From Bolinopsis microptera (Eukaryota; Ctenophora; Tentaculata; Lobata; Bolinopsidae), in NCBI RefSeq assembly GCF_026151205.1, contig NC_087083.1, positions 9,669,460 to 9,733,459 of the forward strand: a stretch of DNA of 64,000 bases, given 5' to 3'. Positions within the stretch are counted from its first letter, which is position 1. The number at the start of each line of letters is the position of its first letter. Position numbers and translations under genes: made by a program. Below the pieces are notes generated by a model that saw only the letters and a program-made list of their open reading frames with translations, had not been told where the DNA came from and made no database searches. This document shows positions 1 to 64,000 of this stretch, piece by piece.

Positions 1-296
1 TGTAATGAGTTTTACCACTCACCATTTTCATCTGTAATGAGTTTTACCACTCACCATTTTCATCTGTAATGAGTTTTATCACTTACTATTTTCATCTGTA
101 ATGAGTTTTACCACTCACCATTTTCATCTGTAATGAGTTTTACCACTCACCATTTTCATCTGTTATGAGTTTTACCACTCACCATTTTCATCTGTAATGA
201 GTTTTACCACTCACCATTTTCATCTGTAATGAGTTTTACCACTCACCGTTTTCATCTGTTATGAGTTTTACCACTCACCGTTTTCATCTGTAATGA
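1..296. repeat. 32-bp minisatellite
   Basis: About nine head-to-tail copies of a 32-bp unit containing TGAGTTTTACCACTCACC and then TTTTCATC. Copies differ by one or two bases (TGTAATG versus TGTTATG, CACCATT versus CACCGTT). The array runs off the left edge of the window, so its full length is unknown, and it decays at about 296 into unique sequence. No coding meaning is apparent. Confidence 0.97.
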
Positions 297-1176
297 GTAT
301 AAAAGGGAGCTGAGAGACGTCCACCAGAGGACGAAGTGGCTGGAAGATAGATGCTCGACGACCTGATCTCACTGGGGGTCTCACTGTCTGCAACTCGTCC
401 TGGAGTTGTGAGGGAGGGTTTAAGAGGTAAAGAGGGGTTAGGAGGAGTTATATGAGAGGTTACGATGGATTAATAGCGGGTAACGAGGGGTTATGAGGAG
501 GGGTTAGGAGGATTTATGAGGTTGTGGGGCAGTTATGAGTATGATAGTTGCGACCAAATACTCATTCAAATAACTTTCTCATAGTTCTAGAAGATTACCT
601 GTTGATTTCTCTCTGATCTACCCATCGTTTACCCAACTACTCCGCCAGAAAAAACGGTCACAAGAGGCCAGTACTAAACAACAACTAAAAACGTTTGAAG
701 AAGCAAACAGCTGAACAACTAGGAAACTACTCAGCAGTACACCAAAAAGAACGGTACTAGTATTAAAATACGAATCTCAGAAAATCAGATCACTGTTATT
801 TCAAGAGCTTCACTCAATCACACTGCTATCTTCTCCAGTGATAACTCAAATAGCACCAGATGAACTGTGTTTTCAATCTGACAGTCCACCAATAAACCCA
901 GACAGCGTGAATTTAACCCGACAAACTACCCGTGTTTAAAATTGTATTCATCTACTTATACTCTTCTTGTTGTTGGCACAAACATGCAGTTGTTTTCCAG
1001 CCAGCTCTCCACGAATATAATTCCAAACTCAATTAGGGATTTTTAGCGATTCTCCCAAAGCGTCTGCTAGGCTGAAGAGCATGATGACAACATATAAACC
1101 CTTGCGCTTTTGTGACTGATAATCTAATATTAATTTTTATGGTTTCAACGCTACTATTTGATAAATGATTTCGGAA
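297..1176. other. gene-free stretch
   Basis: No supported gene. Positions about 405-540 hold a purine-rich, loosely repetitive tract made of variants of GAGGGGTTAGGAGG and GGTTACGA. The rest looks unique and AT-rich, with no long open frame. Confidence 0.6.
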
Positions 1177-1262
1177 AGCGATGTAACTGAGTCGATCTAT
1201 TTTAATGTTGCCATGGGGTGGCAAGTCCCCATTCATCGTAGCCCGGTAGGTTCACTACCTCC
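1177..1262 (+). repeat. dispersed short repeat (copy 1 of 3)
   Basis: This segment, recognisable by ATGTAACTGAGTCGATCTAT followed by TTTTAATGTTGCCATGGG, recurs at 34893-34980 in the same orientation and at about 1927-2011 inverted. The copies diverge by several substitutions and one small indel. It is probably an old non-autonomous element; no terminal repeats were identified. Confidence 0.75.
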
Positions 1263-1926
1263 TAATAATCAATGTAGATGATTCGAGAAATAATGTTCAG
1301 TATTTCTTGTTTAGAATTGTACTTTATAATTTGTAACGGGATCAGATAGCTTTTTGAGTTCCAGAATATTTTCATCACATATTTACTATTTAGTGCCAGA
1401 ATGTAACATCTGATACTACTATACTACTACTACTAATACTATGTCGGAACTAAGTCCGATCTACGCCAGATAACCCCTCCATAATATGTCCCTGTCCCGC
1501 ATCAGGGTTCACAGTTCCTCTTTAGAGTTTGTCCCAACTTCCTTCAGTAACATAGACAAGTAGCTTTGTTTTGGTAACATCTGATTAATTTATTAATAAA
1601 ATTTCCATTGCCGAGCCTATTCAGAAAAATCAGAAATATTTTTGAAAAAATCATTTAAAGTGCGTGCACGTCTAAATTTGATTATATCTTGACATTAAAT
1701 AGGTTATTTCTTCGTGTTTTCCAATTTATTCCATTAGTTGATGTTTACGTTCATTGTTCGCAAAGCATACGAAACTAATTATACGAATTAAAATGACATG
1801 TCTTGGTTTAAAAAAGGCTTATACATACATTGATTATCGATAGTGTGTGGAAATGAATGAAGTTGTCAAACTCCTCCCGCATAGACGAAAACTTCTGTCG
1901 AATATATATATATATTAGGATGCATC

Positions 1927-2011
1927 GAAACTATCGGACTACGATGAATGGCCACTTGCCACAATTCCACCCCATGGCAACATTAAAATATATCGACTCT
2001 GTTATATCATA
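1927..2011 (-). repeat. dispersed short repeat (copy 2 of 3, inverted)
   Basis: Reverse-complement copy of the repeat at 1177-1262, recognisable by CCCCATGGCAACATTAAAAT followed by ATATCGACTCTG. The open frame overlapping it (1857-2141) is not supported as a gene. Confidence 0.7.
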
Positions 2012-2144
2012 CAATTTTCCACGCAGCACTTCAGGATGTATAAAATATAACGCACACACGCTCCTGAACGTTTATGATATACATGAATATTGGATAAATA
2101 AAAATGGTACTTGGACTATTTATCATTTAGGTACCACTTAAAGC

Positions 2145-2345
2145 TACCACTTAAGGCGCTGGATGGCGACAACTAGCGCTGGATGGCGACAACTAGCGCT
2201 GGATAGCGACAATTATCGAATTTATATATTTTGCGCTGGATAGCGTTATCCAGCGCTGGATAGCGACAGCCGACAACTAGCGCTGGATGGCGACAAATAG
2301 CGCTGGATAGCGCTAGTTGTCGCCATCCAGCGCTTAGTTGTCGCG
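2145..2345. repeat. GCGCTGG-rich palindromic array
   Basis: Repeated units of GCGCTGGATRGCGACAACTA in both orientations (the reverse appears as TTGTCGCCATCCAGCGC). Units are direct and inverted, so the tract can fold on itself. A related, larger cluster lies at 4630-5062. The GC-rich units contrast with the AT-rich surroundings. Confidence 0.85.
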
Positions 2346-2550
2346 TTTTGACTATCGCAAAAGAACCTCGTTCACATATTACGTATTCAAATAGCTGAGG
2401 GGGGTTTCCAAATGATGACGCTAGTATAATTTGATATTACGGAGTGTGGAGGGTAAAAATGTTCCAAAAAAGATTACTTAACAATAAAAATAATATGTGA
2501 AGTGAACGAACGACCCCTTACGCTAACTGGCGCAATTATATATCATATAT

Positions 2551-4333
2551 TGACCAAAACCCATAATCATGGGTAGAGTGTACCGCTGCCAGTGTCTCTC
2601 TTTTCCAAACAAAAGGAAATGATATTAATTTGAGGAACAGTCCGCTAATGCAAATTGATACCGAGAATCAAATCGGTCGCTCGCTTTTCCCATTCAATAA
2701 GCTTTATTACAATTCGTAAGCCGTGAATGAATGGGAAAAGCGAGCGACCGATTTCATTCTCGGTATCAATTTGCATTAGCGGACTGTTCCTCAAATTAAT
2801 ATCATTTCCTTTTGTTTGGAAAAGAGAGACACTGGCAGCGGTACACTCTACCCATGATTATGGGTTTTGGTCAAATATCATCTCTTTTTGATTATAATGT
2901 CAGGATAATTTACACAGCTAGTCGAAACTTCATTAACAAGGAGGTAATTTCGACGATTTCGAAATTCTGCCTTTGAAAACGTTTCCTTGTGTTTAGTTAG
3001 GTATTTCTGTCGATAACCGACTGAATATGGCACTTTTTACTCATTCAAGTTGCCATTAAATTCATATATCATGCCATTTAAATATCGTGGAAAGCAGAAT
3101 ATATTCGAAATCACGAATGAGCAAATTTCTCACCTTTCGCACGTGCAAACTTTGAGCGGACGTCGCGTGCGCATACAATATTGAATCACGGTACATTTTT
3201 GCATAGTGGTATTTAATATATAGTTTGATAAGCATGCAAAGTTTCAGAAGATTTCAAAAAGAACTTGGATCACAACGGGACTCCAAAGTTGATAAAAATC
3301 GTGAAAATCAAAATTTTTAGCGATTTTAGCTATTTTAAATGAATTTGGGCGTGTCCCCACGTGTGCAACTTTTCGATTTTTAACTTTAAAACTAGCCTAT
3401 AACACAATTTACACCTTTAAGAAGCAAAATTGAGCTCCACAACCCAAGGGATGGCCCAACACCAGAGAATACTAATTCACAACTTTTGTGTTTTTATAAA
3501 ATTATTCTTCAAAAAAGCACTAACTTCAATAGCAAATATCTTTATGAAGGAGCAAGGTAGGAAACTATTCCGGTAGATTTTCGGAATGCTTGAACAATTA
3601 TCTAAGGTGAAAATGTCCTCAGATTTTGAATAAAATTACTCCTTAATAGTGTAAAATCGATTTAAAAAGTTGTTACTTTGTCAAAAGTCAAGTTTTAAAA
3701 ACACTTAACTTGATGACGTCATCAAGTGATGATGATGACGTTAAATTATTTTTCAATACAATGTAAACTAAAGCTTAAACAATTATCTTTAAAACCTGTG
3801 GTTCGAGATGACTGTATCGTTTATACTTTTGAATCTACGGACACTTAAATGTAGGCTACAATTGACTGCAAAAAGCGTCTATATATATATATATAGTATA
3901 TATATATCTTCACGACAATCTGTTGTAAAACAGGGGTTCCAGAAAACCCACTTCCCGATACTCCTGAAACATGACATTTTTTTTACAGTCGATTTGGACA
4001 AGGTCTAGACGCCCTGCAAAGTTTCAGATCTCTAACTCAATTTTAACATGGTTTTTAAGGCACCTGAATATGGCGATTTTGGGTTTTTTACCTAATTTCG
4101 TATAACATGCTGGCGCGTATTTTGCGCAAATTTCTTAAAAACCTCCATATAACTATTTCTTATTCCTGTCATCTTCAACATTAAATTAGAATGTTTTGAA
4201 CTTAAATGTACCTGCTGAACTACTTTCGATGAGTCTTAATGCCTGGAAAACAATAAAGGGGATATAATCGTATAGGGGGTAAATAGTGTTGTGAATATAA
4301 GGGCGACGGTAATGCTTGCCAGCATTGTGATAA
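2551..4333 (+). mobile_element. dispersed ~1.8 kb repeat, copy A, with foldback arms
   Basis: Copy of an unclassified repeat family also found at 11567-15180, 27195-29576 (inverted) and 59355-61000. It opens with two inverted arms of about 144 bp (2551-2694 and 2731-2874), recognisable by ACCCATAATCATGGGTAGAG and CGGTCGCTCGCTTTTCCC. A body of about 1.3 kb follows, containing an 18-bp palindrome with a TGACGTCA core near 3712, and a right end around CTTGCCAGCATTGTGAT. No conserved ORF is shared between copies, and no clear terminal inverted repeat or target duplication was found, so its class is unknown. Confidence 0.8.
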
Positions 4334-4337
4334 ATCT

Positions 4338-4402
4338 TAACGGGTGATACTCGTAAAATATCTGTCCAACTCGGCGCGCGTCCTGGTAGGTAGTAAACCT
4401 AC
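4338..4402 (+). mobile_element. short element, relative of the in-frame insertion at 6696
   Basis: Matches most of the 89-bp insertion at 6696-6784: both begin AACGGGTGATACTCGTAAAA and end GTAAACCTACAA, with CTCGGCGCGCGTC in between. This copy lacks about 25 bp of the middle. The flanks share an imperfect ATAAATC, which may be a degraded target duplication. Confidence 0.65.
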
Positions 4403-4629
4403 AAATATAAATCCTGCTTAAGCTTATATCCTTATATCCTGCTGCGCAGCTGTATCGTTGACGGATGTTACTCGTCTAAATTTCTTCGAAGTAGCGCGCG
4501 CCGCTTTCTTCTCGAAGTGCTACGAAGTAGCGCGCGCCGGGCCAGATCATTAACAATGGTCAACTGTATCGTGGCTTTCGCCACATGCACAACGCCACAA
4601 CACTTGGCGCTTATAGCTGACGAGTAATA

Positions 4630-5062
4630 TCGCAAATATTTGATTTTGAGTTATTGCGCTGGCCATGGCGCCAGCGCTAGCTGACGAATAATATCGCAAT
4701 TATATTGCGTACGCCAGCGCTGGCTGACGAGTAATATCGCAAATATTTGATTTTTATATTTTGCGCTGGCCAGCGCTGGCTAGCGCTGGCTAGCGTTGGC
4801 CAGCGCTAGCTGACGAGTAATATCGCAAACATTTTGCGCTGGCCATCGATGGCCAGCGCTGGCCAGCGCTAGTTGTGAGTTGTCGCTATCCAGCGCTAGT
4901 TGTCGCCATCCAGCGCTAGTTATTTAGCTGTTTTCTGCGATGGCCAGTTGCGCTGGCCATCACAAACTATCGGGTGCGACAGTGTCGCATAGCACATAGC
5001 CAGCGACAACTAGCGCTGCAGGATAGCGCTAGTTGTCGCCATCCAGCGCTAGTTGTTGCGTT
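4630..5062. repeat. GCGCTGGCCAGCGC palindromic array
   Basis: Second cluster of the GC-rich repeat. Units include GCTGGCCAGCGCTAGCTGAC, GAGTAATATCGCAAAT and TTGTCGCCATCCAGCGCTAG, in direct and inverted orientation. The array contains many overlapping perfect palindromes, such as AGCGCTGGCCAGCGCT. The open frame at 4967-5248 runs across it and is not accepted as a gene. Confidence 0.85.
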
Positions 5063-5187
5063 TTGACTATCGCAAAAGAACCGATTATGAACCTGTATTA
5101 TGCAGTTGAATTCATCTCTCATTATCTGATAATCTTCAGCAGAGACAAACTGCCTCTGGGTTGTGCTGCTTAATTTATTGTCAATGA

Positions 5188-5350
5188 ATGGGAAAAGCGA
5201 GCGACCGATTTTATTCTCGGTATCATTTTGCATTTGAGAACGGTTCAACGGTTATTCCAATTGATATCATTTCCTTTTGTTTGGGAAAGGGCCGAGACAC
5301 TGCAACGGTCTACTCTACTATACCCAATTATATTTATGGGTTTTGGTAAA
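5188..5350 (+). repeat. single foldback arm of the ~1.8 kb repeat family
   Basis: One arm only, recognisable by AATGGGAAAAGCGAGCGACC through ACCCAATTATATTTATGGG. It resembles the right arm at 2731-2874 with several substitutions. The repeat body is absent, so it is a solo or heavily truncated copy. Confidence 0.75.
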
Positions 5351-5507
5351 ATTTCAAATATGAAATTTCTGAACACAAATTTGACAGATTGGATAAAATT
5401 TTTGCCAAGAAACCAATTAGTCAATTAGGCTGATCATGGTAGTTGGTGCCGCGCACGAGGATTAGCTGGTTAATTAATAGCCTTTAAAAAAATATTTGCT
5501 ATTAAAC

Positions 5508-5590
5508 TTCATGCAGATTGTTCGAGTTAATGAATGCACAAAAAACAACGGATAATAAAATTTCACTAATTCGATTGATAATAATGCGTT
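5508..5590 (+). repeat. dispersed repeat shared with about 29985-30080
   Basis: The sequence around CATGCAGATTGTTCGAGTTA and TTTCACTAATTCGATTGATA recurs reverse-complemented near 29985-30080. Both copies sit just outside a copy of the foldback-arm repeat, so this may belong to the same larger family. The small ORFs overlapping it are not supported as genes. Confidence 0.6.
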
Positions 5591-6020
5591 CAGCACCTTT
5601 TTCTCGTCACAAAATGGTTCAGTTAGCGACAAGATCAAGTTACGCGGTAACATATGATAAGAACACATTCACATTGTACATTGTACAATGTACATTGTAT
5701 TCATAACTCATGTAACAACGGCTTTATCTCATATGACTTGTTCAGTTTCGTTTTGTTTAAGAGTTTAAGAAATTTAAAACTGTTTACCTTCTGTTATTGT
5801 TAAGTTAAATTTTATCCTGCTTTGGTCACCACCAACGATGAATTATTTTTGGCTTGTTAGTCAAACACCGACCACCATTTTAACGCACAGTTTATTGGAG
5901 CACAGGAAAACAATTATATCGATATTTGGAGTACTAAGAGGAAAGACAATAATTATTATAAAATAACGCTTAATACATTAAAAAATACCAAAAACTTTAT
6001 AAGTGTATCAAAACAAATTA

Positions 6021-6971
6021 CTAAAAAAGCATGATAAGAAATTCACAAATCAGTAAAAACATAGCCGTTAACAAGGTAAGACTTCGTAACCACTTCTTTT
6101 CCGTAATCTCTAGATTGGGTAAGAGTACTGGTACAGATATAAGCGAAGGATACAGCCTTTTTAATTTTAACCAGTGAGTTGGAGGACTCCTCATCCTCTC
6201 ATCCGACGAAAGGTGTTTTCTGCAATAAATTGAAGTTGAATTGTCCAGGGAGGTTTTTTTAAATCTTCGTGGCGGTTTCACGATACCTCTGGGCGGGAGA
6301 GTTGGGGGTTTAAGTGAAAGTGTTCCATTCACCAAGGAGTTAGCAGCTGGTGTGATGGTAGGGTTCGTCACTGCTTTTATCTGGATAGTATGACGGGAAT
6401 TATCACAGCTCGTGGATCTGAACCGTTGTTTTAAACCCGAGCTTACTGATCTATAGCAAGGTTTTGGACTAGACCTCAAACGTTTCTTTGTAACCTTTCG
6501 AACGAGGCTCCTCCAAAACCTTCTCCTGGTACGTCCCTTGTCAGAGGATTTACACGGGGTCTCTACATTTTCAGAGGATCCTGAAGGGGTCTCTAGATCA
6601 CGTGACTTGTTCAAACACACCGCCCCAGGTCGGGGTAAGATGGGGTTATGACAGTAGGCGTGTTCGTAGGTAGAATCAAGGTTGAGCGTCTGCTTAACGG
6701 GTGATACTCGTAAAATATTTGTTCCAAATATTACCGTCGACGAGTGCAACTCGGCGCGCGTCTTGGTAGGTTGTAAACCTACAAGCGTCTGCTTGATAGG
6801 GAACTGCAGGATGAGTTTGTTAGCAGGTATGATCCGTGTTCCTGCTTTGTAGCAGTGGTTTTGTGGCAAGACTTCCTGGTAGGGTGGTGGTGGTGGGGAG
6901 AAAAACTGAGGGGCAGGAGGAGGGGGAGGAGGGGGAGCGTGAAACTGAGCAGTAACTGTTTTCTGGTGCAT
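6021..6971 (-). CDS. proline-rich, tail-anchored-like protein of unknown family
   Basis: Open frame of 316 codons from an ATG at 6969-6971. The family is not recognised. Seen in the protein: proline runs at about residues 13-31; a strongly basic stretch (RTRRRFWRSLVRKVTKKRL) near the middle; PxxP motifs in PPTLPPRGIVKPPRRF, which could bind SH3 domains; and a hydrophobic C-terminus (LLTAMFLLICEFLIMLF) ending at the stop, as in tail-anchored proteins. An AATAAA on the minus strand (5891-5896) lies about 125 bp past the stop. Residues of about 63-92 come from a short in-frame insertion flanked by 10-bp direct repeats (6686-6794). An upstream 5' exon cannot be excluded. The length makes a chance ORF unlikely, but expression is not shown. 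Confidence 0.6.
   Translation of the reverse strand: MHQKTVTAQFHAPPPPPPPAPQFFSPPPPPYQEVLPQNHCYKAGTRIIPANKLILQFPIKQTLVGLQPTKTRAELHSSTVIFGTNILRVSPVKQTLNLDSTYEHAYCHNPILPRPGAVCLNKSRDLETPSGSSENVETPCKSSDKGRTRRRFWRSLVRKVTKKRLRSSPKPCYRSVSSGLKQRFRSTSCDNSRHTIQIKAVTNPTITPAANSLVNGTLSLKPPTLPPRGIVKPPRRFKKTSLDNSTSIYCRKHLSSDERMRSPPTHWLKLKRLYPSLISVPVLLPNLEITEKKWLRSLTLLTAMFLLICEFLIMLF
6686..6794. mobile_element. 89-bp insertion with 10-bp direct repeats inside a coding frame
   Basis: The 10-mer GCGTCTGCTT occurs at 6686-6695 and again at 6785-6794, bracketing 89 bp that match the short element at 4338-4402. Insert plus one duplication is exactly 99 bp (33 codons), so the ORF at 6021-6971 stays open and the residues KQTL occur on both sides. 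There is no clear terminal inverted repeat; the right part contains a small palindrome, GTAGGTTGTAAACCTAC. Confidence 0.8.
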
Positions 6972-6989
6972 GATGGTGTATCTAAGGTA

Positions 6990-7545
6990 GGGTCGAAGTA
7001 GTGCTTTGTAACAAGATCTGACTGATTAATATTATGACAGAAGTACTGATGATGGTTGTATCAGATATGAGGGGTTTATATATCTTGATGGAGATGATTC
7101 TGTCGTATGACTATCTCTGATAACATCGTCAAAGCTAAACAGAAACTCTGTTCTGTCACATGATCAATAACGTAACCGAGAGTTGTCACATGATCAATGA
7201 CGTACCCTGGAGTTGTAGTGACCCACGTGACACAAGATCGACAGACCACACGTGTCGTGTGTCCCTGTCATTTGATTGGCCACATGTGACCACAGTCGGA
7301 CCACTGACTGACTGACTATCAGTCAATGTGATCAGACAGTTAAACACGTGACACGATGGAATTAGATCGTCATATGTTTCCTAGGATATTACGGTTTTTA
7401 CATCTACAGATTCACGTTCAGTATTCTATAACATGTATAACATGCATAAACCAGATTCTGATGACTTTTTTATAGAGATATTCAGAGTATCTCGACACAG
7501 CTGTCTCGACGAATAGCTTGAATCACTCATAATACACATTTAGTA
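6990..7545. other. gene-free stretch
   Basis: No ORF of note. A short local duplication (variants of TTGTCACATGATCAATRACG) occurs at about 7155 and 7185, and the tract is rich in CACGTG and ACGTGA motifs (7223-7350). It lies upstream of the minus-strand ORF at 6021-6971 and could hold its promoter, but no TATA or initiator is distinctive. Confidence 0.45.
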
Positions 7546-8287
7546 CAGTCAAATCCGTCTTTTTGTCGGACAAAATTCGCAACAAAGCGATTTTAACGGG
7601 ATATGGTCGGGACAGGTCCCAGGAATCATTCCAGAAAAGTCCCAAAAAATCTGACTTGAGCAAAATCCACAATTACCACTTTTTTACCACCTTTTTACCA
7701 CTTTGGTTTTCCGCAAATAAGTCACGTTCTGAATATCCTAGAAGATTCTAGTTTAAAGCAGTGTGTTTAGAAAACAAAGGAGAACAACTTTTTCTTTAAC
7801 AACTTTTTCAAAAATAAATTATTTAATTAATTAATTAAATAATTAATAAATTTTCAAATATTTAAAAAATATATTTTCATAAAAATGTTCACAATTACAT
7901 TACACGTACAATGAACTAATTTTCATAAAACTTTTGAAAATTTTCACTTTCAATATTTTGGACTTGTAAAATTTTCGAAATTTGTAAAGAATAACCACTT
8001 TTTACCACATTGGATCTCCGCTAATAAAACGACTTCTGAATGTCGTAGAAGGTTGTAGATTGAACCGATGTGTTAATAACATAAGAGAGAACAACTTTTA
8101 TTCGCCAACCTTTTGATTAGATAATTAATTAATCAGTTAATCAATTATTTAACAAATATTCAAAAATTATAAAAATTATTTTCGATCAAAATATTTTAAA
8201 ATTGCAGAACACGAATAATTAACAATTTTTCATTAAATTGATTGGGAAATCGAAGCAGCACTTATATAGCCAATATATACTAGATAC

Positions 8288-8470
8288 TTATGAGTCCTCA
8301 GCTGGCACATTGGTGCAATTGTCCTGACATTTGAGGCAGGTTGATCCACAATGTATTCCTGCTTTTCTGCATGAACAAGCATTGCCACAACCTGATTTTA
8401 AACAGTTGCAACTGATGTTTTGAATGAACGTGGTCGTTAAATACCATTTAGAAATCAAAATATCCTCCAA
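8288..8470 (-). pseudogene. cysteine-rich CXC-like fragment
   Basis: Sixty-codon frame containing CNCLKSGCGNACSCRKAGIHC and a following CxxC. This spacing resembles the cysteine-rich CXC (tesmin/TSO1-like) segments found at the C-terminus of many uncharacterised, often transposon-linked animal proteins. It sits in the core of the pogo-like element, close to its left arm, and nothing upstream forms a complete protein. Most likely it is the last coding scrap of a lost element protein. The ATG at 8468-8470 need not be a real start. Confidence 0.5.
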
Positions 8471-8834
8471 GTTTAGGGGGAGTGGGGGTGCCGTGAGTTA
8501 ATACACATACGTTGAGTCTTGTAATCAAAATAATCGTGTTTGCGAACATGCTGTTAACTGCACATTGCAATAGGCCATTACATTCGGAATATGATCTGAA
8601 TTCTGAAAAGATATTGGCGCGAAACAGACTGAAAATGACGAAGTCAGCAATTCGTTTGTCTCGTTAGCGAAATTGATTGGGTAATCAATGATTACCTAAT
8701 CGCTAATCATGCGACAGGGTGCTACGATACTGTAATTGGGCTTTGTGCACGATCCCTATAGTGGGAATCTAGTGCACTAAGCTACGGAGAAACAATACCC
8801 TAGCGTATGCACTCCTACTAAAGGCCCTTTATTA

Positions 8835-9481
8835 TTACTTACTTACTTGGGTTGGGTTCCGAGCTAGAGTGCTACCAGGCCAAGAATGTCTTGCATATCC
8901 ACCGCCAAGTAGTAGCGCGTCAGAGGCACGTGCCACCGGCCCACTCCAGCATTGAGTTCTTGTTCTGTCCAGTGTACCCAGGTGTTGAATGGTGGAGTGT
9001 CAGGGAATTTATTGAGGAAAGCATCAAGAGCAGGTTTGAAAGCGGTCAAGGTTAGGAGGGACTTGATGTTAGGAGGGACCACGTTGTACAGTGCAGACTG
9101 CAGAGGCTCTAGAGGCAAAGGAGTTGAACCTCAGGTTATTGACACTAGTGTACTTGGAGGACCCTAGTGGTCGTATACACGTAGTTCCGTATCGTGAGGT
9201 CTCGCGGAAGTTGATGTTCATACTATACTGTTTGGAGTAAGATTGTTATAGATCTTCCAAACTAGGATGATAGTGTATCTCTCACGACGCCTTTGAAGGG
9301 AGTACATAGACAGGCGACGGAGGCGTTCCCAGTAGTTGAGATTTCCAAGACCCTGGATTTTAGCAGTGAAGGATCGTTGAACTGCTTCGAGTTTAATAAT
9401 TTCGCACTGCATGTGAGGAGACCACAGAGGACAGCAGTATTCCAGATGAGATCGTACGTAGGACTTGTACAGGAGCATCAT
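8835..9481 (-). pseudogene. LINE reverse transcriptase C-terminal part (L2/CR1-like)
   Basis: Reading on the minus strand, 9481-9218 encodes YKSYVRSHLEYCCPLWSPH, the conserved block after the RT palm in CR1/L2-type LINEs. A frame change near 9215 follows, then the segment SVNNLRFNSFASRAS, another shift, and a typical tail (AFLNKFPDTPPFNTW) to about 8864. The 3' end is marked by a short (AAGT)n tract at about 8835-8850. The palm domain with its YADD catalytic motif is missing, so the copy is dead. It is nested in the pogo-like element. The fragment at 18690-18973 ends in a similar FPDTPP motif and appears related. Confidence 0.85.
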
Positions 9482-9486
9482 GGTCG

Positions 9487-10298
9487 CTACATCTTACGAA
9501 TAAGTTCTCTTCTGGGCTTGGGAATGGAGGATTGTGATGACACTTGGATGTTTCTGCTGTGCGAGGGAGCGTGCTTAGAGCATATAAACGCTACCTTGTC
9601 TTCAAACAATGTCCAAGCTGTATCCTGATCGTTGCTTGGGTCAGTGATAGAAGCCCAGTCTACTTCTACCAGTTCTGCATTAATGGCATCCCAGTCTGCT
9701 GAGTTGAAGTTAATGTCATCAAGGAGGCAGGAGGGGGTGAAGACTGGCCGTTCCGGAGTCTGCGAGGGGAGGAGGAGTTCAGGATTGAGGAGAGTGCAGC
9801 TCACAATGTCATGATCTGATAACTCTGTCTTGGTAACAGAGATACTATGGATCGAGTCAGAGTCGTTTGAGAAAACGAGATCTAAGATGTTGTTCTTGCG
9901 AGTTGGCTCGAGGACTTCTTGTTGGAGCAGGCATTCTTCATTGAAGTTCAGAAGTGCTAGGGCTGATTGTCGGTCTGAAAGGGAAATACTGCATCCTGAG
10001 TCGATAGAAGAATTCGTCCAGTTGATAAAGGGTAGGTTGAAGTCTCCTGTAATGTGCAGTACAGGGGTGCGTTGAATTCCGTTGATGAACTGTTGGAGGG
10101 TAGAGAGGCATTCATCAAACTTGTCAAAAGGAGCTGAAGGGGGCCGGTATAACCTGGGATGTGAACCTCCGCATCTAAGTGATACGACTTGAGGTGGGTT
10201 TCCGTCAAGGTGAAGAAAGGAGTGTGGATCGGGTTGGAGCTGATAGACTCTTGGAGGGCTTTCACTTTCCATCGCTGGTTGGTGATGCCAGGATTCAT
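9487..10298 (-). pseudogene. LINE apurinic-type endonuclease domain
   Basis: Two overlapping frames (10298-9957 and 10272-9487) together encode an APE-type endonuclease of a non-LTR retrotransposon. Motifs: TLTETHLK near the start, HITGDFNLPFINW, NNILDLVFSND and TELSDHDIVSC, the catalytic GDFN and SDH motifs of the family. The frames switch near 10140, indicating a frameshift. Immediately after this domain the sequence jumps to the RT C-terminal region (9481 downward), so the reverse transcriptase core has been removed by an internal deletion. The frame ends at a TAG just after RELIRKM. Confidence 0.85.
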
Positions 10299-11218
10299 TC
10301 CTTAAATTAAATATTGAAGCTTACGCTTCCAAACGAACCAGTTTAACAATCTAGTTTAAAAGCACAACACTAAGTCGAGAGATGATGTGTAAATAGTTAT
10401 TATCTATAATATAATAGTATCGTACAAATTTGGATATTTTACCGTTTATTCCATTTATCTGCATCTCTTTTTATCTGTTATCTAATCTATGTGACGGTGT
10501 TTGTTCTATTTTTCAAGTAAATTCATTTTACGTTTTACGTCACGGCAAAGATTTTTGGTAAAAATTATATTTTTGAAATTTTCAAAAATTTACTTATCAT
10601 CTAATTAATTAATCGATTAATTATCTAATCCAAAGGTTGGCGAATAAAAGTTGTTCTCTTTTATATTTTGAACACATCGGTTCAATCTAGAACCTTCTAC
10701 GACATTCAGAAGTCGTTTTATTAGCGGAGATCCAATGTGGTAAAAAGTGGTAAATAGTGGTTTAGTTATTCTTTACAAATTCTACAAGTCCAAAATATTG
10801 AAAGTGAAAATTTTCAAATTTTTTATAAGAATTGGTTCAATATACGTGGAATTTAATTGTGAACATTTTTTATGAAAATATATTTTTTAAATATTTGAAA
10901 ATTTATTAATTATTTAATTAATTAATTAAATAATTTATTTTTGAAAAAGTTGTTAAAGAAAAAGTTGTTCTCCTTTGTTTCCTAAACACACTGCTTTAAA
11001 CTAGAATCTTCTAAGATATTCAGAACGTGACTTATTTGCGGAAAACCAAAGTGGTAAAAAGGTGGTAAAAAAGTGGTAATTGTGGATTTTGCTCAAGTCA
11101 GATTTTTTGGGACTTTTCTGGAATGATTTCTGGGACCTGTCCCGACCATATCCCGTTAAAATCGCTTTGTTGCGAATTTTGTCCGACAAAGGCTCAAATA
11201 AGGACGGATTTGACTGTA

Positions 11219-11566
11219 CTAATTAGACGTGTGTACAATTTCAAAATAGTGAAAGTGGTCGCTAGCAGTTCAGTGAACGCTTGAGAGTAACCGGCAAATA
11301 GCTGGTTTGATGATAGATTCGAGCTCTAGTACCGGCTTTTAGGGAGTGTTCCAGACCGGCTGTGATGATGTTCGACCTCTTTTGTTGTTGCTGGGCCAAG
11401 TTAGCCCACGTACGAGAGGATAGAATTGAGATGCTCTGCCTACCTCTAACTTGTGGTAATCCTGGGGAAGGTTGCCGGAGAAATCAGAGTGAATGGTGGA
11501 AAACCTTATTCAGTACATTGAGCAGAATTTCGTTACCGAACACTATGAGTACGTATGATTAATTTT
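11219..11566. other. gene-free stretch
   Basis: Spacer between the pogo-like element and copy B of the dispersed repeat. It looks unique. A 66-codon frame at 11362-11562 has no recognised domain and is not called. Confidence 0.5.
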
Positions 11567-13401
11567 ACCAAAACCCATAATCATGGGTAGAGTGGACCGC
11601 TGCCAGTGTCTCTCTTTCCCAAACAAAAGGAAATGATATTAATTTGATTGACCGTTCTCAAATGCAAAATGATACCGAGAATGAAATCGGTCGCTCGCTT
11701 TTCCCATTCAGTCACGGCTTACGAATTGTATAAATAAGTTTCGATTGATTACATCAATCAGATGCTGTAAAAATATTTTTGGGTTGCGTTCGGGTAGAAA
11801 CCTAGTATTTCGGGGTAAGGGACAAGGGTGGTAGTTATTACTTATTGAACAAGCTGAAGTTTATTGAATCTTCATTGCCGAGTACAGCTGCCTTTGGGTA
11901 GTTCTTCTTAATCTATTACAATTGTAAATGAATGGGAAAAGCGAGCGACCGATTTCATTCTCGGTATCATTTTGCATTTGAGAACGGTCAATCAAATTAA
12001 TATCATTTCCTTTTGTTTGGGAAAGAGAGACACTGGCAGCGGTCCACTCTACCCATGATTATGGGTTTTGGTAAAATATCATCTCTTTTTGATTGTAATG
12101 TCAGGGTACTTTATAAAGTCAAAATATAAACTGATATCTTCATTAATAAGGAGGAAGTTTCAACGATTTCGAAATTTTTCCTTTAAAAACATTTCCTTGT
12201 GTTTAGGGAAGCATTTCGGTCGATCACTGACTGAATATGCCACTTAATACTCATTCAAGTTGGCATTAAATTCATATATAATGACATTAAACTGTCGTGG
12301 CAAAGCAGAATTTGTTGGAAATCACGAATGAGCAAAATTGTCACCTTTCGCACGTGCAAACTTTGAGCGAACGTTGCGTGCGCATCCAATATTGAATCGC
12401 CGTAAATTTTTGCATGTAATTGTTTTATATATAGCTTGATAAGCATGCAAAGTTTCAAAGTATTTCAAGAAGAACTGTAATCACAACGGCACTCTAAAGT
12501 TGACAGAAAATGACGAAAACAGTGATTTTCAGTGATTTTAGCAATTTTCTATCAATTTGGGCGTGTCCCCACGTGTGCAACTTTTCGATTTCCAACTTTA
12601 AAACTAGCCTAATGCACAATTTATACCTATAGGAAGCAGAACTGAGCTCCACAATCCAAGGCATGGCCCAACACCAGAGAATACTAAATCGCAAAATTGA
12701 CGTTTTTATAAAATAATTCTTCAAAAAAGCACAAACTTCAATGACGAATATCTTTATGAAGGAGCAAGCTAGAAAAACTTTCCGGTAGATTTTCAGAATG
12801 CTTGAACAATTATCTAAGGTGAAATTTTCCTCAGATTTTGAATAAAATTACTCCTTAATGGTTTAAAATTAATTTTAAAAGTTATTACTTTGTCAAAAAT
12901 CAAGTTTTAAAAACGGTTAACTTGATGACGTCATCAAGGGGTGTTTATGACGTCAAATAATTTTTTCATACAATGTAAACTAAGGTGTAAACAATTATTT
13001 GCAAGACCTGTGGTCGGAAATGGCTGTATCTTTTATACTTTTGAATCTATGGACACTTAAATACAGGCTACAATTGACTGGCAAAGCGTCTATCCCTGAA
13101 TATATATGTATATCTGTATATCTGTATGTATATGTCCCGACAATCTGTCGTAAAACAGGGGTTCTAGAAAACCCATTTCCCGATGCTCCTGAAACCTGAA
13201 ACTTTTTTTCAGTCGATTTGGTCAACGTCTAGACGCCCTGAAAAATTTCAGATCTCTAACTCAATTTTAACATGGTTTTTAAGGCACCTGAATATGGCGA
13301 TTTTGGGTTTTTTTACCGAATTTCGTATAACAGTGCTCATGGCGAGTATTTTATGCAAATTTCTTAAAAATCTCAACATAACTATTTTTTATTCCTGTCA
13401 T
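11567..13401 (+). mobile_element. dispersed ~1.8 kb repeat, copy B, left part
   Basis: Same organisation as copy A: foldback arms at about 11567-11710 and 11928-12074, here separated by about 220 bp instead of about 36. The body runs through the TTGATGACGTCATCAAG palindrome (about 12923) to the TATAACTATTTTTTATTCCTG block near 13380. A LINE fragment then interrupts it, and the family resumes at about 14920-15180. Confidence 0.8.
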
Positions 13402-14919
13402 CGCTGGGTTGACTGTAATGGACTTGCACTTAACCTAAAAAAGACCTGCTATATGCTTTTCGGTGTTAGAAATACTGATAATACTCCAAATATTCATATT
13501 GCAGACACACAATTAGAACGTAAAAGGGAAGCACGGTTCCTTGGCGTTATAATGGAAGATAAACTAACATGGTCTAAGCATATAGCAGCTGTTAGATCAA
13601 AAATGATGCGGTATGTAGGAATTATGTATAAAATAAAACGTCACCTATCGATTCAAATAAGGCTACAGATATATCAAAGTTTTGTTCAATCGCATTTAAA
13701 CTTCTGTTCAATTGTATGGGGGTTTGCAGCAAAAAATCACATTGAATCACTCTTCTCACGACAAAAACAGGGTATCAGGGCAGTAATGCCAGGTCACATT
13801 AATTACTTTTACAAAGACGGTCGACTGCCAGAACACACAAAACAATTTTTCAATAACAATGGTATACTCACAGTGCACAGTGTTATTGTAAAAAACACAC
13901 TAATTCTCATGCACCGAATCAAACATTTCCGCAGCTCAGTCCCTCAACAAATCTGTATGACTATCCCAGAAAATGCACCCACTGCAAACTCAGATCACGT
14001 GACTGCAGCATCCTGGTTAGCCGAGTACAACACCACACATTTCAGATCTTCAATGTTCTTCAAAGGACCTTTACTCTCAATTTATGCTGCAAATGCAAAT
14101 GTAAGCACCCTACCCACACTTTTTTCCATAAACCTTTTTAAATCGGCTACAAAACGCATGCTCTTGAACCTGCAGAGTGAAAATGACGATGACACGTGGC
14201 CCAGTTTCTTATTACATAATATTCCAGGTCTAAGAAGGTCACAACGTGTCTGAAAGTTACTGGACACAACGGTCATTATATCAGTTTAGTGAATTAGTTA
14301 ATTAGTTAATTAGTAAATCAGTTATTAGTCATATGGTTATTATTAAGTAATATATATTATATGATATTACAAAAATAAACTATGAATATATATTTGCACA
14401 CAAAAAAACTAGAACAAACTGATCACAGACTAGCGGCAACTAATATTAATGGATAAGCCACACATCCTAAATTCCAGGTCCATATTTACACTGCCACATT
14501 CCCCACTATCACTATTTTCCTATCAGCACAAACCGTAATTAATTGATTTCAACAATCACAAACACTACATATCCAAACTAATGGCATGGCATAGTATAGC
14601 AATATCTACGATATCCTAAATCAGTCCCTAACAAACTTAGCGCGAGTCTGAAAGGCTGTTGGAAGCACCGAGTGCTACATATTTTGTTTTATCAATAAAC
14701 CTTTTTTTTTTTTCCATTTTCTTTTTTTTATAAGTTTATTAACTGCGTGCAAATTTGTGTTTCAGATTTGATCTATTTATGATATATATTTATGATTATG
14801 TAATAAAGTTATTAATATTATATTCGTAAACATTGGCTGGCTTACAAACCAGTCCCCAAACCAGTCCCCATTATATTCGTAAACATTGGCTGGCTTACAA
14901 ACCAGTCCCCAAACAAAAA
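13402..14919 (+). mobile_element. 5'-truncated LINE fragment nested in copy B
   Basis: Copy A runs without interruption from TTATTCCTGTCATCTTCAAC into ATTAAATTAGAATG. In copy B the first block ends at about 13401 and the second resumes at about 14920 (ATCTTTGACATCAAATTAG). The intervening ~1.5 kb is foreign. It starts mid-way in a reverse transcriptase frame and ends in a non-coding 3' region with a 44-bp segment repeated twice (about 14818-14861 and 14871-14914; contains TTGGCTGGCTTACAAACCAG). Short ATC-type microhomology is visible at the junctions. Confidence 0.75.
13405..14253 (+). pseudogene. LINE reverse transcriptase C-terminal fragment
   Basis: The frame from about 13405 to the TGA at 14251-14253 encodes the post-palm region of a non-LTR reverse transcriptase: GLALNLKKTCYMLFG, then EARFLGVIMEDKLTWSKHI (the conserved LG block), and QSFVQSHLNFCSIVWG. 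The endonuclease, fingers and YxDD motif are absent, as expected of a 5'-truncated insertion. The open frame extends upstream to 13183 only by chance through the host repeat. There are no stops within the RT part, so the insertion may be fairly young. Confidence 0.85.
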
Positions 14920-15180
14920 ATCTTTGACATCAAATTAGAATGTTTTGAACTAAAAATAAATCTGCTAAACGACTTCCGATGAGTCTTAATGCCTGAAAAA
15001 CTCCTGCCGGAGGCGGCGGCCTTCGGCCGCCGCCTCCGGCCGGAGTGCACGCTTCGCGTGCACGAAAGAGGCTTGTAACGTGTACCAAAGGGGGTATAAT
15101 AGTAAAGGGGGTATAATAGTAAATGGGGAACATAGTATACCCACAATAAATGCAACGGTCGTGCTTGCCAGCACTGTGAT
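14920..15180 (+). mobile_element. dispersed ~1.8 kb repeat, copy B, right end
   Basis: Right-hand terminus of the family, matching 4190-4333 and the reverse complement of 27195-27345. Shared blocks are GATGAGTCTTAATGCCTG and the GCTTGCCAGCACTGTGAT end. This copy has a GC-rich double hairpin (15006-15063) that the other two lack, and a duplicated GGGGGTATAATAGTAAA. Confidence 0.75.
15006..15063. repeat. GC-rich double hairpin
   Basis: Two adjacent perfect hairpins. The first (15006-15040) has a 16-bp all-GC-rich stem (GCCGGAGGCGGCGGCC) and a TTC loop. The second (15045-15063) has an 8-bp stem (GTGCACGC) and a TTC loop. Both stems close on C-TTC-G. They are absent from the homologous positions of copies A (about 4240) and C (about 27285), so they look inserted. 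They lie about 300 bp upstream of the methyltransferase ATG. Confidence 0.9.
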
Positions 15181-15367
15181 AGTAATTAAGTGAATTTGTT
15201 TATTAAAATCTAAGAAGTCAGTTTATGATTTTTGATAAGCTGCTTGATATAATTCAATTCCTTTAATCGTATTACAATTACATATTATAAAATCTTATAA
15301 CATTTAATAGGCGCGGTGCAGCTATCACTCACACGTGACCCGTAACAGCTCTAAATCGCACGTTAAA

Positions 15368-16240
15368 ATGACCAGACCACACGAAACAGCATCGCCGCTC
15401 TCTCAAGAACAATACGCCAGAACATTTGCTACAGTTATAGAAAAAACAACAGAATACACAGCAATGAAGAACATAGCCAAGTCGGTGATTACGGATAACA
15501 AGTTCAACATAAGACCAATACACATGCTGACTGTAGGAGCAGGGACAGGAGGGTTTGAAGTGGATCTTGTTGGGGAACTGGGGTTGAAGTTGAATTATAT
15601 TTGTGCTATCGAACCGAACCATGATCATGGAGTGGTTTTGGAGACTGCTTTGAGAAGTCTTGATGTGGAGTACGATATCAACAGATCATTTTTCAGTAAA
15701 GATTTTGAGTTCAGCGAGGAATCTAAAGCAGCAAAGCGGAGTTTTGATTTGATTTTGTTTTCGCATAGTTTATATGGGTTTGATGACCCTGATGGAGCGG
15801 TTGCTCATGCCACAAATTTCCTGAAACGTACCGGGAAAATACTTGTCCTCCATCAGGGAGCTCCTGGAAGTGCAAATCTTTTTACTTACTTAACAAGTAA
15901 AAGTGATCCTAACATCTTCTCTGCAAGGAAAACATTCGTTGACCATTCTTTAACTGCGGAAACAATAATATCTCGCCTCCAAGAAAACTACCCAAATATA
16001 CCGATGAAAGTTGTTCAAGAAAAGACGTACGTGGACGTTGATAGTTTCGTGAGAAAAACCAGCGATTCAAACAGGGACCACGTGATATCGTTCTTCTTGC
16101 AGGCGGAGTACAAGCATCTGAGTGAGGAGGCTCAGGAGGATATATATAATATGGTGGCGAGTGAGTGTGTGGTTATTGAGGGGAAGTATTTCAGGGGTCA
16201 TTCGTGTGTTGGAATTGTTTTGTCAGGATCCGGTTTTTAA
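15368..16240 (+). CDS. SAM-dependent methyltransferase, histamine-N-methyltransferase-like
   Basis: Intact single-exon frame of 290 codons from ATG 15368-15370, in a reasonable start context (AAAATGA), to TAA at 16238-16240. The same frame is open upstream to a GTG at 15335, but a eukaryotic start should be the ATG. A class I Rossmann-type methyltransferase is supported by the glycine-rich SAM-binding motif LTVGAGTGGFEVD (about residues 54-66), the acidic CAIEPNHDH at the end of strand 2, and FDLILFSHSLYGFDDP (motif IV region). Overall pattern and length (about 290 residues) suggest the histamine N-methyltransferase-like group common in invertebrates; the substrate cannot be read from sequence. 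Probably cytosolic: no signal peptide or membrane segment. Two AATAAA signals follow at 16612 and 16625. The absence of introns contrasts with its neighbours and could mean a retrocopy origin. Confidence 0.85.
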   Translation: MTRPHETASPLSQEQYARTFATVIEKTTEYTAMKNIAKSVITDNKFNIRPIHMLTVGAGTGGFEVDLVGELGLKLNYICAIEPNHDHGVVLETALRSLDVEYDINRSFFSKDFEFSEESKAAKRSFDLILFSHSLYGFDDPDGAVAHATNFLKRTGKILVLHQGAPGSANLFTYLTSKSDPNIFSARKTFVDHSLTAETIISRLQENYPNIPMKVVQEKTYVDVDSFVRKTSDSNRDHVISFFLQAEYKHLSEEAQEDIYNMVASECVVIEGKYFRGHSCVGIVLSGSGF

Positions 16241-16611
16241 CTTGGAAAAAGCGAAATGTCGCAACCATTGTTACGGGGTCTCCATGATATGCAGCAGTAG
16301 GCGAGTAAAGGTCCCATAGTTTATATTTAAGATCATCAGTATCACACGAAATCTTAATCACCTAACGGCCGACGGGCCGAGGAGAGCTCAAACTTAAAAG
16401 AAGATTGATGCAGTTTAGTGGCGAGTCTGCATCCCTTGAAAAGACGAACATTTTATGATTACAATTTTTAATTCTGAGTTCATGTTTACAGTTCAGAATG
16501 AAGGATTTTTTATTCCATTCAATTAGACAAATATTTTCGTTTCCTCTATATTGCTAAGTTCATAAACAAACTTTATTGCATCCCGTCAACTTGAAACATG
16601 AAAACAACGAA

Positions 16612-16630
16612 AATAAATTAGGGAAATAAA
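16612..16630 (+). terminator. candidate polyadenylation signals
   Basis: Two AATAAA hexamers (16612-16617 and 16625-16630), about 370 bp after the methyltransferase stop codon. They are the nearest canonical signals downstream, so probably mark the end of its 3' UTR. No transcript evidence is available. Confidence 0.5.
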
Positions 16631-16639
16631 CTGCTGCAC

Positions 16640-18655
16640 ATTTTTGGTGGGGATCAGCAGTGTTTTCTAGCGCTAATATTCAAGCTTGAAATGGTTTTTG
16701 ATTCTGAAATGCGAATGGTTCCGTTGCTGAAAATTTTTCGATCTCATATGAGTATGACATATAAACTTACAAAGAAATATTTCCTGTAGATCTTTGGTAT
16801 ATAAGCAACATTTGACAGAGCATAGTGTGGAGTGAGCTATGTGCCCAACCTTGGAGAACCCGGTGGATGTCTTTGCTGTACGGCAGTGTTAAACAAGGAA
16901 CTGAAACCGAGGGGTTCCGTTCAGGCCCTTCACACTTTGTTTCTGTCTAGTTCTAACGTACCGTCACAATAGTGACTTTAATATAAACAAATTTGCGATC
17001 CAAAATGTAACTTTTGTTATGATAATCATTTGTTGAATAACAGGAATACTTTCGGGCCAACTTAAATTTTCATTTATTTTGAATGTTAATGTTCGCGATT
17101 TTAGTTATTTTCACTTATTGGATCAAGTCACATTGTCGTACATTGTGTTTACACTAATCAAGTATTGGTATATTTCTCAGGACGCAAATAATTAATTAAT
17201 TAATTAAGTATGATTTCAGTAAAATATGTTACAAGAACTGGACCATGTAAAATATAAAATCCAAAGACCTTATATTTCAAATCTCCGCAGACTCTGTCTT
17301 CTTTCTTTCTCACGATTTTGCTTGCAAAAATTATGTATTGATGCACAGTAAAACCTAATCGATTTCAAAGACTTTCTCATTTCATATCGGTGTAATGCCT
17401 GTAACTTGTATAGGAACATTTTCTTCACTTTGCTATACTAGTCAAGTAGTCATACTTTAAAACTTTAGACGGTATACACAGGATGGTGGTTAAACACAGG
17501 ACGAGGAAACCCTCTAAAACCACCCTTAGGCAGCCAAAAGTGGGAACAAATCAGGTACGAAGGTTTTAATTTTAACATTTGATATTTATGGTAAATTTCT
17601 TTTAACATTTGATATACTAATTGAACGCTGTCTGGAAATATAGCTGCAGTCTGGAGCACATGTCATTCGTTAATTTGATAATTACTGAAGAAACAAAACT
17701 TTATTAATGGCGAAAACTGTAATTTTTATAACCCCCTTTCTCTCCGATATATAGTCCTGGGCTTATAAGTCAAGGAGAACTTATCACAATAATGTATCAC
17801 ACGGGAGTTATGTAATTTTTGAAATTCCGTGTGATTTGATTGTATCACTTTGTGATATTGCAACATTGCTAATCACTCATGTTACCATGGAAACGCATGC
17901 TTGTAAACGGTTGGGACTCAACCGACTGCGAAGATCAGACTTTCTGTTAATTTTGTAGGCGTACAATAGGTAAAGTGGTAATTTTCTTTCAGTTCAAAGC
18001 ACACCTGCATTCCATATTTCAACAGTATAGTAACAGTATAGTAACTCTAAATCATGCATAGTATCCGTTTTCTTCAGTTTTACATCTTTTGATACAATAT
18101 GTGCTTTGTATGTATTCATATCTTCGTACTTTATAGTTTGACCAGTTATAATCATTGCACTTTCTGAATTGTAGATACCCCAGCATTATGCAGTCACATT
18201 GAATATAATAATTTGGTCCATTTGGCCATCAGTTTGGCCATCTGATGAAGTATAAGAGCTAGTTCAGCTATAAGATTATAAGTGAGTTATGTCCAATTTA
18301 AGGATAATACTGGATCTGGAAGAGTCATTTTAGGGCCTACGAAAATATTTCTACCGGTATTTTGACGAGCTAAACATCCTGCACCTTTTGAACATCCTCG
18401 ATTTGCTTGAATCTCAAAAATGGCGAGCTGGAGGTCAGATTGACATGTTTTAATAAGATTAAGTAGTACCATGAGGAATAAGAGCATGCCTACCAACCCT
18501 GCTATTAGTATTACACATGCTCTAAAAGTTCACATAATAGAGAACCCGGTAGCCAATAATTTGATAGCCTTGTGAACTGAGCTCGTATGTGATCTATGAT
18601 GCGAGGTTTGAACCAAGAGAATAACTCACGTACCCAGTGAGACGTCAAACCACTT
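16640..18655. other. gene-free stretch
   Basis: No supported gene on either strand. Minus-strand frames at 17465-17659 and 18287-18496 have no recognised domain. Exons of the TPR gene that starts downstream could be hidden here, but none was identified by reading frame and splice sites. Confidence 0.45.
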
Positions 18656-19007
18656 ACGTCATGTCACGAGACAGAAAGTCACGTACCCACGTACCCAGTA
18701 CTTACTTTGAGTACTTTGAGTAGGTTTGGCTGGGATCGCTTCAGGACAACAGTATCAAGTACGTCCTCCTATCCCTCCACTGGGGTCTTTTTGTAAGTAC
18801 CATTCCAAGAGTGAGTTGTTGTTAGTAGCGGTGTATCCTTTAGTCGGAGGTGTGTCGGGGAATTCTTTAAGGAATTTAGCCAGTGACGATTTTAACAGGT
18901 CCAAAGTAGAGATGAAATTAATTTCTTTGGGGAGAAGTGACTCGTGACGTCATACCACTTATATTACTTATAATACGTCATGTCACGAGACAGAAAGTCA
19001 CGTACCC
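18656..19007 (-). mobile_element. LINE 3'-end fragment flanked by 34-bp direct repeats
   Basis: On the minus strand about 18947-18726 encodes the tail of a LINE RT, with LAKFLKEFPDTPPTKGY and NSLLEWYLQK, related to the tail at 8864-9118. It is flanked by a perfect 34-bp direct repeat (18656-18689 and 18974-19007; begins ACGTCATGTCACGAGACAG and ends CACGTACCCA). This is presumably a long target-site duplication. The 5' end is truncated to about 220 bp of coding sequence. A scrap of the same 3' end is at 38683-38745. Confidence 0.75.
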
Positions 19008-19740
19008 AAATGCACACATGATTATTACGATGCATTTCATATTTATAGCAGGTTTTATGATTCGGAGAGTCTTTTCTGAGGTCAACTAATGGTTAATGGT
19101 TAATAAGTGTATTAAATATCGTTCAGCTTTTTTGAATTTTTGTGCAGATGAAACATGTTACTATATTATTTGTACAAACATAATTTTCAAAACTCTGCGA
19201 TACCTTTACGGACTACGGATTCCCCTGAAGTCTCGATTGAAATTATTAATTCGCAGACTTTCATCCTCGCCTTAAAAACATTAATTCAGTAATTCGATTT
19301 AATTGCAACACGAATTATACGAATTCCACTTTGCTCTTTTAGTACTCAAAAGGCTTTAATTTAATCTAAGTACTTTGCATCAGACACCAATAATTAAACA
19401 TTGTCCATTAAACTGAATTAAGTTCACGTTATTAAGGGTGCCTCCTCTTAGACCCCCTCGAGTTAGATCAAATTATTTTCGTCACTACGGTTTGCTCTCT
19501 GTGTGTATAATTTGTTGCTATGGCCATATTGCCTATAACTTGATCTTGAGTATTGTCCAGGGTGCATGGCACGTATGCTATGTAATTATCCTGGACCCAT
19601 CATAAAGTCAATTCAGCTGTTGTATTTTCAAAATCGTTGTTCCATAATTCACGTTGTCTTATAGTTATATATTATCGTGCTATAAAATCGAACAAGTTGT
19701 ATATAGGCGTGACATTTATTTCTATTTTTACTTTTTTGAG
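19008..19740. other. gene-free stretch
   Basis: AT-rich sequence with no supported ORF or repeat. It lies immediately upstream of the first exon identified for the TPR gene and is probably intronic, because that exon appears to be internal. Confidence 0.4.
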
Positions 19741-26780
<7,040 letters not shown>

Positions 26781-27194
26781 TACATTGAACAATTTTAGAT
26801 TTATTGATAATTTAAAAAATTAGTTTAAATTTTGAGCTGATCTAACAGCGAAGCATGAAATGTTGGAGATGAGCCAAACTTTTCTAAAAACATTTGCGAT
26901 CAATATTTGATGTTCAAGTAAAGTTTGATTGTTTACGTTGTTTTTGTAAATATTACATATTATACTGATTGAAAATGCTGCTCACGGAGTTACGAACAAA
27001 GCTAATTTTATGAATTATCTTTTAGTTTTATCTTTATGATTCTACTGAAAATGGGACAGGAAATGGGAAAACATGATTTTGCAATTTTCTTCGCCATTTT
27101 GACTTCCAGTACCTCAATTTGGTTTCATACTTAACTAGCATAAATTAACTAACTAATTAGTTTCTGGGCAAAAAGTTCATCCAATCTGTCAAAT
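26781..27194. other. gene-free stretch
   Basis: AT-rich spacer after the last exon assigned to the TPR gene. No ORF and no clear polyadenylation signal, and no repeat was recognised. Confidence 0.45.
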
Positions 27195-29576
27195 CACAAT
27201 GCTGGCAAGCATTACCGTCGCCCTTATATTCACAATACTATTTACCCCCTATACTATTATATCCCCTTTATTGTTTTCCAGGCATTAAGACTCATCGAAA
27301 GTAGTTCAGCAGGTATATTTAAGTTCAAAACATTCTAATTCAATGTTAAAGATGACAGGAATAAGAAATAGTTATATGGAGGTTTTTAAGAAATTTGCGC
27401 AAAATACGCGCCAGCATGTTATACGAAATTAGGTAAAAAACCCAAAATCGCCATATTCAGGTGCCTTAAAAACCGTGTTAAAATTGAGTTAGAGATCTGA
27501 AACTTTGCAGGGCGTCTAGACCTTGCCCAAATCGACTGTAAACAAAATTTCATGTTTCAGCAGTATCGGCAAGTGGGTTTTCTGGAACCCCTGTTTTACA
27601 ACAGATTGTCGTGAAGCATATATATCTATACTATAATTTAAACTTGACGAAATTTCCCCGGCAACGGGGACATAGAAGAAAAAACACCGAAAATCGACCT
27701 CAAAATGACCCTCTGGTGAAATCAAACCCAGCTCGCAAATGGAGTTGAAACCTCGCCATTTTTAGCAGGGTTGTAGAAAAAGGATAGGAATAGGCTATAG
27801 CATTCTTAGAATTTTGATTTAGGCTTTAGATTTTTTATAATTAACGTCGGAAGTGAGGTAAAATAACCGTTAGAATAATGTCGTTATTTTAGCAAAGGTT
27901 TACTGCGCTGTTGCGTAGCACGTGCGCGAGCAAGAACATCTTAACTACGCGCGTTGTTATGCTGTATGCTACGTCATAATTTCAAAACTAGCTCACATTT
28001 ACGCTCACGCTATGACTTATATTCATAACTTTGGTTGTGATTGGTATTTTTTGATGCGGTAAAAAGTATCGTTTTGGGAATCCGAATACTAACAACGCTG
28101 TCGCCATTGTTAGATAAATTCCATTATGTCTACAGTATAACAGAGCTATATGATGAAGAGAAATTAAAACATAACTGATTTTTAAAATTTCCTCGAACAA
28201 AGCTTTCGACTAGCGGGTTTCTAGTATAATATATATGATGTATAGACGCTTTGGCAGTCAATTGTAGCCTACATTTAAGTGTCCGTAGATCCAAAAGTAT
28301 AAACGATACAGTCATCTCAAACCACAGGTTTTAAAGATAACCGTTTAAACTTCAGTTTACATTCTATTGAAAAATAATTTAACGTCATCATCATCACTTG
28401 ATGACGTCATCAAATTAAGTGTTTTTAAAACTTGATTTTTGACAAAGTAAGAAATTTTCAAATCGATTTTACACCATTAAGGAGTAATTATATCCAAAAT
28501 CTGAGGACATTTTCACCTTAGATAATTGTTTAAGCATTCTGAAAATCTACCGGAAAAGTTTCTTACCTTGCTCCTTCATAAAAATATTTGCTATTGAAGT
28601 TAGTGCTTTTTTAAAGAATAATTTTATAAAAACACAAAAGTTGTGAATTAGTATTCTCTGGTGTTGGGCCATCCCTTGGGTTGTGGAGCTCAATTTTGCT
28701 TCTTAAAGGTGTAAATTGTGTTATAGGCTAGTTTTAAAGTTAAAAATCGAAAAGTTGCACACGTGGGGACACGCCCAAATTGATTTAAAATAGCTAAAAT
28801 CACTAAAAATTTTGATTTTCACGATTTTTATCAACTTTGGAGTCCCCTTGTGATCCAAGTTCTTTTTAAAATCTTCTGAAACTTTTCATGCTTATCAAAC
28901 TATATATTAAATACCACTATGCAAAAATTTACGGTGATTCAATATTGTATGCGCATGCAACGTCCGCTCAAAGATTGCACGTGCGAAAGGTGAGAATTTT
29001 GCTCATTCGTGATTTCGAATATATTCTGCTTTCCACGATATTTAAATGGCATTATATATGAATTTAATGCCAACTTGAATGAGTAAAAAGTGCCATATTC
29101 AGTCGGTTATCGACAGATATACCTACCTAAACACAAGGAAACGTTTTCAAAGGCAGAATTTCGAAATCGTTGAAATTACCTCCTTATTAATGAAGTTTCG
29201 ACTGTGTAAATTATCCTGACATTATAATCAAAAAGAGATGATATTTGACCAAAACCCATAATCATGGGTAGAGTGTACCGCTGCCAGTGTCTCTCTTTTC
29301 CAAACAAAAGGAAATGATATTAATTTGAGGAACCGTCCGCTAATGCAAATTGAAACCGAGAATGAAATCGGTCGCTCGCTTTTCCGATCCCATTTAATAA
29401 GCTTTATTACAATTCGTAAGCCGTGAATGAATGGGAAAAGCGAGCGACCGATTTCATTCTCGGTTTCAATTTGCATTAGCGGACGGTTCCTCAAATTAAT
29501 ATCATTTCCTTTTGTTTGGAAAAGAGAGACACTGGCAGCGGTACACTCTACCCATGATTATGGGTTTTGGTCAAAT
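27195..29576 (-). mobile_element. dispersed ~1.8 kb repeat, copy C (inverted)
   Basis: Full reverse-complement copy of the family at 2551-4333: right end at 27195 (AATGCTGGCAAGCATTACCG), body, and foldback arms at about 29249-29390 and 29430-29574. It is interrupted at about 27633-28225 by about 590 bp not present in copies A or B. It carries the same TGATGACGTCATCA palindrome near 28400. Small ORFs along it (27516-27725, 28130-28315, 29228-29494, 29427-29645) mirror ones in the other copies and reflect the repeat only. Confidence 0.85.
27633..28225. mobile_element. ~590-bp insertion inside copy C
   Basis: Copies A and B are continuous through the ACGACAATCTGT ... TATATA ... AGCGTCTA region. 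Copy C has extra sequence there, beginning near AATTTAAACTTGACGAAATT and ending near GACTAGCGGGTTTCTAG, between TATA-rich flanks. No ORF of note and no clear terminal repeats; exact ends are uncertain by about 10 bp because the target is a TA-rich microsatellite. Confidence 0.6.
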
Positions 29577-29984
29577 TTGTATTCAGAAATGTTCATATTT
29601 GAAAATGGGACAGGATTTGGAAAATACAAATTTTCGTTAAGTTGACCTTTTTGCTGTGTGCTGTGTGCTTCCTCGCAATGGAGCAAATAATTTTCAGGCA
29701 TACAGTATTATATGTGAACTAAGTCTTAAAAAACATATTTTCAATAATTTTTTTGATTTTCGCCCGGGCGGTAATACTATCCCTCCGGCACTTTTCGTTT
29801 AGTACGGGTTTGGGGAATTTTCATTGGTATCAATGCTCAGTATTGCGGTCGGATGATGATTAATCACTTTACACTCGACTATCTAGTGATTTGTTTAAAC
29901 TTTCTCTATATGGCCCTGATTGACCATCCAAAAACCCTAACACTCTACTATGATCCCAACCCAATCCCTAATAATATAACTGAA

Positions 29985-30080
29985 GCATATGCAGAACGCG
30001 TTATCATCAATCGAATTAGTGAAATTTATAATCCGCGGTTTTTTGTGCAATCATGAACTCGAACAATCTGCATAAAGTTT
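29985..30080 (-). repeat. dispersed repeat shared with 5508-5590
   Basis: Reverse complement of the 5508-5590 sequence (here GTTATCATCAATCGAATTAG and CTCGAACAATCTGCATAAAG). The frame at 29853-30056 reads through it and is not accepted as a gene. Confidence 0.6.
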
Positions 30081-30502
30081 AGCGAAACTTTTTTAAAGGC
30101 TATGATATGATTTTTCAACTTTTTTATTAAATGCTTTTCAATTTCTGAAACAAAAAGGAAAACAATGCGTATGTTAGATTATATTACATAATCCATTTCA
30201 TATATCACAATGTATAGGTATTCACAAATATTATTTAAACACTATATTGGAATCTAAATATTAGATTTGGCAAAATAATGCTTTATTTTAAAATTAAGAC
30301 CCGGCTCATAAGCTGAGACTTCATATGACTATACAATAATACAAAATAACAATTGACAATCATAAATATCTATCTCAACCACAAGGTTTGGAATCCTTAA
30401 ACCGTGAAAAATGATCAATTAATTAACAAATTAATTAATTGATTAACTAATCAATGTTTAAGTTATGCTAGTTACGAGTCCAATGTAAATCAACACTAGT
30501 TT
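30081..30502. other. 3' flank of glutamine synthetase
   Basis: No ORF. On the minus strand an AATAAA (plus-strand TTTATT at 30282-30287) lies about 216 bp beyond the glutamine synthetase stop and is the likely polyadenylation signal. A palindromic AT tract (TTAATTAACAAATTAATTAA) sits at 30418-30440. Confidence 0.5.
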
Positions 30503-33500
30503 TTAATCTTCGTCAATTGCAATGGTCTTGATGATTCTGTTGCAGACCACGTAGGGATCCATGTTACTGGATGGACGACGATCCTGGGGATTTAATTATT
30601 TGATTAATTAATTAATTAATTATTTTTTATTAGATCAGGGAACCAAAGAACAGTGATAAAGAAAATGAAATGTTTCTACTGACCACAGTGAACCTGCACT
30701 AGATTATACAAATCAATATATTCTGTTTTTATAATACACAAACAGTTTCAACAAGGAAGTAGGATATATAGAAGTGAATGACAATATATAGCTCAGTTAT
30801 AACCGGATATCTGCAACGAAAGGGACCCCATTAGACGTCAGCCCAGTAAATGAACATAGCCTCCTTACCAGAAACAAAAGGAAATCGCGGCATGTACGGA
30901 ATCGCGATTTTTCCCATTATTTGCGACAAATTTTATGTATAGTTTAATCAGTAGTCAATGACTAGACAGGCCAAAATACTCGCGAAATCCTTTAAGATTT
31001 CCTTGTAGAGTGGCCTCAGTGGCTGCCCCACAAAGTACAAACAAACAAACAAACTTAAAAGTGAGAGACATACCTCAAGGTAACCGTAACCGTCCTTCTC
31101 AACAGATCTTGGGATCCTGATACTGGCTCCCCTGTGGGCTACACCGTAGCTGAACTCGTTAATACTGAAGAAATGTGTGTAAATGTAAGTGAAATATGTA
31201 AAATATGCAAAATATAAAAATTATGTGAATCATGGTGACAGAATCAGAATATTTGAGTTTGATAAGTCAAAAACGTCACCAAAATTAAAACAAATTATGT
31301 AAAAAGTATCACATAATATTATAACACTTAATTGTGCTCGATCCTTAATATTTGATAGCTTCCATGCTTTTTATTCAGCTATAAATCCCGTTTATAACAT
31401 CAGAAAATAAGCACGTTATTAATTATAATTAGCTAACTAATTGATAATAGTTAAACAACACGTGTATTTACGTCTTCAGTTTACAAATCAGTGAAACACA
31501 AACATACTATGCGGGAGACTACAGACCCCCTCAAAGTCCTTTTCAACGTTACTGCCAGGTTACATAGCACTCAATAAATGTATTTAATTGTAGTTGTGAA
31601 AATAGTTTTAATACCTTGCTGTTTCGTGAGCACCAGTCAGCCGTCTAGCGTTGTCCTTTCCTCCTGACGGATCATAAGCTTCAATATGCTCCTTATGTTT
31701 AGCCTCCATCTTCTCTATAGCTACCATGATGTGTTCCATTCCTCCTTCTTCTCGCATTGGTTTGGTGCTGAGACAAGAGATTTAACAGAATTGTAAACAA
31801 AATTAACAGAATTGTACAACATACAAAGGTTACTCTAATCTTCTAACTTTCTAATGACGAGAGAGCCCTCTCCAGTCCCCCCTTCAGTAGCATACGACTG
31901 AATTGTTGTATTACTTATACGAGTTCGTTAGTGTTCTCCTTGGTCATTTCATGTTCTCCTTGGTCATTTCATGTTTAATTCCTGTTTAGTTTAGTTTAAT
32001 TCCTATTTAATTCCTGTTTAATACGACTGCCGTACTTGTGTAACAGGCACATGAGTAGGTGATTATTTGATTGATTAATTAGTTTCAAAAAATTAACAGT
32101 CCCTACCTGACATTGGTATGGCAACCAGCGCCATTCCAATCTCCATCAATTGGCTTAGGATCTAAGCTGACACAAACATTAAACTCCTCTGCTACACGAT
32201 GAAGAATGTACCGTGATACCCAAAGGTGGTCACCCATGTCTACTCCAGAGCAGGGTCCCACTTGGTATTCCCACTGTGGTGGGAAGGTGTGTTAGAGTGG
32301 TGGGAAGGTGTGTTAGAGTGTTGGGAAGGTGTGTTAGAGTGTTGGGAAGGTGTGTTAGAGTGTTGGGAAGGTGTGTTAGAGTGGTGGGAAGGTGTGTTAG
32401 AGTGTTGGGAAGGTGTGTTAGAGTGTTGGGAAGGTGTGTTAGAGTGTTGGGAAGGTGTGTTAGAGTGTTGGGAAGGTGTGTTAGAGTGGTGGGAAGGTGT
32501 GTTAAAGTGTTGGGAAGGTGTGTTAGAGTGGTGGGAAGGTGTGTTAGAGTGGTGGGAAGGTGTGTTAGAGTGTTGGGAAGGTGTGTTAGAGTGGTGGGAA
32601 GGTGTGTTAGAGTGGTGGGAAGGTGTGTTAGAGTGTTGGGAAGGTGTGTTAGAGTGGTGGGAAGGTGTGTTAGAGTGGTGTGTTAGAGTGTTATGAGTGT
32701 TAGGATTTATTAGGATTTTTTAGATTCGATTTATAAAATATCTTCAGTTCCGAATTTTCAACGTTCATGTCTTTCAGAATAAATAATTTCGAAACGGCCG
32801 TGATGATTTACGAAAGTTTATGTACATACTTCAGTATTACATTTTTGATAATGACATTTATACTTTATAGTCAAAAAAGTATGGTGATGAAGATACCAAA
32901 TTTGGTAAGTTCCGAGTTTTAATTTTGAAAGTAGCTCTTAAAGTGGGCCCGTGAGTTACTTAGTGAGTTACTAAAGTTCTTATGTTATGACGTAGTGGTC
33001 ATGAATAAGCACGTGGTTAGACCACGTGGTTTTGATCAGGTGGTTTCGATCAGGTGGTTTTGATCAGGTGGTTTTGATCAGGTGGTTTTGATCAGGTGGT
33101 TTTGATCAGGTGGTTTTGATCAGGTGGTTTTGATCAGGTGGTTTTGATCAGGTGGTTTTGATCAGGTGGTTTTGACCAGGTGGTTTTGATCAGGTGGTTT
33201 TGATCAGGTGGTTTTGATCAGGTGGTTTTGATCACGTGGTTTTGATCACGTGGTTTTGATCAGGTGGTTTTGATCACGTGGTTATGATCACGTGGTTTTG
33301 ATCACGTGCTTTTGATCACGTGCTTTTGATCACGTGCTTTTGATCACGTGCTTTTGATCACGTGGTTTATATGAGTTGAACCTGAGAGGGCATAACTTCC
33401 GCATTGGAACCTCCGATCATGACACCAGCGTAGAGGCAAGCTCTGTAATGAGCCTCCACCACTTTCCTCCCCTTGATTCTGTCAGCTCCGATACCGCAAT

Positions 33501-34861
33501 AGTAAGGTCCCTGAGGGCCAGGGAACCCGTATCGGGGCCAGCAGTATACTTCTTTGTTGTGGGCGTCAAACAGGGTGTATTCCTGGAAAAAAACAGGTTG
33601 TACGTTTATCATAAACACTCGAAAAAGAAGTTCCAAGCATTGAATTGATTGAATATTGTGTCACATTTACTAAAGAAGAAGTTTAAAAACAAATCAGTTT
33701 CAAAAACTAGTTTTAAAATCATCAGCTGTCCAAACCTGCTCAATACCGAACCATGGTTCAAGCTCAGCAGCTTTCTCCATATTTTCAATACACTCGTGTC
33801 TTGGGTTAGTGGGATGAGGCTCATCATCAGGCCCGTAAGTTTCACATAAAACAAGGATGTTGTCTCCTCCTCGGAACGGATCTCTGGAGCAAGTAATAAT
33901 TCAACTTTTTAGATTGACTATTCACATGTTGATCTCTAGTAAAATAGTAAATTAGGTAATATTTGTCAAAACGAGAGGTATGGAATATAATTATATAAGC
34001 AAAATGAAATCCTTTGCAGGCTGAAAAGTATAAGCATTTTTTTACATTGGTGAGCAAAAATGTTTATTTCGTACTTGAAGATAAGGTAAAGTATAAGGTG
34101 TTTTTGTAGACGACAAGAAAAGTGGAAGTTAGATAGTTCTATTGAAATTTATACTTAACAAATAATTCGAAGTATAACATTCATCTTCAATAAAATCATA
34201 TTCTACTGACTTGAAGATAGCGACTGGTTTAAGGAGAACGTCACTGTTTTTACCAAGACTCTGGTTTGTACTACTACCGTCAAAGTTCCACCATGGCAGA
34301 TCATCGGGAGAATCTGGCACACTGTCCAGCGTCCTTGTCTTTCCTCTAATAGAGTAATCAAGATATGTCAAATACTGTGTGGACTAAACAAATTTTCCAA
34401 ATCTAAGCGATGCGATCAGCCTTAAAAATTATTTCAATAACTGTGATCAGCTTTTAAAATGAGTTCAATAACTGTGATCATCTTAAAAATTGGTTCAATA
34501 AAGCTGTGATCATCCTTAAAAATTGGTTCAATAAAGCTGTGATCATCCTTAAAAATTGGTTCAATAAAGCTGTGATCATCCTTAAAAATTGGTTCAATAA
34601 AGCTGTGATCATCCTTAAAAATTGGTTCAATAACTGTGATCATCCTTAAAAATTGGTTCAATAACTGTGATCATCCTTAAAAATTGGTTCAATAACTGTG
34701 ATCATCCTTAAAAATTGGTTCAATAACTGTTGCAGTTACCTCAAGTTTTCTCCGGAGCCGTCAACCCACATGTAGTAGGCTTGTATCTTATCTCCTTGAT
34801 CTAACTTCATAAAGGGGTTGGATCTCCCGTTTAATCCGTCCATGACAACTGCACCACTCAT
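30503..34861 (-). CDS. GLUL: glutamine synthetase, complete eight-exon gene (copy A)
   Basis: Eukaryotic type II glutamine synthetase (glutamate + NH3 + ATP to glutamine), normally a cytosolic decamer. Exons in transcript order: 34740-34861 (ATG 34859-34861), 34211-34345, 33736-33883, 33382-33582, 32107-32273, 31615-31767, 31074-31164 and 30503-30583 (TAA 30503-30505). All junctions are GT..AG with continuous phase; the product is 365 residues, usual for the family (about 370). Landmarks: [25 protein letters not shown] (DGSS signature), [49 protein letters not shown] (ATP/metal loop), [21 protein letters not shown] and [11 protein letters not shown]. Exon 4 has a weak donor (CAG|GTTCAA), whereas the duplicate in copy B has CAG|GTAAGA. 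Introns 1 and 4 hold minisatellites. Exons 5-8 exist only once in the window. Confidence 0.93.
32275..32695. repeat. 18-bp minisatellite at the GS exon 5 acceptor
   Basis: About 23 copies of GTGGGAAGGTGTGTTAGA (GTG/TTG variants). On the minus strand the array ends exactly at the splice acceptor of exon 5 (CTTCCCACCACAG before 32273), so the last unit supplies the pyrimidine tract. Because the unit is a multiple of three, long ORFs of a six-residue repeat appear on the plus strand; these are not genes. Confidence 0.95.
33010..33364. repeat. 14-bp minisatellite with CACGTG variants
   Basis: About 24 units of GGTTTTGATCAGGT-type sequence in intron 4 of glutamine synthetase, starting 18 bp beyond the exon 4 donor. 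In the half nearest exon 4 the unit has mutated from GATCAGGTG to GATCACGTG. This gives nine perfect CACGTG E-boxes at mostly 14-bp spacing (33233 to 33364). Two more CACGTG lie at 33010 and 33023. Confidence 0.93.
34411..34735. repeat. 31-33-bp minisatellite in GS intron 1
   Basis: About ten units of TGTGATCATCCTTAAAAATT plus GGTTCAATAA(AG)C, ending just before the exon 1 donor at 34739. The array fills most of intron 1 of copy A; copy B intron 1 (38346-38522) lacks it, so it expanded after the duplication. The 75-codon ORF here is a repeat artefact. Confidence 0.92.
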
Positions 34862-34892
34862 AGCTGTTCCTTTAATTACGGAGCTTTAAATT

Positions 34893-34980
34893 AATAGGAC
34901 GCGATGTAACAGAGTCGATATATTTTAATGTTGCCATGGGTTAGCAAGTCCTTATTCATTCAAGCCCGATATAGTTTGAC
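34893..34980 (+). repeat. dispersed short repeat (copy 3 of 3)
   Basis: Same family as 1177-1262: GCGATGTAACAGAGTCGATA followed by TATTTTAATGTTGCCATGGG. It lies about 35 bp upstream of the copy A glutamine synthetase start codon, so it falls within any copy A promoter. Confidence 0.7.
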
Positions 34981-35264
34981 TGCCCCTAAATATCTCATAG
35001 TAGAAAGTTTAGATAGGAAGAGTAATAGCAACTGAACTTTAAACGAGCGCACTTTGCGGCATGCTGGATATCTTGGACTTGGTGGTGCAGAACTGAATCG
35101 CAGATGTATGTTTTTAAATGGCAATAGTGACTCTACTGTATGAGAGTTGACATCTAAAAAAGAAAGGTGCTGATCTCTATAATTATATTAGTAACGCAAG
35201 CACATTATTTATTAATTGTAATGCAAAGTGTTCACAATGTAATCATTTGACGTTTTTGACTGAT

Positions 35265-35552
35265 ACGACGAGCGGTAATCAAAGCTCGCTCGAAACTCAA
35301 GCACAGTAAAATGTCCTAAATCTTTGCCTTCGAGTAGCTATGTTTTCTTTGAATGCTTGCCGGTTAACAAAATAATTGGTCAGCGAAGGGAACTTCGGTG
35401 AATGATATGACAAGCAATTATCCCTCCACTGACCAATTATTTTGTTAACCGGCAAGCATTCAAAGAAAACATTGCTACTTGTCACTTGAAGGCAAAGATT
35501 TAGGACATTTTAGTGTGCTTAAGTTTGGAGCGAGCTTTGATTACCGGACGCA
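35265..35552. mobile_element. foldback (MITE-like) element between the two GS gene parts
   Basis: Inverted arms of about 110 bp: 35270-35380 and 35435-35548. Outer ends CGGTAATCAAAGCTCGCTC and its complement, inner portion ACCAATTATTTTGTTAACCG. The loop of about 55 bp is unique. No coding content. No certain target duplication (flanks GACGAG and GACGCA are only partly alike). Confidence 0.75.
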
Positions 35553-37336
35553 CTAAATTACAACTCGCTAAGCACGTTGTTTGAAGACTCATCTAGTCAT
35601 CTACTCCGCACAGTGCTTGACATCAAGAATAAGAGATAGTGGAGAGTGTTATTTATCTAACATTCCAGATCACCGAGGTGGATGCTTGTGGTTTGTAAGC
35701 GGTTACATTAATTGTGGCTATGGGAAAAATAATTTATCGATTCGATTCGATAATGAGAACAGACGCAGTCAAGTTTAAGATATTTGAGAACTGAGGCGGA
35801 AAATATCTGCTTTTAAATAGCCGTAGTGGATACCACAGTAACGATAGAAAAGAATAGACTTCTTTTTCCAGAATTATCAAATAATTAAAATATTAAGTTA
35901 TTAAATGTGGAACATTCAGTTGTCTACGATTTTAACTATATCGGCTCTGGAGTCATGCATAAATTTATACAGGATAATACAATTACTTGCTGATCTGCAG
36001 CTCAATAACCAGTAGTTAAATAACTGCGGTTAATATATCTTATATAACGAATGACAGTAACAAGCAGATTTTACTCTGCTCAAGAGGAGAATTACCACGG
36101 GAGGAATCATGGTCTTCATATTTGTCCATGCTTGTTCTTAGGATTAAAAATTAACATTTGTTAATTTATGATGAAATCAGTGCTGAATATTTAAAAGGGC
36201 ATTTGATTGTTGACATAAATAATAAGCGGGTTGCAAATGCTTTGTGGCATTTTTTTCTTCATAAAAGGGACCGGTAGTTCGGGTCTGTACGAATTAACAG
36301 GACCAAAAAGAGGCTGGAAATGGTAATTTGAAACTTGAACGCGATTTTAATTTTTAAATACCTGCAATTATAGTACCTAAGAATATTAAACTGTTAAGAT
36401 ACAAAATATTCTTTATACCTAAAATAAGAGACCTATAAAGAAAGCAACAAAAAGTGGTAAAATCAAAGCTTATAAGCATTTCATCCAGGAACAATTTACC
36501 ATAAAACTCACCGGATTCTTCGAGGGAGTCCTCAAGTCAGACTAGATCGAATTTAAGAAGATCTAGAAGAATCATGGAAGTTCGAGAAGAATCCAGGAAC
36601 CGTTAGAATCTGCTAATGATATGACATATATTTGATCACAAGACCTTATATTAGCCATTATAGTTCGGCTGCATATTGTATATCGTGATTGCTTTTAAAA
36701 ACATCGGAGAAGCGTCTCGACGGAGCTCGCGATGGCCAACTCCAACAATTAATCAATTTGAGATTACTTAGAACCAGTGATGATTTCTCGGAAAATCATG
36801 AAATGAGTTGACAGACGATATCTGGCATGTACGTGTACGTGGTTAAACGAGAAGGTGTGTTTAAATGAGAAGGTGTGCTTATCATGTTGGTCAGCGAGCG
36901 TGGTTATTCGTGACCTTAAGTGGGTAAACTCAATGATCGGTGGTCAGTATCGTTGTATCATGATCAACGGTTTTTGTTGTGGATTGTTGGAAAGAACAAA
37001 ATTTATGCAGTGAACTTTTATGCATTATTGGAAAAATTACTCATTCTGAAAGACACATCTGGAATTGTAAAATTGGGAGACATTTAAATTTTCATTTCGC
37101 ATGACTGAATTTTCAATTTTTTCGTTGATAATTGTCCTTTGAAATTTAACCCAACACAATATAAGTGGTATTTAAAATTTAATATTTTCGGAACTGAAGA
37201 TATCTGTATGTTTATATCAATACACTGATTTAAATAGAGGTATTGTAAATGGTATAGAATTAACAAGATTACGTTTTCAATATAATTCATCATGGATTAT
37301 AAGCTGTAATCAAAATAAAATAAGAACGATTCTTAC
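35553..37336. other. gene-free stretch between GS copies
   Basis: Searched on the minus strand for equivalents of glutamine synthetase exons 5-8 ([25 protein letters not shown] motifs): none seen. Small frames at 35581-35778 and 37084-37293 have no recognised domain. Confidence 0.6.
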
Positions 37337-38641
37337 CTGAGAGGGCATAACTTCCGCATTGGAACCTCCAATCATGATACCAGCGTAGAGACAAGCTCTG
37401 TAATGAGCCTCCACCACTTTCCTCCCCTTGATTCTGTCAGCTCCGATACCGCAATAGTAAGGGCCTTGAGGGCCTGGGAACCCGTGACGTGGCCAGCAAT
37501 ATACTTCTTTGTTGTGAGAGTCAAACAGGGTGTATTCCTGAAGGAAGCGTGATGAGAGTGAGAGGATTATGATTTTAAATTTATGTAGAGACCGATTTAA
37601 AAATACATTTTGATAGATGAATATTGTATATTGATCATCGGTAAACGTACATAAGGCAAGAAATCAGACTTTTGGTAGTGCAAATTGCCCTGAACTCCTT
37701 AGGAAACGGATCAAGAGCAGTAAAATATCTTATCATAGCCCAACTGTTAGATGTTGGCAGAAATCATTGAATAATATACAAGGAAAATAGTTTTACTTTA
37801 GTAAGCAGAGGCTTGTGATTGTCATTACCTGTTCAATACCAAACCAAGGTTCAAGCTCTGCAGCCTTCTCCATATTTTCAATACACTCGTGTCGTGGGTT
37901 AGTCGGGTGAGGGGTCTCGTCGGGTCCGTATGTCTCACACATAACGATTATATTGTCACCTCCTCGGAACGGATCCCTGAGGCAAATATTAATTTACAAA
38001 TTAATAATGAATTAATTATTAATATATCTTATTTTCTGCTCCTTCATCTTTTCTGCTTCCCGTGTAGAAAAGTTTAAGTATAAGGTGTTTTTCTAGCCGA
38101 CAAGTGGAAGTTAGATAGTTCTATTGAAGTTTATACTTACTTAACTCCAAATAAATTATTGAAATTCAAAGTATAACATTCATCTTCGATAAGAATCATA
38201 ATCAACTGACTTGAAGATAGCGACTGGTTTAAGAAGAACGTCACTGTTTTCGCCAGTACTCTGTTTTGTACTACTACCGTCAAAGTTCCACCACGGTAGG
38301 TCATCAGGAGAGTCTGGGACACTGTCCAGCGTCCTTGTCTTTCCCCTGGTACAAGTGCATTAAGATTAAGTTATGTAAAATATAAACTATTTATCAGCCA
38401 TCAATTTGACAAATTAAAAACAATAGTTTTCAATTTAAAACAAAGTTACGATCGCTCAATGATTTGCCAAAATCTCCACCAAACAGGATCTCGTGTAAAC
38501 TCTAAGAGCTATTTTCGGTTACCTGACATTCTCTCCGGAGCCATCAACCCAGATGTAGTAAGCTTGTATCTTATCCCCCTGAGGAAGCTTCATGAAGGGG
38601 TTACTCCTTCCGTTTAGTCCGTCGGTGATTGTTGAAGTCAT
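37337..38641 (-). CDS. glutamine synthetase exons 1-4, tandem duplicate (copy B)
   Basis: Four exons homologous to exons 1-4 of copy A: 38523-38641 (ATG 38639-38641), 38211-38345, 37829-37976 and 37337-37537. All are open, with good GT..AG sites and the same phases. Landmarks: [63 protein letters not shown] and [10 protein letters not shown]. Exon 4 ends in phase 0 with a strong donor (CAG|GTAAGA), but no exon 5-8 follows before copy A begins at 34861. The halves could be spliced to exons 5-8 of copy A, skipping its exons 1-4, to give a second full enzyme, or this could be a partial duplicate with no product. Differences from copy A are few and mostly conservative (MSGAVV versus MTSTIT at the N-terminus, YGF versus HGF), suggesting selection or recent duplication. 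Confidence 0.85.
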
Positions 38642-38682
38642 TCTTCTGCAAAGTCTGGGATAATTAGGTTATTTACTTTAGG

Positions 38683-38745
38683 TTACAGGGATCGCTTCTG
38701 GACAACAATAACATCTATTAAGTACGTCCTCCAATACAGTAGAAA
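38683..38745 (-). repeat. tiny LINE 3'-end remnant
   Basis: GGGATCGCTTCTGGACAACA and AAGTACGTCCTCC match the 3' portion of the LINE fragment at 18726-18770, with a few substitutions. It lies about 40 bp upstream of the copy B glutamine synthetase start. Confidence 0.6.
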
Positions 38746-40197
38746 TACAGTAAAACCCGGGGGGTCAATTTTCGGGGGGTCATTTGTCGGGGGGGGGGGG
38801 GGTCAATTGTCGGGGGTCAATTGTCGCGGTACCATATCATACCATCTGTAACTGATGTAGCAATCGTTCAAATTGTTCAATTTTCAGGCCTGTAAGAAAT
38901 GTAGAAATTGTTTATGTTAAAGTCAAATGCCCGAAACAGAAAAAATAATTGGCTTGCCCGAATTGCTCAAAGAAACATCGCTATAATCCGTATAACAAGT
39001 AGCACAGCTGCCTGCATGAACACGTTCCCTTTTATTCCTACAAAAACCGCTTATTTTTTAAATAGTTTTATAATACTTTAAATAGTTTTACCATTTCTAT
39101 TATTATATCCCCAGAACCGGTTAATTTTAAATTTGTGCAAACGCTCAATCTGCTTATCTGCATCACGTGGATTATTCACGATTAATAACTATTCATATTT
39201 TTTTTTTGTGCTTCAAGTTAAATTTAAAATCGCTGATTTTGATCATAAGCAGCCACGATATCAAGTGATTTCTGAATTGTCATCTTTAAGAGTTTAAGGA
39301 GACATATTCACAGGTCGGGCTGCTGCTACATGACAGTAGATACAGATTCTAAGAAAATGTTCTTTTTTGTTCGGTTGGATATTTTAACATGACCGCGTGT
39401 TGATTGTGCATGAAAAGAAGAGTGAACGAAGTTTAGGGAGAAGTATGTTTAAAGTTGAGCCAGCATCTTTTGACTCCATTTGCAATTTTGCATGATAAGA
39501 TGAGGTCCGATCAGTCTAGAATTATTTTTTGTGAAATATATACGTTAATGATCGTATTCCTGCAGAGGGCACTCTTAAATAATCGTTTAGAGCTTCTGTC
39601 ACGTGATTGTGATCAGGAAGAAAATCTTATATCTAGGTAAACTATAGGTAAAAATATAATATTAATCATAAGCTAAAATGTACTAATCTTTGTATTCTAA
39701 ATGGGGAAAAAGAAGAAACATTGTCAGTCAGTCGAGAAAATTGTCAGTCAGGCTATATGGCAGCTTTGTAGATGTTGTGACTATGCTAGTAGTGGTCCCA
39801 GGCTTGCGACTGGAATTGCGGTGTTAAATCGATTTAATGGTACCAACGATCCACCTCCCACTTGTTGTTTGGTACTTAGCATTAATAGTGTTAGCTGTAG
39901 CCATTTATAGCAAGAGTCTTAAAACTAAAGGGGATGACAAGGAAAAGAGGAAGGAAAAAGAATAACGGGACAAACAATTAATTAAAGTATTTATAGGAGT
40001 ATTAGATATTGTAATTACAAGCTTCAATAATAAATCACTGACTAAAACTTCTAATTAAAATGACATTTGGTACGCTCGCCCATTTTCACTGGTCAGTCTG
40101 AACTTCGGTTTAGCACGTTGTACACTTATTCACCTAAGTTTCAGAATTTGTTCAGTTTAGCAGAGTTAGTACCCGTGTTTCAATAAATCAAAAGATA
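38746..40197. other. gene-free stretch with a G-rich repeat
   Basis: At 38757-38827 four imperfect copies of GGGGGGTCAATTGTC occur, one with a 14-G run. The rest is AT-rich. A 69-codon frame at 39701-39910 (MGKKKKHC...) has no recognised domain and is not called. The 3' part may include the untranslated tail of the Penelope-like element at 40198. Confidence 0.5.
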
Positions 40198-41664
40198 TCA
40201 GGGGAGTTCTTTAATAATGTTACGGTCATCTAGAATACCGAACTTCCTGAAAACGTTATCATATTTCCTCAGACAACGTTTAATGCCTTTAATCAGTCTA
40301 TCACGGCTATATCCTCTATCAATTAGAATTTTGAATATTTTGTGAAGATGGGAGGTAAAGATATCCAATCTAGTGCAAACATTACCATATCTAAGAACTT
40401 GACTTGAAAAAACGTTGTAGCCAACCTCGGTTGGGATGTTACTGTGAGGAAATGTAAGGGATACAACATGAAAATTAAAATCATCAGTTTTGTTATACAC
40501 TGATATTTCTAGTCCTTCTGTGGAAATATTAATATTTAAATCAAGGTAGTTAATGATTTTATTATTGGAACCAGCTCGCTCCATCTCCAATGAATTAGGA
40601 TAAATATCTTTAATCAATTTATGAAAGTAAAGGTGGTTAATAATAGATAAATCGTCAACATATCGTTTATTATTGGATAATATCTTTGCTAATCCCATTT
40701 TCTTTTCCTGAAGTAAACGTTTCATATAATTAAATTCCTTTTTGCCAACAGTGAGATCAGCTATAGGGGAACTTGAATTTCCACCCATAGGAATACCCTT
40801 GGTTTGTATGAATACAATCCCACCGAAGACGACATAAGTGTTATAAATAATAAATTTAACAGCCTCTTTTAGGTCATCTTGACTAAAGCAGGCATGAGAA
40901 TCATAGGTTTTATTGGAAAAGAAACATGTATTACTGTCTCTTTTAGAAATACAAATATATCTATTACGGTCTGAAAATATTAAATCAACAACTTCATTAA
41001 TCATATTCTCTACTTCAATCAAGTCTAATCTGGTATAAAGAGTAGTAAAATCATATACTTGTATATTATAAACATCGCTATTTTTGATAGCTTCAAGGAA
41101 TTCACTTGAGGAATCTATGCTCCAAAACATGTTTATACCGCTGTTGTTGTAGATTGCCTCGCAGTATTTCTTGAAAGATTTCCTCAAAAGTTTCAGACAA
41201 CAGTTAACTTGGACGTTAAGTTGTTTCGTAACGCAAAAACGGGCACCTGCAATGAACCTCGCCTTGTAAGGGTTCTTATGAAGCTTAGGGTTCCAGAAGA
41301 TGCGTGCTAGTCGCAAGTTTTTATCTTCAACTTGTACATTAAATCTCTCCTTTAGACTCTCAGATATTTTATTGACATAATGAGTCTCGTCTTCGCTACA
41401 GGGTTTATATGTAGCATTACCTATACATTCTAGAGTATTAGGATCAAAACCCATTTCATTGACAAGAGTTTTTACATAAAACTTTTTACAAATAAATGAA
41501 AAATTACCAGAAGCTTTGTCGATACTACAAATAATGTATTTACTTTTCAGCAATTTAAGACTTCTTTTAACATCATCTTTTTCCAGTGTGTTTTCTTTTA
41601 TTTCAAATGTTTCAGGAAAGTTTTTCTTGTAATATTCAATACGATTGGAAACTATTCTTATCAG
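40198..41664 (-). CDS. Penelope-like element reverse transcriptase, 5'-truncated
   Basis: The frame is open from about 41664 (LIRIVSNRIEYYKKNFPE) to the stop at 40198; a start at 41553 would give 451 residues, but the homologous frame extends further upstream. RT motifs in order: ICSIDKASGNFSFIC, LARIFWNPKLHKNPYKARF (Penelope-type fingers block, P-K-x-H-K), YDFTTLYTRLDL (catalytic Asp, motif A), QTKGIPMGGNSSSPIADL (motif B), KRYVDDLSII (YVDD, motif C) and NYLDLNI. The thumb ends shortly after GYSRDRLIKGIKRCL and a stop. There is no linker or GIY-YIG nuclease, unlike canonical Penelope elements, so it is either an endonuclease-lacking lineage or a truncated copy. It has no internal stops over 480 codons. 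It is divergently placed to the LINE ORF1-like gene at 41759. Confidence 0.88.
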   Translation of the reverse strand: MIRIVSNRIEYYKKNFPETFEIKENTLEKDDVKRSLKLLKSKYIICSIDKASGNFSFICKKFYVKTLVNEMGFDPNTLECIGNATYKPCSEDETHYVNKISESLKERFNVQVEDKNLRLARIFWNPKLHKNPYKARFIAGARFCVTKQLNVQVNCCLKLLRKSFKKYCEAIYNNSGINMFWSIDSSSEFLEAIKNSDVYNIQVYDFTTLYTRLDLIEVENMINEVVDLIFSDRNRYICISKRDSNTCFFSNKTYDSHACFSQDDLKEAVKFIIYNTYVVFGGIVFIQTKGIPMGGNSSSPIADLTVGKKEFNYMKRLLQEKKMGLAKILSNNKRYVDDLSIINHLYFHKLIKDIYPNSLEMERAGSNNKIINYLDLNINISTEGLEISVYNKTDDFNFHVVSLTFPHSNIPTEVGYNVFSSQVLRYGNVCTRLDIFTSHLHKIFKILIDRGYSRDRLIKGIKRCLRKYDNVFRKFGILDDRNIIKELP

Positions 41665-41758
41665 TTAATTGCTTTTGCGTCGGTTTAAACAGCTCTCACT
41701 GTGTAGCAGATAATATACTCGTGTATATTAAACTGGCCCTGCGTGTACATTGTACATC

Positions 41759-42658
41759 ATGGTTAACAAATACTTGGAGAATCTTGACAATGAAATAGCG
41801 TTGAATTACTCTACACTCAAATTCAGATCAATGTATGCTGAACAGATTTTGGGTGCTCAGATTATGCTACTCAACGATATGCGTCAAGCGGCAGGTGTTC
41901 AGAAATCCAATGTGTTACGTAAAGAAACGCTCAACAAGCCTCAGATCACCAAGGCTACGCTGTGTGATTGGATGGAAACTTTTATCGACATTCTCGACAG
42001 TTATTGTTCACCGCTGTTGTTTTCAGCGACCAAACTACAAGATGAAATCGACCAACTGAAGGACGAAAAGATTGCAGATCAGAACACTGTGATTAAACTG
42101 CAAGGACAATTGCTTGAGAAGAAAAGTGAAGATTTGACCTCTGTTCAGACGACAGTGAAAAGCGAACTCAAAGCCTGGTCGTCAGTTGTGAAGAATTCAT
42201 GCAGCAAGGCGCTAGCGCCTAAGAAAATGAAAGCTGCTCTGAAACGTGCCTCCGAGGAAGAGGATCGTAGTCAAAATCTGGTCATCTACGGTCTACCAGA
42301 AAAGAGTGAAGAAATCCTGGAAAAGAGAGTGCTTGAGGTACTAGAAAACATAGATGAGAAACCTCGAATCGTTTCTTGCTGTAGGATGGGGAGAACTGTA
42401 ACAGATGGAGGACCAGCCGTTAAACCTATCAAGTTCACTCTCAGCGGCTCAGATCATGTGCGGCAAGTGTTGAGCAAAGCGAGAAAACTAAGAGAAGTGG
42501 AGGGGTATGACTCAGTGTACATCAGCCCCGACCGATCAGCCGAGCAGAGAGCTGCCTTCAGGAAGTTAGTTCTTGAAGTTAAGCAGAAACGGGAATTGGA
42601 GCCTCAGCGAGTTCATGTTATAAGGAACAATAAGATCGTAAGCTCCGAGAAGGACTGA
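41759..42658 (+). CDS. LINE ORF1-like RNA-binding protein, isolated
   Basis: Intact frame of 299 codons from ATG 41759-41761 to TGA 42656-42658. The N-terminal third is helical; a probable coiled coil follows around ATKLQDEIDQLKDEKIADQN; then a basic segment. The C-terminal half has the RRM-like pattern of LINE ORF1 proteins: RSQNLVIYGLPEKSEE, RIVSCCRMGR, VKPIKFTLSGSDHVRQVL, KARKLREVEGYDSVYISPD and EQRAAFRKLV. These proteins bind LINE RNA and act as chaperones. No endonuclease/RT ORF2 follows: after the stop (which overlaps an ATG as TGATG) a frame of about 50 codons runs into the hAT insertion at 42794 and has no endonuclease motifs. An intact ORF1 without ORF2 could be a remnant, or a domesticated gene. 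Confidence 0.75.
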   Translation: MVNKYLENLDNEIALNYSTLKFRSMYAEQILGAQIMLLNDMRQAAGVQKSNVLRKETLNKPQITKATLCDWMETFIDILDSYCSPLLFSATKLQDEIDQLKDEKIADQNTVIKLQGQLLEKKSEDLTSVQTTVKSELKAWSSVVKNSCSKALAPKKMKAALKRASEEEDRSQNLVIYGLPEKSEEILEKRVLEVLENIDEKPRIVSCCRMGRTVTDGGPAVKPIKFTLSGSDHVRQVLSKARKLREVEGYDSVYISPDRSAEQRAAFRKLVLEVKQKRELEPQRVHVIRNNKIVSSEKD

Positions 42659-42946
42659 TGGGATATGATTTTTTATCAACATATTATTTGATTGATTTTC
42701 ATTTACCAGGGACTAGGCTTGTGCGGTGTGGTTTCGACTACAATTTTACTGCGTTCTGGTTTCCCTTTGAAATTTACATACATCTGTCCTTTATAGGAAC
42801 CGACCGGAAATCCGGCTGAATCCGGTTCCGGCCGGATATCCGGCTTCAAAATCCGGTTCCGGTTCCGGCTCCGGCTGGAAAAAAAATTGCCGGATTTTTG
42901 CCGGATTTCAGTTTTTTTTACCGAAAAAAAAATCAAAAAAATATTT

Positions 42947-45240
42947 TCGGCTAATAATGAACAGGGTAGCCTGAATCGTGGAAAAAAGTGGTTTTCAGAA
43001 AAACTTTGAAAAATTTTCACTTAGAAGTTTTTCGGTCCGAGTCGTTCTCGAGACGTACCTCCTGTATCGAGAGCTCCCGCTTCCGAGCTCGTATTGCAAA
43101 GGGGAGGCCTGCCTTTCGAGATCACATTACCAGGGGAAACCTCGAGTCCAGAATTGTGTATCGAGGGGTAGGTGGGGACTTCGAAAAACCGAAAAAATAT
43201 TTTCGGCTAATAATGAACAGGGTAGCCTGAATCGTGGAAAAAAGTGGTTTTCAGAAAAACTTCGAAAAATTTTAATTTAAAAGTTTTCGGTCCGAGTCGT
43301 TCTCGAGACGTACCTCCTGTATCGAGAGCTCCCGCTTCCGAGCTCGTGTTGCAAAGGGGAGGCCTGCCTTCCAAGATCACATTACCGGGGGAAACCTCGA
43401 GTCCAGAATTGTGTATCGATGGGTAGGTGCGGACTTCGAAAAACCGAAAAAATATTTTCGGCTAATAATGAACAGGGTAGCCTGAATCGTGGAAAAAAGT
43501 GGTTTTCAGAAAAACTTTGAAAAATTTTCACTTAGAAGTTTTTCGGTCCGAGTCGTTCTCGAGACGTACCTCCTGTATCGAGAGCTCCCGCTTCCGAGCT
43601 CGTGTTGCAAAGGGGAGGCCTGCCTTCCAAGATCACATTACCGGGGGAAACCTCGAGTCCAGAATTGTGTATCGATGGGTAGGTGCGGACTTCGAAAAAC
43701 CGAAAAAATATTTTCGGCTAATAATGAACAGGGTAGCCTGAATCGTGGAAAAAAGTGGTTTTCAGAAAAACTTTGAAAAATTTTCACTTAGAAGTTTTTC
43801 GGTCCGAGTCGTTCTCGAGACGTACCTCCTGTATCGAGAGCTCCCGCTTCCGAGCTCGTGTTGCAAAGGGGAGGCCTGCCTTCCGTGATCACATTACCAG
43901 GGGAAACCTCGAGTCCAGAATTGTGTATCGAGGGGTAGGTGGGGACTTCAAAAAACCGAAAAAATATTTTCGGCTAATAATGAACAGGGTAGCCTGAATC
44001 GTGGAAAAAAGTGGTTTTCAGAAAAACTTCGAAAAATTTTAACTTAAAAGTTTTCGGTCCGAGTCGTTCTCGAGACGTACCTCCTGTATCGAGAGCTCCC
44101 GCTTCCGAGCTCGTGTTGCAAAGGGGAGGCCTCCCTTCCGAGATCGCATTACCGGGGGAAACCTTGAGTCCAGAATTGTGTATCGATGGGTAGGTGCGGA
44201 CTTCGAAAAACCGAAAAAATATTTTCGGCTAATAATGAACAGGGTAGCCTGAATCGTGGAAAAAAGTGGTTTTCAGAAAAACTTTGAAAAATTTTCACTT
44301 AGAAGTTTTTCGGTCCGAGTCGTTCTCGAGACGTACCTCCTGTATCGAGAGCTCCCGCTTCCGAGCTCGTATTGCAAAGGGGAGGCCTGCCTTTCGAGAT
44401 CACACTACCAGGGGAAACCTCGAGTCCAGAATTGTGCATCGAGGGGTAGGTGGGGACTTCGAAAAACCGAAAAAATATTTTCGGCTAATAATGAACAGGG
44501 TAGCCTGAATCGTGGAAAAAAGTGGTTTTCAAAAAAAATTTAACTTAAAAGTTTTCGGTCCGAGTCGTTCTCGAGACGTACCTCCTGTATCGAGAGCTCC
44601 CGCTTCCGAGCTCGTGTTGCAAAGGGGAGGCCTGCCTTCCGTGATCACATTACCAGGGGAAACCTCGAGTCCAGAATTGTGTATCGAGGGGTAGGTGGGG
44701 ATTTCAAAAAACCGAAAAAATATTTTCGGCTAATAATGAACAGGGTAGCCTGAATCGTGGAAAAAAGTGGTTTTCAGAAAAACTTTGAAAAATTTTCACT
44801 TAGAAGTTTTTCGGTCCGAGTCGTTCTCGAGACGTACCTCCTGTATCGAGAGCTCCCGCTTCCGAGCTCGTGTTGCAAAGGGGAGGCCTGCCTTCCGTGA
44901 TCACATTACCAGGGGAAACCTCGAGTCCAGAATTGTGTATCGAGGGGTAGGTGGGGACTTCAAAAAACCGAAAAAATATTTTCGGCTAATAATGAACAGG
45001 GTAGCCTGAATCGTGGAAAAAAGTGGTTTTCAGAAAAACTTCGAAAAATTTTAACTTAAAAGTTTTCGGTCCGAGTCGTTCTCGAGACGTACCTCCTGTA
45101 TCGAGAGCTCCCGCTTCCGAGCTCGTGTTGCAAAGGGGAGGCCTGCCTTCCGAGATCGCATTACCGGGGGAAACCTTGAGTCCAGAATACAGAATAGTGT
45201 ATCGAGGGGTAGGTGCGGACTTAGAAAAAACCGGAAAATA
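42947..45240 (+). repeat. ~255-bp tandem repeat array in hAT copy 1 (9 units)
   Basis: Units start near GAATCGTGGAAAAAAGTGG (about 42973, 43229, 43484, 43740, 43996, 44251, 44507, 44752 and 45008). Each contains CGAGAGCTCCCGCTTCCGAG, TTGCAAAGGGGAGGCCT and ATATTTTCGGCTAATAATG. The seventh unit is about 10 bp shorter. The left TIR-proximal sequence already contains the ATATTTTCGGCTAATAATG block, so the array grew out of the subterminal region. The many small ORFs are artefacts of the repeat. Confidence 0.95.
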
Positions 45241-45708
45241 TTTTGGGCCACCTCCCTGGGCTAGCCCCCGGCTATAATCGCAAAATTGGCAGTATTTAAT
45301 CTTCTGATTATGAAATACGAAATATGAAGGTCACGTGTTCAGGGTCTGGGTAGCTACTTAATTAGCTCATTACTGCAATCATGTGACTCAGCTCTAGACG
45401 CCAGACGGTGATTAGTACTGTACTAGACAGTGCCTGCTTACGAACAACCCTATTAAGCAACTTTGGTTGTAAGTCACGTGACCCAATGATACTCAGACTT
45501 GCATGAAAAAAGGGAATTCGCACAAACGCGCTCAATCAGGGGTCTGGCAGCATATGCCAATTAGATATCATTTCTGATTATTACTCGTCTAGTGTCGTGA
45601 CTCGTGTCTACTCGTGTTACATTGTGTCTGCTACGTACTGCTTGTTTAAGCAATGTCTAATAGTAGATAGGAAGATTTGTAAAAAAACTATATCTGTTCG
45701 GACGTTGA

Positions 45709-45951
45709 AGCCGCCCTAAGTCGAGTCGAGTAGTACCTAGTAAATCTAAAACATCGTCCGTCTGGTTGTTCTACTCAGAAGCAAATGGGATCCCTTATGC
45801 AAGCTGCAAGAAGTGCTCGATGAAGATTAGGCGTGGAAAGGAAAGAAATTTTCCGGCAACATCCGGCAAAATCCGGCAAAATCCGGCTGCCTTTTATTTC
45901 ACTCTGAAACCACCGGTTCCGGTCCGGCAAAATCCGGCTTGCCGGATTTGA
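45709..45951 (+). pseudogene. BED zinc-finger remnant of a hAT transposase
   Basis: Encodes SSVWLFYSEANGIPYASCKKC, then SMKIRRGKE. The tryptophan/phenylalanine start and the CxxC are the first half of a BED zinc finger, the DNA-binding domain at the N-terminus of hAT transposases. The frame then runs straight into TIR sequence (GKIRQNP from the CCGGCAAAATCCGGC repeats), and the second pair of ligands (HxxxH/C) and the catalytic domain are missing. The same remnant, with one residue changed, is in copy 2 (50090-50332, minus). Confidence 0.8.
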
Positions 45952-46017
45952 GATCCAAATCCGGCTGAATCCGGTCCGGCAGCCAAAACCCCAATCCGGT
46001 CGGTTCCTAGTCCTTTA

Positions 46018-46448
46018 GAGATCGCAATCAGTTATATTTTGTTTTTATTTTGCGCCACATGTTATATTGTACGTAAATTTTGAAAAGATTTTCATTAAAA
46101 AAAAAATTGATAACACTTTTTCCTTCCAATCGCTGAACTTTACTTCTTTTTGACAGTACTAGTGATTTGTGACGGAACATAAAACAATATATCTATATTT
46201 CTAAATCCACATTTTTTCTGCCCACCATACGTCCGCTGATCCTGAATAATCGGACATTTATTTGAGTAATTATCTCGAGTAATAACAACATTGCCTTTTT
46301 GATTTGATACTGAATTTTAATTATAGATTATTTTATGTATAATAACGGTTTATGATTTGTGACGAATGATTTTCAAACATAATTCAACATTTTTCATGTA
46401 CAAAGATTACGGACTGGAACATTATTTATTAGTCGCATTATAACAATA
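46018..46448. other. gene-free spacer
   Basis: AT-rich spacer between the hAT copy 1 target duplication and the inverted Penelope-like pair. No ORF or repeat recognised. Confidence 0.5.
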
Positions 46449-47363
46449 GACAGTTTTTGGGTTTTTCCAAATAGTTTCTGATTATTCTGATTTGCGACAA
46501 ATGATATTGCACTGTTAGGATAAACGACGTTTCAAAGTAACAACTTCTTATTCATGCTGACAAAATTGGTAAATATGTGAGAAAACTATCTCATAAAATT
46601 TATTAATCAAAAATGGCTAAACGACAACAAATTGTTCAAATACTCGACTAAAATTAGAATCAAAATCTATATATTATATACAACACTACTCGATCTGCTA
46701 TTCAATAAACTTAAAACATCCACTAAACAGCAAGTACGTGATTGTGATCGTGTGATGGAATGACATGTACAGTGATAACAGATGATTTAAGATGTAAGTG
46801 ATAACAGATGATAAGGTAAAAGATACAATACATGTGAGATGGTGTATACACAATGTGAGTGAAAATATAGTGAGTGGTTACTGATTGTGAGCGAGATGTG
46901 AAAAATCATTAAAACTTACTACTGCTAGAAAACTTAAACTGTATGCAATAAAAAGGGAATGAAACTAAAATATCTAAAATTCTTCAGTACTAGCTATGAT
47001 AAAACGTTTAATAGTATCCAGTTCTTCTCTCTTGTTAATTGTAGGGTTCAGATTAATAATAAACATCGCTTCAAAAATCTTTCTTCTGACAGTATTGGGT
47101 TCAATTCTTAAAATATCTACTTCTAAACTGGGATTTAACCCCTCATGACAGCTCGAATAATGTATGGCAAAAGCTTGACTAACATTAGAAGGGGTAGCAG
47201 GGTAGGTAGCGTAACGTAAGTGTTCTCCTACACGAGCATGTACTTTCCTACTGGTTTCTCCAACGTACAGCTGGTCACATAATTTACACTTAATCTTATA
47301 TACAACATTCTTCACTTCACAATCTTTATTACAAACTATCAAAGGACAAATTTTACATGAATT
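46449..47363 (-). mobile_element. Penelope-like element 3' end, inverted partner
   Basis: Minus-strand copy of the 3' part of a Penelope-like element, near-identical to 47700-48649 in reverse. It includes the GIY-YIG region and about 500 bp of 3' non-coding sequence down to CTGTCTATTG at 46449. It meets the plus-strand copy head-on at about 47363, giving a ~2.2 kb inverted repeat with an asymmetric centre. Confidence 0.85.
46974..47360 (-). pseudogene. GIY-YIG endonuclease domain, truncated Penelope-like ORF
   Basis: The frame from about 47360 to the stop at 46974 encodes VNSCKICPLIVCNKDCE, CKLCDQLYVGETSRKVHARV (GIY-YIG core with the upstream CxxC), GEHLRYATYPAT, SFAIHYSSCHEG-like blocks and the ending IKRFIIASTEEF. 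It corresponds to the last 130 residues of the plus-strand ORF at 47371-48120, with a handful of differences (for example D/N and R/K). Its 5' part is lost at the inversion junction. Confidence 0.85.
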
Positions 47364-48649
47364 AACTTGCCATCCTGAGTCTGTTAAGATTAATACAGTG
47401 AAGAACCTATATAGCGAGGCTTGCCGTATCTCATCTGGTCCAGCGGAAAAGGAGCACTCTCTCAGACTCCTTGATGATCTATTACAGAAAAACGGTTACC
47501 AGAACCCAAGACGTTATTGTAACAGTAGTAATTCTAACAGGCGTCAGAGTGTTGAGGATGATTCCAGGACAGTTCTTAATTTAGATTTCATTTCGGACAG
47601 TACTAGCAATAAGATTAGAAATTATGTAAAGCAGAACAATTTACCTATTAAAGTAAACTTTAAACCTACTTCGAAATTGAGAAATATTTTATGTAGTAAC
47701 AGACCGTATGATAAACGTGTGTGCAGTATTAATTCATGTAAAATTTGTCCTTTGATAGTTTGTAATAAAAATTGTGAAGTGAAGAATGTTGTATATAAGA
47801 TTAAGTGTAAATTATGTGACCAGCTGTACGTTGGAGAAACCAGTAAGAAAGTACATGCTCGTGTAGGAGAACACTTACGTTACGCTACCTACCCTGCTAC
47901 CCCTTCTAATGTTAGTCAAGCTTTTGCCATACATTATTCGAGCTGTCATGAGGGGTTAAATCCCAGTTTAGAAGTAGATATTTTAAGAATTGAACCCAAT
48001 ACTGTCAGAAGAAAGATTTTTGAAGCGATGTTCATTATTAATCTGAACCCTACAATTAACAAGAGAGAAGAACTGGATACTATTAAACGTTTTATCATAG
48101 CTAGTACTGAAGAATTTTAGATATTTTAGTTTCATTCCCTTTTTATTGCATACAGTTTAAGTTTTCTAGCAGTAGTAAGTTTTAATGTTTTTTCACATCT
48201 CGCTCACAATCAGTAACCACTCACTATATTTTCACTCACATTGTGTATACACCATCTCACATGTATTGTATCTTTTACCTTATCATCTGTTATCACTTAC
48301 ATCTTAAATCATCTGTTATCACTGTACATGTCATTCCATCACACGATCACAATCACGTACTTGCTGTTTAGTGGATGTTTTAAGTTTATTGAATAGCAGA
48401 TCGAGTAGTGTTGTATATAATATATAGATTTTGATTCTAATTTTAGTCGAGTATTTGAACAATTTGTTGTCGTTTAGCCATTTTTGATTAATAAATTTTA
48501 TGAGACAGTTTTCTCACATATTTACCAATTTTGTCAGCATGAATAAGAAGTTGTTACTTTGAAACGTCGTTTATCCTAACAGTGCAATATCATTTGTCGC
48601 AAATCAGAATAATCAGAAATTATTTGGAAAAACCCAAAAACTGTCTATA
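47364..48649 (+). mobile_element. Penelope-like element 3' part, plus-strand partner
   Basis: Plus-strand partner of the inverted pair: end of the RT thumb, linker, GIY-YIG domain, and the same 3' non-coding region as 46449-46973 reversed, ending at CTGTCTATAG (about 48649). Inverted, partially deleted neighbours are a known habit of Penelope elements. The unit ends about 95 bp beyond the stop codon of the UNC-93-like gene. Confidence 0.85.
47371..48120 (+). pseudogene. Penelope-like thumb, linker and GIY-YIG endonuclease
   Basis: The frame is open from HPESVKINTVKNLYSEACRI, the conserved thumb segment of Penelope reverse transcriptases, through KEHSLRLLDDLLQKNGY. A linker with paired cysteines follows (CSINSCKICPLIVCNKNCE), then the GIY-YIG nuclease (VVYKIKCKLCDQLYVGETS, R in KVHARVGEHLR, and a distal helix with IFEAMFIINLNP) to the TAG at 48118-48120. 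The reverse transcriptase palm is missing, so the copy is dead, although the nuclease itself is undamaged. It is distinct from the RT at 40198-41664, whose thumb ends without this linker. Confidence 0.88.
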
Positions 48650-50089
48650 GTTTTAATACACATAAATCATATCTATCATATCACGGAAACATTAACAACG
48701 GTTCTATAATAGCTGCTCTTCCCTCTATTCTCACTCTCTAATTCTCATTCCCTAACGTACTGTTTGAGTCCAACAGCGAGGGAAAGACAATAAGCTACCA
48801 CCGTCACCATGGTGATGTAACAGTAAGAGTGCATATCAGATAGAGTAGGAGAAAACATACCAAGTCCATACATCAAGTGATACACAAGGGTATTAATGGA
48901 GTACCCGAAAGAAGTCTTCTTGTCCTATTGCTGTGTCATAGATCACGCTGAACATTGAATCTCCCAATCCGATAAGAGCTGAGATGACCATCAAATGAAC
49001 AATTCCTCCTTTGATAAAGGTCTCAGCCGCTCCAATTTCTAGGATCTGGGAGAAAGCTTCTTTGGGGAATATCAAGATGGAGAGTATCATGGCCACCAGG
49101 ATAAGTGAACCAGAGAGAACAATACAACCGGTAGGGGTTATCCATCTGGAAATTATGTTGGAAGTTGCACTTCCGACAAGATTGGATCCGCCAATCACTA
49201 CTGTTGTAGGCGGAATCAGCTTCCGTTGATTGGATATTGAAGCTATTACTGTGGGAAACATCTTGTAAAAGTAGGCACAGATAAATCCAGAGTATATCAA
49301 GGGAACAAAATGTAGCCAAAAAACAGGGCGCCTTGCCATCATCTTGAACCATACAATAAAGTCACTAAATGAATTGTTTAGCTCACCCCCATCCATTCTT
49401 TCCTTTTTGTCGCCATCTTCTTTTGGCATATCAACGATATCATCCCCTACACTACTTTCATCTACTTTCATAACAGAATCATCCTCCCCATTATTTTCAT
49501 CAATTTTCACATAATTCACGTCTGCAGTAGTTTTGTGAGAATCCCTACCTTTAATCTCGGATATTCCAAACCCAGCCAGAAGACTAGCAAGGACAGTGAC
49601 ACCAGCACAGAGAGCATAGACTATCTGTCTGTTAGTGGTAGATATTGAAGTCACTTCAACAAAGTAGAAATAGTTAACTAGTCCTCCTGCCACCATACCC
49701 GCGTGTGCAGTGGTCCAGAGATAGCCCATATTCCGTTGAGATTTACCCACCTCGGAATTATCCATCACAATCATAGGAGCGAAGATCCAGCCCGCACCTC
49801 TCCCAATTCCACTGAGGAACTCTCCAGCGTAGATAACATACTGGTTTGTAATCCAAATCATAGGCCAGTACGAACCAGTTGTCAGTACTATTGAGAGGCC
49901 TGCTGTTAGCCGGAGTCCGAGACGATTATACAGAAACTGAAATACCAGAGCAGTAACCATGGAGCCTATATTCTGAATTATAGCGGAGTAGTAGCCTACA
50001 GTGAGGGGGATGTCGCTACTTTCTTCCAGTGTAGGAACCGACCGGATTGGGGTTTTGGCTGCCGGACCGGATTCAGCCGGATTTGGATC

Positions 50090-50332
50090 TCAAATCCGGC
50101 AAGCCGGATTTTGCCGGACCGGAACCGGTGGTTTCAGAGTGAAATAAAAGGCAGCCGGATTTTGCCGGATTTTGCCGGATGTTGCCGGAAAATTTCCTTC
50201 CTTTCCACGCCTAATCTTCATCGAGCACTTCTTGCAGCTTGCATAAGGGATCCCATTTGCTTCTGAGTAGAACAACCAGACGGACGATGTTTTAGATTTA
50301 CTAGGTACTACTCGACTCGACTTAGGGCGGCT
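50090..50332 (-). pseudogene. BED zinc-finger remnant in hAT copy 2
   Basis: Minus-strand counterpart of 45709-45951, with the same W..F and CKKC residues and the same run-off into TIR sequence. One visible residue change (RGKEGN here, RGKERN in copy 1). No transposase catalytic segment follows. Confidence 0.8.
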
Positions 50333-50804
50333 TCAACGTCCGAACAGATATAGTTTTTTTACAAATCTTCCTATCTACTACTAGACATTGCTTAAACAAG
50401 CAGTACGTAGCAGACACAATGTAACACGAGTAGACACGAGTCACGACACTAGACGAGTAATAATCAGAAATGATATCTAATTGGCATATGCTGCCAGACC
50501 CCTGATTGAGCGCGTTTGTGCGAATTCCCTTTTTTCATGCAAGTCTGAGTATCATTGGGTCACGTGACTTACAACCAAAGGTGCTTAATAGGTTGTTCGT
50601 AAGCAGGCACTGTCTAGTACAGTACTAATCACCGTCTGGCGTCTAGAGCTGAGTCACATGATTGCAGTAATGAGCTAATTAAGTAGCTACCCAGACCCTG
50701 AACACGTGACCTTCATATTTCGTATTTCATAATCAGAAGATTAAATACTGCCAATTTTGCGATTATAGCCGGGGGCTAGCCCAGGGAGGTGGCCCAAAAT
50801 ATTT

Positions 50805-53800
50805 TCCGGTTTTTTCTAAGTCCGCACCTACCCCTCGATACACTATTCTGTATTCTGGACTCAAGGTTTCCCCCGGTAATGCGATCTCGGAAGGCAGGCC
50901 TCCCCTTTGCAACACGAGCTCGGAAGCGGGAGCTCTCGATACAGGAGGTACGTCTCGAGAACGACTCGGACCGAAAACTTTTAAGTTAAAATTTTTCGAA
51001 GTTTTTCTGAAAACCACTTTTTTCCACGATTCAGGCTACCCTGTTCATTATTAGCCGAAAATATTTTTTCGGTTTTTCGAAGTCCCCACCTACCCCTCGA
51101 TACACAATTCTGGACTCGAGGTTTCCCCTGGTAATGTGATCACGGAAGGCAGGCCTCCCCTTTGCAACACGAGCTCGGAAGCGGGAGCTCTCGATACAGG
51201 AGGTACGTCTCGAGAACGACTCGGACCGAAAACTTCTAAGTGAAAATTTTTCAAAGTTTTTCTGAAAACCACTTTTTTCCACGATTCAGGCTACCCTGTT
51301 CATTATTAGCCGAAAATATTTTTTCGGTTTTTTGAAGTCCCCACCTACCCCTCGATACACAATTCTGGACTCGAGGTTTCCCCTGGTAATGTGATCACGG
51401 AAGGCAGGCCTCCCCTTTGCAACACGAGCTCGGAAGCGGGAGCTCTCGATACAGGAGGTACGTCTCGAGAACGACTCGGACCGAAAACTTTTAAGTTAAA
51501 TTTTTTTTGAAAACCACTTTTTTCCACGATTCAGGCTACCCTGTTCATTATTAGCCGAAAATATTTTTTCGGTTTTTCGAAGTCCCCACCTACCCCTCGA
51601 TGCACAATTCTGGACTCGAGGTTTCCCCTGGTAGTGTGATCTCGAAAGGCAGGCCTCCCCTTTGCAATACGAGCTCGGAAGCGGGAGCTCTCGATACAGG
51701 AGGTACGTCTCGAGAACGACTCGGACCGAAAAACTTCTAAGTGAAAATTTTTCAAAGTTTTTCTGAAAACCACTTTTTTCCACGATTCAGGCTACCCTGT
51801 TCATTATTAGCCGAAAATATTTTTTCGGTTTTTCGAAGTCCGCACCTACCCATCGATACACAATTCTGGACTCGAGGTTTCCCCCGGTAATGCGATCTCG
51901 GAAGGCAGGCCTCCCCTTTGCAACACGAGCTCGGAAGCGGGAGCTCTCGATACAGGAGGTACGTCTCGAGAACGACTCGGACCGAAAACTTTTAAGTTAA
52001 AATTTTTCGAAGTTTTTCTGAAAACCACTTTTTTCCACGATTCAGGCTACCCTGTTCATTATTAGCCGAAAATATTTTTTCGGTTTTTTCGAAGTCCCCA
52101 CCTACCCCTCGATACACAATTCTGGACTCGAGGTTTCCCCTGGTAATGTGATCACGGAAGGCAGGCCTCCCCTTTGCAACACGAGCTCGGAAGCGGGAGC
52201 TCTCGATACAGGAGGTACGTCTCGAGAACGACTCGGACCGAAAACTTCTAAGTGAAAATTTTTCAAAGTTTTTCTGAAAACCACTTTTTTCCACGATTCA
52301 GGCTACCCTGTTCATTATTAGCCGAAAATATTTTTTCGGTTTTTTGAAATCCCCACCTACCCCTCGATACACAATTCTGGACTCGAGGTTTCCCCTGGTA
52401 ATGTGATCACGGAAGGCAGGCCTCCCCTTTGCAACACGAGCTCGGAAGCGGGAGCTCTCGATACAGGAGGTACGTCTCGAGAACGACTCGGACCGAAAAC
52501 TTTTAAGTTAAATTTTTTTTGAAAACCACTTTTTTCCACGATTCAGGCTACCCTGTTCATTATTAGCCGAAAATATTTTTTCGGTTTTTCGAAGTCCCCA
52601 CCTACCCCTCGATGCACAATTCTGGACTCGAGGTTTCCCCTGGTAGTGTGATCTCGAAAGGCAGGCCTCCCCTTTGCAATACGAGCTCGGAAGCGGGAGC
52701 TCTCGATACAGGAGGTACGTCTCGAGAACGACTCGGACCGAAAAACTTCTAAGTGAAAATTTTTCAAAGTTTTTCTGAAAACCACTTTTTTCCACGATTC
52801 AGGCTACCCTGTTCATTATTAGCCGAAAATATTTTTTCGGTTTTTCGAAGTCCGCACCTACCCCTCGATACACAATTCTGGACTCGAGGTTTCCCCCGGT
52901 AATGCGATCTCGGAAGGGAGGCCTCCCCTTTGCAACACGAGCTCGGAAGCGGGAGCTCTCGATACAGGAGGTACGTCTCGAGAACGACTCGGACCGAAAA
53001 CTTTTAAGTTAAAATTTTTCGAAGTTTTTCTGAAAACCACTTTTTTCCACGATTCAGGCTACCCTGTTCATTATTAGCCGAAAATATTTTTTCGGTTTTT
53101 TCGAAGTCCCCACCTACCCCTCGATACACAATTCTGGACTCGAGGTTTCCCCTGGTAATGTGATCACGGAAGGCAGGCCTCCCCTTTGCAACACGAGCTC
53201 GGAAGCGGGAGCTCTCGATACAGGAGGTACGTCTCGAGAACGACTCGGACCGAAAACTTTTAAGTTAAATTTTTTTTGAAAACCACTTTTTTCCACGATT
53301 CAGGCTACCCTGTTCATTATTAGCCGAAAATATTTTTTCGGTTTTTCGAAGTCCCCACCTACCCCTCGATGCACAATTCTGGACTCGAGGTTTCCCCTGG
53401 TAGTGTGATCTCGAAAGGCAGGCCTCCCCTTTGCAATACGAGCTCGGAAGCGGGAGCTCTCGATACAGGAGGTACGTCTCGAGAACGACTCGGACCGAAA
53501 AACTTCTAAGTGAAAATTTTTCAAAGTTTTTCTGAAAACCACTTTTTTCCACGATTCAGGCTACCCTGTTCATTATTAGCCGAAAATATTTTTTCGGTTT
53601 TTCGAAGTCCGCACCTACCCATCGATACACAATTCTGGACTCAAGGTTTCCCCCGGTAATGCGATCTCGGAAGGGAGGCCTCCCCTTTGCAACACGAGCT
53701 CGGAAGCGGGAGCTCTCGATACAGGAGGTACGTCTCGAGAACGACTCGGACCGAAAACTTTTAAGTTAAAATTTTTCGAAGTTTTTCTGAAAACCACTTT

Positions 53801-54870
53801 TTTCCACGATTCAGGCTACCCTGTTCATTATTAGCCGAAAATATTTTTTCGGTTTTTTGAAGTCCCCACCTACCCCTCGATACACAATTCTGGACTCGAG
53901 GTTTCCCCTGGTAATGTGATCACGGAAGGCAGGCCTCCCCTTTGCAACACGAGCTCGGAAGCGGGAGCTCTCGATACAGGAGGTACGTCTCGAGAACGAC
54001 TCGGACCGAAAAACTTCTAAGTGAAAATTTTTCAAAGTTTTTCTGAAAACCACTTTTTTCCACGATTCAGGCTACCCTGTTCATTATTAGCCGAAAATAT
54101 TTTTTCGGTTTTTCGAAGTCCGCACCTACCCATCGATACACAATTCTGGACTCGAGGTTTCCCCCGGTAATGTGATCTTGGAAGGCAGGCCTCCCCTTTG
54201 CAACACGAGCTCGGAAGCGGGAGCTCTCGATACAGGAGGTACGTCTCGAGAACGACTCGGACCGAAAAACTTCTAAGTGAAAATTTTTCAAAGTTTTTCT
54301 GAAAACCACTTTTTTCCACGATTCAGGCTACCCTGTTCATTATTAGCCGAAAATATTTTTTCGGTTTTTCGAAGTCCGCACCTACCCATCGATACACAAT
54401 TCTGGACTCGAGGTTTCCCCCGGTAATGTGATCTTGGAAGGCAGGCCTCCCCTTTGCAACACGAGCTCGGAAGCGGGAGCTCTCGATACAGGAGGTACGT
54501 CTCGAGAACGACTCGGACCGAAAACTTTTAAATTAAAATTTTTCGAAGTTTTTCTGAAAACCACTTTTTTCCACGATTCAGGCTACCCTGTTCATTATTA
54601 GCCGAAAATATTTTTTCGGTTTTTCGAAGTCCCCACCTACCCCTCGATACACAATTCTGGACTCGAGGTTTCCCCTGGTAATGTGATCTCGAAAGGCAGG
54701 CCTCCCCTTTGCAATACGAGCTCGGAAGCGGGAGCTCTCGATACAGGAGGTACGTCTCGAGAACGACTCGGACCGAAAAACTTCTAAGTGAAAATTTTTC
54801 AAAGTTTTTCTGAAAACCACTTTTTTCCACGATTCAGGCTACCCTGTTCATTATTAGCCGAAAATATTTT
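50805..54870 (-). repeat. ~255-bp tandem array in hAT copy 2 (16 units, higher-order)
   Basis: Sixteen units of the copy 1 repeat. Read from the 55014 end, units 1-7 carry the same diagnostic variants in the same order as units 1-7 of copy 1, and the last two match its last two. Between them a four-type block (a unit with GCGATCTCGGAAGG, one with GTAGTGTGATCTCG, the short unit, one with GTGATCACGGAAGG) is repeated, giving three blocks against one in copy 1. Short units lie at about 53265-53296, 52508-52539 and 51496-51527. Confidence 0.92.
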
Positions 54871-55140
54871 TTTGATTTTTTTTTCGGTAAAAAAAACTGA
54901 AATCCGGCAAAAATCCGGCAATTTTTTTTCCAGCCGGAGCCGGAACCGGAACCGGATTTTGAAGCCGGATATCCGGCCGGAACCGGATTCAGCCGGATTT
55001 CCGGTCGGTTCCTATTCCAGTGCTATATTCTGAACTGCCCCTGCTGGAAATACTGCAGAGAATGAGATACCCATAGCAATGCCGGTTATTAAAACGTTCT
55101 TGAGCTTCTCGTTGCAGCAGCATCCCAGGACTGTCATGAT

Positions 55141-55500
55141 TGTTCTGATGGGTGTATGATAAGATTGTTAATGTGAGAATGTGGTCAGTGGTGAAGGTTG
55201 GTAATCAGTACATCGACAATTGTATTGTTGCGAACTCATTGCGAAAATTTGAGCTGTCTCTGCGAAAATATTAAGGATAAACTTTATCGATCTTACAAAA
55301 TATAAAACAATCCCAGCCACATCGTTAAGAAAAGTTTTGGCGTACGCCCTAGCAAAAGTGTTGTCAATTGTTAATCAAATGTAAATGCTTAATGGAAACT
55401 GTCGGACCTTAGAAAATAAGGCTCCTAAAAATAAGGCTCCCAGATAATAAGGCTGGACAATTATATTGCCAGTCTGCAGGACTAGGACTATATATTATAC
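55141..55500. other. upstream flank of the UNC-93-like gene
   Basis: No ORF or recognised repeat. It should hold the intron or 5' region of the UNC-93-like gene. A small direct repeat AAAATAAGGCTCC occurs twice near 55410-55440. Confidence 0.4.
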
Positions 55501-55880
55501 AGATATACTGATATAGTCCTACTCCTGCAGACAGGTAACCTTATTGTAAAGGCAATAAACACATACCTTTGCTGTGACTCAAAGCAAATCACATACGACC
55601 TTCTCAATACTCCTTCCACGGAACAAGTGGAACTGGAACTAATATTGCTGATCTTTTTGAGATCCTACTCCTGCAGACTGGTAACCTAATTGTACAGGCA
55701 ATAAACACATACCTTTGCTGTGACTTTTGATTGTTGAATTCGATTAAAAGTTCCTTTGAGATCCTTGCACCTCTTGATATTGCTTCTGCGGAACAATCCT
55801 GGATCGATATTAGTAGAATAATCTAATATCCGAGCAAGGTACATGTTCCTAGATCAGAAAACACATACCTTCGCTGTGAG
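55500..55880 (+). repeat. dispersed repeat with CTGCAGACTGGTAACCTAAT motif (copy 1)
   Basis: CTCCTGCAGACTGGTAACCT and AATAAACACATACCTTTGCT occur twice here (about 55524-55580 and 55668-55725), and again at 61743-61800. The adjoining TTCGATTAAAAGTTCCTTTG and TTGCTTCTGCGGAACAA blocks also recur at 61830-61890. Unclassified; no coding content. Confidence 0.7.
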
Positions 55881-56129
55881 TGTGACGCAAGTGACGTTAA
55901 GTGACCCAATGAGCCCCACTTCTAGTTCTTGTCAAATTAGCTTTTGAATTACGACCCAATCATGAAGTATACAGTATAATGGTGTAGGTTAACGGCGAAA
56001 TACAGCTACTTTTAGTTCCTTAAAGTCGTAGGTTTGGAGGAACACGGCTACATTTAAATAATGAGATGGTTTTCTTATCTTACCGTGTAAAAATGTAACA
56101 AGATGAAGTAATATATAATATGTCTTTCT

Positions 56130-56235
56130 TTCCCAAACAAAATTAAATGATATTAATTTGAATAACTGTCCGCAAATGCAAATTGATACCGAGAATCTAA
56201 TCGGTCGCTCGCTTTTCCCATTCAATAAGCTTTAT
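56130..56235 (-). repeat. solo foldback arm, diverged
   Basis: Partial arm of the ~1.8 kb family (AATGATATTAATTTGAATAA and CGGTCGCTCGCTTTTCCCAT, then AATAAGCTTTATTAC) with no second arm or body. The overlapping frame 55989-56225 is not supported. Confidence 0.7.
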
Positions 56236-56335
56236 TACATATGTCCTAAACATGCTTAAAAGCAAAAATTCACCAACACTGATCTATAAAAACCAATTTT
56301 CTCCAGAATAACTAAACTATTTTCCCATCCGAATT

Positions 56336-57142
56336 AGACTTAATTCCTTTTCTGAGGGAATTGTGGACTTACTGCCTTTTATCAGGATTGAATTTAACCG
56401 ATTCCTCTCTAGAAAGGCAGTAAGTCCATTTTTCCTCAGATAAAGTCAACCCAGAAAATACAACATTTCTATATTTTTGATCATATTTTTGCAGTATAAT
56501 TATGTGAGCCTCCTGTACAAAGTTGAAGTATGTAATATTGACGAAAAATGGATAAATTTCTTCTTAAATATCGAATATATTGAAATAATTTTTACAGCAT
56601 AGCATTCAGTCAGACGCAATAATTTGGGTTACAAAATTTGAACATACAATAATTAAAACACCAAATTTTTCAAATAATGTTTCAATAATTCACACAGGGA
56701 CCCTAATTGTGTTCAGGTTCAAAAATGTTGAAAATAATATTTATTTAAATTTATAAATATTGGTACAAACGTTTTTGCTTGCTGAGCTGATAACGACCAC
56801 ATAAAAATCTTTTCGATATAACTAAAACTGTGGAAGTTATAGGCCAAAAACTGCAAATAAAGTGGACTTAATGCCTTTTCTCAGGGAATCTCAGGGAACA
56901 GAAAAAGTTCCCTCAGAGAAGGCTCTACAAACGTACTTAATGCCTTTTCTCAGGGAAGGTTTTGGGATAACGAGCTAAATATTCAAGTTTTTTGTGACTT
57001 AAGTTGCCTTTCGTGACAGCTAAAACAGTAATTTCATAACTTGATTCATAGCTTAAGTTGTAGAGAATCTTCTCCTGAAAATTTTGGTACCAATATCTCA
57101 AAATTTCGTAAAAATGGACTTAATGCCTTTTCTCAGGGAACG
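56336..57142. repeat. interspersed CTTAATGCCTTTTCTCAGGG motif
   Basis: The 20-mer CTTAATGCCTTTTCTCAGGG occurs at about 56876, 56936 and 57118, with diverged versions at 56338 and 56366, and inverted relatives (GAAAGGCAGTAAGTCCA) at 56413. Spacing is irregular. No ORF. Possibly a degraded inverted or tandem element. Confidence 0.6.
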
Positions 57143-57164
57143 GCAGTATATACTTCACGACAAT

Positions 57165-58108
57165 CTGTTGTAAGCCTTCCCTTTGCAACACAAGCTCGGA
57201 AGCGGGAGCTCTCGATACAGGAGGTACGTATCGAGAATCACTCAGACCGAAAATTTTTTCCATTTCACCCTTTTGTAAAAAGGCAATAGTGAAAGGTTAC
57301 GAATGGAGGTTTTTGCAGAAAAACGTGGATTTTGGAGATTGCGGTAGGTGGGTCAAATATATGTCGTGTTCCTTGCTTACTTCCGTTCGTTACCAAGCAA
57401 CGAAAAAGTTGCGCGCGCGCGAGGATTGCTTGCGGAGATGTGATGTATAGATAGCCTGTGATCTATGAATGCGCGGCGCGACTGTGTTTTAATGTATATG
57501 ATGCATGTAATGTATAATATTAATATTAGGTAATAGCCCAATTTGTACGTGGCACGCGTAGTGTATTGATGTGTACACGAGTATAGTTTACCTTTGCTGA
57601 TAATTTCTTGAATTACAGATACAAGTTAAGTTCTACGGCAATCGAACTGAATTTCAAGTGTTTCCCGTATTTGATGCATAATTTATCAATATTATTATCA
57701 TGAAGATTGAAGTGAGCTGATTGGAGCTTATATTTAAATTTATAGTAAATGTGGAATGGAAATCTAGCGTCCGCCAAAACGAAAGAACGGGCGCAATTCT
57801 TGTTTAAGTCAAAATTTTTTCGAAGTTTTTCTGAAAACCACTTTTCTCCACGTTTTATGCTACCCTGTTCATTATTAGCCGGAAATATTTTTTATAGTGA
57901 AAAAAAGTTTTGATTTTTAGGGATTCGAATTAAAATGTGACGAAAAATATGCAGTTCAAGATTTTAGAAATACATTTTAAAAATGAAATATCCGGCAAAA
58001 AATCCGGCAAAATTTTTGAAGCCGGAGCCGGAGCCGGAACCGGATATTGAGGCCAAATATCCGGCCGGATCCGGATTCAGCCGGATATCCGGTCGGTTCC
58101 TAGTCCTA
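57165..58108 (-). mobile_element. diverged relic of the same hAT family
   Basis: Two blocks are recognisable. One is 57172-57260, matching the array unit (TTTGCAACACAAGCTCGGAA, GGGAGCTCTCGATACAGGAG). The other is about 57805-58108, with the CTACCCTGTTCATTATTAGC segment, TCCGGC-rich subterminal repeats and a terminal CCGGTCGGTTCCTA at 58108. About 500 bp of unrelated sequence lies between. The other terminus was not found. It shows substantial divergence, so is older than copies 1 and 2. Confidence 0.75.
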
Positions 58109-58261
58109 AGTTTTCCTAGTCCTATAGTGTTCCTAGTCCTATAGTGCACAGGTTGAGGTATAAATACAACCCAACTCAAAGTAAGCGACACGAAAATTCA
58201 ATTTGCAATCTCTGATTCTGCAATGCGATCGTCTTTCTAATTTTAGCTGATCTATTACGTT

Positions 58262-58770
58262 ATTATGTGACGGGTTACGTGCCGGATTATGTGACGGGTT
58301 ATGTGCCGGGTTATGTGATAGGTTACGTGATAGGTTATGTGATAGGTTACGTGATAGGTTATGTGACAGGTTACGTGATATGTTATGTGACAGGTTACAT
58401 GATAGGTTATGTGACAGGTTATGTGATAGGTTATGTGATAGGTTATGTGACAGGTTATGTGATAGGTTATGTGATAGGTTATGTGATAGGTTACGTGATA
58501 GGTTATGTGACAGGTTACGTGATAGGTTATGTGCCGGGTTATGTGATAGGTTATGTGATAGGTTACGTGATATGTTACGTGATAGGTTACGTGATAGGTT
58601 ATGTGACAGGTTACGTGATAGGTTACGTGAAAGGTTACGTGATAGGTTATGTGACAGGTTATGTGATAGGTTACGTGATAGGTTACGTGATAGGTTACGT
58701 GATAGGTTATGTGACAGGTTACGTGATAGGTTATGTGATAGGTTACGTGACGGGTTACGTGCTGCAATGG
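58262..58770. repeat. 12-bp minisatellite GTGATAGGTTAY
   Basis: About 42 units of GTGATAGGTTAC or GTGATAGGTTAT with CAGG, CCGG and other substitutions. The unit length is a multiple of three and contains few stops, so long ORFs exist in several frames on both strands (such as NLSHNLSR and YVIGYVIG repeats). These are artefacts. Just upstream, 58105-58147 holds two or three copies of TTCCTAGTCCTATAGTG. Confidence 0.95.
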
Positions 58771-58779
58771 TAAAGTAGT

Positions 58780-59354
58780 TTGTAGTAATATCAATTGTAT
58801 CTGAAGAGTTATTATTTGCCTGCCTAAGCGCACTTATAAAGCGCAGGCTTGATACATTTTGGTTTAGAAAGCTGAAAAGTGTGTATTGATTAATGATTAC
58901 CTTGTTAATCTCCACTAGATTTCGGTATTTAGCTGTCGTATACAATTGATTCTCACCGGAAGGTTTTATTTTTTACATTTAATTGATCAGAAGAACTTGA
59001 ACATGGAACTTTAATTTATATTGGTTTTAACAGTTCTGAAGCAGGAGTTTATAAGGTCCGATAAGGTAGTGCTGAATGGGCACTCATGTGTCAATTGTTT
59101 CATACCGAATTCTTTTTCTTTCTTCTAATTTCGCAGTAACCATTTCCAATTTTTGAGGGGGGCTCATAAAATTTTCGGGAGGGCCCCTTGCCCCATTTAC
59201 TCATGTAGGGGAGGCCCAGGGGGGTTGCGATCGAGTCGATACATAGTATTTCGGGATAAGGGTGGTAGTAAGTGAATTAGCTGAAGCTTACTGAATCTTT
59301 ATTGCCGAGTACAGCTGCCTTCGGGTAGTTCTTTTTATTTTTAATCTATTACAA
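58780..59354. other. gene-free stretch
   Basis: No supported gene. The block 59280-59345 (AGTACAGCTGCCTTCGGGTA) matches 11880-11910, the spacer between the arms of copy B, so the dispersed repeat in effect begins here. Confidence 0.5.
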
Positions 59355-61000
59355 TTTTAAATGAATGGGAAAAGCAAGCGACCGATTTCATTCTTGGTAT
59401 CATTTTGCATTTGCAGACGGTCAATCAAATAAATATTCTTTCCTTTTGTTTGAGAAAGAGAGACACTGGTAGCGGTCCACTCTACTCATGATTATGGGTT
59501 TTGGTCAAGTATCACCTCTTTTTGATTATAATGTCAGGGTACTTTATAAAGTCAAAATATAAACTGATATCTTCATTAATAAGGGGGTAGTTTCAACGAT
59601 TTCGAAATTTTTCCTTTGAAAACATTTCCTTGTGTTGAGGTAAGCATATCGGTCGATCACTGACTGAACATGTCACATTATACTCATTCAAATTGGCATT
59701 AAATTCATATACAATGGCATTGAACTGTCGTGGCAAAGCAGAATTTGTAATTGTTCGAAATCACGAATGGGCAAAATTCTCACCTTTCGCACGTGCAAAC
59801 TTTGAGCGGACGTTGCGTGCACATCCAATATCTAATCACCTTTCAATTTTGCATATTTGTAATTTATGTATAGTTCAATAAGCATGCAAAGTTTCAAAGT
59901 ATTTTAAGAAGAACTGTTATCACAACGGCACTCCAAAGTTCTAAAGTTGACAGAAAATGGTGAAAACAGTAATTTTCAGTGATTTTAGCAATTTTCTATC
60001 AATTTGGGCGTATCCCCACTTGTGCAACTTTTCGATTTTCAACTTCAAAACTAGCCTAATGCACCATTTATACCTATAGGAAGCAGAACTCAGCTCCACA
60101 ACCCAAGGCATGGCCCAACACCAGAGAATACTAAATCGTAAAATTGACGTTTTTATAAAATAATTCTTCAAAAAAGCACTAACTTCAATGTTCAATGACG
60201 AATATCTCTAGGAAGGAGCAAGCTAGGCAAACTTTTCGGTAGATTTTCAGATTGCTTAAACAATTATCTAACTTCAACAAGGCCTAAAATTTTGAATAAA
60301 ATAACTTCTTTATGCTGTAAAATTGACTTGAAATGTTGTTACTAATTTGTCAAAAATCAAGTTTTAAAATCGCTTAAATTGATGACACAGTGCATGGCTT
60401 AACAAAGGGCCCCGCCGACCCTGCTGTGCAGTGTGCGGGGGGGGGGGGGGGGGGGGGGGTGCCATCTTAGGGGGCGCCAAATCTTTGTTTAAATGTGGGA
60501 TAATTTGGGAAAACTTAACTACTTTACAGTTTACACAGTATGTGATTTATTGGGTCAGGAATATCGAAGAGAACATTTAACTTCCTGTATGTTTTCTTAG
60601 AGTTAGATCACTGATCTATCGGGTCAGGAATTTCGAAGAAAATATGTATATTATAGGATAGGAATTAGGAATGTGTCGTTGATTATGCTCACAACTTTCC
60701 CGCACAGAAAAGCGTATCCCTCGTATGTAGTGAAAATCGGGTTTACAAATATTTATCCTCCTAAATTTGTTGATCGATCACCATAAAACTTTCGGAATAT
60801 GTCTACGGACACTTAAATACAGGCTACAATTGACTGGCAAAGCGTCTATCACTGAATATATAATATATATGTACGTATATATGTATCACGACAATCTGTC
60901 GTAAAACAGGGGTACCAGAAAATCAATTTCCCGATACTCCTGAAACTTGAAACATTTTTTGCAGTCGATTTGGTCAACGTCTAGACGCCCTGCAAAATTT
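59280..61000 (+). mobile_element. dispersed ~1.8 kb repeat, copy D (diverged)
   Basis: Follows copy B closely: one arm (59360-59517), then the CACCTTTCGCACGTGCAAAC, AACTTTTCGATTTTCAACTT and CCCAACACCAGAGAATACTA blocks. It is broken at about 60385-60790 by other sequence including a run of about 22 G (60438-60460), and resumes at 60800 (GGACACTTAAATACAGGCTA) to about 61000. The right end is missing. The TGACGTCA palindrome has decayed to TTGATGACACAG. Confidence 0.75.
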
Positions 61001-61640
61001 TGTAAAGCGAATCGTTACCTATGAAATAAAATGACCCATGATTCCCATAACACAGAAAATGAAATTTAATTTCAAACTGTGTAGCAAATTGTGAATTGTT
61101 ATCATTTTCGTGTAGTTCTTAATCTTACACTGTTTGACAAGCTCGCTTTTCCCATTCCTTCTTATCAGTTCCTTCGTCATTTATCAATTACTTTGATAAA
61201 TGGATAGCACATTTACTCCTTGTACATTATAATGCGCCGTGAATTCGCTGTAATTGTATTTATATATCAATATGTCCATTGTCTATATCCACAATCAATT
61301 TTATTGAGGGCTGAAATAATTGGAGTATTCAAGTAAAACTATATTCAAATGTTTAGAGTTATGGTTAGAGTTATGGTTTATATGGTTATGGTTATCTCCG
61401 ATCCTTCGGGTTTGTGTTTATGGTTTGGATTGGGGTGAGGGTTTATACAAAACCGTTTTATTATCAACAGCTTCTTTATTTTGTTTTATTTTGACTTAAA
61501 ATACTCAATCATTTTTTCAGGACAAACAATCAAAATCAAATGTCGTAACGCGATTTATTTAATTTAATTTTAAATTGTTGGCATTGAGTTTACTGTTTTA
61601 TTAGAAATTTCTTTGAAAGAATCATCAGCAGTTGGAATTG
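61001..61640. other. gene-free stretch
   Basis: AT-rich, no ORF. A short tract of GTTAGAGTTATGGTTTATATGG variants is present at 61355-61400. Confidence 0.45.
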
Positions 61641-61975
61641 CAGTACGTTTTTTTCATCAAGTAGATCAGACAGTTGGAATTTGTGTTACCTGGACAGTGG
61701 ACAATTAGATTACCGCAGTCTGTAGGACGTTGACTATATATATCTGCAGACTGGTAACCTAATTTTACAGGTAATAAACACATACCTTTGCTGTGACTCA
61801 AGGCAAATCACAGATGACCTTTTGATTGTGGAATTCGATTAAAAGTTCCTTTGAGATCCTTGCACCTCTTAATATTGCTTCTGCGGAACAAGTATAGAGA
61901 GCAGTTGGAATTTGTGTTACCTGGACAATTAGATTACCTGTAGTCTGTAGGACTAGGAGTATATTAAAGTCACTA
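61641..61975 (+). repeat. dispersed repeat with CTGCAGACTGGTAACCTAAT motif (copy 2)
   Basis: Matches 55500-55880 (CTGCAGACTGGTAACCTAAT, AATAAACACATACCTTTGCT, TTCGATTAAAAGTTCCTTTG). It also contains its own internal direct repeat: CAGTTGGAATTTGTGTTACC and ATTAGATTACC near 61672 and 61903. Unclassified. Confidence 0.7.
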
Positions 61976-61987
61976 TTATGACGGTAC

Positions 61988-63957
61988 ATGAAATGAAATG
62001 AAATGAAATGAGGTATTTATATCCCGCTCATATGATTAACCAACAGCACAAGGAAGGTGGTTAACCATGTCAGAGCGGCTGACTGTGAGTGATGTGAGCA
62101 AAAGTGTAAAAAGTGAACTAAAGTATAACTCAGCATAAGGCAAAGACAAAATTAAAACATCTTTTATTGTAAACCACACTAAACTAAATAGAAGCATAAA
62201 CCATACAGTACATGTAGGTATAATAAAGGTTAGTACAGTGACATAATCAATCAAGAAAGAATCAGATCCAAGTAAGTAAGAGATCAAGGCATAAAATGGA
62301 GTGCGGTAAAAAATAAAAGCCAATGTGTCTTGCAAAGTGAAGACAATGGAAAGAAAAACATCAGAACTGATTATATAAATGATTCTTTAACATTCGCTTG
62401 AAAAAGTTGGTATCAGTGATACATCTCAACATCAGGGGAAGAGAGTTCCATGCAATCGGTGCATGGCTTGAGAAACGTCTGTCATCAACTTTGGATCTTT
62501 TATTCTTTGGTACCTTGAGCATGAGATGGTCATCAGGTCTCTTCGACCTGGTCATGGTCATGGTGTTTGAGAGTTCTTTATCCACTACATCCACATCCAG
62601 TAGTGCTTTGAGGTAATCAGGTGCAGTACCGTGAACTGATTTGTGGGTTAAAAGACAAACTTTAAAGAAGATTCGTTGGTCTATAGGGAGTATGTGGGCC
62701 TTCTTATAGAAGGGAACCAAGTCCGTGGTCCTCTCTTCTATGTTATAGATGAAACGAACTGCCCCATTAAGGGTTGATCTAAGTTTGTTCAATCTGGTCT
62801 TGGGTAGATTCATGTAAAGAGAATTACAGTAGTCTAATTTAGATATGACCAGTTGTTTCACCAGCATCAATTTAATGCCTTCATCAAGGTAACGTCCAAT
62901 GGTTCTTAGATTCATCATTGTCCAGCTGCATTTCCTTTTGACATTATTGATCTGTCTTTCCATATTTAGAGTTTCATCAAATTTGACACCCAGACTCTTC
63001 CAGCTGTCTCCTTTACACTCCGTAGGCAGAATTTCAGTGCTTCCAAATTGCAGTCTGACACTGAGTTCACACTTTTTTAGAACATGGCTCTTTCCTAACA
63101 CCAGTAGTTCTGTCTTTGTTTCGTTCAGTTTCATGTAGTTGTTCACCATCCATGCTTTTATCTCTGCAAGACATTTGTTTGTTCTTTCTTGGACATCAAT
63201 GAACTGTACCACACGGTTTGGTTTAAATGAGATGTACAGTTGAGAATCATCTGCATAGAGCTGTATATCAAGACCATATTTGGCAGCAATTTTCTGGAGA
63301 GCTTTGATATAAAGGATGAAAAGAATAGGCCCCAAGAGTGATCCCTGGGGAACTCCAAACAGCAGCTCCAAGAAAGATGAAAGAGTATCATCAATCTTAA
63401 CACAGAAGTGTCTTTTCTCAAGGTAGGACTTTATCCATTGCAGTGCACTTCCAGTAATTCCATAGTCCTTCATAAGCTTTTCCGAATAAGACTGTGTGGT
63501 CAATGGTATCAAATGCTGCACTTAAGTCGAGAAGTACAACTATAACAACATTCCCAGCTTCAATTTCTTTGTTTAGATCATCACACATTCTAACAAGTAA
63601 TGTTTCACAGCTATGATTAGGGCGATATCCAGATTGGACTTTTGAGTAAAGGCTGTGGTTCGTTAGATGGACATTAAGCTGGTTTAGTACAATTCTCTCT
63701 AGGATCTTAGAGAAGGCAGAAAGGTTAGACACTGGTCGATAGTTACTGAGAATATCAACATCAGCATTTTCCTTCTTCAAAGTCGGTTTGATGACTGCTT
63801 TCTTCATATCTGAGGGAAAGACCCCAGTCTTCAAGGATGAGTTCAATACATGAAGTAAAAAAGGTGTTAGTTCATCGACACAGTTTTTTAAGAGAAATGC
63901 TGGGATCGGATCCAAGCAGCAGAACTTGTTGGACATCTTTGATACCAGGACATCTTT
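61988..63957 (-). mobile_element. L2-like LINE, 5'-truncated
   Basis: Non-LTR retrotransposon read on the minus strand: RT frames 63957 to 62361, about 370 bp of 3' UTR, and an (ATGAA)n tail at 61988-62012, the short tandem tail typical of L2/CR1-group elements. The endonuclease domain and ORF1 are absent; the 5' end meets a (TTTGTC)n microsatellite at about 63958, so it is truncated there or continues beyond the window. Confidence 0.85.
62361..63957 (-). pseudogene. L2-like reverse transcriptase with one frameshift
   Basis: Two frames join near 63485. The 5' frame (63957-63490) encodes LDPIPAFLLKNCVDEL, NYRPVSNLSAFSKILERIV (fingers), SGYRPNHSCETLL and LLDLSAAFDTIDH (motif A). The second (63485-62361) encodes KLMKDYGITGSALQWIKSYL, FGVPQGSLLGPILFILYI (motif B), LYADDSQLYISF (YADD, motif C), SWKSLGVKFDETLNM and a complete C-terminal tail ending FFKRMLKNHLYNQF. 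A single-base change restores continuity, so this copy is either recently inactivated or affected by a sequence error. Confidence 0.9.
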
Positions 63958-64000
63958 GATACTTTGCCTTTGTCTTTGTCTTTGTCTTTGTCTTTGTCTT
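63958..64000. repeat. (TTTGTC)n microsatellite at the window edge
   Basis: Six or more copies of TTTGTC/CTTTGT run off the right edge, directly adjoining the truncated 5' end of the LINE. Confidence 0.95.

Follow-up and report, generated by a model that had tools for sequence, protein, structure and literature searches.

Tandem cassettes of 5′ exons are known mainly from cell-recognition proteins. In the chelicerate sDscam-beta genes, according to PMC4835542, the cassettes generally comprise four 5′ exons with their own promoters and share the 3′ exons, an arrangement proposed there to have originated by segmental duplication of exons 1–4 together with the promoter. The same paper describes the vertebrate clustered protocadherins, in which common 3′ exons receive one of several first exons that carry their own promoters (PMC4835542). 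Literature searches on ctenophore glutamine synthetases, on alternative first exons of such genes and on their partial duplication gave nothing relevant, as judged from titles, the openings of abstracts and passages of PMC11193209. Here we describe a glutamine synthetase locus of the ctenophore Bolinopsis microptera, contained in a 64,000-nucleotide stretch of DNA that was analysed as a whole (the window), in which exons 1–4 are present twice and exons 5–8 once.

Two sets of 5′ exons and one set of 3′ exons

Gene A, on the minus strand at 34861–30503 (all features described below are on this strand), is a glutamine synthetase gene with all eight exons intact and a coding length of 1098 nt, corresponding to 365 amino acids and a stop codon. 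Exon 1 (34861–34740, 122 nt) starts with ATG and is followed by exons 2 (34345–34211, 135 nt), 3 (33883–33736, 148 nt) and 4 (33582–33382, 201 nt, with the donor CAG/GTTCAA). Exon 5 (32273–32107, 167 nt) is the first of the exons that we propose to be shared, the others being exons 6 (31767–31615, 153 nt), 7 (31164–31074, 91 nt) and 8 (30583–30503, 81 nt including the stop codon). The A protein matches PF00120 (55.9 bits) and PF03951 (35.2 bits), both above the cut-off, as well as PDB entries 7u5n (E = 6.4e-155) and 2ojw, and the profiles together with the PDB alignment of residues 12–364 identify it as a full-length GSII with beta-grasp and catalytic domains.

Set B (38641–37337) repeats exons 1–4 in 603 nt, or 201 codons, without a stop. 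Its exon 1 (38641–38523, 119 nt) starts with ATG and is one codon shorter than that of A; exon 2 (38345–38211, 135 nt) has a low acceptor score of 2.41; exon 3 (37976–37829) is 148 nt long; and exon 4 (37537–37337, 201 nt) has the donor CAG/GTAAGA, the top-scoring of the 11 donors at the locus. The start phases of exons 1–4 are 0, 2, 2 and 0 in A and in B, the internal introns of both sets are all GT..AG, and phase 0 is found at the ends of both copies of exon 4 and at the start of exon 5. These exact exon models agree with the preliminary description, which held that exons 1–4 occur twice, open, with splice sites and in identical phases, and that either exon 4 is phase-compatible with exon 5. 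The two encoded segments are 91.0% identical in protein sequence, with 78 differences in 603 aligned nucleotides, and the E value of 3.5e-41 between the A and B copies of exon 4 in a tblastn search of the window indicates that the likeness reflects homology rather than chance.

The B1–4 product matches PF03951 only (41 bits) and does not contain a complete catalytic domain. In animal glutamine synthetase, neighboring subunits build the active site together, one contributing its N-terminal domain and the other its catalytic domain. The 201-residue B product stops before the tryptophan-glutamate that opens exon 5 and thus lacks the active-site ligands encoded by exons 5–8. With roughly half of the active site missing, set B cannot be a synthetase on its own.

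Exons 5–8 are single in all of the searches performed. A tblastn search with exons 5–8 of A found no second copy in the window, and word-7 blastn with the same exons found none in the 2475-nt spacer that separates B exon 4 from A exon 1 (37336–34862; best E 0.82). The preliminary description had proposed looking for the missing B exons 5–8 elsewhere in the genome; a protein search of the whole 264.65 Mb assembly (232 contigs) did not find them. This search gave 47 candidates, all of which were scored, and 50 matches at E ≤ 0.001, and all those beyond this locus are exons belonging to seven paralogs that are more distant, at most 82% identical to exon 5. None of these seven other loci has a second exon 1–4 set among the matches listed. 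The spacer sequence after B exon 4 has no convincing homology to intron 4, exons 5–8 or the 3′ flank of A (best match 31 nt, 81%, E 0.004), and the sequences immediately 5′ of A and of B show none to each other. The genome matches listed for the spacer are confined to an inverted repeat and to a dispersed one of about 142 nt (35007–34866), which ends 4 nt before the A start codon.

Divergence of the two sets and selection

Comparison of the two exon 1–4 sets, as suggested in the preliminary description, gives a pairwise dN/dS of 0.109 (CI 0.063–0.176), with a value of 1 rejected (2ΔlnL 70.6), and reveals strong purifying selection over the A/B divergence. The result is similar for exons 1 and 3 alone (dN/dS 0.082, 2ΔlnL 50.9). 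The dS is 0.52 overall and 1.13 in exons 1 and 3, and because 0.52 is far too large for alleles or haplotigs we judged that explanation untenable. The proportion of same-residue codons that differ is uneven across exons 1–4 (13/32, 9/42, 16/45 and 8/64; chi-square p 0.006), a pattern that suggests gene-conversion-like patches. Over 67 codons the two copies of exon 4 differ at only three amino acids, and gene conversion from A could contribute to this low figure.

The proteins differ at 19 columns (18 substitutions and one gap). By majority rule over five paralogs, six substitutions are assigned to B and eight to A and four are left open; the gap column, which the script assigned to A, was kept out of this count, since it lies beyond the ends of most paralog models. 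Derived residues are thus no more numerous on B than on A, and there is no sign of relaxation in B. Branch models with paralog outgroups give an ω for B of 0.073 against a background of 0.079, and for A of 0.229 against 0.069 (2ΔlnL 3.6), a hint that A, not B, is the faster. Fixing ω for B at 1 costs a 2ΔlnL of 5.4 over all codons and 1.2 over exons 2 and 4, for which the separate fit ran to its bound, and these models give no date. The outgroups are saturated, so synonymous changes on A and B are inseparable, and we rely on the pairwise estimate and the amino-acid polarity. Evolution of A exons 5–8 is not clearly slower: their divergence relative to that of exons 1–4 is 0.65–0.99 in four comparisons with A and 0.73–0.98 in six among other paralogs. 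Paralogs C10 (identical to C12b over 334 modelled residues) and C11b (the same protein as C11a) were left out of the polarity, branch-model and exon-ratio alignments and of a further alignment restricted to 189 gap-free columns, and B and C8b were also left out of the exon ratios.

Neutral evolution was simulated with the A sequence as the start and 400 copies per setting. At 0.05 substitutions per site none of the 400 copies has 10 or fewer amino-acid changes, and neutral drift of B by at least 0.05 substitutions per site is excluded; at 0.02 substitutions per site 59% of 400 are stop-free and 65% have 10 or fewer changes. Set B has no stop and no broken splice site, and its dN/dS of 0.11 is not that of a pseudogene fragment, although very recent loss is compatible with all of these. 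A long-dead pseudogene is ruled out by the constraint, the relative rate and the simulations, and the partial-duplication pseudogene that the preliminary description offered as its alternative does not stand in its simple form, given the dN/dS of 0.109 and the six derived residues on B against eight on A. Both the pairwise dN/dS and the similar amount of amino-acid change on A and B indicate that each set has been constrained, over past divergence. Constraint on B would look alike had B been complete until very recently, which counts against the model proposed below.

A model of shared exons 5–8 and its alternatives

We propose, with a probability that we put at about 58%, that the locus encodes two glutamine synthetases by means of alternative 5′ cassettes on shared exons 5–8. 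Because set B has only about one half of the active site and its catalytic exon 4 is constrained, it is probably joined to exons 5–8. Either B or A exons 1–4, each with its own 5′ end, would be spliced to the single exons 5–8; B would be transcribed, and its exon 4 donor (37337) would be joined to the exon 5 acceptor (32273), removing a 5063-nt intron that holds all of A exons 1–4 and yielding a 364-amino-acid enzyme. The two enzymes would presumably differ in use. B1–4 joined to A5–8 is open to the native stop, and when B exon 4 is joined to each of A2–A8 in turn, an enzyme of normal length results from exon 5 only. An intron of 5063 nt is not unusual in this family, since in paralog C8b some 6.4 kb separate exon 6 from exon 7. 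C8b had been considered as a truncated-copy control and was abandoned when its exons 7–8 were found that distance downstream.

Splice sites were scored after training on just four paralog models, which supplied 29 donors and 28 acceptors, with C8b used to exon 6 and C10 left out. The donor of B exon 4 scores 12.74 versus 8.08 for A exon 4, and among the 218 AGs scored from B exon 4 to exon 5 the exon 5 acceptor (11.89) ranks second, exceeded by the A exon 4 acceptor (12.58). That B exon 4 would have to bypass the acceptors of A2, A3 and especially the stronger A4 speaks against the model, as does the weak B exon 2 acceptor, which at 2.41 scores below every other internal acceptor in A or B, with A exon 3 near it at 2.70 (training mean 9.7, sd 3.1). 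An acceptor-like AG with a score of 9.2 lies 13 nt before the B ATG and would suit leader trans-splicing, which PMC8527503 reports as common in the ctenophore Hormiphora. Tandem arrays are present in A introns 1 (31-nt unit, 34730–34414, beginning 9 nt past the exon end) and 4 (14-nt unit, 33368–33026, beginning 13 nt past the exon end), and a third, of 19 copies of a 21-nt unit (32677–32276), adjoins the exon 5 acceptor. Its consensus unit is branch-point-like, with CTAAC and a pyrimidine run and no AG, and this long array may aid the exon 5 acceptor. Literature searches judged by title gave nothing relevant on branch-point minisatellites, and Rfam gave no match in the window at gathering scores.

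The absence of B exons 5–8 could also reflect a very recent deletion, perhaps only in the sequenced haplotype, from a tandem duplicate that had been complete until then, in which case B is now dead or dying. Constraint measured across the full A/B divergence is nearly blind to its final few percent, the simulations at 0.02 substitutions per site (59% stop-free) are compatible, and tandem copies with gene-conversion-like patches recombine easily. We nevertheless regard such a loss as unlikely: its timing has to be very recent, the B exon 4 donor is the best-scoring of the locus rather than merely intact, and no remnant of exons 5–8 or A intron 4 was found in the 2475-nt spacer, although a clean deletion would leave none. 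It is less likely still that the animal has B exons 5–8 and that the assembly lost them. Assembly by wtdbg, gap closing and haplotig purging can drop tandem sequence. This genome was built by wtdbg from PacBio reads, gap-closed and haplotig-purged, as stated in PMC10232365, but repeat collapse should join homologous sequence, whereas the spacer after B exon 4 is without convincing homology, no stray B5–8 was found in the 232 contigs, and the window contains no N.

It seems very improbable that B instead yields a protein that regulates the enzyme, either truncated or completed by another 3′ exon in the spacer. The reading frame through the exon 4 donor ends after eight codons, giving 201 residues followed by VRIVLILF, and the spacer holds one AATAAA (35213) and four ATTAAA, but we judge that a few such hexamers in 2475 AT-rich nucleotides are no surprise, and exon 4 keeps a catalytic sequence and a strong donor that a truncated protein does not need. 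The four matched boundaries (B1–A2, B2–A3, B3–A4 and B4–A5) are all in frame, and B transcripts could mostly be other hybrids, such as B3–A4 or B1–A2, as the top score of the A exon 4 acceptor between B exon 4 and exon 5 would favor; a B4–A4 join is also in frame but doubles exon 4. Such hybrids would leave B exon 4 (or B exons 2–4 for B1–A2) without function, yet only 3 of its 67 codons differ in amino acid from A exon 4, and we consider this explanation scarcely credible. The preliminary description had proposed alternative promoters and mutually exclusive cassettes; rejection of the simple pseudogene and the failure to find B5–8 in these searches support alternative cassettes, but 'mutually exclusive' goes further than the sequence shows, as the phases would permit in-frame hybrids.

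A bolder version of the shared-exon model, which we offer tentatively and think improbable as a whole, has promoters choosing between two interchangeable N-terminal cassettes of four exons, both served by one shared 'hub' acceptor that owes its strength to the amplified array of about 19 branch sites; in mixed decamers one catalytic half would be common to all subunits and the loop supplied by the neighbor would differ, giving combinatorial tuning. If two enzymes are indeed made, they are bound to evolve one half together, a natural test of how far the halves of an active site can diverge independently, and the locus would illustrate how selection can preserve a truncated tandem duplicate that might otherwise decay.

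Comparison with described cassette systems

Almost the full length of the A protein aligns with decameric GSII (PDB 7u5n and 2ojw), and the locus is unlike that of animal GSII in having two exon 1–4 sets. In architecture, the best reading is that it resembles chelicerate sDscam-beta: homologous four-exon 5′ sets precede a single 3′ set on the same strand, and the last cassette exon is phase-compatible with the first shared exon. Several features set the two apart. The sDscam-beta system has many cassettes, encodes a cell-surface Ig protein and has had its promoters and splicing tested (PMC4835542), whereas the glutamine synthetase locus has two putative cassettes and encodes a metabolic enzyme; moreover, its cut falls within the catalytic domain. 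The protocadherins, as described in PMC4835542, also join an alternative 5′ part to common 3′ exons, but their variable regions are single first exons with no internal acceptors to skip, whereas here B exon 4 would have to pass the acceptors of A2–A4. Should the shared-exon model be correct, the tandem 5′ cassette design would reach a housekeeping enzyme of a ctenophore, with the swap point inside the catalytic domain.

A complete gene and a second set of its first four exons

Gene A, on the minus strand at 34861-30503, has eight coding exons and encodes a complete glutamine synthetase (GS) of 365 aa, in which the Pfam beta-grasp and catalytic domains are both matched and which aligns nearly end to end with the solved enzyme 7u5n (residues 12–364, E 6.4e-155). 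B, a copy of exons 1–4 (B1–B4; 38641-37337), lies on that strand some 2.5 kb upstream of A and comprises 201 stop-free codons, with phases as in A, GT..AG at all internal introns and a phase 0 donor at exon 4. The beta-grasp domain (Pfam, residues 29–102) and the beginning of the catalytic domain fall within the first 201 residues. No sequence resembling exons 5–8 was found 3′ of B by tblastn of the window or by word-7 blastn of the spacer between B4 and A exon 1, and as B1–B4 are intact, the preliminary description of exons 1–4 as present twice and exons 5–8 once is confirmed.

The 5′ end of B looks the more conventional of the two, as B has a good acceptor-like site (score 9.2) 13 nt 5′ of its ATG, and the start codon of A is preceded by a dispersed repeat (34866-35007, about 142 nt) ending 4 nt 5′ of it. 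The best acceptor-like site within 300 nt of the A start scores 5.37 and lies 231 nt from the ATG. The repeat starts sharply at ATATT and occurs in at least 39 other places (the best 40 of 493 candidates were scored), the listed copies being 78–89% alike. In the ctenophore Hormiphora, a spliced leader is reported on 56% of Iso-Seq reads, a figure called a lower bound (PMC8527503).

Several other repeats are present. Nested inverted arm pairs of 63 nt and 59 nt in the spacer (35273-35546), and an inverted repeat downstream of A (29243-29576; 146-nt arms, 99% complementary), are perhaps mobile-element remnants. A 256-nt unit forms two large arrays (42928-45248 and 50792-54880), which by their unit sequences lie in opposite orientation and flank a stretch with two open frames, one GIY-YIG-like (47398-48120) and one MFS-like (48893-49960), both named by reading the translations.

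Constraint on the second exon set

Comparison of dN/dS between the two sets, proposed in the preliminary description together with a genome search for the missing B exons, was made by pairwise codon likelihood. Of 603 aligned bases, 78 distinguish A from B; dS is 0.52 and dN/dS 0.109 (CI 0.063–0.176), and w=1 is rejected (2dlnL 70.6). Divergence is uneven: dS is 1.13 in exons 1 and 3 (dN/dS 0.082) and 0.25 in exons 2 and 4 (dN/dS 0.117), and same-residue codons differ at 13/32, 9/42, 16/45 and 8/64 in exons 1–4, respectively (chi-square p 0.006). An identical run as long as the longest observed arose in 728 of 20000 shuffles. Intron 2 aligns at 77% over its first 135 nt, and no convincing alignment between A and B was obtained for intron 1, intron 3 or the 5′ flanks. 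We read this pattern as probable patches of gene conversion over an old duplication. The key exons are 1 and 3, whose constraint gene conversion hardly explains.

The proteins differ in 19 columns, one of them a gap that was set aside; by majority rule among five paralogs, six derived residues fall on B, eight substitutions on A, and four are open. Tip lengths on the codon tree are 0.26 for A and 0.20 for B. When neutral drift was simulated (400 runs per setting), ten or fewer amino-acid changes were seen in none of 400 runs at 0.05 substitutions per site and in 65% at 0.02. Together with the dN/dS value, these counts, lengths and simulations argue that B has been under constraint through nearly its whole separate history.

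Which exons 5–8 accompany B

In GSII enzymes the part encoded by exons 5–8 supplies the other ligands for metal, glutamate and nucleotide. Selection on the catalytic exon 4 of B suggests that B was translated together with exons 5–8, but the constraint fits equally well whether these are those of A, its own until very recently, or its own and outside the assembly. The most likely interpretation, to which we give a probability of about 0.58, is that A1–4 and B1–4 are alternative front cassettes on a common back half, in which the B4 donor would be spliced to the A5 acceptor and B would use exons 5–8 of A. This was also the earlier proposal. Three observations favor such sharing: among joins of B4 to A2–A8, only B4–A5 yields a normal protein, of 364 aa; the B4 donor is the top-scoring of the locus (12.74, against 8.08 for A4); and blastn detected no exon 5–8 remnant in the spacer. 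A very recent truncation of a B that had its own exons 5–8 we consider rather unlikely. Against sharing, the A4 acceptor scores slightly higher than that of A5 (12.58 and 11.89), the B exon 2 acceptor is weak (2.41), and the common exons 5–8 are not noticeably slower-evolving.

Less likely still is misassembly, with B exons 5–8 present in the animal but outside the assembly. The assembly searched contains 264,652,675 bases in 232 contigs, of which C1–C13 make up 97.5% (C1 is 26.2 Mb and C11 20.8 Mb); the window, with a GC content of 38.2%, is C12:9669460-9733459. A protein search identified seven further GS loci: two intron-containing genes on contig C8 (C8a and C8b), one locus on C5, one each at C10:9.88 Mb (C10, or L037) and C12:10.51 Mb (C12b, or L038), and two intronless copies at C11:20.61 Mb (L040) and C11:19.69 Mb (L041). 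All seven carry their own exons 1–4, so none is the lost back half of B; the nearest paralog, C8a, shares 82% identity with A in exon 5.

Among these paralogs, the two C11 copies, 926 kb apart, share the same 358-residue modelled protein, differ at 14 of 1074 coding bases and lie in DNA that is 87–98% alike in aligned pieces; they are perhaps a retrocopy that was duplicated afterwards. C10 and C12b, on different chromosomes, have identical modelled proteins through exon 7 (334 residues), their DNA being about 94–98% alike in the main aligned pieces.

The exon 5 acceptor and comparison with known cassettes

A intron 4 ends in 400 nt (32276-32677) made up of 19 copies of the 21-nt unit CTAACACACCTTCCCAACACT, which extend to the exon 5 acceptor. 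CTAAC is similar to the animal branch site, and the rest of the unit is pyrimidine-rich and without AG. CTAAC occurs 19 times within 417 nt and 14 times in the remaining 11281 nt that were examined. Exon 5 is preceded by 466 nt free of AG; this length is 19–160 nt at the nine remaining internal acceptors in A and B and 9–148 nt at 28 paralog acceptors. An exact genome search with a 31-nt pattern taken from the array gave nine matches, all within it. The array could strengthen the common exon 5 acceptor as a hub. Alternatively, the array may be accidental, because C8a, which has no cassette choice, carries a similar one ahead of exon 8 in a nine-exon model (L035, C8:6392915-6394068; 82 copies of a 14-nt unit, with 79 CTAACs in the final 1200 nt of that intron), and A itself has two more tandem arrays directly after donors.

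In two GS introns, minisatellites with a CTAAC-bearing unit adjoin 3′ splice sites. Genome-wide, CTAAC-N9-CTAAC-N9-CTAAC has 893 matches, against 167 for a reversed control, the matches being clustered in arrays and not independent. Among six flanks of such arrays that were fetched (L058–L063), the array adjoins an exon for an LDL-receptor class B repeat in L062 (Pfam 2.3e-09) and a plausible exon with no Pfam match in L060; the exon near the array in L063 seems, by reading, to be on the opposite strand.

No report of such a GS was found in the literature searched, which lay mostly outside subscription journals. The closest architecture found is that of chelicerate sDscam-beta, in which four-exon 5′ cassettes, each with its own promoter, are spliced to constant exons in common (PMC4835542). 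The GS locus shares the anatomical features of that system and probably works like the sDscam-beta cassettes.
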